Source: Aquimixticola soesokkakensis (lineage in GTDB: Bacteria > Pseudomonadota > Alphaproteobacteria > Rhodobacterales > Rhodobacteraceae). From it: a DNA stretch of 64,000 nucleotides. A program made the translations under genes and the position numbers. Positions 1 to 64,000 of this stretch are shown here, one piece after another. How positions within the stretch are numbered: the first letter of the stretch is position 1; every line of letters begins with the position of its first letter. The notes under the pieces are model-generated. The model was given only the letters and a program-made list of their open reading frames with translations. It did no database searches and was not told the origin of the DNA. The stretch lies in assembly GCF_900172375.1 (NCBI RefSeq), contig NZ_FWFS01000003.1, positions 62,001-126,000 of the forward strand. Direction: 5' to 3'.

Positions 1-366
1 GCCGTAGCGGTCATAGGCCCCTGCCGTATTGACCAGCCGGTCCGGTCCGACGGTGGTGCCCGCATCAACGCGCGGTGCCATGGGCAGGGCGCATTCGGGC
101 TTGCCCACGACCACGGGGCGGCAGTTGAAATAGCGGTTGCACAGCACGCGCAGGTTGAACACGACGCGCGGCACGGTGGAGGAAATGATCGCCTCGGTGA
201 TATCGGCCTCGATGCCCTGAAAGCGCATCAAGGTCGACAGCCAGACATAATATTGATCACCGGTGCGCTGGTGCTCGGTGGACGTGCGCCATGTGGCGAT
301 AAAGCTGTCACCGTCCCAAATGGAAAACACCGTATTGGTGTTGCCGGTGTCGATACACAAAAGCAT
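1..366 (-). CDS. coaX: Type III pantothenate kinase, 3' end cut off by window edge
   Basis: The first step of coenzyme A synthesis, ATP-dependent phosphorylation of pantothenate in the cytosol. The ATG at 366-364 opens a frame that reads to base 1 without a stop (122 codons of an expected ~255). The N-terminus MLLCIDTGNTNTVFSIWDG is the diagnostic CoaX phosphate-binding DxGNT motif. Further on are SSTVPRV (about residues 55-61) and, near the visible end, a GPDRLVNTAG stretch typical of the substrate and ATP-binding core. It lies 30 bases downstream of birA on the same strand, in the usual nuoN-birA-coaX order. The C-terminal half is outside the window. Identification is secure. Confidence 0.93.
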   Translation of the reverse strand, partial: MLLCIDTGNTNTVFSIWDGDSFIATWRTSTEHQRTGDQYYVWLSTLMRFQGIEADITEAIISSTVPRVVFNLRVLCNRYFNCRPVVVGKPECALPMAPRVDAGTTVGPDRLVNTAGAYDRYG

Positions 367-396
367 GTGCCCTCCGATCGGCCCCGTCTGGGCCGT

Positions 397-1143
397 TTAG
401 AAAAAGACGTCCGCGGCGGGCAAAGCCAGCCTACCGCGCGACATGGACAGGATAAGATTGCCCTGCGCATCAACCGTCTCGAAGGTGCCGTGGAACTCTT
501 CGGTCGCGGTGCGCGCGCGGATCGGCTGGCCCAGACGGGCAGCGCGATTCAGCCAGGCTTGGCGCAGCGGCGCAAAACCATAGGTCACAAACTGCGACTC
601 CCAGCGGGCAAAGGCGGCCGCGAGCGGTGTCAGGAAATCCGTGGGCGTCACCAGCGCACCGGTTTCGGTGACCAGATCGACGGGGCTGACCGCGCCCGGC
701 TCGACCTGCGCGGCGGCGGGGGCGGCGACCAGATTGACACCAATGCCGATGAACAGATGCGGGCCGGATTGTTCCAGCAGGATGCCCGCGACCTTGCCGC
801 CGTTGAGCAGCACGTCGTTGGGCCATTTCAGCGCAAAGCTTTCGCTGCGCCCGCTGACGGCGACAAAGGCGTCAAACAGCGCCAGAGCGGCGGCAAAACT
901 GCGCAAGGCGAAATCTGCGGGCGTGCCGGTCGGACGCATGACCAATGTGGCGGCGAAATTGCCGCGCGGCATGGTCCAGGCCCGCCCGCGCCGCCCGTGG
1001 CCCGCGGTTTGCTCAAGGGCGAGAATCCATTCGGGCGCTTGCAAAGAAGCCGCCACGCGGGCGGCCTCTTTCATGGTGCTATCGGTCGTGTTCAGGATAC
1101 GTCGCCCCACCGCATGCGGCCACTCTGTCGCCTCAGCGGACAA
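397..1143 (-). CDS. birA: Biotin--[acetyl-CoA-carboxylase] ligase
   Basis: Activates biotin with ATP and attaches it to the biotin carboxyl carrier protein of acetyl-CoA carboxylase. The frame carries the TTDST motif near the N-terminus, the biotinyl-adenylate loop GHGRRGRAW, then [16 protein letters not shown] and GIGVNL, in the family order. There is no N-terminal helix-turn-helix, so this is a monofunctional ligase (about 248 aa), not an E. coli-type repressor. The start is uncertain. I chose a TTG at 1143, which overlaps the end of nuoN by 11 bases. A GTG at 1179 in the same frame would add 12 residues unlike the family and a 47-base overlap. Neither has a clear ribosome-binding site, so translation is probably coupled to nuoN. 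Confidence 0.92.
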
Positions 1144-2572
1144 GGGATTCAGCCGCAGTGGCCGCCATGTCCCCGACACCGAACAGGTTGATCACCGCGA
1201 TCAGCATCAGCGCCCCCCCGATGAGCGTCGCAAGCGCGGCGACCGAGCGTTGGGGTTTGTCGAGGGCTTCGGTTTCGGCGCCAAAGAACATGTAGTAGAC
1301 GATCCGCAGGTAGTAATAGGCCCCGACAACTGAGGCGATCACGCCCAGTGTTGCAAGCCAGATATGGCCGGCGTTGACCGAAGCCTCGAGCACGGCGAAT
1401 TTGCCGAAAAAGCCGAGGAAGGGCGGCACACCCGCCAGCGACAGCATCAAGGCCATCACCGCCAGCGCGCGGCCCAGATCATTGCGCCAGTAAAGGTTGA
1501 GCGCGCGGATATCCACGATAGGCTGCCCGTCGCGCTCCATGGTGAGGATAAAGGCAAAGGTGCCGATGTTCATCGTGACGTAGATCGCCATGTAGATCAG
1601 CATCGCCGACACGCCGGCCTCGGTCCCTGCCGCAAGCCCCAGCAGCGCAAAGCCCATGTGCACGATGGACGAATAGGCCATCAGGCGTTTGATGTTGTAC
1701 TGGCCGATCGCCGCGAAGGCGCCAAGGAACATCGAGGCGACCGCGATCACACCGACGACCTGCGTCCACTGGTCGGTCACATTGCCAAAGGCATCGAACA
1801 TCACCCGCGCAAAGAGACCCATCGCCGCGACTTTCGGCGCGGTTGCGAAAAAGGCGGTGACGGGCGTCGGCGCGCCTTCGTAAACATCCGGCGTCCACAT
1901 GTGGAACGGCACGGCCGACACTTTGAACGCAAGGCCGGTGATCACGAAGACAAGGCCGAACAGCAGGCCGGTCGAAATTTCGCCCTCGGTGGCGACAGAG
2001 GCGATTCCGGCGAAATCCGTGGTACCGGCGAAACCGTAGGTCAGCGAGCAGCCGTAAAGCAACAGGCCGGAGGACAAAGCGCCAAGCACGAAGTACTTCA
2101 GGCCCGCTTCGGTGGATTTGACGGAGTCACGGCGGAAAGAGGCGATGATATAGAGCGAGAGCGACATCAGCTCGAGCCCCATGTAGAGGGTCATCAGGTT
2201 GCCCGCAGAGACCATGATCATCATCCCGACCGTCGCAAGCGCCACGATCACCGGGTATTCAAAGCGCAGCAGGTCGCGTTTTTCGAGATAGGCCACCGAG
2301 ATCGCCAGCACCCCTGCCCCGGAGAGCAGGATGGTGACCTTGGCAAAGCGCGCAAAGGCGTCTTCGATGAACAGACCGTTGAAGGCGACCGTATCGGCGC
2401 CGCCGCTCAGCGCGATGATGCCCGCAAGCACGACGAAGACCCCCGCCGTCACCCAGGTCAACAGGGGCGCGGCCTTGTCCTTGCTGGTATAGACCGCGAA
2501 CAGCAAACCGGCCATGGCATAGAGCGCGAGGAGGACCTCGGGCAGAACTGCGGAGAAATCAGCGGATGTCAT
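1133..2572 (-). CDS. nuoN: NADH-quinone oxidoreductase subunit N
   Basis: Antiporter-like proton-pumping subunit of the complex I membrane arm (479 aa, about 14 helices). Visible pump residues are Glu134 ([12 protein letters not shown]), Lys159 (EAGLKYF), Lys217 and His224 ([11 protein letters not shown]) and Lys247 (TAPK), at almost the same numbers as in E. coli NuoN. I chose ATG 2572 ([12 protein letters not shown]). An in-frame upstream extension to 2653 would lie inside nuoM and has no family resemblance. The chosen start has AGGGGAC just upstream and follows the nuoM stop by 10 bases. Last nuo gene of the operon; birA and coaX follow. Confidence 0.97.
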
Positions 2573-2582
2573 GTCCGTCCCC

Positions 2583-4121
2583 TTAGTGAGCGGCAGGAGC
2601 TGCGGCCAGATCGGCCGGAACTGCTGCTGCGTGGTTTTCAAGAAGGTTGGCAACCGCCGGACCCGTCACATCGGTGACAAGGCTCGGGTAGACCCCCAGC
2701 AAAATGGTCATGGCGACGAGCGGCGCAAAGATCGCCTTTTCGCGCAACGAAAGATCGGTGATCGCCTTCAGGCTTTCCTTGATCAGATCGCCCATCACGA
2801 CGCGGCGATAGAGCCACAGCCCGTAAGCCGCCGAGAAGATCACACCGCTGGTCGCAATCGCCGCCACCCAGGTGTTGGCCTGGAACATGCCCATGAGCGT
2901 CAGGAATTCACCGACGAACCCCGAGGTGCCGGGAAGGCCGACGTTGGCCATGGTGAAGAACATGAAGATCAGCGCGTATTTGGGCATCCGGTTCACAAGA
3001 CCGCCATAGGCGTCGATCTCGCGGGTGTGCATCCGGTCGTAGATCACGCCGACACAAAGGAACAGCGCGCCGGAAATGAACCCGTGGGAGATCATCTGGA
3101 AGATGGCACCGTCAAGCCCCTGTTGGTTCAGCGAAAAGATCCCCGCCGTCACGTAGCCCATGTGGGCCACCGAGGAATAGGCGATCAGCTTTTTCATGTC
3201 CTCCTGCACCAGCGCCACAAGCGAGGTGTAGACGATGGCAATGGCCGACAGCCACAGCACCATGGGCGCAAAGATTTCCGAGGCCATGGGGAACATCGGC
3301 AGGCTGAAGCGCAGGAAGCCGTAGCCACCCATTTTCAGCAGGATCGCCGCCAGAACCACCGAGCCTGCGGTCGGCGCTTGCACGTGGGCATCGGGAAGCC
3401 AGGTGTGCACGGGCCACATCGGCATCTTCACCGCAAAAGAGGCAAAGAAGGCGAGGAAGGCCAGGGACTGCATCCCGCCCGTCAGCGACATGCCCAGCAC
3501 CGTGATGGGCGAGGTCGAGAAATCATGCGCGAGCAGAGTCACGATATCCGTGGTCCCCGCATCGACATACATCGCAATCATCGCCACCAGCATCAGCACC
3601 GAGCCAAGGAAGGTGTAGAGGAAGAATTTGAACGTTGCGTAGATGCGGTTCACGCCCCCCCAGATCCCGATGATCAGGAACATGGGGATCAGGCCGGCTT
3701 CGAAGAACACGTAAAAGAGCACCAGATCGAGCGCCGAGAACACGCCAAGCATCAGCGTTTCAAGCAGCAGGAAGGCGATCATATATTCCTTGACGCGCAG
3801 CTTCACATCCCATGCCGACCAGATGACCAGCGGCATGAGGAAGGTGGTGAGCATGACAAAGAGAACCGAAATGCCATCGACGCCCATTTTATACTGGAAG
3901 CCCATGATCCATTCCGCCTGTTCGACGAATTGGAAACCGGTGTTCGAAGAGTCGTATTGCGCGATCAGGAACAGCGACACCACGAAGGTGGCAAGCGTGG
4001 CAAACAGCGCCAGGCGCTTGGCGCCAAGCTGTGCCGCGGCGTCGTCACCGCGCAGGAAAATGGCCAGAATGAGCGCCGCGATTGCGGGCAAGAAGGTGAT
4101 AATCGACAGGAGGTTATCCAT
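2583..4121 (-). CDS. nuoM: NADH-quinone oxidoreductase subunit M
   Basis: Second antiporter-like subunit of the complex I membrane arm, 512 aa, the usual length. Key residues are Glu141 in the [10 protein letters not shown] helix, Lys232 and His239 ([11 protein letters not shown]), and Lys263 in ILLKMGGYG. The sequence [15 protein letters not shown] marks the discontinuous helix of Mrp-type antiporter modules. The start ATG overlaps the nuoL stop by one base (TAATG), indicating translational coupling. The last ~15 residues are an Ala/Pro-rich tail. Confidence 0.97.
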
Positions 4122-6259
4122 TATTCGGCTCCTCCGCCGATCGACATCCAGGTAATCAAGATCGCAATCCCCAAGACCATCGCGAATGCGTAAGTGAACA
4201 GGTAGCCGGACTGTGCGCGGCCCGCGAGGCGGGTGAAGAAGGGCACGATGCCCATCGCCAGACCGTTAATCCCGCCGTCAATCGTCGCTGTGTCGCCCTT
4301 TTTCCAAAGGAAGCGGCCAAGCGCGAGGGCCGGACGGATAAAGATGAAATTATACAACTCGTCGAAGTACCATTTGTTGAGCAGGAATTTGTAAAGCGGC
4401 TCCTGGTTCTTCGCCAGACGCGCAGGCAGCGTCGGGTTCACGATATACATCAGATAGGCAAGGCCCAGACCGATCAGCATCGCGACAAAGGGCGACACTT
4501 TCACCCAAGCCGGCGAATGGTGCGCATCGTCGATCACCGTGTTGTCGGCGGCCATAAAGATCGCGCCCTGCGGCGCTTCGCCGATCACCGCATGTGCGGC
4601 CTCAGACGTCGCGTGATCCGCTTGGGCCATCGCCGCCGCGCCCTCGACCGTGTCGGCCTCTGCACCGGTCTGCGCCGCATGACTATCGACAACCGCGTGA
4701 TCCCCGCCTTCGGCCAGCGTTTCCTCGTGATGCACCGGCATCCCGAAGAAGGCATTCATCTTGTCATGATCGCCAAAGAAGGAATTGTACCACAGCATCC
4801 CCGAGAAGATCGCGCCAAGCGCCAGGACACCCATCGGCACCAGCATGACCATCGGGCTCTCATGCGCATGGTCATGGGCGTGATGATCGCCCCGCGCCTC
4901 GCCGAAAAACGTCATAAAGATCAGACGCCACGAGTAGAAGGACGTGAACAGCGCCGCAACGACCAGCATCCAGAAGGCATAGGAGCCCCCGCCCGCAAAG
5001 GCGCTTTCGATGATCGCGTCTTTGGACAGGAACCCTGCAAAGCCGATATGGGTCAGCGGAATACCGACACCGGTAATCGCCAGCGTCCCGATCACCATCA
5101 TCCAGAAGGTAAAGGGGATCTTTTTGCGAAGACCGCCGTAGTTGCGCATGTCCTGCTCGTGATGCATCGCATGGATCACCGACCCCGCGCCAAGGAACAG
5201 CATCGCCTTGAAGAAGGCGTGGGTCAGCAGGTGGAACATCGCCACGCCGTAGACGCCCGATCCGGCGGCCACGAACATATAGCCAAGCTGCGAACAGGTC
5301 GAATAGGCGATCACGCGCTTGATGTCGTTTTGTACAAGGCCAACGGTCGCGGCAAAAAAGGCCGTGGTCGCGCCAAGATAGACGATGAACTGCTTGGTTT
5401 GCGGGGCATATTCCATGAGCGGCGACATGCGGCACACAAGGAACACACCCGCCGTCACCATGGTGGCAGCGTGGATCAGCGCCGACACAGGTGTCGGGCC
5501 TTCCATCGCGTCGGGCAACCATGTGTGGAGCAAAAGCTGCGCCGATTTCCCCATCGCACCGATGAACAGCAACAGCGCCAGCAGGTTCGCCGCGTTCCAG
5601 TCGGTCCACAGGAAATGCAACTGCGTTTGCGCAATGCTTGGCGCTGCCGCGAAGATATCGTCAAACTTGATGCTGTCGGTCAGGAAAAACAGACCGAAGA
5701 TACCAAGCGCAAAGCCGAAGTCCCCCACGCGATTGACCACAAAGGCTTTCATCGCGGCGGCATTGGCAGAGGGCTTTTTGTAGTAAAAGCCGATCAGCAG
5801 GTAGGAGGCGACCCCCACCCCTTCCCAACCAAAGAACATCTGCACGAGGTTGTCGGAGGTCACGAGCATGAGCATCGCGAAGGTAAAGAACGACAGATAG
5901 GCAAAGAAGCGCGCGCGGTAGGGCTCGGCATCGGAGAAGTTCTCGTCATGGGCCATGTAGCCAAGCGAGTAGATATGCACCAGCGCCGACACGGTATTGA
6001 CCACGATCAACATGATGCAGGTCAGGCGGTCAAGCCGGATACCCCAGCTTGTCGACAGCGAGCCGCTGTCGATCCAGCGCAGGATTTCAATATGTTGCGT
6101 CGTGCCGTTAAAGCTAAGGAAAGTGATCCACGACAAAAGAGCCGCCAGCAACAGCAGACCTGTGGTCAGATATTGCGCGCCCTTCTCGCCAATGATCCGC
6201 CAGCCGAAACCGGCGATCAGCGCGCCCAACAGCGGGGCAAAGAGGATGATGGAAGTCAT
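4121..6259 (-). CDS. nuoL: NADH-quinone oxidoreductase subunit L
   Basis: Distal antiporter-like subunit with the long lateral helix. At 712 aa it is about 100 residues longer than E. coli NuoL. Pump residues visible are Glu146 ([12 protein letters not shown]), Lys171, Asp180 ([11 protein letters not shown]), Lys238 ([16 protein letters not shown]) and Lys413 (LSKDAI). The extra length sits mostly in residues about 505-585, a His-, Ala- and acid-rich loop (bases about 4514-4903) before the C-terminal lateral helix region ([19 protein letters not shown]). A shorter His cluster is at 459-466. The start is ATG 6259, seven bases after the nuoK stop. Confidence 0.97.
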
Positions 6260-6265
6260 AGGTCC

Positions 6266-6571
6266 TTACCCTTTCATCACGTTGACGTCTTCGACGTCGA
6301 TCGTGCCGCGGTTGCGGAAGAAGCTGACCAGAATGGCCAGACCGATGGCCGCTTCGGCGGCGGCAACGGTCAGCACAAACATGGTAAAAATCTGCCCGAC
6401 GAGATCACCGAGGAACGAAGAGAAGGCGACGAGGTTGATATTGACCGACAGCAGAATAAGCTCGATCGACATCAAAATGATGATGACGTTCTTCCGGTTG
6501 AGGAAGATCCCGAAAATGCCGATGACAAACAGCGCCGCTGCCACCGTCAGGTAATGTTCAAGTCCGACCAT
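6266..6571 (-). CDS. nuoK: NADH-quinone oxidoreductase subunit K
   Basis: Small three-helix membrane subunit (101 aa) that carries part of the proton path between the quinone site and the antiporter modules. The two essential helix glutamates are Glu37 (LMSIELILL) and Glu73 ([12 protein letters not shown]). The chosen start [15 protein letters not shown] at 6571 matches the family and has AGGGA eight bases upstream. An upstream ATG-frame extension to 6628 is not family-like. The gap to nuoJ (6572-6694) is 123 bases, the largest between adjacent membrane-arm genes here, and shows no recognisable signal. Confidence 0.97.
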
Positions 6572-6694
6572 GTCGTCCCTCGTGTTCTGTTCTCTTGCTG
6601 CGAGGCGGATGCCCCGTGGCGGTGTCATCGGGCGGGGGCGCGTGTTCGTCCCCGTCAGTTTTCAAAACCCCAAAGGCGGGGCGGTGTCAGGGAC

Positions 6695-7309
6695 TTACAG
6701 CCCCTGCCCCGGTTTGATGTCTTTCATTTCCATCGTCTTGGCCGGATCGCGCCACATCTGGTGCAGCACGTTTTGGCGCTTGACGTCAACGCGGTGACGC
6801 ATGGTCAACACGATGGCCCCGACCATCGCCACCAGCAGGATCAGCGCCGCGGTCTGGAAGAGGAAAAGATAGTCGGTGTACATCACCTGCCCCAAAGCGG
6901 CGGTGTTTTGTACCTGGCTCGGATCGGGGGTCACCGACGCGCGCAGGCCCATCGCCCCCTCGGAGGTCGTCCAGGCGCCATACACCAAGGCAAGCTGCAT
7001 CAGGATCACCAGACCGATGAGCAGCGCGAGGGGCATATATTGCGCCATTTCGGCCTTCAGCTCGGCGAAATCGACATCCAGCATCATCACCACAAAGAGG
7101 AAGAGCACCGCAACGGCGCCGACGTAGACGATGATCAAAAGCATGGCGACGAATTCCGCCCCCAGCAGCACAAAAAGCCCCGCCGAGGAGAGAAACGCGA
7201 GGATCAACCACAACACCGAATGGACGGGGTTGCGCGACACCACCGTGAAGAGGCCAGCGACCACAACCACGAAGGCAAAGACATAAAAAGCGAAATCCGC
7301 GACACTCAC
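6695..7309 (-). CDS. nuoJ: NADH-quinone oxidoreductase subunit J
   Basis: Membrane subunit with five helices (204 aa), next to NuoK and NuoA in the complex. The conserved helix-3 stretch [20 protein letters not shown] (with the kinked helix implicated in coupling) is present, as is [13 protein letters not shown] near the N-terminus. The start codon is GTG at 7309 and overlaps the TGA of the preceding gene (GTGA), so translation is coupled. The C-terminus (about residues 165-204) is a soluble tail typical of alphaproteobacterial NuoJ. Confidence 0.96.
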
Positions 7310-7713
7310 TTGGGTTGCTCCTCATTCTCGGCAAAGACGCTTTGGGCAAGCCCCAGCGCCTTGTTCATTGCGGGCAAACCGCCCAGCATCGACATTTGAT
7401 AGATCACTTCCGCGATCTCCTTTTGGGTGGCACCAGCGGTCAGAGCATGGCGCACCGTCATCTTGAAGGGCATTTCCGCCTGCGCGCCTTGGGCCGTCAG
7501 CCCCGCGAGCACGACCAAAAGCCGCGTCTTACTATCCAAACCGTCCTTGTTGAAAGACGTGCCCCAAAGCATGTCCATGTAATCCTTGGACATTGTCGGG
7601 AACAACTTATCGAATGCAGGGGCCTGAAACGTCTCCATCGCAGGGTTGAAGGAGGCGGCCATTTTTTGACCGCTTTCCATCATCTGTTCGAAAAGCTTGG
7701 AAAAATCGGTCAT
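7306..7713 (-). CDS. Carboxymuconolactone decarboxylase-like protein within the nuo operon
   Basis: A 135-aa protein of the AhpD/carboxymuconolactone-decarboxylase fold. The segment about residues 60-120 ([14 protein letters not shown], then [28 protein letters not shown]) fits the helical core of this family. The AhpD-type CxxC peroxidase pair is absent; there is no cysteine in the protein, so redox activity of that kind is not expected. It overlaps nuoI upstream (ATGA, 4 bases) and nuoJ downstream (GTGA), so it is co-translated between two complex I subunits. The N-terminal 40 residues ([22 protein letters not shown]) look like phasin or helical-bundle sequence. Its substrate and its role in complex I biology are unknown. 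Confidence 0.8.
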
Positions 7714-8207
7714 CTGTAGGGCGCATCCAATTCGAGGTTGCGCGCGATCTCGGCTTCCCAGCGCGCGCCGTTGTCGAGCAGTTTGTCCTTGTCATAGAAC
7801 AGCTCTTCGCGGGTCTCGGTGGAAAATTCAAAGTTCGGGCCTTCGACGATGGCATCCACCGGACAGGCTTCCTGACAGAAACCGCAGTAGATGCATTTGG
7901 TCATGTCGATGTCATAGCGCGTCGTGCGGCGCGACCCGTCGTCGCGCGGTTCGGCATCGATGGTGATCGCCTGCGCGGGGCAAATCGCTTCGCAGAGTTT
8001 ACAGGCGATGCAGCGCTCTTCCCCGTTGGGGTAGCGGCGCAACGCATGTTCGCCGCGAAAACGAGGCGAAAGCGGCCCCTTTTCATGCGGGTAGTTCAGC
8101 GTATCGGCAGGGCGGAAGAAATGCTTCATCCCCACTTTGAAACCGGCCCAGACATCCTGAAGAAGGAAGTATTTGACCGCGCGGGTGTAGTCGATCTGTT
8201 GTGCCAT
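7710..8207 (-). CDS. nuoI: NADH-quinone oxidoreductase subunit I
   Basis: Hydrophilic subunit with two 4Fe-4S clusters (N6a, N6b) that pass electrons towards the N2 cluster (165 aa). The two ferredoxin motifs are complete: Cys66, 69, 72, 76 ([11 protein letters not shown]) and Cys105, 108, 111, 115 ([11 protein letters not shown]). The start [14 protein letters not shown] at 8207 has a strong GGAGG six bases upstream and follows the nuoH stop by one base. The in-frame extension to 8255 lies in nuoH and is not family-like. The length matches alphaproteobacterial and mitochondrial TYKY-type subunits. Confidence 0.98.
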
Positions 8208-8208
8208 A

Positions 8209-9249
8209 TCAGCCTCCGATAACCCAGCGGGCATAGGCCCCGCCAAATGCGCCAAACTGGGCGAAGAATGCGACGATCACGACCCAAGCCAGCGAGAGCG
8301 GCAGGAAGACTTTCCAACCGATGCGCATCAGCTGGTCGTAGCGATAGCGCGGGGTGGTCGCCTTCACGAGCGCGAACACAAAGAAGGCGGCGAGCATTTT
8401 GAGGATGAACCACAGCACCCCGTCGGGCAGGCCCGGAATGGGCGACAACCAACCGCCAAAGAACAACAGCGAGATGAGCGCGCACATCAGAACCACTGCC
8501 GTCAATTCACCGATCATGAACAACAGGAAGGGGGTCGAGGAATATTCCACCTGATAGCCAGCCACCAGTTCGGATTCCGCTTCGGGAAGGTCGAAGGGCG
8601 GGCGGTTCGTTTCCGCAAGCGCGGAGATGAAGAACAGGAAGACCATCGGGAAATGCGGCAGCCAGTACCACGAGAACAGACCAAAGCGGCCGTCTTGCGC
8701 CAGAACGATGTCGCCAAAATTCATCGAACCGGTGGAGATGATCACACCGATGATGATCAGGCCGATGGAGACCTCATAGGAAATCATCTGCGCCGCAGAG
8801 CGCAACGAGCCAAGGAAAGGGTATTTCGAGTTCGACGCCCAACCGCCCATGATCACGCCGTAAACCTCAAGCGAGGAAATGGCGAAGACATAGAGGATGG
8901 CAACGTTGATATTGGCCACGACCCAACCGTCGCTCCACGGGATCACGGCCCAGGCCACGATCGCACAGACGAAAGAAATCATCGGCGCAAGGAAGAAGAC
9001 AAAGCGATCCGCACCCGCAGGCACGACGATCTCTTTGACCACATATTTCAGCAAATCCGCGAAGGATTGCAGCAGGCCAAAGACGCCCACCACGTTCGGA
9101 CCCTTGCGCATCTGGACAGCCGCCCAGATTTTGCGATCCCCGTACATGAGGAACGCAAGCCCGATAAACAGCGGGATAATGACCAATAGGGCTTGTCCGA
9201 GAATCGTCAGAGCGATGCCCAAATTGGTTGTCGTGAAAAATTCGACCAT
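8209..9249 (-). CDS. nuoH: NADH-quinone oxidoreductase subunit H
   Basis: Membrane subunit (346 aa, eight or nine helices) that forms most of the quinone-access chamber at the junction with the peripheral arm. Family signatures are [17 protein letters not shown] near the N-terminus, the acidic loop [20 protein letters not shown], and [18 protein letters not shown] near the C-terminus. The start is ATG 9249, 11 bases after the stop of the lipoprotein gene; the stop is one base before nuoI. Confidence 0.98.
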
Positions 9250-9260
9250 GTCTTAGCCTC

Positions 9261-9677
9261 TCACACCGTCGGTATTCCGTTTTCCGCGCAGTTTTGCACA
9301 ACCACTTCGGCATCCAAAGTTCGCAAACCGCGGGGCAGGTCTGGCGAGATGGTGTAAACAGCATCCGCCCGCCAAATACCACCCTCTTGCGACACATTTG
9401 TCCGCACGTGGCGCGCAAATCCATAACCACGGATCAGCGTATATTGGGCCGCCGCGCATTGCGCGTAATCGGCGACCGTTGTCGTATCCGCATCGCCGCG
9501 CGCGGCGACACGAAAGTTCACAAGATCCCCGTCCAAAAGCAGGGTTTCCACCCCCCCGTAGACGGTCGTTTGCGGGGCCCGCGCGACGCTGGCCCCCGTC
9601 GTTGTCTCGGGCGCACAGGCTGCGAGCATGACCAAAGCGGTCAGCCCGGCAGCCGGATATGCGCCCGACAGTCTCAC
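9261..9677 (-). CDS. Small lipoprotein with GTG start, coupled to nuoG
   Basis: A 138-aa predicted lipoprotein of unknown function. From a GTG at 9677 the protein begins with a short signal sequence (about residues 9-18 hydrophobic) ending in lipobox LAAC with Cys21, followed by APETTTG, so export and lipidation are likely. The GTG overlaps the nuoG stop (GTGA). No ATG fits, because the longer ATG-type frame to 9833 would bury the signal peptide. The mature part has three more cysteines: one in YAQCAAAQ, one near the C-terminus (VQNC), and the lipidated Cys. It resembles the uncharacterised small lipoproteins seen in roseobacter nuo clusters; I cannot name a family. Inferred location is the periplasmic face of the membrane. 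Confidence 0.75.
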
Positions 9678-11692
9678 TCTGCGGCCAGCGGCGCGGCGCT
9701 GCGCGCTTTGGCCTGCGCGGAACACTCGGCCATCGTCTGGCTGGCCCGCGCAATCGGGTTGGTCATGTAGAAATCCTTGACCAGCGTGCGGAAGGTGGCC
9801 GTTGCAGGCTCTTGCAGCGCCACAGGCGACCAATCGTTCTGGGCGACCGCGTCGATGGCGGCCAGATGCGGGACAGCCTCGACCAGCTTGCTGCGCAGCT
9901 GCGCAAGGCTGTCAAACGGCAGCGTCTCCCCGATTTCCGCCGACAGGGCGCGCAGGATCGCCCAGTTTTCCTTGGCTTCGCCCGGCGGGAAGGAGGCGCG
10001 CATCGCCAGTTGCGGACGGCCTTCGGTGTTGACGAAAAGGCCGTTTTCCTCCGTGTAGGCCGCGCCCGGAAGGATCAGATCGGCGCGATGCGCGCCACGA
10101 TCCCCGTGCGAGCCCTGGTAAATCACAAAGGGACCGGCAGCGATTTCGACTTCGTCCGCACCAAGGTTGTAGACCACATCGGCCCCCTCAAGCGCAGCCG
10201 TCAGCCCGCCCTCGGTAACCGCGCCCACATCCATCGCCCCGACGCGTGCCGCAGCCGTGTGCAGGATCATCAGTTTGGACTTCGTGGCCTCGGCAAGTTT
10301 CATCGCTTGCGACAGCACCGCCGCGCCATCGGCCTCTTGCAAGGCAGCCTGGCCGACGATGATCAGCGATGGCACATCAAGCACTCCGCCAAAGGTCTTT
10401 TTGTTGAGATCCACAAGCGCCGCGCGATCCGTACCGACATGGGCGTAGTCATAGGTCAGATCGACCGCCTCGCCCACAAGCCCGATTTCGGCGCCATTGG
10501 TCCATGCCTTGCGAATACGCGCGTTGATCACCGGCGCCTCGACACGGGGGTTCGTGCCGATGAGCTGGATGAATTTCGCGCTGTCGATGTCTTCGATGGT
10601 CGCCGTGCCGACATAGCCCGAGCGGTTGCCAGCGGGCAGCTTCGCGCCATCGGTGCGGCATTCGATTTTGCCGCCAAGACTGTCCACAAGCGCCTTGAGC
10701 GCAAAACTTGCCTCGACGGGGGCAAGATCCCCGACCAGAGCCGCGACCTTCTTGCCGCGCATGGCGGCGGCGGCGGCGGCGAGCGCCTCGTCCCAACCGG
10801 CTTTGCGCAGCTTGCCGTTTTCACGGATGTAGGGGGTATCCAGACGCTGGCGGCGCAGACCATCCCAGATGAAGCGCGTCTTGTCGGAAATCCATTCCTC
10901 GTTCACCCCGTCGTGGTTGCGCGGCAAAATGCGCATCACTTCACGCCCCTTGGTGTCGACCCGGATGTTCGAGCCGACCGCATCCATCACGTCGATGGAC
11001 TCGGTTTTGGACAGCTCCCAAGGACGCGCCGTAAAGGCATAGGGTTTGGAGGTCAGCGCGCCGACGGGGCACAGGTCGATGATGTTGCCCTGAAGGTTGG
11101 AGTCGAGCGTCTGGTTCAGATAGCTGGTGATTTCCGCATCCTCGCCGCGACCGGTCTGGCCCATCTGGGTGATCCCCGCCACCTCGGAGGTAAAGCGCAC
11201 GCAGCGGGTGCAGGAAATGCACCGCGTCATGGTCGTGGCAACCAGCGGCCCGAGATCGAGGTCTTCAGAGGCGCGTTTTGGTTCGCGATACCGCGAGAAG
11301 TCCACGCCGTAAGCCATTGCCTGGTCTTGCAAATCACACTCGCCGCCCTGATCGCAGATCGGGCAATCGAGCGGGTGGTTGATCAGCAGGAATTCCATCA
11401 CGCCTTCGCGGGCCTTTTTGACCATGGGCGAGTTCGTCTTGACCACAGGCGGCGCGCCATCGGGACCGGGGCGCATGTCCTTGACCTGCATCGCGCAAGA
11501 GGCGGCGGGTTTGGGCGGGCCACCGACGACCTCGACCAGACACATGCGGCAGTTGCCGGCGATCGACAGGCGCTCGTGATAGCAGAAGCGCGGCACTTCG
11601 ATCCCTGCGACCTCGCAGGCCTGAAGGATGGTCATAGCCGGATCGACTTCGATCTCTTTGCCGTCGATGATGAGTTTGCGCAAATCTGCCAT
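9674..11692 (-). CDS. nuoG: NADH-quinone oxidoreductase subunit G
   Basis: Large iron-sulfur subunit of the peripheral arm (672 aa). Cluster ligands in order are N1b 2Fe-2S Cys37, 48, 51, 66; N5 His106, Cys110, 113, 119 ([14 protein letters not shown]); and N4 Cys158, 161, 164, 208 (CISCTRC ... LCPVGAL). No extra CxxC set for the N7 cluster of E. coli NuoG is seen, so this is the shorter mitochondrial-like form. The C-terminal ~430 residues are the molybdopterin-oxidoreductase-derived fold without cofactor. The start is ATG 11692, seven bases after the preceding stop. The stop overlaps the GTG of the lipoprotein gene. Confidence 0.98.
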
Positions 11693-11698
11693 TTCACC

Positions 11699-12124
11699 TT
11701 ACCTGTGTTTCTTGATCAGCGTGGACAGCACCGAAAGCTGCCCCTCCAGATCACGTTCTGCGTAGGCGCAAAGCGCCCGCGTGTCATCTATCGTCGCGCC
11801 GTGGGGCGCAAGGAATACTTCAGCCTCTTGAGCGATTTGCCCCAGATAGGCCGCATCGTTCAGCGTCGAAATCTCGTCGACCGCATAGCCGCGCGCCGCG
11901 ACGATTTTCATCGTCTCCTGCGCCAGTTGCGCATTGCCCGCGATCTCCAGATCAAGCCGCTTGCAGTTTTGCGCCGCCGTCGAGGCGAGCATCGAAAACA
12001 TCATGTTGCGCGCCACATCGGGATCCGCAGCAAGGCTTGTCTGGGCCCAAGCGCCCTGACCTGCCCCCTGCGCAGCAAGCAGCGCCAAAGCCGCCACTTT
12101 GGCGATATGCAGCGCGCGCACCAT
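11699..12124 (-). CDS. Secreted DUF5333-like protein, downstream copy of a tandem pair
   Basis: A 141-aa secreted protein of unknown function. The start MVRALHIAKVAALALLAAQ at 12124 gives a clear signal peptide ending near AWAQ (about residue 27). The mature part aligns without gaps over about 55 residues with the preceding gene product: N-x-M, a Cys in NCKRLD, VAARGY-xxxxI, then a second Cys in RALC. The two conserved cysteines probably form a disulfide. Its start overlaps the stop of the upstream copy by one base (TAATG), so the two are made together. I believe this matches the Rhodobacterales DUF5333 family, but this is from memory. Confidence 0.75.
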   Translation of the reverse strand: MVRALHIAKVAALALLAAQGAGQGAWAQTSLAADPDVARNMMFSMLASTAAQNCKRLDLEIAGNAQLAQETMKIVAARGYAVDEISTLNDAAYLGQIAQEAEVFLAPHGATIDDTRALCAYAERDLEGQLSVLSTLIKKHR

Positions 12125-12540
12125 TATTTCGCCCTCAACAACGAGCCGATCAGGCTCTGGCTGGCGATTTCCTGAGTGCCCAATGTGCACAGGTCAGCCG
12201 ACACTTTGGGGTCCAAGCCCTTGGAGGCGACATAGGCCTCGCCAAGCTTGCGAATGCGCGCCTTTTCGGCCTTGCTTTCGACATAGGCCTTGATCTGGGC
12301 GTCGGAATACCCAAGGTCGGAGGCCACGCCGCGCAGCGTCCAGAGATAGTTCAACCCCTTGAGCTTACGCGCGTCGATACTGTCGCATTTCTCGCTCACC
12401 TCATAGGCAATCGCGACCTGCAACATGGAATTGTCGATACGGGCCTGATCGCGCAGGGGCGGCAATTCAACGGCCTGAACAGCCGTCGTCATCAGCCCCA
12501 AAAGAGCAGTGGCAGACAGGATATGTGGAAAGATATTCAT
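12124..12540 (-). CDS. Secreted DUF5333 family protein, upstream copy of a tandem pair
   Basis: A 138-aa secreted protein of unknown function. The signal peptide is MNIFPHILSATALLGLMT with cleavage near VQA (residue 23). The mature domain has a Cys in SEKCDSID, the core GVASDLGYSDAQI, and a second Cys in SADLC, spaced as in its downstream neighbour apart from one residue. GGAG lies eight bases before the ATG. It sits between nuoF and nuoG in the complex I operon, so a role in complex I assembly or stability at the periplasmic face is a reasonable guess, but nothing in the sequence shows an activity. Confidence 0.8.
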   Translation of the reverse strand: MNIFPHILSATALLGLMTTAVQAVELPPLRDQARIDNSMLQVAIAYEVSEKCDSIDARKLKGLNYLWTLRGVASDLGYSDAQIKAYVESKAEKARIRKLGEAYVASKGLDPKVSADLCTLGTQEIASQSLIGSLLRAK

Positions 12541-12544
12541 AGGG

Positions 12545-12835
12545 TTACTCCGCTTTGACCGGCTTGCACGACATGTCGCGGTGCAAACGGGCCTCTTTCA
12601 GAAATGACCAGCCAAAGGCTGCGTCACTGTCCCCATGGTCGTGTTTTTTGGCGATGGGTCTTATGCCCTCGTCCAAGATCGCGTCAAAACGCGCATAGTG
12701 GCCGACGGGCCCAACGCTGCGCCTATCCGCCGCGCAAGCCCACGCCCCCATGCAGCCGCCCACGCGCGCGACATCGGCCGGCGCGATGTGCCGTCCGGTG
12801 TCGCGTTGCGCAAATTGGGGGCCGCTGGGCTGCAT
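12545..12835 (-). CDS. Hypothetical 96-residue protein between nuoF and the secreted pair
   Basis: Fills the otherwise empty 300-base gap between nuoF and the secreted pair. ATG 12835 has GGAG about 14 bases upstream and comes 9 bases after the nuoF stop; the TAA is 4 bases before the next ATG. Third codon positions are mostly G or C, like the neighbours. The protein has four cysteines (one in GGCMGAW, one in WACAAD, one in MSCKP) and a charged C-terminal half (KKHDHGDSDAAFGWSFLKEARLHRD). No signal peptide or membrane segment is visible. I do not recognise the family. It could be a lineage-specific nuo-associated gene, or a chance frame if the gap is untranslated. Confidence 0.55.
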   Translation of the reverse strand: MQPSGPQFAQRDTGRHIAPADVARVGGCMGAWACAADRRSVGPVGHYARFDAILDEGIRPIAKKHDHGDSDAAFGWSFLKEARLHRDMSCKPVKAE

Positions 12836-12844
12836 GGTCCGGGC

Positions 12845-14140
12845 TTACTCCGCTGCCACGGCCGAAACGCGGCCGGTTTTCTTGTATTTGATGCGGTCCT
12901 CGATCTCGTTGCGAAAGTGACGCACGAGGCCCTGGATCGGCCAGGCGGCCGCATCGCCAAGCGCACAGATCGTGTGGCCTTCGACCTGTTTCGTCACCGC
13001 CAGCAGCATGTCGATTTCCTCGACCTCCGCATCGCCGGTGACCAGACGGTCCATCACGCGGCTCATCCAGCCGGTGCCTTCGCGGCACGGCGTACACTGG
13101 CCGCAGCTTTCGTGTTTGAAGAACTTCGACAGGCGCCAGACCGCTTTGATCACATCTGTGGATTGGTCCATGACGATCATACAGCCGGTGCCAAAGGAGG
13201 ATTTATTCTCCCGCATCCAGTCGAAATCCATGATGGCGTCTTCCAGTGCCTCTTTGGGCAGAACGGGGCAAGAGGCACCGCCCGGAATGATGGCTTTGAG
13301 GTTGTCCCAGCCGCCGCGCACCCCGCCGCCGTGACGCTCGATCATCTCGCGCACGGTGAGCGACATTTGCTCTTCAAAGACCGAAGGGCTGTTCACGTGA
13401 CCGGTGATGGCAAACAGTTTGGTGCCCGCATTGTTGGGGCGACCGAAACCGGCAAACCACTCGGGCCCGCGGCGCAGGATCGTTGGGGCCACGGCGATGG
13501 ATTCAACGTTGTTCACCGTGGTCGGGCAGCCATAGAGACCGGCACCGGCCGGAAACGGCGGTTTCATCCGCGGCATGCCTTTTTTGCCCTCGAGGCTTTC
13601 GATCAGCGCGGTTTCCTCGCCACAGATATAGGCCCCTGCCCCGTGGTGCAGATAGAGGTCGAAATCCCAGCCGGATTTGGCGGCATTCTTGCCCAACAGA
13701 CCGGCATCATAGCATTCGTCGATGGCCGCTTGCAGCACTTCCTTCTCGCGGATGTACTCGCCCCGGATGTAGATATAGGCCGCATTCGCCCCGATCGCGA
13801 AAGAGGCAATCAGCGCGCCCTCGATCAGCGTATGCGGATCGTGACGCATGATTTCGCGGTCTTTACAGGTCGCAGGCTCGGATTCATCGGCGTTGATCAC
13901 CAGATAGGCCGGACGCCCGTCGCTCTCCTTGGGCATGAAGGACCATTTGAGGCCGGTGGGAAAGCCCGCACCGCCGCGACCCCGCAGGCCAGAGGCCTTC
14001 ATCTGGTCGATGATCCAGTCACGGCCCTTGCCGATGATGTCTGCCGTGCCATCCCAATGGCCGCGCGACTGCGCGCCTTTGAGGCTACGGTCGTGCATCC
14101 CGTAGAGGTTCGTGAAGATCCGGTCCTGATCCTTGAGCAT
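12845..14140 (-). CDS. nuoF: NADH-quinone oxidoreductase subunit F
   Basis: NADH-binding flavoprotein of the peripheral arm (431 aa). It accepts hydride from NADH on FMN and passes electrons to the N3 4Fe-4S cluster. The FMN/NADH glycine-rich stretch [16 protein letters not shown] is at residues 51-66, the second nucleotide segment [15 protein letters not shown] at about 171-185, and the cluster ligands are Cys346, 349, 352 ([11 protein letters not shown]) and Cys392 (ICALGDAA). The length is standard. It is separated from nuoE by two small genes, whereas in E. coli the two are adjacent. Confidence 0.98.
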
Positions 14141-14152
14141 CGCTCTTATCCT

Positions 14153-14371
14153 TCAGCCTTTCTGACGCGAACGCCAGATCTGGTACACGTTCACCAGCGC
14201 CCACAAAAAGGCCGCCAGTGCTGCGAAATCAAACAGGAAAACGTAACGCGGGGCGAGCCCCAACCGTCCTCCCAACCATTGCGCCCCAAGCCAGAACATC
14301 ATGGTGAACGCGATCACAAGGGCCGTGGCCCGTGCGCGTTTTGCCAGTTTCTGTTCCTCGTCGGGCGCCAT
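14153..14371 (-). CDS. Small two-helix membrane protein (DUF5337-like)
   Basis: A 72-aa protein with a charged N-terminus (MAPDEEQKLAKRARA), two hydrophobic helices (about residues 17-34 and 42-62) and a basic tail (IWRSRQKG). The start is ATG 14371, three bases after the stop of the preceding gene; nuoF follows after 12 bases. The size, topology and place in the nuo cluster match what I recall as DUF5337 of Rhodobacterales. It is a plausible complex I-associated membrane peptide, but no catalytic residue is visible. Confidence 0.75.
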   Translation of the reverse strand: MAPDEEQKLAKRARATALVIAFTMMFWLGAQWLGGRLGLAPRYVFLFDFAALAAFLWALVNVYQIWRSRQKG

Positions 14372-14374
14372 AAG

Positions 14375-15139
14375 TTACTCTTTGTACACGCCGCCGGCTT
14401 TCACGCGGTCGGCAAAGTCCGTTTCCCCGCCAGAGGCGAGGATTTTCGATTGGCCGATCCAGTCATCGCGCTCGATGCGGCCCTTGAATTTCAAACGTGC
14501 ATCGACCCAGGCCACCTGCGCAGGCGTGAAGGCCGCAATCTGGTCGAAATGCCAGAACCCGAGGCTGTTCAACTGCGCCTCAAGCTTGGGCCCCACCCCT
14601 TTGAGTTGCTTGAGGTCATCCCCGACACCGCCGCGCGGAGCGCTGAGGGTTTCGGGCGCGACCTCGATGGTGTCGCTCTGCGTGTCGCTCGAAACCGGCG
14701 CGTCAAGCATGGGCTCGGCCACGGCAGGATTCATCACGCTCGCGCCGTTCTCGCCACTGTGATGGGACGCGGCGGGTTCGACCGGTGCCGGCGTGACGGG
14801 CGCAGCGTCCGCCACTGCGGGATCAGCCACTGCGGGCTCAGCCGGTGCGGGGGTCGCCGGAGCGGGGGTCGCCGGTGCGGATTGCGACGCAGGGCTTGGG
14901 CTGGCCATCGCAGCGGCGACGGGGGCCGCGTCCGGCTTTTGCGAAACGGCGACCTCAACGTCATCCATCCAGCCGATCCACAACAGGATGGCCACGAGAA
15001 ACGCCACAAGAACGCCAATCAAAAGCGACGCGACAATGCTGTAGCTCGCAAGAAACAGCAGCCCGAGAAAACTCAGGACACCTGCAATCGCAGCTATCAG
15101 AAAAATCGTTGTGCGTCTCTTTGTCTGCATCTCGTTCAT
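14375..15139 (-). CDS. Membrane-anchored protein with C-terminal H3TH/helix-hairpin-helix domain
   Basis: A 254-aa protein in three parts. Residues 10-57 are two closely spaced membrane helices. Residues 65-165 are a low-complexity Ala/Pro linker with TPAPATPAPAEP-type repeats. Residues 172-254 are a compact domain starting [20 protein letters not shown] and ending GRIERDDWIGQSKILASGGE. The GVGPKLE hairpin is the helix-hairpin-helix signature of the predicted flap-endonuclease-like H3TH family. The same domain, very similar, ends the neighbouring NuoE. Whether it binds nucleic acid or has become a protein-protein module is open. The start is ATG 15139; an in-frame ATG four codons later is an alternative. 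Confidence 0.8.
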   Translation of the reverse strand: MNEMQTKRRTTIFLIAAIAGVLSFLGLLFLASYSIVASLLIGVLVAFLVAILLWIGWMDDVEVAVSQKPDAAPVAAAMASPSPASQSAPATPAPATPAPAEPAVADPAVADAAPVTPAPVEPAASHHSGENGASVMNPAVAEPMLDAPVSSDTQSDTIEVAPETLSAPRGGVGDDLKQLKGVGPKLEAQLNSLGFWHFDQIAAFTPAQVAWVDARLKFKGRIERDDWIGQSKILASGGETDFADRVKAGGVYKE

Positions 15140-15203
15140 CGCGTTACCTTTGCAAAACCCGTCCCGCAGCCCGTGGCGCGGTCACACTCGTTACTGTTTA
15201 CAC

Positions 15204-16526
15204 TCAATATTTTGCACGTTTGGAAAATTCGGTCTCTTCGCCGCTCGCTAGCAGCTTGGCCTGAGCGACCCAATCGTCGCGCGACGCACGGCCTTTGAAG
15301 CCCTCAAGGTTGGCATCCACCCAAGCCAGCTCATCCGCTTCCCAGGCAGCGACCTGATCAAAATGGTAAATGCCCATGCTGTTGAGCAGCTTTTCCAACT
15401 TTGGCCCCACGCCTTTGATCATTTTCAGATCATCGGCATTGCCGTCGCGCGCTGCGCTCAGCATGGCGGGCTTGCGGCCCGTATCGGCCTCGTTTTCCGC
15501 AGCTGCTTCGGCTTTGGCGGCACGACGCGCACGCCGCTCTGCCCGCAGGGCTTTGACCTCTTCGGGCGACAGCTTGGCCTCCTCAGAGGCGTCACTTTCG
15601 GCGGCATCGGGGTTGGATTTGCCCTCGGGCGCGCCCTTGTTGACAGCGGTTGCTTCCTGTTCGGTCACGCCGGTGCCATCGACCGGCTTGCCCTTGGCGG
15701 GGCGCGGTTCGGTGACATCGGCGGGCACCGTGGCGGTGTCGGTGTTCACCCGCGGCGCCGCTTCGGCTTTGGGCGAATTGGCAACCGGCGTTGCGCGCTT
15801 GTCCGCGTCCAGCGCACCATGCGAAATCCACGGGGTCAGCAGCGGCACTTCGGTGCCGTCAATCCGTTTCAACCCGTCGCGCACATCCATCTGCCGCGAC
15901 ACGGTGGCATTATAGGCGGGCTTGTCGTCGCCCACCTCGGTCAGGGCCACCAGACCGCTCACCGGCTCCGCCGCAAAGCGACCGTTCTGCGGGCCGGGCT
16001 GGACGAATTTGCCCTCGGCCATATCCGACAGCATCTGGCGGAAGCCCTCGGCGGTCAGGTCCTCGTAGTAATCCTTGCCAATCGCCGCCATCGGCGCGTT
16101 GGTGCAGGCGCCGAGGCATTCGACCTCTTCCCACGAAAACTTGCCATCTGCCGAGAGTTCATGCGGGTTGGGCGCGATCACCTCTTTGCACACATCGATC
16201 AGATCGCCCGCGCCGCAAATCATGCAGGTCGTGGTGCCGCAAATCTGGATATGGGCCACCTGACCAACCGGTTGCAGATGGAACATGAAGTAGAATGTCG
16301 CCACCTCGAGCGCGCGGATATGCGCCATGCCCAGCATGTCGGCGATGTATTCCATCGCAGGCTGGCTCAACCAGCCCTCTTGTTCCTGCGCGCGGTAGAG
16401 CAGCGGAATGATCGCCGAAGCCTGACGGCCTGCGGGATATTTCGCGATCTGGCCCTCGGCCCACGCAAGGTTGTCAGCAGTAAAAGCGAAAGAAGCCGGT
16501 TGATCCGACGCGAGACGACGCAGCAT
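15204..16526 (-). CDS. nuoE: NADH-quinone oxidoreductase subunit E with C-terminal H3TH domain
   Basis: Holds the N1a 2Fe-2S cluster next to the FMN site of NuoF. Residues 1-185 are the normal thioredoxin-like subunit with cluster ligands Cys96, Cys101, Cys137 and Cys141. It is then extended far beyond the usual ~170-240 aa to 440. Residues about 186-240 are of unknown type, 240-355 are a charged low-complexity linker ([17 protein letters not shown]), and 365-440 are a helix-hairpin-helix domain ([20 protein letters not shown] ... [16 protein letters not shown]). The start overlaps the nuoD stop (TAATG). A 64-base gap separates it from the membrane-anchored paralogue of the extra domain. Long NuoE forms are, as I recall, known in Rhodobacter relatives. 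Confidence 0.96.
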
Positions 16527-17734
16527 TAGCGGTCAACCTCCCCGAAAACGATGTCCATAGTGCCGATGAGCGCTGCCACGTCGGCCAGCTGATGGCCTTT
16601 CGCAACATGGTCCATCGCCTGAAGATGCAGATACCCCGGTGCGCGCAGCTTGGCGCGGTAGGGTTTGTTGGTGCCATCAGCGACCAGATAGACGCCGAAT
16701 TCGCCCTTGGGCGCTTCCACGGCGGCGTAGACTTCGCCGGCGGGAACGTGAAAGCCCTCGGTGTAGAGTTTGAAATGGTGGATCAGGCTTTCCATCGAGC
16801 GTTTCATATCGCCGCGCTTGGGGGGCGTGATCTTGCCACGCGCCAGAACGTCGCCTTTTTCCACGCGCAGTTTCGCGATGCACTGCTTCATGATCTTCAC
16901 CGACTCGCGCATCTCTGCGACACGGCACAGATAGCGGTCGTAGCAGTCGCCGTTCTTGCCGACAGGGATCTGGAATTCCATCTCGTCGTAGCATTCATAG
17001 GGCTGCGAGCGGCGCAAATCCCACGGCAGGTTCGAGCCGCGCGCCATGATCCCCGAAAAGCCCCATTGCTGGATTTCTTCTTCGGTGATGATGCCGATAT
17101 CAACGTTGCGCTGTTTGAAAATGCGGTTTTCGGTGATCAGGCTTTCGATGTCGTCGATCAGCGACGGGAAGGTGTCGCACCACGCGTCAATGTCATCGAT
17201 CAGCGCCGGCGGCAGGTCCTGATGAACCCCGCCGGGGCGGAAATAGGCCGCGTGAAAGCGGGCGCCCGATGCGCGTTCATAAAAGATGCACAGCTCTTCG
17301 CGGGCGGTAAAGCCCCAGAGCGGCGGCGTCAGCGCGCCAACGTCCATCGCCTGCGTCGTGACGTTCAGCAGGTGGTTCAGGATGCGCCCGATTTCGCAGT
17401 AAAGTACGCGGATCAGCGAGGCACGGCGCGGCACTTCGACACCGGTGAGTTTTTCAATCGCCAGACACCAGGCATGTTCCTGATTCATCGGCGCCACGTA
17501 GTCGAGGCGGTCGAAATAGGGCAGGTTTTGCAGGTAGGTGCGGCTTTCCATCAACTTTTCGGTGCCGCGGTGCAGCAGGCCGATGTGCGGATCGCAACGC
17601 TCGACAATTTCACCGTCCAGCTCAAGCACCAGACGCAACACGCCGTGCGCGGCGGGGTGCTGGGGCCCGAAGTTGATGTTGAAATTCCGGATCTTCTGTT
17701 CGCCCGTCAGGACATCTTCGAAGTTGCCGTCCAT
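16526..17734 (-). CDS. nuoD: NADH-quinone oxidoreductase subunit D
   Basis: 49-kDa-type subunit (402 aa), related to NiFe-hydrogenase large subunits. It forms the quinone-binding pocket with NuoB. The signature [19 protein letters not shown] begins at residue 21, followed by [14 protein letters not shown] (quinone-site His and the conserved helix) and the C-terminal DIVFGEVDR. It is separate from nuoC, unlike the fused NuoCD of E. coli. The start is ATG 17734, three bases after the sulfotransferase stop. Confidence 0.98.
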
Positions 17735-17737
17735 ATC

Positions 17738-18649
17738 TCAGACCCTCACCATGTTGGCATGCCACCGCTGCGGCAACATCCCTAAGGTTTCTTCCACATA
17801 GGCATAATGCGGGGCGAGGAATTCCTGCGCCTCCCGCTTTTGCCGCTCGTTCATTTTGATCTTCACGCCCTCATGCACCCGTTTGTCCGTATCGGCAGGC
17901 ATCGGGTCGAGGCCAAGAAAATCGCAAAGTTCCGTCACCCCCTCGGGCGTGATCAGCTGTTCGTTAAAGGCCAGCATCAGCTTGGCCTGTGGCACGGCGC
18001 GTTTCAGCTTGGCCACAATCGCAGGGTAATCGCCCCGCGTTAAAATATCCGCCTCGGCGCCCTTGCGCACAATCTGATTGAGCATCCGGCGCGACTTTTG
18101 CACCACATCCTCATCCGCCTTGGCCTGGCGCGACGCATTCATCCGCACGTGGCTCCAGAGCCGGTCCAGCGGATCGCGCATCAAAAACACGACGCGCACA
18201 TCCTCGGCCATCCCGGCCATCGCCTTGAGCCGTTCCTCGCTGAGCAGCGCATAGGCCGGGGTGATGTCGCCCACAACGCGGACCTCCTGCCCGATCACCT
18301 TGGCGCGCGCCTCAACCCCGTCGTACAGATAGGCCAGATAGGCGGCCTCATCGACGGTTCCGGCCTCGATCAGCGCCAAGATCTGCGTCGCATCGGCAAT
18401 CCGGCGCGTCAGCCAGTTGTGCCACTCCGTCCCGGCCTCAAGCGTGGCAAGTTTCGCCGCATCCGCCTTGATCTGGCCCTTCAGACCGTTGGCAACCCAG
18501 CCCGCCTTCAGGTCGATGGCATCAAAGTAATGCACTTCTTTGACCGTCCGCATCCAGACCTGCGGGTGCCCTTCCAGATAGTCGTACAACCACGACGTTC
18601 CGGCCTTGGTCGCACCAACGCAAATCAGGACTGTGGGCTTTCGGGCCAA
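17738..18649 (-). CDS. Sulfotransferase family protein inserted between nuoC and nuoD
   Basis: A 303-aa protein with the PAPS-binding signatures of sulfotransferases: the 5'-phosphosulfate loop ATKAGTSWLYDYL (residues 13-25) and the 3'-phosphate motif VVFLMRDPLDRLWSH (153-167). KEVHYFD at 37-43 is also typical of the prokaryotic sulfotransferase family. It would move sulfate from PAPS to an unknown acceptor. The start is a TTG at 18649; no upstream ATG or GTG is possible before the nuoC stop six bases away, and the next Met is inside the fold. AGGGG precedes the TTG by about nine bases. There is no signal peptide. It is co-oriented and closely packed with nuoC and nuoD, so it must be co-transcribed, which is unusual for a complex I operon. 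Confidence 0.85.
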   Translation of the reverse strand: MARKPTVLICVGATKAGTSWLYDYLEGHPQVWMRTVKEVHYFDAIDLKAGWVANGLKGQIKADAAKLATLEAGTEWHNWLTRRIADATQILALIEAGTVDEAAYLAYLYDGVEARAKVIGQEVRVVGDITPAYALLSEERLKAMAGMAEDVRVVFLMRDPLDRLWSHVRMNASRQAKADEDVVQKSRRMLNQIVRKGAEADILTRGDYPAIVAKLKRAVPQAKLMLAFNEQLITPEGVTELCDFLGLDPMPADTDKRVHEGVKIKMNERQKREAQEFLAPHYAYVEETLGMLPQRWHANMVRV

Positions 18650-18654
18650 GCGGC

Positions 18655-19254
18655 TTACCCCTGCTTTTCATCGCCCGGAAGGATGTATTCAGCACCTTCC
18701 CATGGGCTCATAAAGTCGAATTGACGGTATTCCTGCACAAGGCTTACCGGCTCATAGACCACGCGTTTGAGTTCCTCGTCGTAGCGCACCTCGGTGTAAC
18801 CCGTGGTCGGGAAATCCTTGCGCAGCGGATGGCCGCGAAACCCGTAGTCCGTCAGGATGCGGCGCAGATCGGGGTGCCCCGAAAACAGGATGCCGAACAT
18901 GTCGAACACTTCACGCTCGAACCAGTTGGCCGAAGGATGCGTGTTGATGACCGAAGGCACCATTTCATCCTCGCGCACAGCCGCTTTCACGCGAATGCGG
19001 TGGTTCTGGTACATCGACAAAAAGTGGTAAACCACTTCAAAGCGCGCCTCACGCGAGGGGTAGTCAACGGCGGTGATATCCACCAGCGACGAAAACTTGC
19101 ACTGGCTGTCAGTCTTGAGAAACTCGACGAAAGCCGCGACGGAGGCCAGCGTCACGGTGACGTTCAGCTCACCAAAGGCGATCTCGGTTGAAAGCACACA
19201 TTCGGGGCGTTTCAACTCAAGGTGCGCGGCGAGTTCTTGAAGAGCTTGCGTCAT
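18655..19254 (-). CDS. nuoC: NADH-quinone oxidoreductase subunit C
   Basis: 30-kDa-type peripheral-arm subunit (199 aa), a structural partner of NuoD without a cofactor. The family signature [31 protein letters not shown] is recognisable in the middle, with GHPLRKDFP after it. The start is ATG 19254, five bases downstream of the nuoB stop. The C-terminus ([18 protein letters not shown]-like) is normal. It ends six bases before the TTG of the sulfotransferase gene rather than running into nuoD. Confidence 0.97.
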
Positions 19255-19259
19255 GCGCC

Positions 19260-19793
19260 TTACCTTTCGATCGTGCCGGTGCGGCGGATTTTGCGTTGCA
19301 ACTGAAGGATGCCATACAGCAGCGCTTCAGCGGTCGGTGGGCAGCCGGGAACATAGACATCGACAGGAACGATCCGGTCACACCCACGCACCACCGAATA
19401 GGAATAGTGGTAATAGCCACCGCCATTCGCACAGGACCCCATCGAGATCACGTAGCGCGGCTCGGGCATCTGGTCGTAGACCTTGCGCAGCGCAGGGGCC
19501 ATCTTGTTGGTCAGCGTTCCGGCAACGATCATCAGATCCGACTGGCGCGGAGAAGCGCGCGGCGCTGTCCCGAAGCGTTCAAGGTCGTAGCGCGGCATGG
19601 AGGTGTGCATCATTTCCACCGCGCAGCAGGCCAGACCAAAGGTCATCCAGTGCAACGAACCGGTGCGTGCCCAGTTGATGATATCCTCGGTCGAGGTCAG
19701 CAGAAACCCTTTGTCCTGCAACTCGGCATTGAGCGCCTGCGTGGCATGTTCCTTGTCGCCGCCGGCCGTGTTGGCTGTCGTGATCACGCCCAT
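19260..19793 (-). CDS. nuoB: NADH-quinone oxidoreductase subunit B
   Basis: PSST-type subunit (177 aa) that carries the N2 4Fe-4S cluster, the last electron carrier before quinone. The ligands are Cys56-Cys57 ([11 protein letters not shown]), Cys121 ([13 protein letters not shown]) and Cys151 ([10 protein letters not shown]). I chose ATG 19793, which has GGGAG seven bases upstream and overlaps the nuoA end by 10 bases. A GTG at 19787 (GTGA overlap) is possible but too far from that site. Confidence 0.97.
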
Positions 19794-20149
19794 TCCAGCG
19801 CTCCCTTTTTCCATTCGTAGCAAAAGCCGATGGTGAGGACGCCCAGAAAGACCATCATCGACCAGAACCCGACCAAGCCGACATCCTTGAAGGCGACCGC
19901 CCAGGGAAAGAGGAACGCAACCTCAAGGTCGAAAATGATAAAGAGGATCGAGACGAGGTAAAAACGGACATCGAATTTCATCCGCGCATCATCGAATGCG
20001 TTGAACCCGCACTCATAGGCCGACACTTTTTCAGGGTCTGGATTGCGCACCGCCACGATCACGGCAGCGATGATGAAAACAAGACCAAGCGCAATGGCGA
20101 GGCCCAAGAAAATGAGAATGGGGAGGTATTCCCGAAGCAAGTCTTCCAC
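19784..20149 (-). CDS. nuoA: NADH-quinone oxidoreductase subunit A
   Basis: Three-helix membrane subunit (121 aa) with the functionally important loop [22 protein letters not shown] between helices 1 and 2. The start is GTG at 20149 ([16 protein letters not shown]), supported by AGGAG seven bases upstream. The in-frame upstream extension to 20410 is not protein-like and covers the leader. First gene of the complex I operon; a promoter-like sequence lies about 265 bases upstream. Confidence 0.97.
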
Positions 20150-20458
20150 GAGCGGCTCCTTGGCAAACGCAGGCACGCGGCGTGTCTGCACGGTAGAGGC
20201 TTGTCGTGGTTTAGCTTGGGGCGCGCAGGGGGTCAACCGAAGGCAGGGCACATTTGATGCAAGAAACGCGGCCAAGGTGCTGAATTTTCGCTCCCCTCCC
20301 CCGTTTCTCCCCCTATGTCGCGCGCTGGTGAACCGCATTTGACACATCGCCGCGACTCGGTCCGCTGCAGTGCACTTTCGACGCGGGTCGCGACCAGCTA
20401 TTCCTGACAATTACACTCAACATTAAACCTTCGTCAAGCCGTTTGCGCGAATTTCCCG
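20150..20458 (-). other. Leader and upstream region of the nuo operon
   Basis: A 309-base stretch without a convincing gene between nuoA and the next gene on the same strand. It holds a promoter-like sequence near its upstream end (20410-20437), leaving a predicted untranslated leader of about 250 bases. A second weak promoter-like pair lies closer to nuoA (TTGACC at 20231-20236 with GCTAAA at 20210-20215, spacer 15). The GTG of nuoA has a good ribosome-binding site. I see no terminator for the upstream gene. Confidence 0.6.
20410..20437 (-). promoter_or_regulatory. Predicted sigma-70-type promoter of the nuo operon
   Basis: On the minus strand, TTGACG (20437-20432) is followed by a 16-base spacer and TGTAAT (20415-20410), each five of six matches to consensus. 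Transcription would start near 20403 and read into nuoA. Based on sequence match only. Confidence 0.5.
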
Positions 20459-21028
20459 CTACAAAGTTCCGTATCCAAACAGCGTCACGACACAGCCCGC
20501 GCTCAGCGCCCAGGCCCAAAACAGCGCCGCCCCGCGCCGAATGGGGTGGCGCACACCGCCCGCAATCAGACAGCCCCACAGCCAACTCACGAGCAGTGCC
20601 AAAAGGCAGGGCAAAAGGTAGATCAGCGGTGCAAGGCTCTGCGCCACGCCCATGAATAGCAAAAATGCCGCCGAAACAGGCAATTGCAGGAAAAAGGCCA
20701 CCGGAAATAACGGCCAGAACACCAAAGCGGTGATGGCGCGTGCGCGTGTGGGGCGAAACGCGTCGCGCAACAGGTGGCCACGTTTGCGAATGCCAAGGCA
20801 CAGACCCGCCACGCTCGCCCCCGTCAGCATCCCTGCCCAAAGGCCAAGTTGCGAAAAAGGCAGGCGTTTTTGTCCCAACCCGACATCGGGAAACACCTGC
20901 ACCGCGCTCCATAGCAGCGCGACCCCCAAACAGGCGGCAAGCGCCACCCCTCCCAGCTTTCGGGGAAGGGACAAGGGGGCGGGCCGGACCATCGCAGCGC
21001 GCGCGCCGGCCTCATTTTGCGGCGGCAT
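20459..21028 (-). CDS. Integral membrane protein of unknown function
   Basis: A 189-aa protein with about five hydrophobic segments (roughly residues 24-44, 58-78, 96-115, 120-140 and 160-185) and no recognisable domain. The start ATG 21028 has GAGGAG seven bases upstream and overlaps the aminotransferase gene by 17 bases, so it is probably coupled to it. A later in-frame ATG at 20992 lacks a ribosome-binding site. It is the last gene of a three-gene run (HAD phosphatase, DegT aminotransferase, membrane protein). The context suggests an envelope or glycan link, but that is inference. Confidence 0.7.
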   Translation of the reverse strand: MPPQNEAGARAAMVRPAPLSLPRKLGGVALAACLGVALLWSAVQVFPDVGLGQKRLPFSQLGLWAGMLTGASVAGLCLGIRKRGHLLRDAFRPTRARAITALVFWPLFPVAFFLQLPVSAAFLLFMGVAQSLAPLIYLLPCLLALLVSWLWGCLIAGGVRHPIRRGAALFWAWALSAGCVVTLFGYGTL

Positions 21029-22211
21029 TGCGCAGCTCCTCAGTGATGATACGGGCAATCTGGGCGCAATCTTGCGTCGAGAAGGTCAGCGGTAACCGCA
21101 TGTCCATGATCGCCTGCAGAATGCGGTCGCTGTCGGGCAGGCTTTGCGGCGCGACGTAGCGCCAACTGTCGTAGCGCGACGTAAAGGCCACCGGCTCGGG
21201 CGCGCCAAACCATTTCAACTCCACGCCCCGCGCCAGACAGGCGGCCACCAGCGACTCGATCTTTGCGGGGGCCCAGTCCAGCAGCAGAAACTGGAAGGAA
21301 GAGGCAACATAGGCCTCCGCCTCGGGCCGCTCGATCAGCGTCAGCCCCGCGCCCCCGCGCAAGCCCTCCTCAAGGGCGCGATAAAGAGCATTCCAGCGCG
21401 CGCATTGGGCCGGCAGATCGGCCAGTTGCGGCCGCAGGATCGCGGCGCGCAGATTGTCCATGCGTCCCGACACATTCGGCGTGTGGTATTTGATCGCCTC
21501 GAACACCTCCGGCGCAGGGGCCGCGCGGTGTTTGGGATAGAGCATGTAGCTGCCCGACAGCATGATTGCGCGCGCTGCCGCCTCGGCGTCATCAGTGACA
21601 AGCAAACCGCCCTCGCCGGAATTCATATGCTTGTAGGTCTGGGTCGAATAGCAGCCGATGCGCCCGTGCCGCCCGCTGGGCGTGCCCTTCCACGCCGCCC
21701 CCATCGTATGGGCGCAATCCTCGATCACCGTCAGGCGGAGCCGATCCGCGAGCGCCATCAGGGCGTCCATATCGCAAATGTGCCCACGCATGTGGCTGAG
21801 CATCAAAACCCGCGCGCCGCTGGTGCGGGTTTTCTCCACCAGATCGGCCAGATCGATCACCAGGCCTTGGGTCACGCCCACGAACACCGGCTCTGCTCCA
21901 AGTGCGGCAATCGCGCCGGGCACGGGGGCGAGGGTAAAGGCGTTGGTGAGCACCGTGTCGCCCGCCTGCACGCCCACCGCGCGCAAGGCAGCGCCCAGGG
22001 CATAGCCGCCCGAGGCGACAGCAACGCAGTATTTGGCTCCTACGAAGGCGGCAAATTCTTCTTCCAGACGTGCGGTTTCATCCACCTCCCCCGCCACCGT
22101 GTTGTAGCGGTGCAAGCGCCCCGTGCGCATCACACGGATCGCGGCCTCGATCCCTGCGTCGGGGATGGGTTCCTGCTGGGTGAAGACGCCTGTGAAAACC
22201 TCGCCGCTCAT
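21012..22211 (-). CDS. DegT/DnrJ/EryC1/StrS-type PLP aminotransferase
   Basis: A 399-aa fold-type I PLP enzyme, of the kind that makes amino-sugars by transamination of nucleotide-linked keto-sugars. The cofactor Lys194 is in STQTYKHMNSGEGG, the pyridine-N Asp165 in VIEDCAHTMGA, and the phosphate-binding stretch VASGGYALGAAL at about 65-76. The usual family motif S-F-x-x-x-K is replaced by S-T-Q-T-Y-K. The start ATG overlaps the HAD phosphatase stop (ATGA). The nucleotide-sugar substrate cannot be read from the sequence, and no other sugar-nucleotide genes are adjacent except the divergent glmU. Confidence 0.82.
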   Translation of the reverse strand: MSGEVFTGVFTQQEPIPDAGIEAAIRVMRTGRLHRYNTVAGEVDETARLEEEFAAFVGAKYCVAVASGGYALGAALRAVGVQAGDTVLTNAFTLAPVPGAIAALGAEPVFVGVTQGLVIDLADLVEKTRTSGARVLMLSHMRGHICDMDALMALADRLRLTVIEDCAHTMGAAWKGTPSGRHGRIGCYSTQTYKHMNSGEGGLLVTDDAEAAARAIMLSGSYMLYPKHRAAPAPEVFEAIKYHTPNVSGRMDNLRAAILRPQLADLPAQCARWNALYRALEEGLRGGAGLTLIERPEAEAYVASSFQFLLLDWAPAKIESLVAACLARGVELKWFGAPEPVAFTSRYDSWRYVAPQSLPDSDRILQAIMDMRLPLTFSTQDCAQIARIITEELRNAAAK

Positions 22212-22897
22212 CCGATCAGCTCCTGTGTCACGCGCATCAGATCGCGGTAATGGGGCAGCAGCGCCTCGGGCGACAAAGCGCGCACCGCCTCGCCGTCGGG
22301 ACCGAAGGTCACCAGCGCACAGGGCACGCCAGCGGCGGCGGCGGTTTTGCGGTCGGTCACGGTATCGCCCAGCAAAAACGACTGTTTCACCGCGCCCCCG
22401 GCCCCCTCGACAGCGGCCAGATAGGGGGCGGGATCAGGTTTGCGCACAGGCAATGTGTCCGCGCCCACCATCGCCCCAAACATATCGCGCACGCCAAGCC
22501 GCTTGAGCAATTCTTCGGCAAGACCGCTGGGCTTGTTCGTACAAACCGCCACGCGGTAGCCCGCGGCTTTGAGCTGTTGAATGGCATCCACCGCGCCCTC
22601 ATACATCACCGTATGCACGTCGATGTGCTGGCCGTAGTGGTCCAGAAGGGGCTGGTATTGCGTCTCGACCAGCGCCTCGATCGCGCTGCCCTCGACGCCC
22701 TCTGCCCGTGCGAACCCCAACCGCAGCATGGCCCGCCCCCCGTGAAAAGCCGTGGCGGCATCGGCCACGGGATCCAGCAGTGCCCCCTGCCCCAAACTGT
22801 CGAAACAGGCATTGGCCGCGGCGATCAGATCACGGCTGGTATCGGCCAAAGTGCCGTCGAGGTCAAAGACCACCGTTTTGCCGCTTGGCTGTGCCAT
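22208..22897 (-). CDS. gph: HAD-family phosphatase, phosphoglycolate-phosphatase-like
   Basis: A 229-aa HAD hydrolase of the Gph/PGP group. Motif I VVFDLDGTLADT puts nucleophile Asp12 and acid/base Asp14. A motif II-like VCTNKPSGL is near residue 120, the motif III Lys is in RKPDPAPYL, and motif IV LLGDTVTDRKTA gives the metal aspartates. The cap domain lies between motifs I and II. Likely function is dephosphorylation of 2-phosphoglycolate, but this family is promiscuous and the gene symbol is tentative. It is divergent from glmU with 69 bases between them and overlaps the aminotransferase gene by four bases. Confidence 0.83.
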   Translation of the reverse strand: MAQPSGKTVVFDLDGTLADTSRDLIAAANACFDSLGQGALLDPVADAATAFHGGRAMLRLGFARAEGVEGSAIEALVETQYQPLLDHYGQHIDVHTVMYEGAVDAIQQLKAAGYRVAVCTNKPSGLAEELLKRLGVRDMFGAMVGADTLPVRKPDPAPYLAAVEGAGGAVKQSFLLGDTVTDRKTAAAAGVPCALVTFGPDGEAVRALSPEALLPHYRDLMRVTQELIG

Positions 22898-22966
22898 ATC
22901 CGTTTCCTTCTTGTGATATATGCCCCAAGGGGTAAAACGCCCCTGACTTCAAGGAAAGAGCAAACC

Positions 22967-24319
22967 ATGGCCACTGCCCTCATTATCCTCGCCGCCGGTC
23001 AAGGCACGCGCATGAACTCCGACCTGCCCAAGGTGCTGCATCGCATCGGGGCCGCGCCCCTGTTTGCCCATGCGCTGGCCGCAGGTCAGGCCGTTGACCC
23101 CGAGCGGCGCGTTGTCGTCGTGGGCCATGGCGGCGCAGATGTGGCCACAGCGGCGCGCAAGATCGATGAAGACATTGTGATCGCCGAGCAAAGCGAACAG
23201 CTGGGCACCGCCCATGCTGTCGCGCAGGCCCGCGCGGCGCTTGCGGATTTTGAGGGCGATGTCTTTGTGCTTTATGGCGACACGCCCTTTGTGCAGGGCG
23301 AGACGCTGGAGCGGATGCTGGAGGCGCGCAAATCTCATGACGTGGTGATTTTGGGCTTTGAGGCCGCCGATGCGGGCCGCTACGGGCGGTTGGTGATGGC
23401 GGGCGACAAATTGGAGCGTATCGTCGAATTCAAAGACGCCACAGAGGACGAGCGCGCCATCTCCCTGTGCAACTCCGGCGTGATCTGCGCGGATGCGCAG
23501 CGGCTGTTTTCGCTGATCGACGCGGTGGGCAACGACAACGCCAGCGGCGAATTTTACCTCACCGATATCGTGGGCCTTGCCACTGCGCGCGGGCTGTCGG
23601 CCACCGCCGTGACCTGCCCCGAGGCCGAAACGCTGGGCGTGAACACCCGCGCCGAACTGGCCCGGGCCGAAGCCCTGTTCCAGGCCACCAAACGCGCCCA
23701 AGCGCTGGAGGACGGCGTGACGCTGGTTGCGCCCGAAACCGTCTATTTTGCCCTCGACACCTATCTCGGGCGCGATGCCTACATCGAACCCAACGTGGTG
23801 TTCGGCCCCGATGTCACCGTGGAATCCGGCGCCACCATCCGCGCCTTTTCCCACCTCGAGGGCTGCCATGTCGGTGCGCGCGCAACCGTTGGCCCCTTTG
23901 CCCGACTGCGCCCCGGTGCGGAACTGGCCAATGACGCCCATATCGGCAACTTCGTGGAAATCAAGAACGCGCTGATCGGCGAAGGCACGAAGGTGAACCA
24001 CCTGTCCTATGTGGGCGACGCCGACATCGGCGATGGCACCAATGTCGGCGCAGGCACCATCACCTGCAATTACGACGGGGTGTTCAAACATCGCACCACG
24101 ATCGGTCGCAACGCCTTCATCGGCTCCAACACCCTGCTCGTCGCCCCCGTCACCGTCGGTCATGAAGCGATGACCGCCACCGGCACAGTGGTGACAAAAG
24201 ATGTCGAAAACGGTGCGCTGGCCATCGGCCGCGCCAAGCAGGAGAACAAACCTATGCTCGCGGTGCGTTTGTTCGATAAGTTAAAGGCAGCAAAGGCCGC
24301 AGGCCGTAAACCGTCCTGA
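22967..24319 (+). CDS. glmU: Bifunctional UDP-GlcNAc pyrophosphorylase / glucosamine-1-phosphate acetyltransferase
   Basis: Makes UDP-N-acetylglucosamine, the precursor of peptidoglycan and lipid A (450 aa). The N-terminal uridylyltransferase has LAAGQGTRMNSDLPKVLH at residues 8-25, VLYGDTPF and the NASGEFYLTDI stretch. The C-terminal left-handed beta-helix has hexapeptide repeats and the acetyltransferase residues in GNFVEIKNA, KVNHLSYVGDA and GAGTITCNYDG. ATG 22967 has AAGGA about ten bases upstream. An open frame continues upstream to 22250 but lies antisense to the phosphatase gene and is not used. The glmM of the same pathway is at 40.1 kb. Confidence 0.97.
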   Translation: MATALIILAAGQGTRMNSDLPKVLHRIGAAPLFAHALAAGQAVDPERRVVVVGHGGADVATAARKIDEDIVIAEQSEQLGTAHAVAQARAALADFEGDVFVLYGDTPFVQGETLERMLEARKSHDVVILGFEAADAGRYGRLVMAGDKLERIVEFKDATEDERAISLCNSGVICADAQRLFSLIDAVGNDNASGEFYLTDIVGLATARGLSATAVTCPEAETLGVNTRAELARAEALFQATKRAQALEDGVTLVAPETVYFALDTYLGRDAYIEPNVVFGPDVTVESGATIRAFSHLEGCHVGARATVGPFARLRPGAELANDAHIGNFVEIKNALIGEGTKVNHLSYVGDADIGDGTNVGAGTITCNYDGVFKHRTTIGRNAFIGSNTLLVAPVTVGHEAMTATGTVVTKDVENGALAIGRAKQENKPMLAVRLFDKLKAAKAAGRKPS

Positions 24320-24355
24320 AATTGTTCTATTTGTGCAACCAACCCAGAGGCTCCC

Positions 24356-24988
24356 ATGACCCCGAATGACGCTCTTGAGGCGCTGCGTGCAGCCTCTGAC
24401 CCTGACCGCGCCGCCCAGCTTGCCACCCGCCATGGCGACGGCACCTACCTTGGCACGCCTGCACAAACGATCTCCGATCTGGCGGGCGCGTGGCGCAAAA
24501 CGCTTGACCTCACTGCCCGTCTCGAACTCGCGCAAGGCCTCTGGGAAAGCGCGGTGTTCGAGGCGCGCATCGCCGCCGCCAAACTGCTGACCCAAGCGCG
24601 CATCCCCGAGGATCAAGCGCTCTGGGACCAAATCCTTGCGTGGCTGCCCCAAGCCGGTCTTTGGCCCGTTCTGGACGCGCTCGCCGCCGCCGGCGCCCGC
24701 CGCCTTGCCGCCCGTCCCGACCGGTTGAGCGACGTCCTGCCGCTGGCCAGCGCCGAGGCCCCGTTGCTGCGCCGCGCCGCCCTGCTGCTGACCGAACCCA
24801 TGGCCAAAGCCGATTTCCCCGATGCCGACGCGCTGATCCGCCGCGAACAGGTGCTCGGCCTGCTGCCCGCCCTGCTCGCTGACAGCGACAAAGACGTCCA
24901 CCGCACCGCGCAAAGCTGGCTCAGAACCTTCGCCAAGCACGACTTCAAACGCGCACGCGCCTTTCGCCAAGATCATGGGCTGGCGTGA
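24356..24988 (+). CDS. AlkD-like DNA alkylation repair family protein
   Basis: A 210-aa all-helical protein with HEAT-like repeats. The segment ARLELAQGLWESAVFEARIAAAKLLTQARI (about residues 52-82) is typical of AlkD-type DNA glycosylases, which remove N3- and N7-alkylated purines by sandwiching DNA in a helical solenoid. AGAGG lies five bases before ATG 24356, and glmU ends 36 bases upstream, so co-transcription is likely. It is a little shorter than characterised AlkD, and I cannot confirm the catalytic Asp/Trp/Arg set, so activity is inferred from fold only. Confidence 0.7.
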   Translation: MTPNDALEALRAASDPDRAAQLATRHGDGTYLGTPAQTISDLAGAWRKTLDLTARLELAQGLWESAVFEARIAAAKLLTQARIPEDQALWDQILAWLPQAGLWPVLDALAAAGARRLAARPDRLSDVLPLASAEAPLLRRAALLLTEPMAKADFPDADALIRREQVLGLLPALLADSDKDVHRTAQSWLRTFAKHDFKRARAFRQDHGLA

Positions 24989-24999
24989 CGCGCAGACCC

Positions 25000-25049
25000 C
25001 GGGCAGCGAGACCTGCCCGCGACAAGCAATAGCACTTGCCCTTGGCAAG
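25000..25049 (+). terminator. Two hairpins between the AlkD-like gene and moaA
   Basis: A 7-bp stem CGGGCAG/CTGCCCG (25000-25019, loop of six) and a 6-bp stem CTTGCC/GGCAAG (25035-25049, loop of three) lie 11-60 bases after the stop. Neither has a T-run, so they are at best weak or factor-dependent terminators, or part of the moaA leader. Confidence 0.3.
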
Positions 25050-25076
25050 CCCGCCAGCGCACCCTAGCTTGGCCTC

Positions 25077-26087
25077 ATGAACACACCGCCCAAACTCATC
25101 GACCCGTTCGCGCGCCCAATCACCTACCTGCGGGTCTCGGTGACGGACCGGTGCGATTTCCGCTGCACCTATTGCATGGCGGAAAACATGACCTTCTTGC
25201 CGAAAAAGGAACTGCTCAGCCTCGAAGAACTCGACCGCCTGTGCAGTACCTTCATCGGTCTGGGCCTGCGCAAACTGCGCATTACCGGCGGTGAACCCCT
25301 TGTGCGCAAAGGGATCATGACCTTCTTTCAGGCGATGACCCGCCATCTCGACAGCGGCGCCCTGGACGAGTTGACCCTCACCACCAACGGCTCGCAACTT
25401 ACGCGCTTTGCCCAACCGCTATTTGACGCTGGCGTGCGGCGCATCAACATCTCGCTCGACACGCTGGACGCCGACAAATTCGCGCAAATCACCCGATGGG
25501 GCCGCCTGCCCCAGGTGCTCGACGGCATCCAGGCCGCCAAAGCCGCAGGCCTGCGCGTCAAAATCAATGTCGTCGCCCTGAAAGGCTTCAACGAAAACGA
25601 ACTTTTCGATCTGGTCGCGTGGTGCGCGCGCGAAGATATGGACCTCACCTTCATCGAAGTCATGCCCATGGGCGACATCGGCGGCGAGGACCGGATCGAC
25701 CAATATTGGGCCCTCACCGACCTGCGCGCGCGCCTCTCACAGCGCTACACGCTCACCCCCCTGACCGAGCGGACAGGCGGCCCCGCGCGCTACGTAACCC
25801 TCGCGCAAACCGGCCAGAAAATCGGGTTTATCACCCCATTGACCCATAATTTCTGCGAAAGCTGCAACCGCGTGCGCATGACCTGCACCGGCGACCTCTA
25901 CATGTGTCTGGGCCAGGAAGACCGCGCCGACCTGCGCAGCCCGCTGCGCGCTTCCCAAAGCGATGCGCTACTGATCAACGCCATCCATGAGGCCATCGCC
26001 CGCAAACCCAAAGGCCATGATTTCGACTACTCCCGCCAAAAAATCGACGGCCAGGTCCCGCGCCACATGTCCCACACAGGGGGCTGA
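25077..26087 (+). CDS. moaA: GTP 3',8-cyclase
   Basis: Radical SAM enzyme for the first step of molybdenum cofactor synthesis, making 3',8-cyclo-7,8-dihydro-GTP (336 aa). The N-terminal radical-SAM cluster ligands are Cys26, Cys30 and Cys33 (CDFRCTYC). The C-terminal auxiliary 4Fe-4S cluster ligands are Cys260, Cys263 and Cys277 with the family spacing CX2CX13C. The protein ends in the conserved Gly-Gly tail (HTGG). The GGEPL SAM-binding motif is at about residue 66. No ribosome-binding site is obvious before ATG 25077. No other moa gene is adjacent. Confidence 0.97.
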
Positions 26088-26123
26088 CACGGCGCGACTA
26101 TGCGGGGATGCGAAAGCACGCCT

Positions 26124-26150
26124 GTTTCTTTCGGATAAAAATACCCAAAA
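26124..26150 (-). repeat. Copy 1 of a repeated element at a convergent gene end
   Basis: On the minus strand this reads TTGGGTATTTTTATCCGAAA followed by GAAAC, starting about 11 bases after the stop of the M20 amidohydrolase gene. It matches the element at 40032-40058 in 23 of 25 bases, in the same orientation and the same place relative to a stop codon. Confidence 0.7.
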
Positions 26151-26160
26151 CCCTCACCCG

Positions 26161-27324
26161 TCAGCGCAGCGGCAGACGGGTCTCGATCAGTTCCACAAAC
26201 CACGAGCTGCCCAAGGGAATGATTTCGTCGTCGAAATTATATTGGGGATGATGAACCGGCGCCGTATCGCCATTGCCAAGCAAAATATAGGCGCCGGGCC
26301 GTTCGTTGAGCATGTAGGAAAAATCCTCCCCCCCCATGATCAGCGGCGCGACAGCGCAATCTCCGGCGACACGACGCGCCGCTTCGGCGGCATAGCCCGT
26401 CTCGACATCGGCATTCACCATCACCGGATAGCCGCGCGTGTAGGTCACCTGCGCCTGCGCCCCAAGAGCCAAGGCCGTCCCGCGCGCGATCTCGGTGACG
26501 CGCGCCTCGGCCAGATCGCGCACATCCTCTTCCAAGCTGCGCACGGTGCCACGCAGCGTCACACGTTGCGGCAGAACGTTATAGGCTTTCGACGAACTCT
26601 CGATCGAGGTGACAGAAACCACAACCTGCTGCGTCGGGTCCACGGTGCGCGACGCAATCGTTTGAAGCGCCATGATAATCTGGCTCGATATCACCACCGT
26701 ATCTACCGCCTCATGGGGCTTGGCGGCATGCCCGCCCTTGCCCTCGACAACGATGCGAAACTCGTCGGAGGCTGCAAAAAACGGTCCCGGCCGGATCGCA
26801 AAGGTGCCCAGCGCCTGACCGGGCCAATTGTGCATCGCGTAGACCTCGTCGATACCAAAGCGGCTCATCAGCCCCTCCTCGCACATCACGCGCCCGCCAC
26901 CGCCCCCCTCTTCGGCCGGTTGGAAAATCACCACCGCCGTGCCGTCGAAGTTGCGGGTTTCACAGAGGTATTTCGCCGCCCCCAGCAACATTGTCGTGTG
27001 ACCGTCGTGGCCACAAGCATGCATCACGCCCGCGTTTTTCGACGCATAGCTCAGCCCCGTATCTTCCAAGATCGGCAAGGCATCCATATCGGCGCGCAGG
27101 CCAAGGGTGCGACCGGATCCGCCCGCGCGCCCCTTGATGACCCCGACCACGCCCGTGCGCCCGATGCCCGCGACCACCTCGTCACAGCCGAAATCATGCA
27201 GGTAGCGCGCAACTTTGGCCGCTGTTTCATGCACCTCGAACATCAGTTCGGGGCTTTCGTGAAAATCGCGCCGCCACGCGGTCATTTCGGGCAGAAGATC
27301 GGCAAGGCGGTTTTTGACGGGCAT
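26161..27324 (-). CDS. M20 family amidohydrolase / aminoacylase (hippurate-hydrolase-like)
   Basis: A 387-aa metal-dependent amidohydrolase of the M20D group that removes acyl groups from N-acyl amino acids or similar amides. Metal ligands are visible in LRADMDALPI (Asp79), HACGHDGH (Cys104, His106), the Glu138-Glu139 pair in QPAEEG, and a His in VHHPQYNFDDE near the C-terminus. The dimerisation lid domain lies between about 190 and 300. AGGA lies about eight bases before ATG 27324. It stands convergent to moaA. The exact substrate cannot be read from the sequence. Confidence 0.87.
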   Translation of the reverse strand: MPVKNRLADLLPEMTAWRRDFHESPELMFEVHETAAKVARYLHDFGCDEVVAGIGRTGVVGVIKGRAGGSGRTLGLRADMDALPILEDTGLSYASKNAGVMHACGHDGHTTMLLGAAKYLCETRNFDGTAVVIFQPAEEGGGGGRVMCEEGLMSRFGIDEVYAMHNWPGQALGTFAIRPGPFFAASDEFRIVVEGKGGHAAKPHEAVDTVVISSQIIMALQTIASRTVDPTQQVVVSVTSIESSSKAYNVLPQRVTLRGTVRSLEEDVRDLAEARVTEIARGTALALGAQAQVTYTRGYPVMVNADVETGYAAEAARRVAGDCAVAPLIMGGEDFSYMLNERPGAYILLGNGDTAPVHHPQYNFDDEIIPLGSSWFVELIETRLPLR

Positions 27325-27404
27325 GGGAGAGGTCCTGAAAGTTTGGCGCGCGCGGCAGTTGGCATAGGGTGAGCGCCGCGCGCGCGAAGGTCAAGGGAGC
27401 ACGC

Positions 27405-28688
27405 TCAATGCACCGCTTTGCGCATCCGGCGCAAGCCAAGCCACACCGCAAGCACCACAAAGGGCGTGAGGCCCGCCATGGCCAGACCTTTGCTCAGCCC
27501 CAGCGGCTCAACCAGCGGGTAGGTCAGATATCCCAGCAAATTCAAGGCGTAATAGCTTATCGCGACCACGGACAGCCCCTCGACGGTTTCTTGAAGCTGC
27601 AATTGCAGATCAGCACGGCGATCCATTGAGGCCAGCAAGGCCTGGTTTTGCGCCTGCCGCGCCACATCGACCTTGGTGCGCAAAAGATCGGCAGCCCGTG
27701 CGGCGCGCTGCGCCAGAGAGGCAAGTTGCGCGTTGGTCGAGGTCACCGTGCGCATCGCCGGATCGTAGCGGCGCAGCATGAATTCGCCAAAGGTCTGCCG
27801 CCCCAAAAACCGCGCCTCCTGCAAAACCTCGATCCGCTGGGTGACGATGGCCTCATAGGCGCCTGTCGCGCCAAAGCGAAAGCTTGATTTCGTGACCAGC
27901 TTTTCGATTTGCGCCGAGAGCGCCAGCAGATCCGCCAGCGCATCCGCCTCGCCCACGGTGTCGGGGGCAGTCATCAGGTCGATCAAGGCCGCAAGTTCAC
28001 CTTCGATTTTTGCCATTTCGAGGTGGGTTTTGCGCGCCTGCACAAGCCCCAGCATTGACATGGTTTTATAGGTCTCGATCTCGCAGAGCCGCTGGACAAC
28101 GCGCCCGATGCGGTTCGCGCCGGTCTGCGCGTCGGGAAAAACGGCAAAGCGGGTGTGCCCCGCCGTATCGAGGCGAAAATCCGACGCGATGACCAACGCG
28201 CCCTCAAGGACTTCGGACACGGCAAGGCTTTCGCTTTCGAACCACTGGTCGATTTGATCGGCCATGCGGTTCTTATCCGGTTCGATGTCGATCCGCAGAT
28301 GGGCAGACGCGATCCTCTGTCCCGGCGCTGTCGCAAGCCAATCCTCTGGAAACACTTCGAAATCACGCGCATCAAAGGAGCGTTGCGATTTTCCCGACAG
28401 CGTCACCATATAGGTCACAAACTCTGTGTGGCTTTCCCATTTCAAATGATAGGTGCCGATTTGACCGGACCAATGGGTGGCCTCGATCGGGGGCGGCGTT
28501 GCGCCAAAACGGGTCAAGAGCGCCACAAGATGGGCGTGATCAAGCGCGCGATCGCGCCGCGCCGCATCGCCGCTGGCCCGCAACGCAAGATAGACCGCGC
28601 GCGCGGGCGCCGCAATTTTGGGAAACGGGCGCGCATGCAATTCATTGGCAAGCGCATAGCGGCGCGGGTGGTCGTCAATCGGGGTCAT
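27405..28688 (-). CDS. DUF3422 family membrane-associated protein
   Basis: A 427-aa protein matching the DUF3422 family, whose function is unknown. The N-terminus DHPRRYALANELHARPFP is the family hallmark. The C-terminal 60 residues hold two hydrophobic helices (AISYYALNLLGYLTYPLV and KGLAMAGLTPFVVLAVWLGL), so the soluble part is probably anchored in the inner membrane. The middle, about 270-360, is predicted helical or coiled. I chose ATG 28688 over an upstream frame extension to 28733. There is no operon partner: a 145-base gap to pepN and an 80-base gap to the amidohydrolase. Confidence 0.85.
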   Translation of the reverse strand: MTPIDDHPRRYALANELHARPFPKIAAPARAVYLALRASGDAARRDRALDHAHLVALLTRFGATPPPIEATHWSGQIGTYHLKWESHTEFVTYMVTLSGKSQRSFDARDFEVFPEDWLATAPGQRIASAHLRIDIEPDKNRMADQIDQWFESESLAVSEVLEGALVIASDFRLDTAGHTRFAVFPDAQTGANRIGRVVQRLCEIETYKTMSMLGLVQARKTHLEMAKIEGELAALIDLMTAPDTVGEADALADLLALSAQIEKLVTKSSFRFGATGAYEAIVTQRIEVLQEARFLGRQTFGEFMLRRYDPAMRTVTSTNAQLASLAQRAARAADLLRTKVDVARQAQNQALLASMDRRADLQLQLQETVEGLSVVAISYYALNLLGYLTYPLVEPLGLSKGLAMAGLTPFVVLAVWLGLRRMRKAVH

Positions 28689-28776
28689 CAGGCCAAGTCC
28701 ACAAGAAGCAATTGTCGGGACAATAGGCTGCAAACCGGCGCGTGAAAAGTGAACTTATGTATTATTTTCAAACTCT

Positions 28777-28818
28777 TGCCGGAATACTTCGGCATACCGC
28801 CCTGCCCGCTACGGGCAG
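28777..28818 (-). terminator. Two small hairpins after pepN
   Basis: CTGCCC/GGGCAG (28802-28818, loop of five) lies 16 bases past the pepN stop on the minus strand, and TGCCG/CGGCA (28777-28794) follows. There is no T-run, so intrinsic termination is doubtful. The rest of 28689-28833 would hold the DUF3422 promoter; nothing convincing is seen. Confidence 0.3.
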
Positions 28819-28833
28819 AGCGGCCTTGGCGTC

Positions 28834-31401
28834 TCAGTCCCCCAGAATGCGGGTGACCATTTCGGTGGTATCGCGGCTCAGGTCCGGTTTGGCCAAAATA
28901 CGCATAAGCTGGTCGCGGATCATGGATTGGCGATCCCCGTCATAGCGCCGCCAGGTTTCAAAAGCGGTGCACAGGCGCGCCGTGGTCTGCGGGTTCAGGC
29001 TATCGAGGTCGATCAACGCATCCGCCAGCAGCTTGTAGCCACCCCCGTCGGGCGCATGGAACCCTGCGTGGTTTGCGGCCAATGCCCCGAAAACAGCGCG
29101 AAAGCGGTTGGGGTTTTTGGCATTGAAATCGGCATGTTGCGTCAGCTTTGCCACGATTTGCGCCGCTTCGAGTGGCGCGGCAGTTGCGACCTGCATCATG
29201 AACCATTTGTCCATCACAAGCCGGTCGTGAAACCACTGCGCGTAAAAGCTTGCAAGCTCTTCCTCTCCCTTGCCTGCGCCCAAAAGCGCCAGCAGGCTGC
29301 CCGCTTGCTCGGTCATATTATCGGCGCTTTCAAAGAGGCCCTGGGCGGCTTTCCCGGCGTCAATCAGGCTTAGCAGCGACAGAACCGACATGCGCAAAGA
29401 CCGCTTGCCCGACCCGTCGGCATCCGGTTTGAACGTGCCCGCATCAAGCTGCGCGAACAGGTCGGGCAGGACATCGGCAAAATGATGTGCCAGAGCGTGG
29501 CGCAAGGCCTCGCGCGCCTCGTAGATTGCCATCGGATCGGGCGTCTGCCCCGCATCAAACAGCGTTTGAGCCAGATCATCTTGCGACGGCAGTCCAAGGG
29601 TCAGCGCGCGAAACGCCGGATCAAGACTGTCATCCGTGAGCACCGCTTTGAGCGCGTCCAGATAATCGCCAGCGGGGGCTTCGTTGCGCGTGATCATGGC
29701 GATCAACGTGTCCTTGGCAAGCATCCGCCCCATTTCCCATTTGTTGAACGGGTCGGTGTCATGGGCCAAAAGGAAGGCGCGGGTGGTCGCGTCGATGTCG
29801 CGGGTCAGGATCACCGGTGCCGAGAAGTCCCGCAAGATCGAGGCGGTCGGGCGCGCCGCCAGTCCCGAAAAGGTAAAGCTCTGGCTGGCCTGTGTCATTT
29901 CCAGAACCGTGGTGGGCAGGACTTCGGTCCCGTCCGCCGCGATCAGGCCGACAGCGATGGGCAACACCTGCGGCTTCTTCACGGCCTGTCCCGGCGTTGG
30001 CGGGGTCTCCTGAGTGAAGGTGAGGGTAAAACTGTCACCTGAAAACGCTTCGGTGACACTCAGGCGCGGCGTTCCGGCCTGGCTGTACCATTGTTGGAAT
30101 TGTGCAAGGTCACGCCCCGTCACCTGCGCAAAACAGGCCAGCCAATCCTCGATCGTGACGGCCTGCCCGTCAAAGCGGTCAAAGTAAAGCGCACAGCCCG
30201 CGTAATAGGCTTCGTCGCCCACGAGGCGGCGCAGCATCCCGATGATTTCCGCGCCTTTTTCATAGACGGTCGCGGTGTAGAAATTGTTGATTTCCACAAA
30301 GCTTTCGGGGCGCACCGGATGGGCAAGCGGCCCGTTGTCCTCGCGAAACTGGCGGGCGCGCAATTGCAGAACTTCTTCAATCCTTTTAACCGGATGGCTG
30401 CGCATATCGCCTGAGAACATCTGATCGCGGTAAACCGTCAGCCCCTCTTTCAGGCAGAGCTGGAACCAGTCGCGACAGGTGATGCGATTGCCCGTCCAGT
30501 TGTGGAAATATTCATGGGCGATGATGCCCTCGACCCGCTCGAATGTCGCATCCGTCGAGGTTTCCGGCGAGGCCAGCACACAAGAGGAGTTAAAGATGTT
30601 CAGCCCCTTGTTCTCCATTGCGCCCATGTTGAAGTCGTCAACAGCGACAATGTTGAAAATGTCCAAGTCATATTCGCGCCCGTAGACCTCTTCGTCCCAT
30701 GTCATCGAGGCTTTCAATGCCGCCATGCCAAAGGCGCATTTGTCCTCGTCGCCCTTGCGCACATAGATGTTCAGATCGACCTCTTTGCCCGACATCGTGG
30801 TAAAAGAGTCGTTATGCGCGATCAGGTCTCCGGCCACCAAAGCGAACAGATAGGCGGGTTTTTTCCACGGATCGTGCCATTCGGCCCAGCCCTTGCCCGA
30901 TGCCACCGGATTGCCGTTGGACAAAAGCACAGGCAGCTCGGATTCGACGCGCACGGTGAAAACGCCCATCACATCGGGACGGTCGGGGTAATAGGTGATC
31001 TTGCGAAACCCTTCCGCCTCGCATTGGGTGCAATACATGCCGCTCGACATATAAAGCCCCTCAAGCGCCGTGTTGGTTTGGGGCGAAATTTCCACTTCCG
31101 CTTCGAACGTAAAGGCGCCGCTTGGCAGATCCGCTTGCGCAACGGTCAGATGCGTGTCGGTGACGGCGTATTCGACGCTCTCGCCGTCGATGCGCAGCGA
31201 CAGCAGGGTCAGTTGTTCGCCGTTGAGCACCAGATCACCGGGATTTTCCGCATTGGGAACAAAGGCGATGCGCGACAGCACCCGCGTTGCCTGCGGCGCA
31301 AGGGTAAAGGTCAAATGGACCGTGTCGACCCAATGATGGGGGGCGGCGTAATCTTTGAGATAAATGGTCTGCGGGGCCGTGGGGGCGCTTGCGTCTTTCA
31401 T
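28834..31401 (-). CDS. pepN: Aminopeptidase N
   Basis: Cytosolic zinc M1 aminopeptidase (855 aa) that removes N-terminal residues from peptides. The substrate-amine motif GAMEN is at residues 260-264. The zinc motif HEYFH-x18-E has His296, His300 and Glu319 (KEGLTVYRDQ). The N-terminal beta domain, catalytic domain, Ig-like domain and C-terminal helical solenoid are all of the expected length for the E. coli PepN type. ATG 31401 has AAAGG upstream. An in-frame extension to 31437 has no support. Confidence 0.96.
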   Translation of the reverse strand: MKDASAPTAPQTIYLKDYAAPHHWVDTVHLTFTLAPQATRVLSRIAFVPNAENPGDLVLNGEQLTLLSLRIDGESVEYAVTDTHLTVAQADLPSGAFTFEAEVEISPQTNTALEGLYMSSGMYCTQCEAEGFRKITYYPDRPDVMGVFTVRVESELPVLLSNGNPVASGKGWAEWHDPWKKPAYLFALVAGDLIAHNDSFTTMSGKEVDLNIYVRKGDEDKCAFGMAALKASMTWDEEVYGREYDLDIFNIVAVDDFNMGAMENKGLNIFNSSCVLASPETSTDATFERVEGIIAHEYFHNWTGNRITCRDWFQLCLKEGLTVYRDQMFSGDMRSHPVKRIEEVLQLRARQFREDNGPLAHPVRPESFVEINNFYTATVYEKGAEIIGMLRRLVGDEAYYAGCALYFDRFDGQAVTIEDWLACFAQVTGRDLAQFQQWYSQAGTPRLSVTEAFSGDSFTLTFTQETPPTPGQAVKKPQVLPIAVGLIAADGTEVLPTTVLEMTQASQSFTFSGLAARPTASILRDFSAPVILTRDIDATTRAFLLAHDTDPFNKWEMGRMLAKDTLIAMITRNEAPAGDYLDALKAVLTDDSLDPAFRALTLGLPSQDDLAQTLFDAGQTPDPMAIYEAREALRHALAHHFADVLPDLFAQLDAGTFKPDADGSGKRSLRMSVLSLLSLIDAGKAAQGLFESADNMTEQAGSLLALLGAGKGEEELASFYAQWFHDRLVMDKWFMMQVATAAPLEAAQIVAKLTQHADFNAKNPNRFRAVFGALAANHAGFHAPDGGGYKLLADALIDLDSLNPQTTARLCTAFETWRRYDGDRQSMIRDQLMRILAKPDLSRDTTEMVTRILGD

Positions 31402-31545
31402 GGGAGCCTTTCGGGTGGTCCAGATCGCCGGTGTCAAACGACATCTTTATGTCGAAAACTTTTGAACCGGATGCTGGCTGAAACGTTAGCCCTGTGATCG
31501 CGCCTTCACAACCGGAGGCCGTAAAAGAGATGAGGAAATGGGACC

Positions 31546-31863
31546 ATGTCTGCGCCAAACACGAATATCGAAACTCAGGAACGCCGTCACAAAGGCCCGC
31601 TGGTCGGCATGGCGATTGGCATCGCATTTGTTGCTGTGATCACGCTTGTCTACATTTTTGCCTTCAGCAGTTCGCAGCCGCAGGACGGGGCGGAATTTGT
31701 CCCCGCATCCACCGAGCAGACCGAAAGCTTTATCATGGAGGACGCGCCTGCCAGCGATACCGAAACGCTGTCTCCCGAAGCCAGCGCCGCCGACAGCGGG
31801 ATTGCCCAGGGCTCGGATGTGCAAATCCAAACGGACGCCGAACAAATCGAAGCGACCCAGTAA
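31546..31863 (+). CDS. Small single-pass membrane protein of unknown function
   Basis: A 105-aa protein with a basic N-terminus (QERRHKG), one membrane helix (about residues 18-41) and an acidic, Ser/Ala/Glu-rich C-terminal tail of about 60 residues with no predicted fold. The tail would lie in the periplasm. A GAGG precedes ATG 31546 by about nine bases, and a strong intrinsic terminator follows at 31912, so this is a monocistronic unit divergent from pepN. I do not recognise a family. Confidence 0.75.
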   Translation: MSAPNTNIETQERRHKGPLVGMAIGIAFVAVITLVYIFAFSSSQPQDGAEFVPASTEQTESFIMEDAPASDTETLSPEASAADSGIAQGSDVQIQTDAEQIEATQ

Positions 31864-31911
31864 CACGCGCACCGCACCAGCCGCACCAAAATCCGCTACC
31901 CCGCGGCTATC

Positions 31912-31941
31912 AGGCGGCCGTCCCCTCGGCCGCCTCTTTTT
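31912..31941 (+). terminator. Intrinsic terminator after the small membrane-protein gene
   Basis: A perfect 9-bp stem AGGCGGCCG/CGGCCGCCT with a six-base loop is followed by CTTTTT. It lies 50 bases after the stop at 31863 and just ahead of the convergent SRPBCC gene. It has the T-run only on the plus strand. Confidence 0.85.
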
Positions 31942-31950
31942 GTCACACGT

Positions 31951-32457
31951 TTAACGCGACAGGCTTTGTGCGTAGTCTTCCAGTTGATCCGCAACGGCGC
32001 CCCAGCCGTCGAAAAAGCCCATGTCGCGGTGCTGAACTTTTGCCTCGCCCGTGAGGTGGCGGGCGGTGGCGCTGTAGCGCGTTGTGCCATCACCGAGATC
32101 CTCGAAGGTCACGATCGCGGTCATGAACGGCGTGGGGTTTGGCAGCCAGCCTTCGGTGTAGGCGTCTGTAAAGACAATCTTTTTGTCCTGAACCACCTCA
32201 AGATACACCCCGTTGTTTTCCATCACGGTGCCGCCGACATCAAAGGTGGTATTGCATTTGCCGCCCGCGCGCGGATCCAGATCGCAATGGGTCACCCGAT
32301 TGGGCTTGGGCACAAACCACGCCTTGAGATGCTCAGGCGTCGTCCAGCAGGAAAACAGCACCGCCGCGGGCGCGTTCAGCACCCGTGAAAACCCCAGGTC
32401 GCGCTCGTTTTCGAAGCGCTCGGTTCCAGACTGATCTTGCCCTATCGGCGCGCTCAT
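31951..32457 (-). CDS. SRPBCC / AHSA1-type domain protein
   Basis: A 168-aa protein with the helix-grip fold of the activator-of-Hsp90-like (AHSA1) group. RVLNAPAAVLFSCWTTPEHLKAWF (about 27-50) and the C-terminal GFFDGWGAVADQLEDYAQSL helix are characteristic. The fold has a hydrophobic ligand cavity; the ligand is unknown. ATG 32457 has a perfect AAGGAGGT four bases upstream, which decides the start against an in-frame extension to 32526. It stands alone between the terminator at 31912 and the divergent GlcG-like gene. Confidence 0.85.
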   Translation of the reverse strand: MSAPIGQDQSGTERFENERDLGFSRVLNAPAAVLFSCWTTPEHLKAWFVPKPNRVTHCDLDPRAGGKCNTTFDVGGTVMENNGVYLEVVQDKKIVFTDAYTEGWLPNPTPFMTAIVTFEDLGDGTTRYSATARHLTGEAKVQHRDMGFFDGWGAVADQLEDYAQSLSR

Positions 32458-32589
32458 GGCGACCTCCTTGTGACGGTGTTCAAGCGGGCAACACGCCCCT
32501 GACCCGACCAGTTTTGCAGATTTCACTTGAGCCGCGCAACCCGCACTGCGATGTCTTGCGCAGACCCTTTCCCTTTCGTGAGGCCGGAC

Positions 32590-33018
32590 ATGACCGACAT
32601 TTCGCTAACCGTTGCCCAAGCCATCGTCGCCCACTCCATCGCTTACGGCGCCGAGCGCGGCTGGAACCCGCTTTCGACGGTCGTTGTGGATGCGGGCGGC
32701 CATGCGATTGCCTTTGCGCGCGGGGATCTCGCGCCTCCCGGACGGCTGGAACTGGCCATCGGCAAGGCGAAAATGGCGGTCATGCTGGGCATGGGCGGCA
32801 CGGAAATTGGCGAGAAAGCTGAACTTCGGCCCGCGTTTTTCACCTCCCTTGCCCAGGCTTATGGTCCCTTCGCCCTTCCCGGCCAGGGGGGCGGCCTGAT
32901 CAAGGACGCATCGGGGCGCGTGATCGGTGGCATTGGCGTCACCGGCGCAACCTCGCAGCAGGACGCCGAAGCCGCGACCTTTGCCATCACCGCCTGCGGA
33001 TTTACGGCTGAAATCTAG
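32590..33018 (+). CDS. GlcG/HbpS family heme-binding-like protein
   Basis: A 142-aa single-domain protein of the GlcG/HbpS (PduO C-terminal-like) family. The conserved stretches are VVVDAGGHAIAFAR (about 30-43), GKAKMAVMLGM and the C-terminal GGGLIKDASGRVIGGIGVTG. Members bind heme or cobalamin-like ligands or act as small accessory proteins; the role here is unknown. ATG 32590 has GAGG about six bases upstream; the frame is open back to 32527 without support. There is no glycolate oxidase gene nearby. Confidence 0.82.
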   Translation: MTDISLTVAQAIVAHSIAYGAERGWNPLSTVVVDAGGHAIAFARGDLAPPGRLELAIGKAKMAVMLGMGGTEIGEKAELRPAFFTSLAQAYGPFALPGQGGGLIKDASGRVIGGIGVTGATSQQDAEAATFAITACGFTAEI

Positions 33019-33128
33019 GCAAATGCCGCAAGGTTAGGCCGCGCGCGCGCTAGTTTTGGCCCCCAGCCCTGTTTTTCCCGCCCTATCCGGCCTATAAATA
33101 CCCTATTCAGTAGAGAAGGACCGCTCAG

Positions 33129-33914
33129 GTGGCACGACCCGTTGTCGGAATTATCGGAAATCATCACACGATTGATGGCGCTTACGAAATTCACGGAGGC
33201 GGGTTGATGAACTCGCAGGCCATTTCGCAGGTGAGCGACTGCACCCCGCTTTTGGTGCCCGCCGACCCGCGTCTGGTGCGTGTTGAAGACCTGCTGGAGG
33301 CCTGCGACGGCTTTTTGTTTACCGGCGGGCGCCCCAATGTCCACCCCGAGGAATACGGTGAGGCAGAGACCAAGGCGCACGGTTTCTTTGACCGCAGCCG
33401 CGACGCCATCGCCCTGCCCCTGATCCGCGCCTGTGTGGAGCGTGGCCAGCCGATCCTGGGCATTTGTCGCGGCTTTCAGGAGGTGAATGTGGCGATGGGC
33501 GGCACGCTCTATCCCGAAATTCGCGACCTTCCGGGCCGGATGAACCACCGCATGCCCCCCGATGGATCCATCGAGGAAAAATTCGCCCTGCGCCATAAGG
33601 TGACACTTGCGCAGGGGGGTGTATTTGCCAAACTTTTTGGCGCGCAAGAGGTCATGACCAACACCCTGCACGGTCAGGGAATAAAGGAGGCCGGCGCGCG
33701 GATCGTCGTCGAAGGATACGCGCCCGACGGCACGCCCGAAGCGATCTACGTGCAGGGCGCGCGCGGGTTCACGCTGGCCGTTCAATGGCATCCCGAATGG
33801 AATGCCGCCAACGATCCCGTGTCGCGCCCCTTGTTTGTCGCCTTTGGCAAGGCAGTGCAGGACTATGCCACAAGGCGCAGTCCGCCCAGCGCACAGGCCG
33901 ACAAGGTCGCCTAA
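33129..33914 (+). CDS. Gamma-glutamyl-gamma-aminobutyrate hydrolase-like class I amidotransferase
   Basis: A 261-aa stand-alone glutamine-amidotransferase-fold hydrolase of the PuuD group, which cleaves gamma-glutamyl amides. The nucleophile is Cys113 in GICRGFQ, and the partner dyad is His221 and Glu223 in VQWHPEW. GGRPNVHPEEY at 67-77 is the family signature. The start is GTG 33129 with AAGGA eight bases upstream; an ATG is not available before the fold. Its stop overlaps the convergent GNAT gene by three bases. No putrescine-utilisation partners are adjacent. Confidence 0.86.
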   Translation: MARPVVGIIGNHHTIDGAYEIHGGGLMNSQAISQVSDCTPLLVPADPRLVRVEDLLEACDGFLFTGGRPNVHPEEYGEAETKAHGFFDRSRDAIALPLIRACVERGQPILGICRGFQEVNVAMGGTLYPEIRDLPGRMNHRMPPDGSIEEKFALRHKVTLAQGGVFAKLFGAQEVMTNTLHGQGIKEAGARIVVEGYAPDGTPEAIYVQGARGFTLAVQWHPEWNAANDPVSRPLFVAFGKAVQDYATRRSPPSAQADKVA

Positions 33915-34375
33915 AGCCGTTTTTCCATCCTGAAATTTGTCAGCGCCACGCCATTGCGGATCACGCTTTGGCGCGCTGTGACCTGCCAGTCGCGCTTTTC
34001 AAAGAACCGGCGCGCGAGATGGCTTGCTTGCGTGTCGAGCTGGCGCAGCCCCGCCCGTTGCGCACAGGCAACGGCAGCGCAATAGAGCTGACCTGCAAGC
34101 CCGCTTCGGCGCTGTTCGGGCAAGACATAGAGAAAGTCGATATGCCCGTCGCGTCCGAGGGTTAAAAAACCTTCGACCCCGCGCAAGCCCTTGGCAACAA
34201 AGGTCCACTGGCGCGACAGCCGCGCCTCCCAGACATCGCTCGCCACGTCCTCCCCTGCCCAGGCGGCACGTTCGGCAGCGGTGTAATGGGGTGCCGTGCC
34301 CAAATGCACCGCCCGCAAGAACACGCGCTGACAGGCCGCCGCATCCCTGCGATGAAAAGTTCGGATTCGCATCAT
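33911..34375 (-). CDS. GNAT family N-acetyltransferase
   Basis: A 154-aa GNAT-fold acyltransferase that uses an acyl-CoA donor. The acetyl-CoA loop is in LPEQRRSGLAGQLY, preceded by beta-strand DFLYVLP. The N-terminus MRIRTFHRRDAAACQRVFLRAV is the usual first strand and helix. A double Met at 34375/34372 is the likely start; an ATG at 34444 would add 23 unconserved residues. No clear ribosome-binding site is seen for any of them. The acceptor is unknown. Confidence 0.8.
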   Translation of the reverse strand: MMRIRTFHRRDAAACQRVFLRAVHLGTAPHYTAAERAAWAGEDVASDVWEARLSRQWTFVAKGLRGVEGFLTLGRDGHIDFLYVLPEQRRSGLAGQLYCAAVACAQRAGLRQLDTQASHLARRFFEKRDWQVTARQSVIRNGVALTNFRMEKRL

Positions 34376-34457
34376 CGCGCAGTTTTGCGCCGCGATTTTG
34401 CGTTGCGCAAGGCCGTGGCGCGCATCAAAAGCCGGCAGGACCATGAGTGCACTGCAA

Positions 34458-34472
34458 TTAACACCGTGTTAA
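34458..34472. promoter_or_regulatory. TTAA-N7-TTAA palindrome, CtrA-box-like
   Basis: TTAACACCGTGTTAA is a perfect palindrome around a central C and fits exactly the TTAA-N7-TTAA pattern of CtrA sites known in alphaproteobacteria. It lies 83 bases upstream of the likely GNAT start (14 bases upstream of the alternative ATG) and 316 bases before pntA. Binding is inferred from pattern only. Confidence 0.4.
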
Positions 34473-34659
34473 CGCCAACATTGCGGTTTTTTAGATCGTG
34501 GTGCATTTACCCTGGCGGCAACCTGGGTTTATGGTTCGCAAGTTTGCGCGGGGTCGCCCCATCGGGTGCCCTGTCGCACGCGTGTTGCACAGAGGTTTCA
34601 TGCTGTCGGGCGTCGATGTGATGTCGCACTTTGGAATGTGTTGTGAGTTCACGCTGCAG

Positions 34660-34687
34660 TTGCTAACAATCGACTGCGCAATAAAAT
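34660..34687 (+). promoter_or_regulatory. Predicted promoter of pntAB
   Basis: TTGCTA (34660-34665), a 16-base spacer and TAAAAT (34682-34687) give a plausible sigma-70-type promoter about 100 bases upstream of the TTG start of pntA. Sequence match only. Confidence 0.4.
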
Positions 34688-34787
34688 TGCTCGCACACGG
34701 GCAGACCGGAAATGACGATGCGGTATCCTCAGCGAGGGCCGCGGTAAACGCAGGGCCAACCTGCGCCTAGGGGAAGAGGACCAAAAA

Positions 34788-36362
34788 TTGAAGATCGGGG
34801 TTCCGAAGGAAATTTTCGAGGGGGAAGCACGCGTTGCCATGACCCCCGACAGCGCGGGTCAGCTGCAAAAGCTGGGCTATGACTGTCTGATTGAAACCGG
34901 TGCAGGTGCTGCGGCTGGATTTGAAGATGCGGCCTATGAGGCTGCAGGCGTGACGGTGGTCAAAACGGCCGCTGCCCTGTTCAAAGACGCGGATGTGATC
35001 GCCAAAGTGCGCGCGCCCTCCGAGACGGAAGTCAAGCGGCTGGATAGCTCCAAGACCTTGATTTCCATGTTCAATCCAGCGGGCAACAGCGATCTGTTGG
35101 ACCTGTCCAAAGCCAAGGGCGCAAATGTCATCGCCATGGATATGGTGCCCCGCATCAGCCGTGCGCAGAAAATGGACGCGCTGTCCTCTATGGCCAATAT
35201 CGCGGGCTACCGCGCTGTCATCGAGGCGGGCAACAACTTTGGCCGCTTCTTTACCGGCCAGATCACGGCTGCGGGCAAAGTCCCCCCTGCCAAGGTTCTG
35301 GTCGTGGGCGCAGGCGTTGCGGGTCTTGCCGCCATCGGCACCGCGACCTCGCTGGGCGCGATCACCTATGCCTTCGACGTGCGCCCCGAAGTGGCCGAGC
35401 AGGTCGAATCGATGGGGGCAGAATTTGTCTACCTCGACTTCAAAGAGGAACAGCAGGACGGTGCGGCGACGGGGGGCTATGCCTCCGTGTCCAGCCCAGA
35501 ATTTCGCGAAGCACAGCTGGCCAAATTCCGCGAGCTCGCCCCCGAGATGGACATCGTGATCACCACGGCGCTCATCCCCAACCGCGAAGCCCCCGAGCTT
35601 TGGACCGAGGACATGGTTGGCGCGATGAAGCGCGGCTCGGTCATCGTGGACCTTGCGGCCGAAAAAGGCGGCAACTGCAAACAGACCGTGGCGGACCAGA
35701 AAATCGTCACCGAAAACGGTGTGACCATCATCGGTTACACCGATTTCCCCAGCCGCATGGCCGCGCAGGCCTCGACGCTTTATGCGACGAATATCCGGCA
35801 CATGATGGCCGATCTCACGCCCGAAAAGAACGGCGTGGTCAACCACAACATGGAAGACGACGTGATCCGCGGCGCGACCGTGACCCATCAGGGCGAGATC
35901 ACCTTCCCGCCGCCGCCCCCCAAAGTGAAGGCGATTGCGGCCCAAAAACCCAAGGAAAAAGCGCCCGAACTGACGGCCGAGCAAAAGCGCGCCGCCGAAG
36001 TGGCCGCCTTCAAGAAAGAGACCAAAACCCAAGTGACGCTGCTGGCGGTCGGGGCGATCCTGCTGCTTGGCGTGGGCCTTGTCGCGCCCGCGTCCTTCAT
36101 GCAGCACTTCATCGTTTTCGTGCTCTCGGTCTTCATCGGCTTCCAGGTTATCTGGAACGTGGCGCATTCGCTGCACACCCCGCTGATGGCGGTCACCAAC
36201 GCGATTTCCTCGATCATCATTCTCGGGGCGCTGATGCAGATCGGGTCGGGAAGCTGGCTTGTGGTGGTTCTGGCCGCCCTGTCGGTTTTCATGGCCGGTA
36301 TCAACATCTTCGGCGGCTTCCTCGTCACCCGGCGCATGCTCGCCATGTTCCAGAAATCGTAA
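34788..36362 (+). CDS. pntA: NAD(P) transhydrogenase subunit alpha
   Basis: Alpha subunit (524 aa) of the proton-translocating transhydrogenase, which reduces NADP+ with NADH. The N-terminal NAD(H)-binding domain has RAQKMDALSSMANIAGYRAV (125-144), which contacts nucleotide, and the Rossmann loop GAGVAGLAAIG (174-184). Residues about 420-524 form the membrane helices, so this is the undivided PntA rather than the split PntAA/PntAB of some relatives. The start is a TTG at 34788 (MKIGVPKEIFEGEARVA) with AGAGGA about nine bases upstream. pntB follows after 15 bases. Confidence 0.97.
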   Translation: MKIGVPKEIFEGEARVAMTPDSAGQLQKLGYDCLIETGAGAAAGFEDAAYEAAGVTVVKTAAALFKDADVIAKVRAPSETEVKRLDSSKTLISMFNPAGNSDLLDLSKAKGANVIAMDMVPRISRAQKMDALSSMANIAGYRAVIEAGNNFGRFFTGQITAAGKVPPAKVLVVGAGVAGLAAIGTATSLGAITYAFDVRPEVAEQVESMGAEFVYLDFKEEQQDGAATGGYASVSSPEFREAQLAKFRELAPEMDIVITTALIPNREAPELWTEDMVGAMKRGSVIVDLAAEKGGNCKQTVADQKIVTENGVTIIGYTDFPSRMAAQASTLYATNIRHMMADLTPEKNGVVNHNMEDDVIRGATVTHQGEITFPPPPPKVKAIAAQKPKEKAPELTAEQKRAAEVAAFKKETKTQVTLLAVGAILLLGVGLVAPASFMQHFIVFVLSVFIGFQVIWNVAHSLHTPLMAVTNAISSIIILGALMQIGSGSWLVVVLAALSVFMAGINIFGGFLVTRRMLAMFQKS

Positions 36363-36377
36363 GGCGGGAGAGAAAAC

Positions 36378-37811
36378 ATGGACTTTGGTTTCACAACGGC
36401 GGCCTATGTGGTCGCAGCTGTTCTTTTCATCCTGTCGCTGGGCGGTTTGTCGGGTCAGGAAAGCGCCAAACGCGCGGTGTGGTACGGGATTGCGGGCATG
36501 GCGCTTGCAGTTGTCGCCACGCTCTTTGGACCGGGCGCTGGCCTGTGGCTGTTGTCGCTGATCCTCATCGCAGGCGGCGGTCTGATCGGCTGGTATGTGG
36601 CGAAAAAGGTCGAAATGACCGAGATGCCGCAACTGGTCGCCGCCATGCATTCGCTGGTGGGTCTTGCAGCGGTTTTCGTCGGCTACAACGCCCATATCGT
36701 CATGAACAACGTGGCGGGCATGGACGCGCACAGCCTTGAAAACCTAGGCACATTTCCAGCCCTCGTCGCCCATAAAACCGGCGTGGAACTCGCGATCCTC
36801 AAGGTCGAGCTGTTCCTTGGCATCTTCATCGGTGCCGTGACCTTCACCGGCTCGGTGGTGGCATTTGGCAAACTTGCCGGCAAACTCACCTCCAAGGCGC
36901 AAAAGCTGCCCGGTGGGCATATGCTCAATGCAGGCTCTGCCGTGATTTCGGTGCTCTGCCTGATCTGGTACTGCAACACGGGCGCGGTCCTGCCGCTGAT
37001 CATCATGACCCTGTTTGCGCTGTTCATCGGCTACCACCTGATCATGGGCATCGGCGGCGCGGATATGCCGGTCGTGGTCTCCATGCTCAACTCCTACTCG
37101 GGGTGGGCCGCTGCGGCGATCGGTTTCTCGCTCTCCAACGACCTGCTGATCGTGGTCGGCGCGCTGGTCGGCTCTTCGGGCGCGATCCTGTCCTACATCA
37201 TGTGCAAGGCGATGAACCGCTCCTTTGTCTCGGTGATTCTGGGCGGATTTGGCGGCACCACCGGCCCTGCGATGGAAATCGAGGGCGAACAGGTGGCGAT
37301 TGACGTCGATGGCGTGGCCTCGGCCCTCAACGAAGCCGACAGCATCATCATCGTGCCGGGCTACGGCATGGCGGTCGCCCAAGCGCAACAGGCCGTGTCC
37401 GAAATGACCCGCAAGCTGCGTGCCAAGGGCAAGAACGTGCGTTTCGCCATCCACCCCGTGGCAGGCCGCCTGCCCGGTCACATGAACGTGCTGCTCGCAG
37501 AGGCCAAAGTGCCCTATGACATCGTCATGGAAATGGACGAAATCAACGAGGACTTCCCCGACACCGACGTGGTCATCGTCATCGGCTCGAACGACATCGT
37601 GAACCCCGCCGCCCAGGAAGACCCCAACTCCCCCATCGCAGGGATGCCGGTCCTCGAGGTGTGGAAGGCAAAGCAGGTCTTCGTGTCCAAACGCGGCCAA
37701 GGCACCGGCTACTCCGGCATCGAGAACCCGCTGTTCTACAAAGAGAACACGCGCATGTTCTACGGCGACGCCAAAGAAAGCCTCAACGCGCTGCTGCCCA
37801 AGATCGACTGA
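36378..37811 (+). CDS. pntB: NAD(P) transhydrogenase subunit beta
   Basis: Beta subunit (477 aa) with about nine membrane helices in the first ~270 residues and the NADP(H)-binding domain III at the C-terminus. The domain III signature [15 protein letters not shown] is near residues 318-332, and the NADP lid [21 protein letters not shown] lies further on. GGGAG precedes ATG 36378. A strong hairpin terminator follows the stop. With pntA it forms a two-gene operon that supplies NADPH from NADH and the proton gradient that complex I helps to make. Confidence 0.97.
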
Positions 37812-37833
37812 TCTTCGGCTAGGCTGGAACAGG

Positions 37834-37862
37834 AAAAGGGCGCTCTTTCGGGCGCCCTTTTT
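37834..37862. terminator. Bidirectional terminator between pntB and the Lrp gene
   Basis: A 10-bp stem AAAAGGGCGC/GCGCCCTTTT with an eight-base loop and a T-run on both strands. It lies 22 bases after the pntB stop and 2 bases beyond the stop of the convergent Lrp-type gene, so it can end both transcripts. Confidence 0.88.
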
Positions 37863-37864
37863 GC

Positions 37865-38316
37865 TTAGATCGGTCCGGTGAGGCGTTCCTCGGACAGCAG
37901 GATATTGGCCTCGACGTTGCCCACCCCCGGCAGGGTCATGATCCGGCGGCGCAGCACCCGCTCGAAGTCGGGCAAATCCCGCGCCACGACCCGCAGGCGG
38001 TAGTCAAACAGCCCCAGCGTATGCTGCACGATCTGTACCTCGGGGATCGCGCGCACCGCTCGCTCGAAATCATCGAGCGACACCAACCCCTTGGTCGCCA
38101 GCTTGATGCCGAGGAACACGGTGACGGTAAAACCCAGGGCATCCAGATCCAGTTCGACCCTGCGCCCCGCAAAGACCCCCGCGTCGCGCAACCGCTTGAC
38201 CCTGCGCCAGGCGACCGACTGGTTGATCCCCACCTGCCGCGCCAAGGCCCCCGCCGACAGGCTCGCATCGCGCGACAGGGCGCGCAGGAAATGGCGGTCG
38301 ATGTCATCAAGGTCGA

Positions 38317-38320
<4 letters not shown>
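37865..38320 (-). CDS. Lrp/AsnC family transcriptional regulator, second of a pair
   Basis: A 151-aa regulator with an N-terminal winged helix-turn-helix (LSAGALARQVGINQSVAWRRVKRL, about residues 20-43) and a C-terminal RAM/AsnC ligand-binding domain (residues about 65-140, with HTLGLFDYRLRVVARDLPDFERVL). Members sense amino acids. The start ATG overlaps the upstream Lrp gene stop (ATGA), so the two are made together and could form mixed oligomers. It ends at the shared terminator with pntB. Confidence 0.88.
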
Positions 38321-39947
<1,627 letters not shown>

Positions 39948-39966
39948 GCCGCGTCACCACAAAACG

Positions 39967-39997
39967 AAAAGGGCGTGCCAAGTGGCGCGCCCTTTTT
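39967..39997 (+). terminator. Intrinsic terminator after ilvC
   Basis: AAAAGGGCG-T-GCC pairs with GGC-G-CGCCCTTTT around a four-base loop, with T5 at the end, 20 bases after the ilvC stop. The A-run on its left lets it act on the other strand too, but the convergent glmM ends about 70 bases away. Confidence 0.85.
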
Positions 39998-40031
39998 GAT
40001 CTCACCCCCTACAACCCTGCCACGGCCGTGG

Positions 40032-40058
40032 GTTTCTTTCGGATCTAAATACCCAATT
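40032..40058 (-). repeat. Copy 2 of the repeated element at a convergent gene end
   Basis: On the minus strand it reads TTGGGTATTTAGATCCGAAA followed by GAAAC, about 10 bases after the glmM stop. It differs from copy 1 (26124-26150) at two of 25 positions. Confidence 0.7.
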
Positions 40059-40066
40059 TCAACGCA

Positions 40067-41413
40067 TCAACGCGTGGTCGCTTCGACCGCCTCGACAACG
40101 CTGTCCACAGCAGCCCTCATCAGGGTCTCGTCCTCGCTTTCGGCCATGACGCGGATCAGCGGCTCGGTGCCGGATTTGCGGATCAACAGCCGCCCCTTTC
40201 CAGCCAGCTTGACCTCGGCGTCACGAATGGCCGCTTGCACCTGCGCCGCCTCAAGCGGGGTCTGGCCCGCAGTATAGCGGACGTTTTTCAAAAGCTGGGG
40301 CACCGTGTCAAATTGCTGCGCCAGTTCCGACGCCGGTTTGCCCGTCTGCACCATTGCCGATAGAAACTGCAATCCCGCCAAAAGCCCGTCGCCGGTGGTG
40401 GCATAGTCGCTCATCACAATATGACCCGATTGCTCACCGCCCAGATTGAATCCCCCCGCGCGCATCCGCTCGACCACGTAGCGATCCCCCACGGCTGTAC
40501 GTTCCAGCCGCAGGCCCGCCTCATCCATGCAACGCTCCAGCCCGAGATTGGACATCACCGTGGCCACAAGCGCGCCCCCCTTCAAGCTGCCTGCAGCGGC
40601 CCCCTGTTTGGCAAAGAGCGCCATGATCTGGTCGCCATCGGCCACCCGCCCCTGCGCGTCAAGGATCATCACACGATCCGCGTCACCATCAAGGCAGATC
40701 CCCACATCCGCACCATGCGCCACCACGGTTTGCGCAGCGGTACTCACCGAGGTCGACCCGCAGTTTTCGTTGATATTCTGACCGTTGGGCGTGGTTCCGA
40801 CAGGGATCACCTCCGCGCCCAACTCCCAAAGCACCTCGGGAGCCGCGCGATAGGCCGCGCCATTGGCGCAATCAATCACCACCTTCATCCCCGCCAAAGT
40901 CATCCCGCGCGGCAACGAGGCCTTGATCCGTTCGTTATAGCGAAAGCGCCCGTCGTCGATGCGTTTGGCGCGGCCGATGTTGCGGGCCTGCGCCGGTTCG
41001 ACCCCCTCAAAAACCAAACGCTCGATTTCGGCCTCGGCCTCGTCGGACAGCTTGAATCCGTCCGGCCCGAAGAATTTGATACCATTATCTGCGGCAGGAT
41101 TGTGGGAGGCGGAAATCATCACGCCGACATCCGCCCGCATCGAGGTCGTGAGCATACCCACCGCAGGCGTGGGCACCGGCCCCAGCAAAAACACGTTCAT
41201 CCCCGTCGAGGTAAAGCCGGCCGTCATCGCCGTTTCGAACATGTAACCCGAAAGCCGCGTGTCCTTGCCAATCACCACGCGGTGCGCGGTCGAGCCGTCG
41301 CGGCGAAAGTAGCGCCCGGCGGCCGCGCCCAGTTTCAACGCCATCTCGGCCGTCATCGGATAGGAGTTCGCCGTGCCGCGCACCCCGTCGGTGCCAAAGA
41401 GTTTGCGTGTCAT
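40067..41413 (-). CDS. glmM: Phosphoglucosamine mutase
   Basis: Interconverts glucosamine-6-phosphate and glucosamine-1-phosphate, the step before GlmU (448 aa). The N-terminus [20 protein letters not shown] is diagnostic. The phosphoserine loop is [15 protein letters not shown] (Ser103), the metal loop is LDGDADRVM, and the phosphate-binding C-terminal loop is [15 protein letters not shown] 41413 follows the folP stop by one base; a seven-residue extension is not needed. The folB-folP-glmM order is common in Rhodobacterales. Confidence 0.97.
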
Positions 41414-41414
41414 A

Positions 41415-42428
41415 TCAGGCCTTTCCGCTTTCAACGGCCTGCCAGAGGGACAAGGCCTGTCGGGTCTGAGCTATATCATGGACGCGGGTAATCTGAACCC
41501 CCTGCGCGATGCCCGCCAACGCCACGGCCACCGATCCGGCCATCCGGTCGGCGGGGTTTTGCGTATCTGCGATCACGCCGATGAAACGTTTGCGCGATGC
41601 GCCAAGTAAAATCGGGACGCCGAGGCTGTGAAACAGCGATATGCGCGCCAGCAGCGCCAGATTATGCGCCGTGCTTTTGCCAAAACCGATCCCCGGGTCG
41701 GCGATGATCTGATGGCGCGCGATGCCAGCGGCCTGCGCATGGGCGATCCGCGCCTCCAGAAAATCATACACATCAAGCAACACGTCGTCATACTGCGGCG
41801 CGTCCTGCATGGTTTCGGGATCGCCCTGGGCATGCATCAGGCAATAGGGAGCACGGGCTTGCGCGGTGCAGGCCAAAATATCGGGATCGAAGGTGCCCGC
41901 CGCAACATCGTTGACCAAAGTCGCCCCTGCCGCGAGAGCGGCCTGTGCAACCGGCGCTTTGCGGGTGTCGATGGAGATCGCTGTACTGCCCGCGCCGCGA
42001 ATGGCGGCAATCACCGGCACCACGCGGTCGATTTCGGCGTCAACGCTGACCTCTGCGGCTCCGGGGCGGGTGCTTTCGCCCCCGATATCCAGAATATCGG
42101 CGCCCGCTGCCACCATGCCCTGCGCATGCGCGATCGCGGCCTGAGGCTTGTCGAAACGGCCGCCATCGGAAAAACTGTCGGGGGTGACATTGAGGATGCC
42201 CATCAAATTCGGCCGCCCCATGTCAAGGCCGGCGCAATCGGCACGCGGCGCGCTCAACGCCCAAAGCACATCGGGCGCAAGCTCTTTTGCGGCAATAACC
42301 TGCGGCGGCGCGCCACGGCTGAGCACTTCGACCTGCGTGAACCAACCCCAGCCCCCTGCAAGCCTCTGCGCGTCAGCGGGACGCGCGATGTCACATTGAA
42401 CGAGCGGGCGAAAATACTGCGAGCGCAT
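41415..42428 (-). CDS. folP: Dihydropteroate synthase
   Basis: Joins p-aminobenzoate to hydroxymethyl-dihydropterin diphosphate in folate synthesis (337 aa). The TIM-barrel signatures are [27 protein letters not shown], the Asp in [19 protein letters not shown] and [11 protein letters not shown]. About 70 residues before the barrel ([20 protein letters not shown]...) are extra compared with E. coli FolP and resemble the small N-terminal domain seen in other alphaproteobacterial forms. It lies between folB and glmM in one run. Confidence 0.96.
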
Positions 42429-42458
42429 GCGGCCTCCGAAAGCGGGTCTGCGGCCTCT

Positions 42459-43418
42459 TTAAAGCGCTTGCGCCGCGAGGTCGAGATGCGCGCTCAACGG
42501 CAGGGAGCGTCGCGGGACCTGCGTGTCCTGTGGCGCGCTCTTTGCGCCCGTGTCCTGCCCCAGGATCAACAGTTCGGTCGCTTTTTCTTCGCGCGCAAAC
42601 CATGTCACCAGATCAAGCGGTGCTCCATGGGGGCCATGCGGCGTGTCGAGCACGATTTTTGACGGGGCCCAGACCGACAGCTGGCCGGTTTTCATGGCCC
42701 AGTCCAATTCCGTGCGCGTGGCGCGCACCACGGCCCGCGGATCGCGCGCGCCCAAACGCCACGCGTTCTGCTCGATCGCCAAAAGGTCGATGCGGCGTTG
42801 GGCAGCGCTGGCCTGAACCTGCGGGCGCGGGCCATCCGGCAGCCCCACGGTCAGGATCACCGGACGCGGATCGTGGGCCAGGGCGTCCAGCCAGCCAGAC
42901 AAATGCGGCGAGGCAATCGCGACGTTGTCCAGATAGACCACCAAGGGGCGCGGCGCGGGGGCGATGATTTGGGCCGGCGTGGCACTGGCCCCTTTCGTGC
43001 GCACGATTTCCACGCCCAAAGCGCCGGGGCCGCGATCCAGTTTTTCGATCCGCACGAACACCCGAAAGGCGCGCGGCTCGGCCAGAATGCGCGCAGCGAT
43101 CCGTTCGGCAAGCGTTTCCAGCAGCGCAAGGCGCTCGGCATGGGTTTCAAAATGGATCGCTTCGGTGATGCGGTCGTAGCTGAGAATGCGATCAACGTCA
43201 TCCTCGACGGGGCCGGTGTCGGGCGTGACCTCGACAACCACGTTGAAGTTGATGCGCTGGTTCACCCCGCGTTCGGCCTGAAAGGCCCCGATTTCGACCT
43301 CAAGCATATGATCACGCAGCGAAATACGGTCAAATGGCGCATCGTGACGCGCAGAGCCTGCGGTGGCTGCTGCCCGGGCTTCGGGGTGGTCGAATGCGTG
43401 GCCGATGTCGGAACTCAT
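42459..43418 (-). CDS. folB: Dihydroneopterin aldolase with a large C-terminal extension
   Basis: Residues about 28-145 are the FolB fold: ISLRDHMLEVEIGAFQAERG with the catalytic Glu, then RILSYDRITEAIH and LETLAERIAARIL. It converts dihydroneopterin to hydroxymethyl-dihydropterin. At 319 aa it is about 2.5 times the usual ~120. The remaining ~170 residues (from about LVVYLDNVAIASPHLSGWL to the end) look like an alpha/beta domain that I do not recognise. ATG 43418 was chosen; the frame is open to 43604, but that part is not protein-like. The gap to folP is 30 bases. Confidence 0.9.
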   Translation of the reverse strand: MSSDIGHAFDHPEARAAATAGSARHDAPFDRISLRDHMLEVEIGAFQAERGVNQRINFNVVVEVTPDTGPVEDDVDRILSYDRITEAIHFETHAERLALLETLAERIAARILAEPRAFRVFVRIEKLDRGPGALGVEIVRTKGASATPAQIIAPAPRPLVVYLDNVAIASPHLSGWLDALAHDPRPVILTVGLPDGPRPQVQASAAQRRIDLLAIEQNAWRLGARDPRAVVRATRTELDWAMKTGQLSVWAPSKIVLDTPHGPHGAPLDLVTWFAREEKATELLILGQDTGAKSAPQDTQVPRRSLPLSAHLDLAAQAL

Positions 43419-43537
43419 CGCGGATGTCTCTTGGCTTGCCTCGGGCTGTGCCTGCCCTACCCCAAAAACACGCGCTTGGCCATGCCCGCGCCGTTTCACG
43501 CCAAAAACGGGCGGATCCCCCGCCCAAAGCCCGCCGC

Positions 43538-43559
43538 GGCAACGGCAAAACCCGTTGCC
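43538..43559 (-). terminator. Hairpin after the cell-wall hydrolase gene
   Basis: A perfect 8-bp stem GGCAACGG/CCGTTGCC with a six-base loop, seven bases after the hydrolase stop on the minus strand. No T-run follows, so termination would need a factor. It is in the 148-base gap before folB, which shows no other signal. Confidence 0.4.
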
Positions 43560-43566
43560 TGCCGGC

Positions 43567-44331
43567 TTAGGCCTGTGGCATCCGGTAAAACAGATGGACG
43601 CCAATCGTTGCGGTTTGCGCGAATTGACGCGACCAGCGCGGGTTCACGGCGCGGGTGTGATAATGCGTGGCACCATCGGTCAACACACGCGGTGCCCCGT
43701 CAAGCATGAGGCGGGCCACCTTGCCGACCCGTTCCCAGGCCGCGCGTTCATTCACCTTTTCAGCGAGGCCGTCGCAGGTGTAGGTGAACTGGCACTGGTA
43801 TTTCTTGCCCGTCCCCTGATTGATGACCTTGCAAACGGTCGCGGGGAACTTTGCGCTGCTTGCGCGGTTGAGAATGACTTCGGCAACGGCGAATTGCCCT
43901 TTGACGCTTTCGCCGCGCGCCTCGAAATACAGGGCCTGCGTGAGGCATTCCCACTGCGCATCCCCCGTGGCGATGGGCTGGGCGTCGATGAAGGCGCGGG
44001 TATAGGCAACAACCGGCACCTGCACATCAGCTTCGGGCGTCAAGGGCTGGAAAATACGACGAAAGAGCGATGTGCCCAGGCCGCGCGACATATCGTTCCC
44101 CAGACCCTCGGCGGCCACTCCGGCATCGATCGAGATGTTGGGATCGTTCGAGGCACTCACCGTGACATCCGCCTGTGCAGCGCCCGGCGCAAAGGCAATC
44201 GCGCCCGCCAAAAGCTGGGCACACAGAACGGTTGCCCCGAAGGCACGGCGCAGGCTGGCCGGTGTAAACAGGCTGGCCGGTGTAAACTGTCGCGCGATCG
44301 GCTGGGCCGTGGCTGCGTTAAGGGTCGGCAT
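43567..44331 (-). CDS. SleB-type cell-wall hydrolase, exported
   Basis: A 254-aa exported peptidoglycan hydrolase. A signal sequence (hydrophobic core about residues 31-50, cleavage near AAQA) is followed by a linker and the SleB/hydrolase-2 domain at about 120-250. The catalytic glutamate region is ALYFEARGESVKGQFAVAEVILNR (Glu137/Glu141), and DGATHYHT and two Cys pairs follow. The expected activity is lytic transglycosylase-like cleavage of peptidoglycan. The N-terminal region contains a perfect in-frame duplication of six codons (FTPASL twice, residues 16-27). The frame upstream of the signal core is long and basic; a later start is possible but no good one is seen. Confidence 0.83.
   Translation of the reverse strand: MPTLNAATAQPIARQFTPASLFTPASLRRAFGATVLCAQLLAGAIAFAPGAAQADVTVSASNDPNISIDAGVAAEGLGNDMSRGLGTSLFRRIFQPLTPEADVQVPVVAYTRAFIDAQPIATGDAQWECLTQALYFEARGESVKGQFAVAEVILNRASSAKFPATVCKVINQGTGKKYQCQFTYTCDGLAEKVNERAAWERVGKVARLMLDGAPRVLTDGATHYHTRAVNPRWSRQFAQTATIGVHLFYRMPQA
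44251..44286. repeat. Perfect 18-bp tandem duplication inside the hydrolase gene
   Basis: CAGGCTGGCCGGTGTAAA occurs twice head to tail (44251-44268, 44269-44286). It is in frame and encodes FTPASL-FTPASL just before the signal-peptide core of the cell-wall hydrolase. Confidence 0.95.
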
Positions 44332-44529
44332 AGGTTCCCCCTCCGTTGCGGCCCGCAGATGGGCTCAAGGTGGTCAGATCGGCGCGTCTGCTACATCACA
44401 AAGCGCAATTCGTCCAGCCTGCCTGCCTTTTAATCGGGAATAAAACATGAACAACGTTGCAGAGACTCCCCAGGGGAGACCGCAATATTTCATACAAAAT
44501 TGTGGGAAATCTTGGGGTTAACCTAAACG

Positions 44530-47091
44530 TCAACTTTCGCGTGATTTTATTGCGAGCTGCGCGGCCGCAAGGCGGGCAACGGGCACACGGTAGGGCGAAC
44601 AGGACACATAATCGAATCCATGCGCGCGACAAAAGGCGATAGATTCGGGGTTGCCGCCATGCTCGCCGCAGACCGACAATGTCACCCCCGGATGGCGCGC
44701 CCGCCCGCGCTCGGCCCCGATGGCAAGCAACTCGCCGACCCCCTCGACATCAAGCACGTGGAACGGGTCTTCGGGGTAAACCCCCTGCTGGACGTAGGTG
44801 TTCATAAAGCGCCCCGCATCGTCGCGCGACAGCCCATAGGTCATCTGCGTCAGGTCATTCGTCCCGAAAGACAAAAATGCCGCATTCGCCGCGATATCTC
44901 CGGCCCGAAGCGCCGCGCGCGGCGTCTCGACCATCACGCCGAGGCGATAGGTAAATTGTTTGCCGGTTTCGTTGCGCACCGCCGCCGCCACCGCATCGAT
45001 GCGGGTTTTGACCAGCTCGACCTCGCGTTTGGCCGAAATCAGCGGCACCATGATTTCGGGCACCACAGCCTCACCGCCACGCTGGGTCGAGGCCTCGATG
45101 GTCGCTTCGAAAATCGCCCGCGCCTGCATGTCGTAAATTTCAGGGATGGTGATGCCAAGTCGCACCCCCCGCATTCCCAGCATCGGGTTGAATTCGCTGA
45201 GATATTCGACCCGCCGCGTCACATCCGACAGCGGAAGATCCAGCGCCTCGGCCAATTCGCGCAGCCCCGCGCGGTCGTGGGGCAGGAATTCATGCAAGGG
45301 CGGATCGAACAGCCGGATACAGACAGGCAAGCCCTGCATGATCTGGAACAACTCGATGAAATCAGCCCGCTGCATGGGCAACAGGCGCGACAGGGCCTCG
45401 GCGCGATCCGCCGGTGCCTTGGCAAAAATCATCTCGCGCATCACCGTCAGGCGATCCCCGTCGAAAAACATATGCTCGGTGCGGCACAGCCCGATGCCCT
45501 CGGCGGAGAAATTGCGCGCGGTGGCGGCATCTTTGGGGGTGTCGGCATTGGCGCGCACACCGATGTCGCGAAAACTGTCGGCCCAATCCATCAGCTCGAC
45601 AAAATGATCGTCGAGCGCGGGCGCCAACATATCCGCCTCCCCCGCAAGCACCTGCCCGGTCGTGCCATCGAGGGTGATGATCTCGCCCTCTTTGATGGTC
45701 ACACCACGCGCCGTGGTGAAGGCGTGGCCGCGCATGCTGATGGAAATTTCCGACGCCCCGACCACACAGGGCACGCCAATGCCGCGCGCGATCACAGCCG
45801 CATGCGAGGACATGCCGCCCCGTTCGGTAAGAACGCCCGCGGCGGAATGCATCCCACGAATGTCTTCGGGCGCGGTTTCGCGTCGCACAAGGATACAAGG
45901 CTCGCCCCGCGCGGCAGAGGCCTGCGCGGCGGCGGAGGTAAAGACCGCCTTGCCTGAGGCCCCCCCCGGAGAGGCGGCAATGCCGGTGGTGATCAAGCTG
46001 CGCGAGCCGCGCGGATCGATTTGCGGGTGCAACAATTCCGTAAGCGAGCGGGGCGCGATGCGCGTGACCGCTTCGGATTTCGGGATGATATTGTCGCGCG
46101 CCAGATCAACCGCGACATGCAGGGCCGCGCGCGCCGAACGTTGCACGCGCACCGCGTCAATCAGGGCCAACTTACCGTTTTCAATGGTAAATTCGATCTG
46201 CATTTCTTCGCGCAGCTTCACGCGACAGAGTTTCGAAATACGGACCAGTTCGGCAAAGATCTCGGGACAATCGGCCTCAAGCGACGATCCGCGCTTGTCG
46301 CGCGTCAGAAACATGACCTGTGTCTGAGCGCCTGCTGCCATGGCATCGCGCCCCTGCGCCTGGCGCAGATACCGCCCCTTGATCAGCGGTGCGCCACTGA
46401 CCTCATCGACCAGTTGCATCACCCCCGCGCCGCTTTCCCCCGGCCCAACCCCAAGCGCCATCGCCTGAACGACCAGCCCCAGACCGGCCTCGGCCGGCGC
46501 ACCTTTGGCCTGTCGCAACAGCCGCGCCGTCGTGCCCTCCCACGCGCGCGCCATCGAGCGCAGAACCTCGGCAAGTTGCACGGCAGGTTCTTGGGGAAAG
46601 GGTTCGTCGGTTTCGTCCATATAGGCTGCCAGCGCCGTTTTCAGCGCCGCCGCCGTGGTGGCGTCCTTGTCAAATTCGAACATATCCGGATCAAGGCGGG
46701 CCACGTGAACCGAGTAGGATTGCACAAATCGAAGATACAGCCCATCTGCCGCCTCGGCCCCATGGCTTTGGGTCAATTCGGCATGGCGGGCGTCATTCAT
46801 GCCGACATTCAGCATCGCGCCGGGACCGCCCCAATCGGGATCCTCCGAGGAAGGGCGCACCGAAAGCAGTGGCTTGGTGCCAAAAATGCCGAGCAACGTG
46901 TCGACATCGGTCATCTGCCCGTCCGCGATGCGGTGCACGGCATCAAAGGACAGAGCAACCGTTTCGGGCACCGGAAAATCGAGGCGGATCAAGCGTTGCA
47001 GGCATTTTGCACGCCCGCCATGGGTGTTGACCGCAATCGCGGCCACCCGACGGATTCGCGTGAACCCTTTGAAGTCAACAGCTTGCTGCAT
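44530..47091 (-). CDS. ppdK: Pyruvate, phosphate dikinase-like PEP-utilising enzyme
   Basis: An 853-aa enzyme of the PPDK family, which makes PEP from pyruvate, ATP and phosphate. Domains are an N-terminal ATP-grasp (from about residue 20; LLSVRPSSEDPDWGGPGAML), the swivelling phosphohistidine domain with GGMSSHAAVIARGIGVPCVVG, and the C-terminal PEP/pyruvate TIM barrel with SVCGEHGGNPESIAF and VSCSPYRVPVARLAAAQ. The ATP-grasp part lacks the usual MPGMMDTVLNLG wording (here GGPGAMLNVGMND), so it is a divergent subgroup. ATG 47091 has GGGGGAG seven bases upstream; the extension to 47238 crosses the glyS end and is not used. Confidence 0.88.
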   Translation of the reverse strand: MQQAVDFKGFTRIRRVAAIAVNTHGGRAKCLQRLIRLDFPVPETVALSFDAVHRIADGQMTDVDTLLGIFGTKPLLSVRPSSEDPDWGGPGAMLNVGMNDARHAELTQSHGAEAADGLYLRFVQSYSVHVARLDPDMFEFDKDATTAAALKTALAAYMDETDEPFPQEPAVQLAEVLRSMARAWEGTTARLLRQAKGAPAEAGLGLVVQAMALGVGPGESGAGVMQLVDEVSGAPLIKGRYLRQAQGRDAMAAGAQTQVMFLTRDKRGSSLEADCPEIFAELVRISKLCRVKLREEMQIEFTIENGKLALIDAVRVQRSARAALHVAVDLARDNIIPKSEAVTRIAPRSLTELLHPQIDPRGSRSLITTGIAASPGGASGKAVFTSAAAQASAARGEPCILVRRETAPEDIRGMHSAAGVLTERGGMSSHAAVIARGIGVPCVVGASEISISMRGHAFTTARGVTIKEGEIITLDGTTGQVLAGEADMLAPALDDHFVELMDWADSFRDIGVRANADTPKDAATARNFSAEGIGLCRTEHMFFDGDRLTVMREMIFAKAPADRAEALSRLLPMQRADFIELFQIMQGLPVCIRLFDPPLHEFLPHDRAGLRELAEALDLPLSDVTRRVEYLSEFNPMLGMRGVRLGITIPEIYDMQARAIFEATIEASTQRGGEAVVPEIMVPLISAKREVELVKTRIDAVAAAVRNETGKQFTYRLGVMVETPRAALRAGDIAANAAFLSFGTNDLTQMTYGLSRDDAGRFMNTYVQQGVYPEDPFHVLDVEGVGELLAIGAERGRARHPGVTLSVCGEHGGNPESIAFCRAHGFDYVSCSPYRVPVARLAAAQLAIKSRES

Positions 47092-47116
47092 TGCAGCACT
47101 CCCCCTTTTGGTCTGA

Positions 47117-47146
47117 ACAATAGGCCCCTCTTCGGGCGCCACGCAA
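47117..47146 (-). promoter_or_regulatory. Possible promoter of ppdK
   Basis: On the minus strand TTGCGT (47146-47141), an 18-base spacer and TATTGT (47122-47117) precede the ppdK start by 25 bases. Weak sequence match only. Confidence 0.3.
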
Positions 47147-47202
47147 CGCAGGATTTGAAGCGACCGGGGGAAACTGCGCAAAAGTGATGTAAAGTCGGGA
47201 CA

Positions 47203-47232
47203 ACCCGCAGCACAAAAGGGTGAACTGCGGGT
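47203..47232 (-). terminator. Hairpin after glyS
   Basis: An 8-bp perfect stem (ACCCGCAG/CTGCGGGT) with a 14-base loop begins nine bases after the glyS stop on the minus strand. The following sequence has no strong T-run. It is a plausible end of the gly operon, and it separates it from ppdK. Confidence 0.4.
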
Positions 47233-47240
47233 CGGCATTG

Positions 47241-49301
47241 TCAGCCCTCGATGCGGGTCAGGTCAGCGACCCCAAGGCAGGTGGTGCGAATGCGCGACAA
47301 AAGGTTCAGCCGGTTGCGCCGGATGATTTCGCTCTCGGCATTGACCTGCACGGCCTCGAAGAACGCATCAATCGGGGCGCGCAAACTGGCCATCGCCTGC
47401 ATTGCGGCCGCAAAATCCTGCGCGGCCATCGCGGGGTTGATTTGGGCCTCGGCCGCGTCGAGCGCAGCAAACAGCGCCCGCTCCTCGTCGGTTTCGCAGA
47501 ATTTCACATCCGCGCCAAAGCTGTATTCAACCCCGTCTTTTTCCTCTTCTTTGCTGAGAATATTATTGGCGCGTTTGAACCCCTGGATCAGGTTCGCGCC
47601 GTCATCCGTGCCCAGCACATCCGACAGGGCGGTGGCGCGTTTGACGAGCAAGGTCAAATCGTCATTGCCCTCCATCGCAAGGCAAGCGTCGATCACATCG
47701 TGGCGAATACCTTGATCTTTCAGGAAAACCTTGAGGCGGTCGTGGAAGAAAGACAAAAGGTCGGCGGCATCCGCCCCTGCAAATCCCTTGCCAAACAAAT
47801 CGCTGAGCGAAGCCGACAACCCGTTCACCACGATCAAACGGATCACCCCCAAAGCGGCACGGCGCAGCGCGAAGGGGTCTTTGGAGCCTGTGGGTTTTTC
47901 GTCGATGGCCCAGAAACCGGTGAGCGTGTCGAGCTTGTCCGCGAGCGCCACGGCAACGGTGACGGGCGCGGTGGGCACGTCATCAGACGGCCCGAGCGGG
48001 GAATAGTGGTCACGGCAGGCATCGGCCACGGCGTCCGACAGGGCGGCGCGTTTGGCGTAATACCGGCCCATGATCCCCTGCAATTCGGGGAATTCATAGA
48101 CCATTTCCGAGGACAGATCGGATTTGGCAACCCGCGCCGCCACGTCGGCCTCATCCGCGTCGGCGCCGACAATCGGCGCGATCGTGCGCGCAAGGGCGGC
48201 GATCCGGGTGATGCGGTCGGCCTGGCTTCCGAGTTTGTTGTGGAAAGTGACATTGCCAAGCGGCGCGCCCATGCCCTCAAGGCCCTGACGTTCCACGGTA
48301 CGCAGATCGTTTTCCCAAAAGAACTTGGCATCCGACAGGCGGGCCGAGAGCACTTTCTGGTTGCCCGCAAGGATGGTCGCGCCCTGATCGGCGGTGTCAC
48401 GATTGGCCACGGTCACGAATTTTTCGATGCGGCCGGTTTTCGGATTGCGCACGGAGAAAAATTTCTGGTGCTCTTTCATCGAGGTTTGCAGCACTTCGGG
48501 CGGCAGGTCGAGGAAGGCCTCCCCGATGCTGCCCAAAAGCACGACAGGCCATTCGACCAGACCCGAGACCTCGGCCAAAAGGCCTTTGTCTTCAACCACC
48601 TCAAGGCCCAGCGCGAAGGCCTGATTGGTTGCATCGTGCCAGATATGTTCGGCGCGCTCGGCACCGTCCAGCATCACAAAAGCACGTTTGAGTTTGGTTT
48701 GGTAATCGTCGAAACCATGCACGGTGATCGCGTCTGGCCCCATGAAGCGGTGGCCGCGCGTCGTGTTGCCTGCGCTGATACCATCAACCGTCAGCGGCAC
48801 AACTTCGGCCCCCTCTTCAGAGGACAGGATGCACAGGATCGAATGCAGCGGGCGCACCCATTTCAGCGTGCCCGTGCCCCAGCGCATGGATTTGGGCCAT
48901 GGAAAGCTGCGGATCGCGGTTTCCAGCGCCTCGGCCACGATCTCGGCGGCGGGACGGCCCGGTCTGGTGATCTTGGCATAGTAGATCTGGCCCTTTTTCT
49001 CGTCACGCGCTTCCAGCTGGTCGCGCGTGACACCGGCACCGCGCAAGAAGCCCTCGATGGCTTTCTCGGGCGCATCGACGCGCGGACCCTTGCGTTCCTC
49101 GGTCGTGGTCGGGCTTTGGGCAAGCAAGCCGTCGATGGACAAGGCAAGGCGGCGCGGCGTGGCAAAGCAACCGGCGGAGGCATAGGTCAGGCCCGCGTCG
49201 ACAAGCGCGTTGGTGAGGAGCGTTTTAAGATCCTCGGCGGCACGTTTTTGCATGCGCGCAGGGATTTCTTCGGAAAACAGTTCGATGAGAAGATCGGGCA
49301 T
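47241..49301 (-). CDS. glyS: Glycine--tRNA ligase beta subunit
   Basis: Beta subunit (686 aa) of the bacterial alpha2beta2 glycyl-tRNA synthetase; it binds tRNA and completes the active enzyme with GlyQ. The N-terminus MPDLLIELFSEEIPARMQKRA and the conserved block TRGHRFMGPDAITV are diagnostic, and an HD-like and anticodon-binding region follows. ATG 49301 is used; the frame runs on to 49421 inside the neighbouring gene and is not used. It is separated from glyQ by one small gene. Confidence 0.97.
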   Translation of the reverse strand: MPDLLIELFSEEIPARMQKRAAEDLKTLLTNALVDAGLTYASAGCFATPRRLALSIDGLLAQSPTTTEERKGPRVDAPEKAIEGFLRGAGVTRDQLEARDEKKGQIYYAKITRPGRPAAEIVAEALETAIRSFPWPKSMRWGTGTLKWVRPLHSILCILSSEEGAEVVPLTVDGISAGNTTRGHRFMGPDAITVHGFDDYQTKLKRAFVMLDGAERAEHIWHDATNQAFALGLEVVEDKGLLAEVSGLVEWPVVLLGSIGEAFLDLPPEVLQTSMKEHQKFFSVRNPKTGRIEKFVTVANRDTADQGATILAGNQKVLSARLSDAKFFWENDLRTVERQGLEGMGAPLGNVTFHNKLGSQADRITRIAALARTIAPIVGADADEADVAARVAKSDLSSEMVYEFPELQGIMGRYYAKRAALSDAVADACRDHYSPLGPSDDVPTAPVTVAVALADKLDTLTGFWAIDEKPTGSKDPFALRRAALGVIRLIVVNGLSASLSDLFGKGFAGADAADLLSFFHDRLKVFLKDQGIRHDVIDACLAMEGNDDLTLLVKRATALSDVLGTDDGANLIQGFKRANNILSKEEEKDGVEYSFGADVKFCETDEERALFAALDAAEAQINPAMAAQDFAAAMQAMASLRAPIDAFFEAVQVNAESEIIRRNRLNLLSRIRTTCLGVADLTRIEG

Positions 49302-49302
49302 C

Positions 49303-49827
49303 TCAATATCCTTCGGGGGCGGGCGGACAGCCTTCGGGCGCGGGATCGCCGTCGAAAACAACTTCGCCGCAGCGGTTGATCTGGGTCCACGCAAAGGCGC
49401 GGCCATCGGTGTAGACCGCAATCACACGGTCGATGCCGTAGGGCTCGTTGGTTTGCGACAGAAAGGCGGTTGCAACCCCGCGTTCCAGATCCGCGCCAAT
49501 GCGCGCGGCGTTGAAACAGTCGAACCATTTGGGCGCATTCAGCGGCACGGGGCTAAGATAGGTCAGATAGGTTTCGGTCAGCATCGCCGTGGACATCGGC
49601 GTGGTAAAGCAGGCGCGATAGCGGATGGGCGAGCTATCGGCATCAATGGCGCGGAAATTGTCGGCCAGAAACGGCTCGGATGCCCCGCTCACGGTGGTCA
49701 GGGTCAAGCTGTCGCCTGCGCTGGCGGGCAGCTCTTCGTAATAGGCGTATTCCTGGGTGTAATAGACGACCGCGCCAAAAGCGGCGGCGGCGAGCACGAT
49801 CACCCCTGCGATAAATTTCCCGTTCAT
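49303..49827 (-). CDS. Small membrane-anchored or exported protein between glyQ and glyS
   Basis: A 174-aa protein with an N-terminal hydrophobic segment (residues 5-21, [19 protein letters not shown]) that is a signal anchor, and a soluble domain of about 145 residues with four cysteines (YRACF, FDCF, NRCGEV, EGCPP). The start ATG overlaps the glyQ stop (ATGA), and the stop is one base before the glyS start. I recall this as a Rhodobacterales family (possibly DUF6446) that always sits in this position; its function is unknown and nothing visible links it to aminoacylation. Confidence 0.82.
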
Positions 49828-50801
49828 GCCGTTTCCGTCGCGATCTCGGTGCTGTCCGGCGTCCACCCCCCTGCCTCGGTCTGCACAAAGGCATCCGCGC
49901 AGGCCTTGGCGAGCGCGCGCACGCGGCCGATATAGGCTTGGCGCTCGGTGACGGAAATCACGCCGCGCGCGTCGAGCAGGTTGAACATATGCGAGGCTTT
50001 GATGCATTGATCATAGGCCGGATGCACCATGATGATGCGCTTGCCGGTCTTGGGGTCTGTCGCATCCTGCGCCAGCAGCGCGTGGCATTCGGCCTCGCAT
50101 TCCTCGAAATTGCGCAGCAGCTTGGCGGTATCTGCGGCGTCGAAGTTATGGCGCGAATATTCCTGTTCGGTCTGGCGGAAGATATCGCCATAGCTCATGG
50201 CAATCGGCGCATCGGGATCGTTGAAGGGCATGTCCATGACGTGATCCACGCCCAGCACATACATCGCAAGCCGTTCAAGACCATAGGTCAATTCGCCCGA
50301 TACAGGGTGGCAGTCGTGGCCGCCGACCTGTTGGAAATAGGTAAATTGCGACACTTCCATGCCGTCACACCAGACTTCCCAGCCCAGCCCCCATGCGCCC
50401 AGCGTGGGGCTTTCCCAATCGTCCTCGACGAAGCGGATGTCGTGCATCGACGTGTCGATCCCGATGGCATCCAGCGAACCGAGGTAGAGATCCTGCATCT
50501 CGGGCGGGCTTGGTTTGATCAGCACCTGATACTGGTAGTAGTGCTGGAGACGGTTGGGGTTTTCACCATAGCGCCCGTCGGTGGGACGACGCGAGGGCTG
50601 GACATAGGCCGCCGCCCAAGGCGTGGTGCCCAGGCTGCGCAGCGTGGTCGCAGGGTGGAATGTTCCCGCGCCCACTTCCATGTCATAGGGCTGCAACACG
50701 GCGCAGCCCTTGGACGCCCAGTAGGACTGGAGCCTCAGGATGATTTCCTGAAACGAGCGGGGCTTTGCGGCGGGGGCTGCGGCGGATGTGGTTGCGGACA
50801 T
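49824..50801 (-). CDS. glyQ: Glycine--tRNA ligase alpha subunit
   Basis: Catalytic alpha subunit (325 aa) that makes glycyl-adenylate. The signatures are [57 protein letters not shown], and [19 protein letters not shown], as in class II synthetase motifs. ATG 50801 with an AAAGGG upstream gives a 20-residue Ala-rich lead before the conserved start; the frame is open to 50849. First gene of the glyQ / small protein / glyS run. Confidence 0.97.
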
Positions 50802-50833
50802 GGGGCAAACCCTTTGAAGGAAGAGGCGGGTAA

Positions 50834-50862
50834 CCGATAAAGAAGCCACGCTTGAGGGTCAA
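50834..50862 (-). promoter_or_regulatory. Possible promoter of the gly operon
   Basis: TTGACC (50862-50857), a 17-base spacer and TATCGG (50839-50834) on the minus strand, 32 bases before the glyQ start. The -35 is good and the -10 weak. Confidence 0.35.
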
Positions 50863-50957
50863 TGCGGCCCTGCGCGAATATTGAGCTTTTCACCGGGGGC
50901 CGAAAGCTGTCAAAAACCCGATAACGGTCGAAAAAAGACGTTGGAGCAGTAGAGTTA

Positions 50958-52835
50958 ATGAAACGTGAAATGACATCCCGATTGGTGCGCTCGAGGTTCG
51001 GGGTTGGTTTGATGGTCCTGGGATCGGCGCTTTCGGCCCCCCTTTCTGGCGCCTTTGCGCAAGACACAGCGCGCGCCTGGATCCAGATCGAAGCGCAACC
51101 CTCCCTGCGTCAGGCCACGCAGGCGGCCAGCGGCTATGCGCGCAGCTTGCCCGCGGTGAACGGGTTTGCTTTGGGCGGGCGGTGGTATGGCATCGCCCTT
51201 GGCCCCTACAACGCACCCGATGCCCGCGCGCTGCTGCGCCAGTTGCGCGCCTCGGGGGCGATCCCGCGCGATGCTTTCGTGTCCGATGGTGCAAGCTACG
51301 GCCAGCAATTCTGGCCTGTTGGCGCGCAAACCGGCCAAACCGCGCAAAGCGTGACGGTGCCGCAAGTGGACACCGCCCCCCTGCCCGCTACCGACCTGCC
51401 GTCAACGCAGGACATCGCGCGCGATCTTGCGGCGAACAGCGCGACGGGAGCAACGGGCGCGACGGACACCGAGGCCCGCATCGAGGCGCAGGTCGAGGAG
51501 GCCATCGCCGTCGAGCTGCCCGACGAGACCCCCGCACAGGCCCGCCGCTCGGAAGCGGCGCTGGACCGCGCCGCGCGTGACGCCTTGCAGGTCGCGCTGG
51601 CCTGGGCCGGATTTTACGACGGGCGCATTGACGGGGCCTTTGGCGCGGGCACCCGCGCCTCCATGGCCGCATGGCAAGCCGCGCAGGGCTACACGCAGAC
51701 CGGCGTGCTGACAACGCGCGAGCGCGGTGAATTGCTGAGCGATTACCAAGCGGTTCTGGACGCGCTTGGCATGGAGCTTGTGCGCGACGACACCACCGGC
51801 ATTGCCGTCGAAATGCCCAAAGGTCTGGTGCAATTCGACGCCTACGCCCCGCCTTTTGCGCGCTATGTCGAAAAGGACGGCTCGGGTGTGCAGGTGCTGC
51901 TGATCAGCCAGACCGGCGATCAGGCCACGCTTGGCGGCCTGTATGAAATTCTGCAAACCCTCAAAATCGTTCCCCTTGATGGCGAGCGCAGCCTGAAAAA
52001 CGGTAGTTTCGACCTGAGCGGCGCGGATGGCACGCGGGTGACCTATGCCACCGCAAAGCTCGTGAATGGCACCGTGAAGGGCTTCGTTCTGGTCTGGCCT
52101 GCGGGCGACGACAAGCGCCGGCGCATGGCGATGGAGGCCATGAAAACCTCCTTTGCGCCGATTTCGGGCGCTGTGCTGCCCGACGCTTACGGTGCTGGCG
52201 CCGCCCAGGACATCGACCTGCTGGCCGGTCTGGAAATCCGGCGTGCGGATCGGGTGAGTTCGGGGGTCTATGTGGATGCTGCGGGGCATATCCTGACCAC
52301 GGCGCAGGCCGTGGCCGAGTGCCGCGAGATCACGCTGGACGCAGACACAAGCGCAACCCTGACCACTCTTGGCGACGGCTTCGCCCTGCTCACGCCCGAC
52401 ACGGCCACCGCCCCCTTGGGCATCGCCGGCTTTGCAGCCGCAACGCCGCGCCTGCAATCCGAAGTGATGGTCGCTGGCTTCCCCTATGAGGGGCGCTTGG
52501 GCGCGGCCACCTTGAACTACGGCACGCTTGCCGACACCAAAGGCCTCAACAACGAAGCAGGTGTGTTGCGCCTGGCGATGAACGCCATGCCCAGCGAGGC
52601 CGGCGGTCCGGTGCTGGCCGATACCGGCGCGGTCGTGGGGCTTTTGGCGGATGAGGACGGCGCGCGGGTCCTGCCGGAAGGTGTGAGCTTTGCGCGCGAC
52701 CTCGACAGCATCACCGCCTTTCTGAGCGGGGCGGGCGTCACGATCACGGCCAGCACCAGCAGCCTTGACCTTGGCCCGGATGTCTTGGTGCAAACCGGAC
52801 GCGACATGGCGGTCATGGTGTCCTGCTGGAAATAA
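50958..52835 (+). CDS. Exported protein with SPOR-like, peptidoglycan-binding and degenerate trypsin-like domains
   Basis: A 625-aa protein. Residues 1-35 are a signal peptide (cleavage near AFAQ). Residues about 40-110 resemble a SPOR domain (WIQIEAQPSLRQATQAASGYA, LGGRWYGIALGPY), and about 200-262 form a peptidoglycan-binding type 1 repeat (VALAWAGFYDGRIDGAFGAGTRASMAAWQ). Residues about 425-595 have the trypsin-like fold. There the His of the usual TNAHVV is Gln450 (LTTAQAVAEC), and the Ser of GNSGGP is Ala548 (PSEAGGPVL). So it probably binds peptidoglycan but cannot hydrolyse peptides by a normal triad. It is divergent from glyQ. The last codons and stop are duplicated downstream. Confidence 0.75.
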   Translation: MKREMTSRLVRSRFGVGLMVLGSALSAPLSGAFAQDTARAWIQIEAQPSLRQATQAASGYARSLPAVNGFALGGRWYGIALGPYNAPDARALLRQLRASGAIPRDAFVSDGASYGQQFWPVGAQTGQTAQSVTVPQVDTAPLPATDLPSTQDIARDLAANSATGATGATDTEARIEAQVEEAIAVELPDETPAQARRSEAALDRAARDALQVALAWAGFYDGRIDGAFGAGTRASMAAWQAAQGYTQTGVLTTRERGELLSDYQAVLDALGMELVRDDTTGIAVEMPKGLVQFDAYAPPFARYVEKDGSGVQVLLISQTGDQATLGGLYEILQTLKIVPLDGERSLKNGSFDLSGADGTRVTYATAKLVNGTVKGFVLVWPAGDDKRRRMAMEAMKTSFAPISGAVLPDAYGAGAAQDIDLLAGLEIRRADRVSSGVYVDAAGHILTTAQAVAECREITLDADTSATLTTLGDGFALLTPDTATAPLGIAGFAAATPRLQSEVMVAGFPYEGRLGAATLNYGTLADTKGLNNEAGVLRLAMNAMPSEAGGPVLADTGAVVGLLADEDGARVLPEGVSFARDLDSITAFLSGAGVTITASTSSLDLGPDVLVQTGRDMAVMVSCWK

Positions 52836-52854
52836 ATGTCCTGCTGGAAATAAC
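52819..52854. repeat. 18-bp tandem duplication across a stop codon
   Basis: TGTCCTGCTGGAAATAAA (52819-52836) is followed directly by TGTCCTGCTGGAAATAAC (52837-52854), 17 of 18 identical. The first copy ends the preceding gene (VSCWK, then TAA); the second lies just after its stop. Confidence 0.93.
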
Positions 52855-52894
52855 GCCCGCATTGTCGCATCACACCCTCATGCGTGCCGCCATG

Positions 52895-52922
52895 AAAAAG
52901 CCCCGCAGCCGCGGGGCTTTTT
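52895..52922. terminator. Bidirectional terminator between the exported protein gene and folE2
   Basis: A perfect 12-bp stem AAAAAGCCCCGC/GCGGGGCTTTTT with a four-base loop, and T-runs on both strands. It lies 59 bases after the plus-strand stop and 16 bases after the folE2 stop, and can end both. Confidence 0.93.
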
Positions 52923-52937
52923 GCTGCGCGATCCGTG

Positions 52938-54041
52938 TCAGCCGATGTGAAACAAAGTCGCGAACAGTTTGGGATCAAGGCTTTGGGAGGCAAAAGTTGC
53001 GCCTTCGGTCAGCACCGAAACGGCATCATGGCTGTGCAGACTTTCCTGATGTGAGGCCACGACACGGAAATCGCGCACCCGCTGCTCGGCTTCAAGCGCC
53101 TGCGCAAAAAGCCGCGCGGCGTCCTCGACAAAGATCGGATTGGCGGCGTTGAGTTCGGCAAAGGCCTGCTCGTCCTCGCGTTTGACCATGACTTGCGTTT
53201 CGGTGGGCACCGCCGCGCGGCACAGGTCGATCAGGTCTTCAAACCACAGGATCGGCCCCTTGGGAACCTCAACGGAAATCCGCGCCACCGAACGCTGCGA
53301 ATGCGGCGTGGCAAGCTGGCCGCGGGTCTGGCGCGCGTGTTCGGAGAGTTCCAGCGAACAGGGGCAGGTCGAGGAATAGACATAATCGAGATGGAGGATT
53401 TTCTTGCGCACCCCCGCCTGTTCCACCAGTTCCAGCGCGATGTTGTAATATTGGTAGCCCGCAAGGTTCGAGCGCAGGCTCTGGACCTTGGCGGGAAACG
53501 ACAGGCGCATCATGATACGGGCATCAAAGCTGTCGAGATCGGATTTATAGTCGTCGAGCGCGGCCTCGATCGTTTCCAGCGAAAACCGGTTTTCGGCATG
53601 TTTGTAGAACGAGCGCATGATGCGGCTCATGTTGATGCCTTTTTTCTCCGCTTCCAGGCTGACCGTGCCCGTCACCGATGTTTCCAGCACCAGATCGCCG
53701 CCCGCCCGCGTGCGATAGCGGATCGGCAGGCGGAAGTTGGAAATCCCCACGTGCTGGATTTGACGGTGCGCGCCCTTGATCAGGCTTTCGGGACCGTTTT
53801 GCAGATCCGGCAAGGTCGCACGATACGCCTCATCCACCGCGAAATCCTCGGGGTAGGCACGGCGCAGCGCGGGATAATTCGACAGCCCCTCCTGCGGCAA
53901 CAGCCGCGCAATCGAGGGGTCGAGTTCCGCGACTTCGGTAGGGGTCGCTTTCAACGCCCAAGCGCGCAGCACGGCCAGCGCATCGGCGGCCTCTGCGCGG
54001 TCGGGGGTCGCGGCGGTCAGATCAGCTTTGTGCAGGTTCAT
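52938..54041 (-). CDS. folE2: GTP cyclohydrolase I type 2
   Basis: Converts GTP to dihydroneopterin triphosphate, the first folate step; this zinc-sparing type (COG1469) replaces or backs up FolE. The 367-aa protein has the metal Cys loop SSTCPCSLELSEHARQTRG, the HVGISNFRLPIRYR strand, and the C-terminal FRVVASHQESLHSHDAVSV with catalytic His/Glu. ATG 54041 with AAGGA five bases upstream is used rather than 54092. No zinc-repressor (Zur) site was recognised upstream. folB and folP of the same pathway are at 41-43 kb. Confidence 0.94.
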   Translation of the reverse strand: MNLHKADLTAATPDRAEAADALAVLRAWALKATPTEVAELDPSIARLLPQEGLSNYPALRRAYPEDFAVDEAYRATLPDLQNGPESLIKGAHRQIQHVGISNFRLPIRYRTRAGGDLVLETSVTGTVSLEAEKKGINMSRIMRSFYKHAENRFSLETIEAALDDYKSDLDSFDARIMMRLSFPAKVQSLRSNLAGYQYYNIALELVEQAGVRKKILHLDYVYSSTCPCSLELSEHARQTRGQLATPHSQRSVARISVEVPKGPILWFEDLIDLCRAAVPTETQVMVKREDEQAFAELNAANPIFVEDAARLFAQALEAEQRVRDFRVVASHQESLHSHDAVSVLTEGATFASQSLDPKLFATLFHIG

Positions 54042-54146
54042 AGGATCCTTCCCGAGTGGGGGTTGTGAAGGATGTAGGCGTTTGCCTGTCATTTACCAAC
54101 TCCTACGCCCCGAAAAGCCGATCGGATCACTTTCTCGGGCGCCTTT

Positions 54147-55328
54147 TCAAACCGCGTCGAGGGCCTGCAAAATATCGGCAAGCAGATCCTCTGCATCCTC
54201 AAGCCCAGCAGACATGCGCAACATGCCCGGCGTAATGCCTGCGGCCTGCCGGCTGTCTTCAGTCAGGTTCTTGTGCGTGGTGGTCGTGGGATGCGTTGCG
54301 ATGGATTTCGCATCGGCAAAGTTGTTGGAAATCGTAAATACTTCCAATGCGTTGAGGAATTTGAACGCCGCCGCCTTGCCCCCTTTCACATCAATCGTGA
54401 ACACGGTGCCGCCCGCCTCATACTGACGTTTGGCCAGATCGTATTGGGGGTGGGATTTTTGCGTCGGATAGCGCACGCCGTTGAGTTTGGCGTGACCTTC
54501 CAGCGCATCGGCCAGAAACAGGGCAGTGCCCGCCTGCTGGCGCACCCGCAGATCGAGCGTTTCGAGCGATTTGAGCTGCACCCAGGCGTTGAACGGCGAA
54601 ATCGCGCCGCCGGTGTGTTTGACGTAGGTCTCGACAGGCCCACGGATCAGCTCGCGGGTGCCGATGATCATGCCACCAAGGCACCGCCCCTGCCCGTCCA
54701 CATGTTTTGTGGTCGAATAGACGATCAGATCACAGCCCGCCGCTTTGGCTTGGGTGAAGATCGGGGTGCTCATGGCATTGTCACAGACCACCAGCGCACC
54801 CACGGCATGGGCCAAGTCGCACACCGCTTTCATGTCGATGACTTCGAGCGTGGGGTTGGAAATGCTTTCAAAGAACACAGCCGTCGTGTCGGGGCGAATG
54901 GCCGCTTTCCACTGCTCCAGATCGGTGCCATCGACCAGGGTGATTTCCACGCCAAAGCGCGCCAGAACCGATTCCAGAATATAGAGGCACGATCCGAACA
55001 GTGCGCGTGACGAGACCACGTGATCGCCCGCTTTGACGATGGACATCAGCGCCCCATTGACCGCCGCCATGCCCGAGGCGGTTGCAAACGCGTCCTCGCA
55101 GCCCTCGATCGCGGCCATGCGATCCTCGAACATACGCGAGGTGGGGTTGCCGTAACGGGCGTAGATGAATTCATCCTCGCCGGTTTTCAGGAACCGCGCT
55201 TCGGCCGCTTCGGCACTGTCGTAAACAAAGCCCTGGGTCAGGAACAGCGCCTCGGAGACCTCGCCATATTGCGAGCGCCGCGCGCCTTGGTGAACCAGTT
55301 TCGTGCGTGTTTTCCAAGTGTCAGACAT
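54147..55328 (-). CDS. metZ: O-succinylhomoserine sulfhydrylase
   Basis: PLP enzyme of the Cys/Met-metabolism family that makes homocysteine from O-succinylhomoserine and sulfide (393 aa). The PLP Lys208 is in VYSTTKHVDGQGR, and EDEFIYARYGNPT and ATASGMAAVNGALMS are family blocks. ATG 55328 has GGAGAC just upstream. The leader carries a SAM-II riboswitch and a terminator, so transcription falls when S-adenosylmethionine is high. The wording fits metZ better than cystathionine gamma-synthase, but the enzymes are closely related. Confidence 0.92.
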   Translation of the reverse strand: MSDTWKTRTKLVHQGARRSQYGEVSEALFLTQGFVYDSAEAAEARFLKTGEDEFIYARYGNPTSRMFEDRMAAIEGCEDAFATASGMAAVNGALMSIVKAGDHVVSSRALFGSCLYILESVLARFGVEITLVDGTDLEQWKAAIRPDTTAVFFESISNPTLEVIDMKAVCDLAHAVGALVVCDNAMSTPIFTQAKAAGCDLIVYSTTKHVDGQGRCLGGMIIGTRELIRGPVETYVKHTGGAISPFNAWVQLKSLETLDLRVRQQAGTALFLADALEGHAKLNGVRYPTQKSHPQYDLAKRQYEAGGTVFTIDVKGGKAAAFKFLNALEVFTISNNFADAKSIATHPTTTTHKNLTEDSRQAAGITPGMLRMSAGLEDAEDLLADILQALDAV

Positions 55329-55348
55329 GATGTCTCCTTTCGCCCAAA

Positions 55349-55382
55349 GAAAAACCCCCACCTCTGTGCAAAGAGTCGGGGG
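55349..55382 (-). terminator. Leader terminator of the metZ riboswitch
   Basis: On the minus strand CCCCCGACTCT (55382-55372), a six-base loop and AGAGGTGGGGG (55365-55355) form an 11-position stem with one mismatch and one G-T wobble, followed by TTTTT. It lies between the SAM-II aptamer and the ribosome-binding site. An upstream CCCCCAC (55392-55386) is an alternative partner for GTGGGGG. Confidence 0.78.
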
Positions 55383-55402
55383 CGGTGTGGGGGCGTCCTC
55401 GA

Positions 55403-55456
55403 CCTGTTTAGCGGCATGTTTAACGTGGCCCGCAAGCAAGGTGCAAATCGCCACGC
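55403..55456 (-). promoter_or_regulatory. SAM-II (SAM_alpha) riboswitch upstream of metZ
   Basis: Read on the minus strand, GTGGCGATTTG is followed by TTGCTTGCGG, GCCACGTTAAACATG and CCGCTAAACAGG. This is the SAM-II pseudoknot: stem P1 is GTGGC/GCCAC, and the conserved words are GATTTG, CTTGC, TTAAA and GCTAAA in order and spacing. The gene behind it is a methionine-synthesis gene, the usual target in alphaproteobacteria. Confidence 0.92.
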
Positions 55457-55462
55457 GGACAG

Positions 55463-55491
55463 GTCGTAGCGCCCTGCCCTGCCCCTGTCAA
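55463..55491 (-). promoter_or_regulatory. Predicted promoter of the metZ leader
   Basis: A perfect TTGACA (55491-55486), a 17-base spacer and TACGAC (55468-55463) on the minus strand. Transcription would begin near 55456, right at the first base of the SAM-II aptamer, which supports the call despite the weak -10. Confidence 0.6.
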
Positions 55492-55609
55492 CGAAAGCGG
55501 GCGTTGCGCCTGTTCGGCGGGCCACCGTCACGGTGCTGTAGCGGGCATTTCACACCCGCGTCATAGGCTTGAGGCAGGATGAACCCACAAGATGTAGAGG
55601 ATGCACCGG

Positions 55610-56554
55610 ATGCCCCTGCTGGAAGTCAACGTAAGCGGCGCCCATGCGCGGATTGACCCTTCGGTTCTGGCCCATGCTTTGGCAGCCCTGCCCAAGGGCG
55701 CGCCTGTCGTTATCTGCATCCACGGCTTCAAATTTTCGCCCCACGCCCCCGAAACCTCGCCCCATTTGCATATTCTGTCTCTCGATCCGCGCCCTGATTG
55801 CTGGAAAGCCATGAGCTGGCCGCGCGCGTTGGGGTTCGGGCGCGGGCGCGCCGAGGAAGGCCTGTGTATCGCCCTGGGCTGGGACGCGCGCGGCACGATC
55901 TGGCAGGCGTGGAAGCGCGCGCCACAGGTCAGTCGCGCCCTTGCCCGCCTCATCGCCCAGATCGACCGCCCCGTGCATGTGGTGGGGCATTCGCTGGGCG
56001 CGCGGGTCGCCTTGGGCGCATTGCCCCTCGTGCGGCGCGGAACCGTTGCGCGGATCATTTTGCTGGCGGCCGCCGAATTTCGCTCCACCGCCCAAGCGGC
56101 GATGGACAGCCCTGCGGGCACCTCTGTCGAGGTTTTCAACATCACGAGCCGCGAAAACGATCTTTTTGATGTGATGCTGGAAAAGCTGGTGCGCGCGCCG
56201 GTGCGCGGGGATCGCGCCCTTGGTGCCGGGCTGGGCACCGGACGGGGCGCAAGCGCGCCGCCGCCCCTCCCGCGCTGGCTGGACATCCAGATCGACGCCC
56301 CCGCAACGCTGGCGGCGCTCGGGTATTTGGGATTTACCGTTGCCGGCCCCGAGCGGCGCATCTGCCACTGGTCGGCCTATCTGCGCGGCGGCATGTTTTC
56401 GGTCTACACTGCTCTGATCCGCACGCCCGAGCGTCTGCCGCTGGGACTGCTGCGCGAATTGCTGCCCCAGGAGGCAACGCCACGCTGGTCGCGCCTGATC
56501 GGCCCATGGCCTGCACGGCTGCCCTTGCCATTCGGGCGAAAAGCGACATCCTGA
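55610..56554 (+). CDS. Alpha/beta hydrolase fold protein
   Basis: A 314-aa serine hydrolase-like protein. The oxyanion stretch IHGFKF is at 37-42 and the nucleophile elbow VVGHSLGARVAL gives Ser128. A possible acid is in TSRENDLFD, and a His near the C-terminal third may complete the triad. No signal peptide. AGAGG lies nine bases before ATG 55610; an ATG three codons earlier (55601) sits too close to that site. The substrate is unknown. The GST gene follows 27 bases downstream and may be co-transcribed. Confidence 0.8.
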   Translation: MPLLEVNVSGAHARIDPSVLAHALAALPKGAPVVICIHGFKFSPHAPETSPHLHILSLDPRPDCWKAMSWPRALGFGRGRAEEGLCIALGWDARGTIWQAWKRAPQVSRALARLIAQIDRPVHVVGHSLGARVALGALPLVRRGTVARIILLAAAEFRSTAQAAMDSPAGTSVEVFNITSRENDLFDVMLEKLVRAPVRGDRALGAGLGTGRGASAPPPLPRWLDIQIDAPATLAALGYLGFTVAGPERRICHWSAYLRGGMFSVYTALIRTPERLPLGLLRELLPQEATPRWSRLIGPWPARLPLPFGRKATS

Positions 56555-56581
56555 CGACGATCAATTGTCAGGAGAGTCCCA

Positions 56582-57286
56582 ATGACCGCCCCCATCGAGT
56601 TGCACACATGGGCCACGCCCAACGGCAAGAAAGTCGCCATCGCGCTGGAAGAAATGGGCCTTCCCTACACCGCGCATTTCGTCAACATCGGCAAAGGCGA
56701 GCAATTCGACCCCGCCTTTCTGGAGATCGCGCCCAACAACCGTATTCCGGCGATTCTGGACCCCGATGGCCCCGATGGCGCGCCGATTTCGGTGTTTGAA
56801 TCCGGCGCGATCCTGCAATATCTGGCGCGCAAGACCGGACTGTTCTGCGGCCCCACCCAGCGCGACCGCGTGATGGTCGATCAATGGCTGATGTGGCAAA
56901 TGGGGGGGCTTGGCCCGATGGCCGGACAGGCCAACCATTTCCTGAAATATGCCCCGGCCATGGAGCCGCCGCAGGTGCTGCCCTATGCGCAAGATCGCTA
57001 CCGCCTCGAAACGCAGCGGCTTTTGGGTGTGCTGGAACGCCAGCTTGAGGGCAAGGATTTCGTAGCGGGCGATTTCTATTCCATCGCGGATATGGCGATT
57101 TACCCTTGGGTGGTGGGCAGCGAAGAGCGTGGTCAGAAATTCGACGACAAACCCAATATCAACGCCTGGATGCAGCTGATCGGCGCGCGCCCTCTTACAG
57201 CCGCCGGTATGGCGGTGGGCACGGCCGCACGCGATGCCGCCCCCACCGACCCCGAAAGCCAAAAGAAACTTTTCGGCCTCAAATAA
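56582..57286 (+). CDS. Glutathione S-transferase, YfcG/Nu-class-like
   Basis: A 234-aa GST with an N-terminal thioredoxin-like domain (residues 5-90; ELHTWATPNGKKVAIALEEM, PNNRIPAILDPD, FESGAILQYLARK) and a C-terminal helical domain. The TPNGKK wording matches the YfcG group, whose members act as disulfide-bond reductases using two glutathiones rather than as classical transferases. There is no catalytic Cys or Tyr at the usual N-terminal place. GGAG lies nine bases before ATG 56582. A near-perfect 20-bp tandem repeat spans its stop codon. Confidence 0.87.
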   Translation: MTAPIELHTWATPNGKKVAIALEEMGLPYTAHFVNIGKGEQFDPAFLEIAPNNRIPAILDPDGPDGAPISVFESGAILQYLARKTGLFCGPTQRDRVMVDQWLMWQMGGLGPMAGQANHFLKYAPAMEPPQVLPYAQDRYRLETQRLLGVLERQLEGKDFVAGDFYSIADMAIYPWVVGSEERGQKFDDKPNINAWMQLIGARPLTAAGMAVGTAARDAAPTDPESQKKLFGLK

Positions 57287-57311
57287 ACGCCTTCGGCCTC
57301 AAACAAACGCC
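57272..57311. repeat. 20-bp tandem duplication across the GST stop codon
   Basis: TTCGGCCTCAAATAAACGCC (57272-57291) is followed by TTCGGCCTCAAACAAACGCC (57292-57311), 19 of 20 identical, then a partial third TTCGGC. The single difference destroys the stop triplet in the second copy (TAA becomes CAA). Confidence 0.93.
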
Positions 57312-57324
57312 TTCGGCGGGCAGC

Positions 57325-57948
57325 CTAGTCGGGCTTGTCCGCCACCGTTTCATCAGCATGGCGCGCAAACAGCCGGCTTTGCGCCATGATGAAGGCAAAC
57401 ATCACGATGGGCAGGCCGAAGGTCTTGAATTTGACCCAAGTGTCCGTGTCCATGGTGCGCCAGACGATTTCGTTGGCAACAGCAAGCCCCACAAACAAGG
57501 CGATGAAGCGCAGCGTCAAAATGTGCCAGCCCGCAGGCGTCAGCGGCACCATTTCCCCCATCACCGATTTCAACCAGCTCTCTTTGCGCAAGACGCCCAC
57601 CCCCAGAAGGATGGCAAAGAACAGGTAGATGATCGTCGGCTTCATTTTAAAAAACCGGTCATCGTTGAGATAGACCGACAGCCCGCCAAACACCGTGACC
57701 AGCACCAGCGTCATGATCTGCATCGCGGAAAGTTTTCCGCTCAGACGCCACAGCGCGAAAGACGACAATGCAATCAAGGGGATAAAGGCGGCAGTCGCAA
57801 CGATGAAGCCGCTATACTCCTGTCCGGCGAAGCTGAAGGTTTTGTCCTTCAGCGCGATATAGGCGACAAAGAACAGCAGGATCGGCCCCAGTTCAAGCGC
57901 CGTTTTCACTCCGGGCGAGACGTGTTTTTGCGCAGGTTTCTTGTCCAT
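57325..57948 (-). CDS. yciB: YciB/IspZ family inner-membrane septation protein
   Basis: A 207-aa membrane protein with about five helices, of the intracellular septation protein A family. ALELGPILLFFVAY near the N-terminus and NDDRFFKMKPTIIYLFFAILLGVG in the middle are diagnostic, as is NEIVWRTMDTDTWVKFKTFG near the end. In E. coli YciB affects envelope integrity and cell length. ATG 57948 was chosen. The gap to the DMT transporter upstream is nine bases, so the two are co-transcribed. Confidence 0.93.
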   Translation of the reverse strand: MDKKPAQKHVSPGVKTALELGPILLFFVAYIALKDKTFSFAGQEYSGFIVATAAFIPLIALSSFALWRLSGKLSAMQIMTLVLVTVFGGLSVYLNDDRFFKMKPTIIYLFFAILLGVGVLRKESWLKSVMGEMVPLTPAGWHILTLRFIALFVGLAVANEIVWRTMDTDTWVKFKTFGLPIVMFAFIMAQSRLFARHADETVADKPD

Positions 57949-57957
57949 AACTCTGTC

Positions 57958-58860
57958 CTAGCTTCCCATTTCCACGATCACCGCGCCCAGCGCGATCAGG
58001 GCCATCAGCGCCAATCTGCGCGGCCCGACTTTTTCCTTGAGCACCAGCCAGCCGATCAGCGCGGCAAAGACGGTGGAGGTTTCACGCAACACCGCCGCTT
58101 CGCCGACCTTGTCGAGCCGCGTGGCCAGCATCACGGACCCGAAGGACCCATAGGCCACCAGCCCGCCGATCACCCCCTTGAGCAAAAGCGGTTTCAGCGG
58201 CGGGCGCTGGGGCATATTGAGATACCGGCGGGTCGCAAAGATCGGCATGACAATCCCGTCGAGGAAGAAAAACCACGCCAGAAAGGTAAACGGGTCGGCC
58301 GTCGCGCGGATGCCATAGGCGTCATAGGTGGTGTAGAGCGCAACAAACCCGCCTGTCACCACGGCAAGGCCCAGCGCCGCCACCATCGTTTCGCGCCCCA
58401 GGGTGATCGTGCGCAGATTATAGACGGCCAGTCCGAAAATTCCCGCCAAAAGCGTGACCACCCCCGCCCATTGCACCAGGGTGAAATGCTCGCCAAAGAC
58501 GATGCCCGCCCCGATCACCGTGAACAGCGGCCCCGTGCCGCGCACGACCGGATAGACCACCGTGTAGGCCCCCATCGTGTAGGTATAGCCTTGGGCGATT
58601 TTATAGAGCAGGTGGATGAGAAACATCCCCGCAAAGATCACCCACATATGCGGTTCGGGCCACGGCACGACGAAGAGCGCAAAAGGCGCGGCCATGATGC
58701 CATAGAAAAAATCCATCGCCCCGCGCGACAACCACGGGTCGTAGCGCCCCTTTTGCAGCGCGCCGAAAAAAGCATGCAGAACGGCAGCCGACAGCGCGAG
58801 GATCAGCGCAAGCTGGTGCCCCGCTTCGGTGCCTTCAAGCGATGTGAGCCACTGTGTCAT
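57958..58860 (-). CDS. EamA/DMT superfamily transporter
   Basis: A 300-aa membrane protein with ten predicted helices in two repeated halves, the EamA (RhaT-like) arrangement. VVYPVVRGTGPLFTVIGAGIVFGE (first repeat) and AAVLRETSTVFAALIGWLVLKEKVG (second repeat) show the conserved EamA helix ends. It probably exports small metabolites; the substrate cannot be told. The start is ATG 58860, 15 bases after the stop of the preceding gene, in the ftsY / unknown / transporter / yciB run. Confidence 0.85.
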   Translation of the reverse strand: MTQWLTSLEGTEAGHQLALILALSAAVLHAFFGALQKGRYDPWLSRGAMDFFYGIMAAPFALFVVPWPEPHMWVIFAGMFLIHLLYKIAQGYTYTMGAYTVVYPVVRGTGPLFTVIGAGIVFGEHFTLVQWAGVVTLLAGIFGLAVYNLRTITLGRETMVAALGLAVVTGGFVALYTTYDAYGIRATADPFTFLAWFFFLDGIVMPIFATRRYLNMPQRPPLKPLLLKGVIGGLVAYGSFGSVMLATRLDKVGEAAVLRETSTVFAALIGWLVLKEKVGPRRLALMALIALGAVIVEMGS

Positions 58861-58875
58861 GGAACCTGCCGCCGT

Positions 58876-59376
58876 TTAGTTGGCAAACAGGGGGCGCAGC
58901 GCGCAGGCGGCCTGCTGGTAGGCATCGGGGATCGGGATGCGCCGCCCGTTGTGCCCTGCGACCTCTTCAAAACCGGGATCGAGATTCCCGAGCTCGACCA
59001 GCGCATCCTCAAGCGAGGTAATCACGAACTCTGTGCGATAGTCCGGCTTGAGCCCGAAATTCACGATCCGCGCGGGGGCAACGCTGACGGGATAGTCGCT
59101 GGCAAGATAAGCCTCATGATCCGACGGCATCTCGTCGAAAAAATCCGCCACATGGGCGTCGGGGTCAACCACCAGCATGGCCGTGCCCACCGGCGCGCCC
59201 GCATCAAGCAGGACGATCTCGGCAAAGAGCATCCGCGCGTCCAGCCCCTCCTGCTGCATCGGCCCCAATGGGTGATCGTCGCGCAAATCGGTGAGCGTGT
59301 CATAGCGGTGATCGTCATCACGATCGAGCCAGCCGGCCCCTTCGGGTCCGAACCAGACGCTGCGCAGTTCCAACAT
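58876..59376 (-). CDS. Hypothetical cytosolic protein downstream of ftsY
   Basis: A 166-aa acidic protein with no signal peptide or membrane segment. Notable stretches are WLDRDDDHRYDTLTDLRDDH near the N-terminus, VDPDAHVADFFDEMPSDHEA in the middle and IVNFGLKPDYRTEFVITSLED near the C-terminus. Composition and codon use match the neighbours. The start follows the ftsY stop by one base, so it is certainly co-transcribed. I do not recognise a family. Confidence 0.75.
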   Translation of the reverse strand: MLELRSVWFGPEGAGWLDRDDDHRYDTLTDLRDDHPLGPMQQEGLDARMLFAEIVLLDAGAPVGTAMLVVDPDAHVADFFDEMPSDHEAYLASDYPVSVAPARIVNFGLKPDYRTEFVITSLEDALVELGNLDPGFEEVAGHNGRRIPIPDAYQQAACALRPLFAN

Positions 59377-59377
59377 C

Positions 59378-60586
59378 TCAGGCCCCGCCTGTCGTGGCCG
59401 TGCCGCCGGTCAACGCCGCCGCAAAATCCGCCGGATCGAAAGCATCAAGATCGTCGATCTGCTCGCCCACGCCGATGGCATGGATCGGCAGGCCGAATTT
59501 ATCCGCCAGCGCCACCAGCACGCCGCCCTTGGCGGTGCCGTCGAGTTTGGTCATCACAAGCCCGCTGACATCCGCCATTTTGCGGAAGGTTTCGACCTGC
59601 AACAGCGCGTTCTGGCCCGTGGTCGCATCCAGCACCAACAGCGTATTATGCGGGGCGGAGGGGTCTTTTTTGCGGATCACGCGGATGATTTTCGCCAGTT
59701 CTTCCATCAGGTCCGCGCGGTTTTGCAACCGACCGGCCGTGTCGATGAGCAACAAATCGGCGCCCTCGGCTTCGGCCTTGGTCATCGCATCAAACGCCAA
59801 CGAGGCGGGATCGGAGCCTTCCGGTGCGGTCAGCACTGGCACGCCCGCACGCGCGCCCCAGACCTGAAGCTGCTCGACGGCGGCGGCGCGAAACGTGTCG
59901 CCTGCCGCGATGACGACAGATTTGCCCGCCGCCTTGAATTGCAATGCCAGCTTGCCAATCGTGGTCGTTTTGCCCGAACCGTTCACCCCGACCACCAGAA
60001 CCACCTGCGGGGTTTTGGCATAGAGCGGCATCGGTTTGGCCACAGGTTCCATGATTCGGGTCACTTCGCGCGCCATCAGCGCCTTGATTTCATCGACCGA
60101 CAGCTTTTTGCCCAGACGGCCCTCGGCCATGGCGGCGGTGACGCGCAGCGCGGTATCCACGCCCATATCGGCCGAAATCAGCAGCTCTTCGAGCTGTTCA
60201 AGCATCTCGTCGTCAAGCTCGCGCCGCACCACCGCACCGGATTTTGCGCCAAACAACCGCCCGACAAGCCCGCCCGACTGTCCCGTAGAGGGGGCGCGCG
60301 CAGGCGCTGAGGGCGGCGTTTCGATCGGAATTTCCAGCGGCGCGGTGGCGGCTGCGGGGTCCGCATCAGGTGCCGGCACCTCCTGGGGCGTCGGCGCGGG
60401 CGCGGGGTCACTTGGAAGCGGGAACGGATCGGGCGGGCTCTGCGGGGCCGCAGCGGCGGGCGAATCGCCTGCCTCGCCAGCGGTCCGGTCGGATGTACCG
60501 CCATCGGCCACAATCGCCGCAAGCCCCTCATCGAGGCGCGACGACGACTTGAACAGCCGGTCCTTGAGTTTTGAGAACAATGCCAT
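59378..60586 (-). CDS. ftsY: Signal recognition particle receptor FtsY
   Basis: SRP receptor GTPase (402 aa) that brings ribosome-nascent chain complexes to the SecYEG translocon. Residues 1-24 are a short amphipathic lead; 30-105 an acidic, Pro/Ala-rich A domain; 115-190 the N domain; then the G domain with G1 VVGVNGSGKTTTIGKLA (199-215), LLLIDTAGRLQN (G3) and VMTKLDGTAKGG (G4). The A domain is low-complexity and has no membrane helix. ATG 60586 was chosen. It is divergent from the AlkB-like gene with 276 bases between. Confidence 0.97.
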   Translation of the reverse strand: MALFSKLKDRLFKSSSRLDEGLAAIVADGGTSDRTAGEAGDSPAAAAPQSPPDPFPLPSDPAPAPTPQEVPAPDADPAAATAPLEIPIETPPSAPARAPSTGQSGGLVGRLFGAKSGAVVRRELDDEMLEQLEELLISADMGVDTALRVTAAMAEGRLGKKLSVDEIKALMAREVTRIMEPVAKPMPLYAKTPQVVLVVGVNGSGKTTTIGKLALQFKAAGKSVVIAAGDTFRAAAVEQLQVWGARAGVPVLTAPEGSDPASLAFDAMTKAEAEGADLLLIDTAGRLQNRADLMEELAKIIRVIRKKDPSAPHNTLLVLDATTGQNALLQVETFRKMADVSGLVMTKLDGTAKGGVLVALADKFGLPIHAIGVGEQIDDLDAFDPADFAAALTGGTATTGGA

Positions 60587-60748
60587 TGGGGCCTCCGTTT
60601 CGCCGCTACTTAGTGTGAAACGGGCGCAGTTGAAAGGGTTTTACCGTTGTCAGACGCCCAAATCCCCCCCAAACCGCCCCCCAAACCGAGCATCGCCCCC
60701 TGCCCGTGCAAAGCGGGATCGTCGCCGCGCCAGGCGGCATGATCGCTG

Positions 60749-60792
60749 ACTGGCCGCTCACTGGCCGCTCACTGGCGGCCTACTGGTGGCGC
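60749..60792. repeat. 11-bp repeats between ftsY and the AlkB-like gene
   Basis: ACTGGCCGCTC occurs twice exactly (60749-60759, 60760-60770), followed by two degenerate copies of the same length (60771-60781, 60782-60792), each matching eight of 11. The spacing is about one helical turn. It lies 71 bases upstream of the AlkB-like start. Nothing else is recognisable in the 276-base gap. Confidence 0.8.
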
Positions 60793-60862
60793 ACCGGACA
60801 CTCACTGGCGCGCGGCGCGTTTTGATGTGACAGCCGCGCAGGGCTGCGCTATCGTTTTTGCC

Positions 60863-62020
60863 ATGCAGCCCCCCCTGTCCCGGCCTCCCGCCCGCCTCGG
60901 TTCGACCCTCAAAGCCTATCTCCTGCCCAAGCCGCAGATACGCCTCTTTGCAATCGCCACGGTGGTTCCCGTGGCGCTGCTCGGGCTTGCGGATCTTTTT
61001 GGCGGGCTGTGGGCTCTGGCCGCATTGGGCTACATGACCGCGCTCACCGCCTCGCTTGACGCGCTGGTCGGTCTTGTCCTTTTGCCCAGCCAATCCCCCG
61101 CCACCCTGCGTGCGGGGGATCGCTTGTCGGTGGTGCTGGCGCTGGCGCATTTCATCCTGCTTGCACTCGCGGTTCTGGCCTTGGGGGCAAACCGCTTTGC
61201 GCTGTGGGAACAGGTCGTGATCTTTTTGGCCAGCGGCTTGTTCTTTGGGCAGGTCAGCAATTCCAATGCCCATGAGTTGATCCACAGGACGACGCGCGGG
61301 CTGCGGAATCTGGGCACCTGGGTCTATATTTCGCTGTTGTTTGGTCATCATGCCTCCGCCCATCCCAAAGTCCACCACCGCTTTGTCGCCACAGACGAAG
61401 ACCCGAATTCCGCGCGTTCGGGCGAAGGGTTTTACCGCTTTGCCCTGCGCGCATGGCTGGGGTCGTTTCGCGCCGGATTGAAGATCGAAAACGATTTGCG
61501 GGCCAGAACGCGCGGCGGAGCTTGGTGGCACAAGAAACTGCATCCTTACGCGGTCTACACTCTTGGGGCACTGATGTGCCTTGGCCTCGCTTTTGCGATC
61601 GCAGGGCCGCGTGGACTTGTGGCCTATGTCGCCCTGTCGAGTTTTGCGACCATGCAATTGCTGCTCTCGGACTATGTGCAACACTACGGGTTGCGCCGCC
61701 CGAAAGGCCCCGATGGCCGCTACGCGCCTGTCGATGTGCAACATTCATGGAACGCGCCACAGTGGTTTTCTGCCTTGCTGATGCTGAACGCGCCGCGCCA
61801 TTCCGACCATCACGCCCATCCCATGCGCCCCTACCCCGCTCTCAAACTCGATACAGGGGCGCCGCTTCTGCCCCATTCCTTGCCCATCATGGCAACGATT
61901 GCGCTGGTGCCCCCGCTGTGGAAACGCAAGATGCGCAAGCACGTTCTTGCAGTGATCAACGGCACGCAAAACCACCCCGATCGCGCGAAAGCAGCGCCGC
62001 GAAATCCCACAAGCACCTGA
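60863..62020 (+). CDS. AlkB-like membrane alkane monooxygenase / fatty-acid desaturase-fold protein
   Basis: A 385-aa membrane-bound non-heme diiron oxygenase. Histidine clusters are NAHELIHR (His137, His141), FGHHASAHPKVHHRF (His162, 163, 167, 171, 172) with ATDEDP, and APRHSDHHAHPMRPYP (His313, 316, 317, 319), plus His274 in DYVQHYGLRR. These are the AlkB-type iron ligands. About six membrane helices precede and separate them. It would hydroxylate terminal carbons of alkanes or related lipids with O2. There is no rubredoxin gene nearby. ATG 60863 was chosen from an open frame beginning at 60827. Confidence 0.86.
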   Translation: MQPPLSRPPARLGSTLKAYLLPKPQIRLFAIATVVPVALLGLADLFGGLWALAALGYMTALTASLDALVGLVLLPSQSPATLRAGDRLSVVLALAHFILLALAVLALGANRFALWEQVVIFLASGLFFGQVSNSNAHELIHRTTRGLRNLGTWVYISLLFGHHASAHPKVHHRFVATDEDPNSARSGEGFYRFALRAWLGSFRAGLKIENDLRARTRGGAWWHKKLHPYAVYTLGALMCLGLAFAIAGPRGLVAYVALSSFATMQLLLSDYVQHYGLRRPKGPDGRYAPVDVQHSWNAPQWFSALLMLNAPRHSDHHAHPMRPYPALKLDTGAPLLPHSLPIMATIALVPPLWKRKMRKHVLAVINGTQNHPDRAKAAPRNPTST

Positions 62021-62121
62021 GAAAGATATATAATTTCAAGACCGCCCGCGAAAGTCCCGCCGTTTACCATGCCCCGCGAAGGGTATTGGTTTCCATAACA
62101 TGAAGGCCTATAGATTTTAGC

Positions 62122-62610
62122 ATGACAGCCAGCGTTTTCCCCGGATCGGCATTGCGCCGCACCGTCGCTTTGATCGCTCTCGGCCTTGCGACTGTTTCCC
62201 CGCAAGTGTCGGGGGCGCAATCGGCCCCAGAGCACAACGCGCCGGCCGCAAATACCGCGCGCCAGATTGCCTCAACCCCTCTGACAGCCGAAGAATTCGA
62301 GGCCTATGCCAAGGGCAAGACCCTGACCTATTCCGATCATGGCATTGCCTATGGCGCAGAACAGTATCTGCCCGACAACCGTGTGCGCTGGGCCTTTGAC
62401 GAGGACACCTGCATGGAGGGCTACTGGTATCAATCCGGTCCCTCGATCTGCTTTGAATATGACGATGGCGAGGGCCCGCAATGCTGGCAATTCTTTAACG
62501 AAGGCGGCAAATTGCGCGCCGTTTTTGAAGGCGAAAGCGGCACGGAATTATACGAGGCCTACCGCTCGGACGAACCGCTGGCCTGCGTGCCTGAGGGGCT
62601 TGGGGTGTAA
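62122..62610 (+). CDS. Exported protein of unknown function
   Basis: A 162-aa protein with a signal peptide (hydrophobic core about residues 13-27, cleavage near SGAQS) and a compact mature domain rich in Trp, Tyr and acids. The stretches are RVRWAFDEDTCMEGYWYQSGPSICFEY, GPQCWQFF and a Cys at the end (LACVPE), i.e. four cysteines in pairs. The wording NRVRWAFDEDTCMEGYWY resembles small secreted roseobacter proteins, but I cannot name a family. ATG 62122 lacks an obvious ribosome-binding site. It ends two bases before the convergent xseA gene. Confidence 0.72.
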   Translation: MTASVFPGSALRRTVALIALGLATVSPQVSGAQSAPEHNAPAANTARQIASTPLTAEEFEAYAKGKTLTYSDHGIAYGAEQYLPDNRVRWAFDEDTCMEGYWYQSGPSICFEYDDGEGPQCWQFFNEGGKLRAVFEGESGTELYEAYRSDEPLACVPEGLGV

Positions 62611-62612
62611 CC

Positions 62613-64000
62613 CTAAAACAGGCTGCCCTGATCGGGCGGCGCATCCGATTTCTTCTGCGCTTTTCGCTTGGCCTTCTTTGGGCCCGCCTGTGCGACGGAA
62701 GCGCCCTGCGTCGACTCTGGCTGCGCAGATGCCGCCGGCGCCGCCCCGGGCCCGACGGCCACCAGACCGTCAGAAAATTCCACCGAGACAATCGCGGCCG
62801 CGTCCTGCGCCGACGTCACAAGCCCCTGCGCGCCGCGAACCACCGCATAGCCGCGTGTCAGCGTTGCGGTGTAGCCCAGGGTCTGGCGCATCCGCTCCAA
62901 GGCGTCCAGACGCGCGCGCCAGTCGCTGATCTGCCCCTGTGTGACGCGGGAAAAACGCTGCGTGGTGGTCGCAAGCGCCTCGGATTTGCGCAGGGCAATC
63001 TGCGAAACCATGTCGCCGTCCAAACGCTGGGCGACCCGCGCAAAGGCTTTGTGATGATCGTTGGTGCCGCGCGCCAAAGCCGGTGCAAGCCGCGCCGAAA
63101 GACCCATCGCCCGCTCCTGCGCGGCGGCGATGCGCGCCTGCAACACCGCCGGTCGCAACGCCGCAGCCGTGCGCGCCAGCTCGACCGAGCGTTTCGCAAC
63201 CAACCCTTGCAGCGCCACGTCCAAGCGCTCCGACGCGCGATCAAAGCGTTGTTGGGGGGCTTCAAGGGCGCGTTCGGGGCGCGCCAGACTTCTGGCCAAA
63301 TCGCGCAGACGCTGCGCGCGCCGCTCTTGGGCCTGCGTCACGCTGCGCGCCATCCGCGTCTCTTGATCGGACACCCAAGTCGCCAGTTCCAAACGCACCG
63401 GCACGGCGATTTCCGCCGCTGCGGTCGGTGTCGGCGCACGTCTGTCCGACACAAAATCAATCAATGTCGTGTCGGTTTCATGCCCCACCGCCGAGATCAG
63501 CGGGATGCGAGAGGCCGCAGCGGCGCGCGCAACGATTTCCTCGTTGAACCCCCAGAGATCCTCGACCGAACCGCCCCCCCGTGCCACGATCAGCAAATCG
63601 GGACGCGGCAGCGCGCCACCGGGGGTCAAGGCGTTGAACCCGTTGATTGCATTGGCAACTTCGGCGGCGCAATTTTGCCCCTGCACCGCGACAGGCCAGA
63701 TAAGCACCTTGCGCGCGAAGCGCTCGCGCAAGCGGTGCAAAATGTCGCGGATCACCGCCCCCGTGGGGGAGGTCACGACGCCGATAATGTCGGGCAAATA
63801 GGGCAAGGGACGCTTGCGCGCAGGGTCGAACAGCCCCTCGCTTGCCAAAAGCGCCTTGCGTTTTTCCAGCATCGCCATGAGCGCGCCCGCCCCCGCCGGT
63901 TCGACATTTTCCACCGTCATCTGGTAGCGCGACTGTCCGGCAAAGGTGGTCATGCGCCCCGTGGCGATCACCTCCATCCCCTCTTCGGGGCGCACGGTCA
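62613..64000 (-). CDS. xseA: Exodeoxyribonuclease VII large subunit, 5' end cut off by window edge
   Basis: The large subunit of the single-strand exonuclease VII, with small subunit XseB encoded elsewhere. The visible 462 codons lack roughly the first 70 residues of the N-terminal OB domain. What is present is the rest of the OB domain ([20 protein letters not shown]), the catalytic core with [40 protein letters not shown] and [28 protein letters not shown], and the long coiled-coil region to about 390. The C-terminal ~40 residues are a Lys/Ala-rich tail. It is convergent with the exported-protein gene, two bases between. Confidence 0.95.

Follow-up and report, generated by a model that had tools for sequence, protein, structure and literature searches.

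The closest described counterparts of the leader reported here are the SAM-II riboswitches, also known as the SAM_alpha or metA element. Corbino et al. 2005 (PMC1273637) reported that the P1 stem is usually preceded, at a distance of a few nucleotides, by a near-consensus promoter, and that in many representatives an intrinsic terminator separates P2 from the gene, which points to an OFF switch; the same arrangement was already described by Barrick & Breaker 2007. In Sinorhizobium meliloti, SAM-driven termination has been predicted for metZ, and a leader RNA of about 100 nt from this gene accumulates under high SAM (Scheuer et al. 2022, PMC9373788). In a regulon reconstruction (PMC4239095), SAM_alpha elements are placed before metY in both Rhodobacterales and Rhizobiales. 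A second mode of action, occlusion of the ribosome-binding site, is the model for metX and does not fit the metZ leader presented here.

Here we describe a leader in Aquimixticola soesokkakensis that is very probably a SAM-II riboswitch by which abundant SAM shuts off transcription of metZ. Its sequence supports transcriptional OFF control well, and SAM would be expected to promote termination in this copy as well. The leader is a further copy of a known arrangement, which is not itself new; what we add is a co-varying antiterminator and a conserved linkage between metZ and folE2.

Results

A SAM-II aptamer ahead of metZ

The window, a stretch of 64,000 nucleotides of genomic DNA, contains a single Rfam match, a full-length hit (1-79 of 79) to the SAM-II aptamer model RF00521 (SAM_alpha) at positions 55464-55387. 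With 56.8 bits and an E-value of 4.2e-10, this covariance-model match lies well above the family cut-off of 36 bits, and it overlaps the interval 55403-55456 at which a preliminary description of the locus had expected such a match. Promoter, aptamer, terminator and metZ all lie on the minus strand, and a genome-wide covariance-model search located no further copy of RF00521 in this genome. The P1 hairpin, likewise anticipated in that description, is formed by CGUGGC (55455-55450) and GCCACG (55429-55424), six base pairs in the Rfam alignment that are also evident in the sequence. The P2 pseudoknot comprises at least ACCU (55442-55439) paired with AGGU (55405-55402), an assignment made by inspection against the published P1/P2 architecture, as the RF00521 model does not score P2.

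The gene downstream, metZ (55328-54147), belongs to the methionine/SAM pathway, as is required of a SAM-II riboswitch. It encodes an O-succinylhomoserine sulfhydrylase of 393 amino acids that scores 517.1 bits against NCBIfam TIGR01325 (cut-off 510) and is the only protein in the genome above that cut-off. Judged by its sequence, then, the leader is a SAM-II riboswitch aptamer and would be expected to bind SAM. Together with the promoter and terminator described below, the RF00521 match and the TIGR01325 assignment bear out the earlier proposal of a SAM-II unit in front of metZ. The fold of the whole leader (55464-55325) had no extra stability over shuffled sequences (z 0.05), which is unsurprising for an RNA that is switching, pseudoknotted and GC-rich, and this value was left out of the evidence.

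Elsewhere, the same genome carries a SAM-SAH riboswitch (RF01727, 61.4 bits; locus L112, G000:C20:47685-47732) that precedes a metK-like gene, named MetK from reading its protein. A SAM-SAH riboswitch before metK is expected in Rhodobacterales (PMC4239095).

A conserved unit in the Rhodobacteraceae

Of 249 genera sampled from the Rhodobacteraceae, 195 gave an RF00521 match above the cut-off; 14 control genomes gave none. RNA-model searches, fetched regions and a MetZ search together yielded a set of 180 distinct leaders that contain the aptamer core, the nearest MetZ relatives, at up to 79% identity, being those of Celeribacter. All 180 loci have a MetZ homologue downstream on the same strand, a linkage that is a test only for those loci found with the RNA model, the remainder having been found by MetZ itself.

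A sigma70-type promoter at 55491-55463 is recognised from its sequence and from spacing conserved in relatives. Its -35 element, TTGACA (55491-55486), is exact, as had been noted before, and is followed by a 17-nt spacer and a -10 element, TACGAC (55468-55463), that matches TATAAT at three of six positions. A simple single-sequence scan did not report this promoter because its thresholds reject the TACGAC hexamer, and a strict single-sequence terminator scan missed the hairpin at 55382-55350, reporting only a different terminator, probably on account of an internal mismatch in the stem. As scanning of the single sequence thus reported neither element, comparative evidence from relatives was used. 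TTGAC occurs 34-52 nt upstream of GATTTG in 167 of the 180 leaders (1.4% in shuffles); in 161 of the 167, the distance from its first base to a TA is exactly 23 nt. Transcription probably starts near 55456, the base preceding P1. Among the 167 promoters, G is enriched (74% and 61%) at offsets 19-20 from the -35 element, three to four bases upstream of the T of the -10, the spacer being otherwise variable.

The intrinsic terminator (55382-55350) consists of a stem (55382-55372 with 55365-55355), a 6-nt loop (55371-55366) and a run of five T (55354-55350). The 11-position hairpin with T5 given in the preliminary description is right, with nine Watson-Crick pairs, one G.U pair and one A/G mismatch. 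Folded alone, 55388-55349 reaches -17.4 kcal/mol (z -2.74). When a terminator is defined as a hairpin with a folding energy of at most -8 kcal/mol and a T-run directly behind it, one follows the aptamer in 157 of 180 relatives (4 of 120 in shuffled sequences), and the stem begins at a median of 17 nt 3' of GCTAAA; by these criteria the other 23 relatives have none. An intrinsic terminator between aptamer and gene, which a transcription-attenuating platform requires, is therefore present, and by this comparison it forms a single conserved unit together with the promoter, the aptamer and metZ.

Species of Celeribacter differ in this element: some (loci L034, L037, L038 and L039) keep the hairpin but no longer have a T-run, reading GGGGATAATGG or the like in its place, and others (L032, L036 and L040) retain T6. 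A single genus thus offers, behind one and the same aptamer, a natural series of stages in the decay of a terminator.

A predicted antiterminator with co-varying strands

OFF control at the level of transcription needs a structure that delays the terminator when SAM is absent. The stretch directly after GCTAAA, which forms the P2 3' strand, is a complement of the terminator 5' arm, or of this arm plus the loop. In the window, GGUCGAGG (55404-55397), which overlaps the P2 3' strand, forms a predicted duplex of -9.7 kcal/mol with CCCCGACU (55381-55374) inside the terminator 5' arm. Many relatives pair GAGGUC-N-GGG with CCC-N-GAC-G-CUC, and others use different complements, such as AAGGC/GCCUU or GGUCA/UGACC.

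This complementarity is specific to each genome. Duplexes between a genome's own strands average -11.2 kcal/mol, versus -9.7 ± 0.14 kcal/mol for strands swapped between genomes, and none of 200 swaps reached the own value; in a set reduced to 13 representatives that share less than 75% MetZ identity, one swap in 500 did so. Since sequence kinship can mislead such swaps, each strand was also mated with those of its six closest relatives, and own mates were better by 1.08 ± 0.16 kcal/mol (+0.10 ± 0.09 for a control stretch of the aptamer). Pairing of the P2 strand with the terminator 3' arm was considered and rejected, own pairs being weaker than swapped ones, which leaves the 5' arm as the pairing partner.

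Predicted folds of the window leader agree with two exclusive states: a transcript ending before the terminator 3' arm folds into the antiterminator with seven of the expected pairs, and the terminator is the predicted fold both of the full transcript and of a transcript whose P2 strand is blocked. The antiterminator takes up the GGU of P2 as well as most of the terminator 5' arm and so cannot coexist with either structure, as an OFF switch requires. Complementarity and co-variation thus point to a mutually exclusive antiterminator that shares a strand with the aptamer. Folds of whole transcripts separate weakly, at least four antiterminator pairs forming in 52% of own and 44% of swapped combinations. 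For the full-length RNA at equilibrium the terminator is predicted to beat the antiterminator, and switching must therefore be kinetic. We found no description of this antiterminator across Rhodobacteraceae in the literature searched, an absence that is no proof of novelty.

The window leader has one further feature, a C-tract (CCCCCAC, 55393-55387) within the antiterminator loop that is a perfect complement of the terminator 3' arm (GUGGGGG, 55361-55355). Such an extra complementary 6-mer is rare, occurring in 4 of 157 loci with the window included. As a guess, the tract could pair with the 3' arm to give a terminator-like hairpin despite the antiterminator, which would make the switch leaky.

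Linkage of metZ and folE2

On the same strand, 54 nt after metZ, lies folE2 (54092-52938; NF010200, 292 bits), encoding GTP cyclohydrolase IB. A same-strand folE2 follows metZ in 79 of 80 named relatives, with a median gap of 86 nt, and in these 80 the gap holds a terminator-like hairpin in 4 cases and a TTGAC-N17-19-TA promoter in none. The genome has no further member of its family, and a search of this assembly (98.9% complete) for the other GTP cyclohydrolase I family, PF01227, gave no match, which leaves folE2 as the only GTP cyclohydrolase I gene found there. We tentatively suggest, at slightly less than even odds, that metZ and folE2 form one transcript under the control of the SAM-II leader, through which SAM would gate homocysteine synthesis together with the sole GTP cyclohydrolase I, the point of entry into folate synthesis, across Rhodobacteraceae; the 86-nt gap may leave room for a promoter of another type ahead of folE2. 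Were folE2 part of this transcript, folate supply and methionine synthesis would come under joint regulation by SAM, a link between metZ, folE2 and SAM-II of which we found no description in the literature searched.

Discussion

We propose that transcription would begin at or just upstream of P1. Without SAM, the P2 3' strand (AGGUCGAGG) would be free to pair with the nascent terminator 5' arm, delaying the terminator and letting RNA polymerase continue into metZ, perhaps also into folE2. When SAM is present, the pseudoknot would lock the P2 3' strand and leave the 5' arm free for the GC-rich hairpin, and transcription would stop at U5 to give a leader RNA of about 105 nt. The choice between these folds is presumably kinetic.

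It is unlikely that the aptamer acts instead on translation or RNA stability, with the terminator a constitutive attenuator uncoupled from SAM. This has been proposed for S. meliloti metA, where the terminator behind the SAM-II aptamer was not predicted to respond to SAM and a Shine-Dalgarno sequence in P2 is required for translation (PMC9373788). In the present leader P2 does contain the SD-like GAGG (55400-55397), but no start codon lies close behind it, and metZ has its own ribosome-binding site, AAGGAG (55339-55334), 5 nt upstream of the ATG at 55328. This site is 58 nt downstream of the antiterminator strand and past the terminator, so P2 cannot directly hide it, and occlusion of the metZ site in P2 was rejected. 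An uncoupled terminator would also have no need of the co-variation seen between the P2 strand and its 5' arm.

That the locus is chiefly a source of a small RNA, its terminated leader acting in trans like RZ/RA2 of S. meliloti, is considerably less probable still. RZ, of about 100 nt, accumulates at high SAM (PMC9373788) and the leader predicted here is of similar size, but no trans target is known from that work or shown by the present data, and the linkage to metZ in all loci fits a role in cis. A chance adjacency of aptamer-like words, a promoter-like hexamer and a GC-rich hairpin could draw on the single-sequence scan, with no promoter above threshold and only a different terminator; it is already refuted, to within a vanishing probability, by the model match (E 4e-10) and by the fact that most relatives conserve all three parts. 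SAM-responsive control of transcription termination is accordingly the reading that we prefer.

The preliminary description took the terminator to point to transcriptional control and set this against the translational action often assumed for SAM-II. The first part stands, supported in sequence comparisons by conservation of the terminator and by the co-varying antiterminator. The contrast is weaker than it was presented, because PMC1273637 and PMC9373788 already point to terminator control by SAM-II. On its own, then, the leader confirms a prediction of the literature for SAM-II in alpha-Proteobacteria. A compact leader whose antiterminator co-varies over many genera is also a clean system for testing SAM-II control of termination directly, a test that is still missing.

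Compared with the SAM-II/SAM_alpha/metA element (PMC1273637), the locus has the same P1 stem and P2 pseudoknot, a promoter near P1 and a terminator before a methionine-pathway gene; it differs in nothing of kind, the present copy having the extra C-tract before its terminator. With the Rhodobacterales SAM_alpha regulon it shares the position upstream of a metY/metZ-type sulfhydrylase gene as core target, whereas folE2, promoter spacing and an antiterminator go unmentioned in the accessible part of that reconstruction (PMC4239095). The S. meliloti metZ leader (PMC9373788) has the same target gene, a predicted SAM-driven terminator and a terminated leader of about 100 nt; it belongs to the Rhizobiales, and the one described here, with folE2 behind metZ, to the Rhodobacteraceae.
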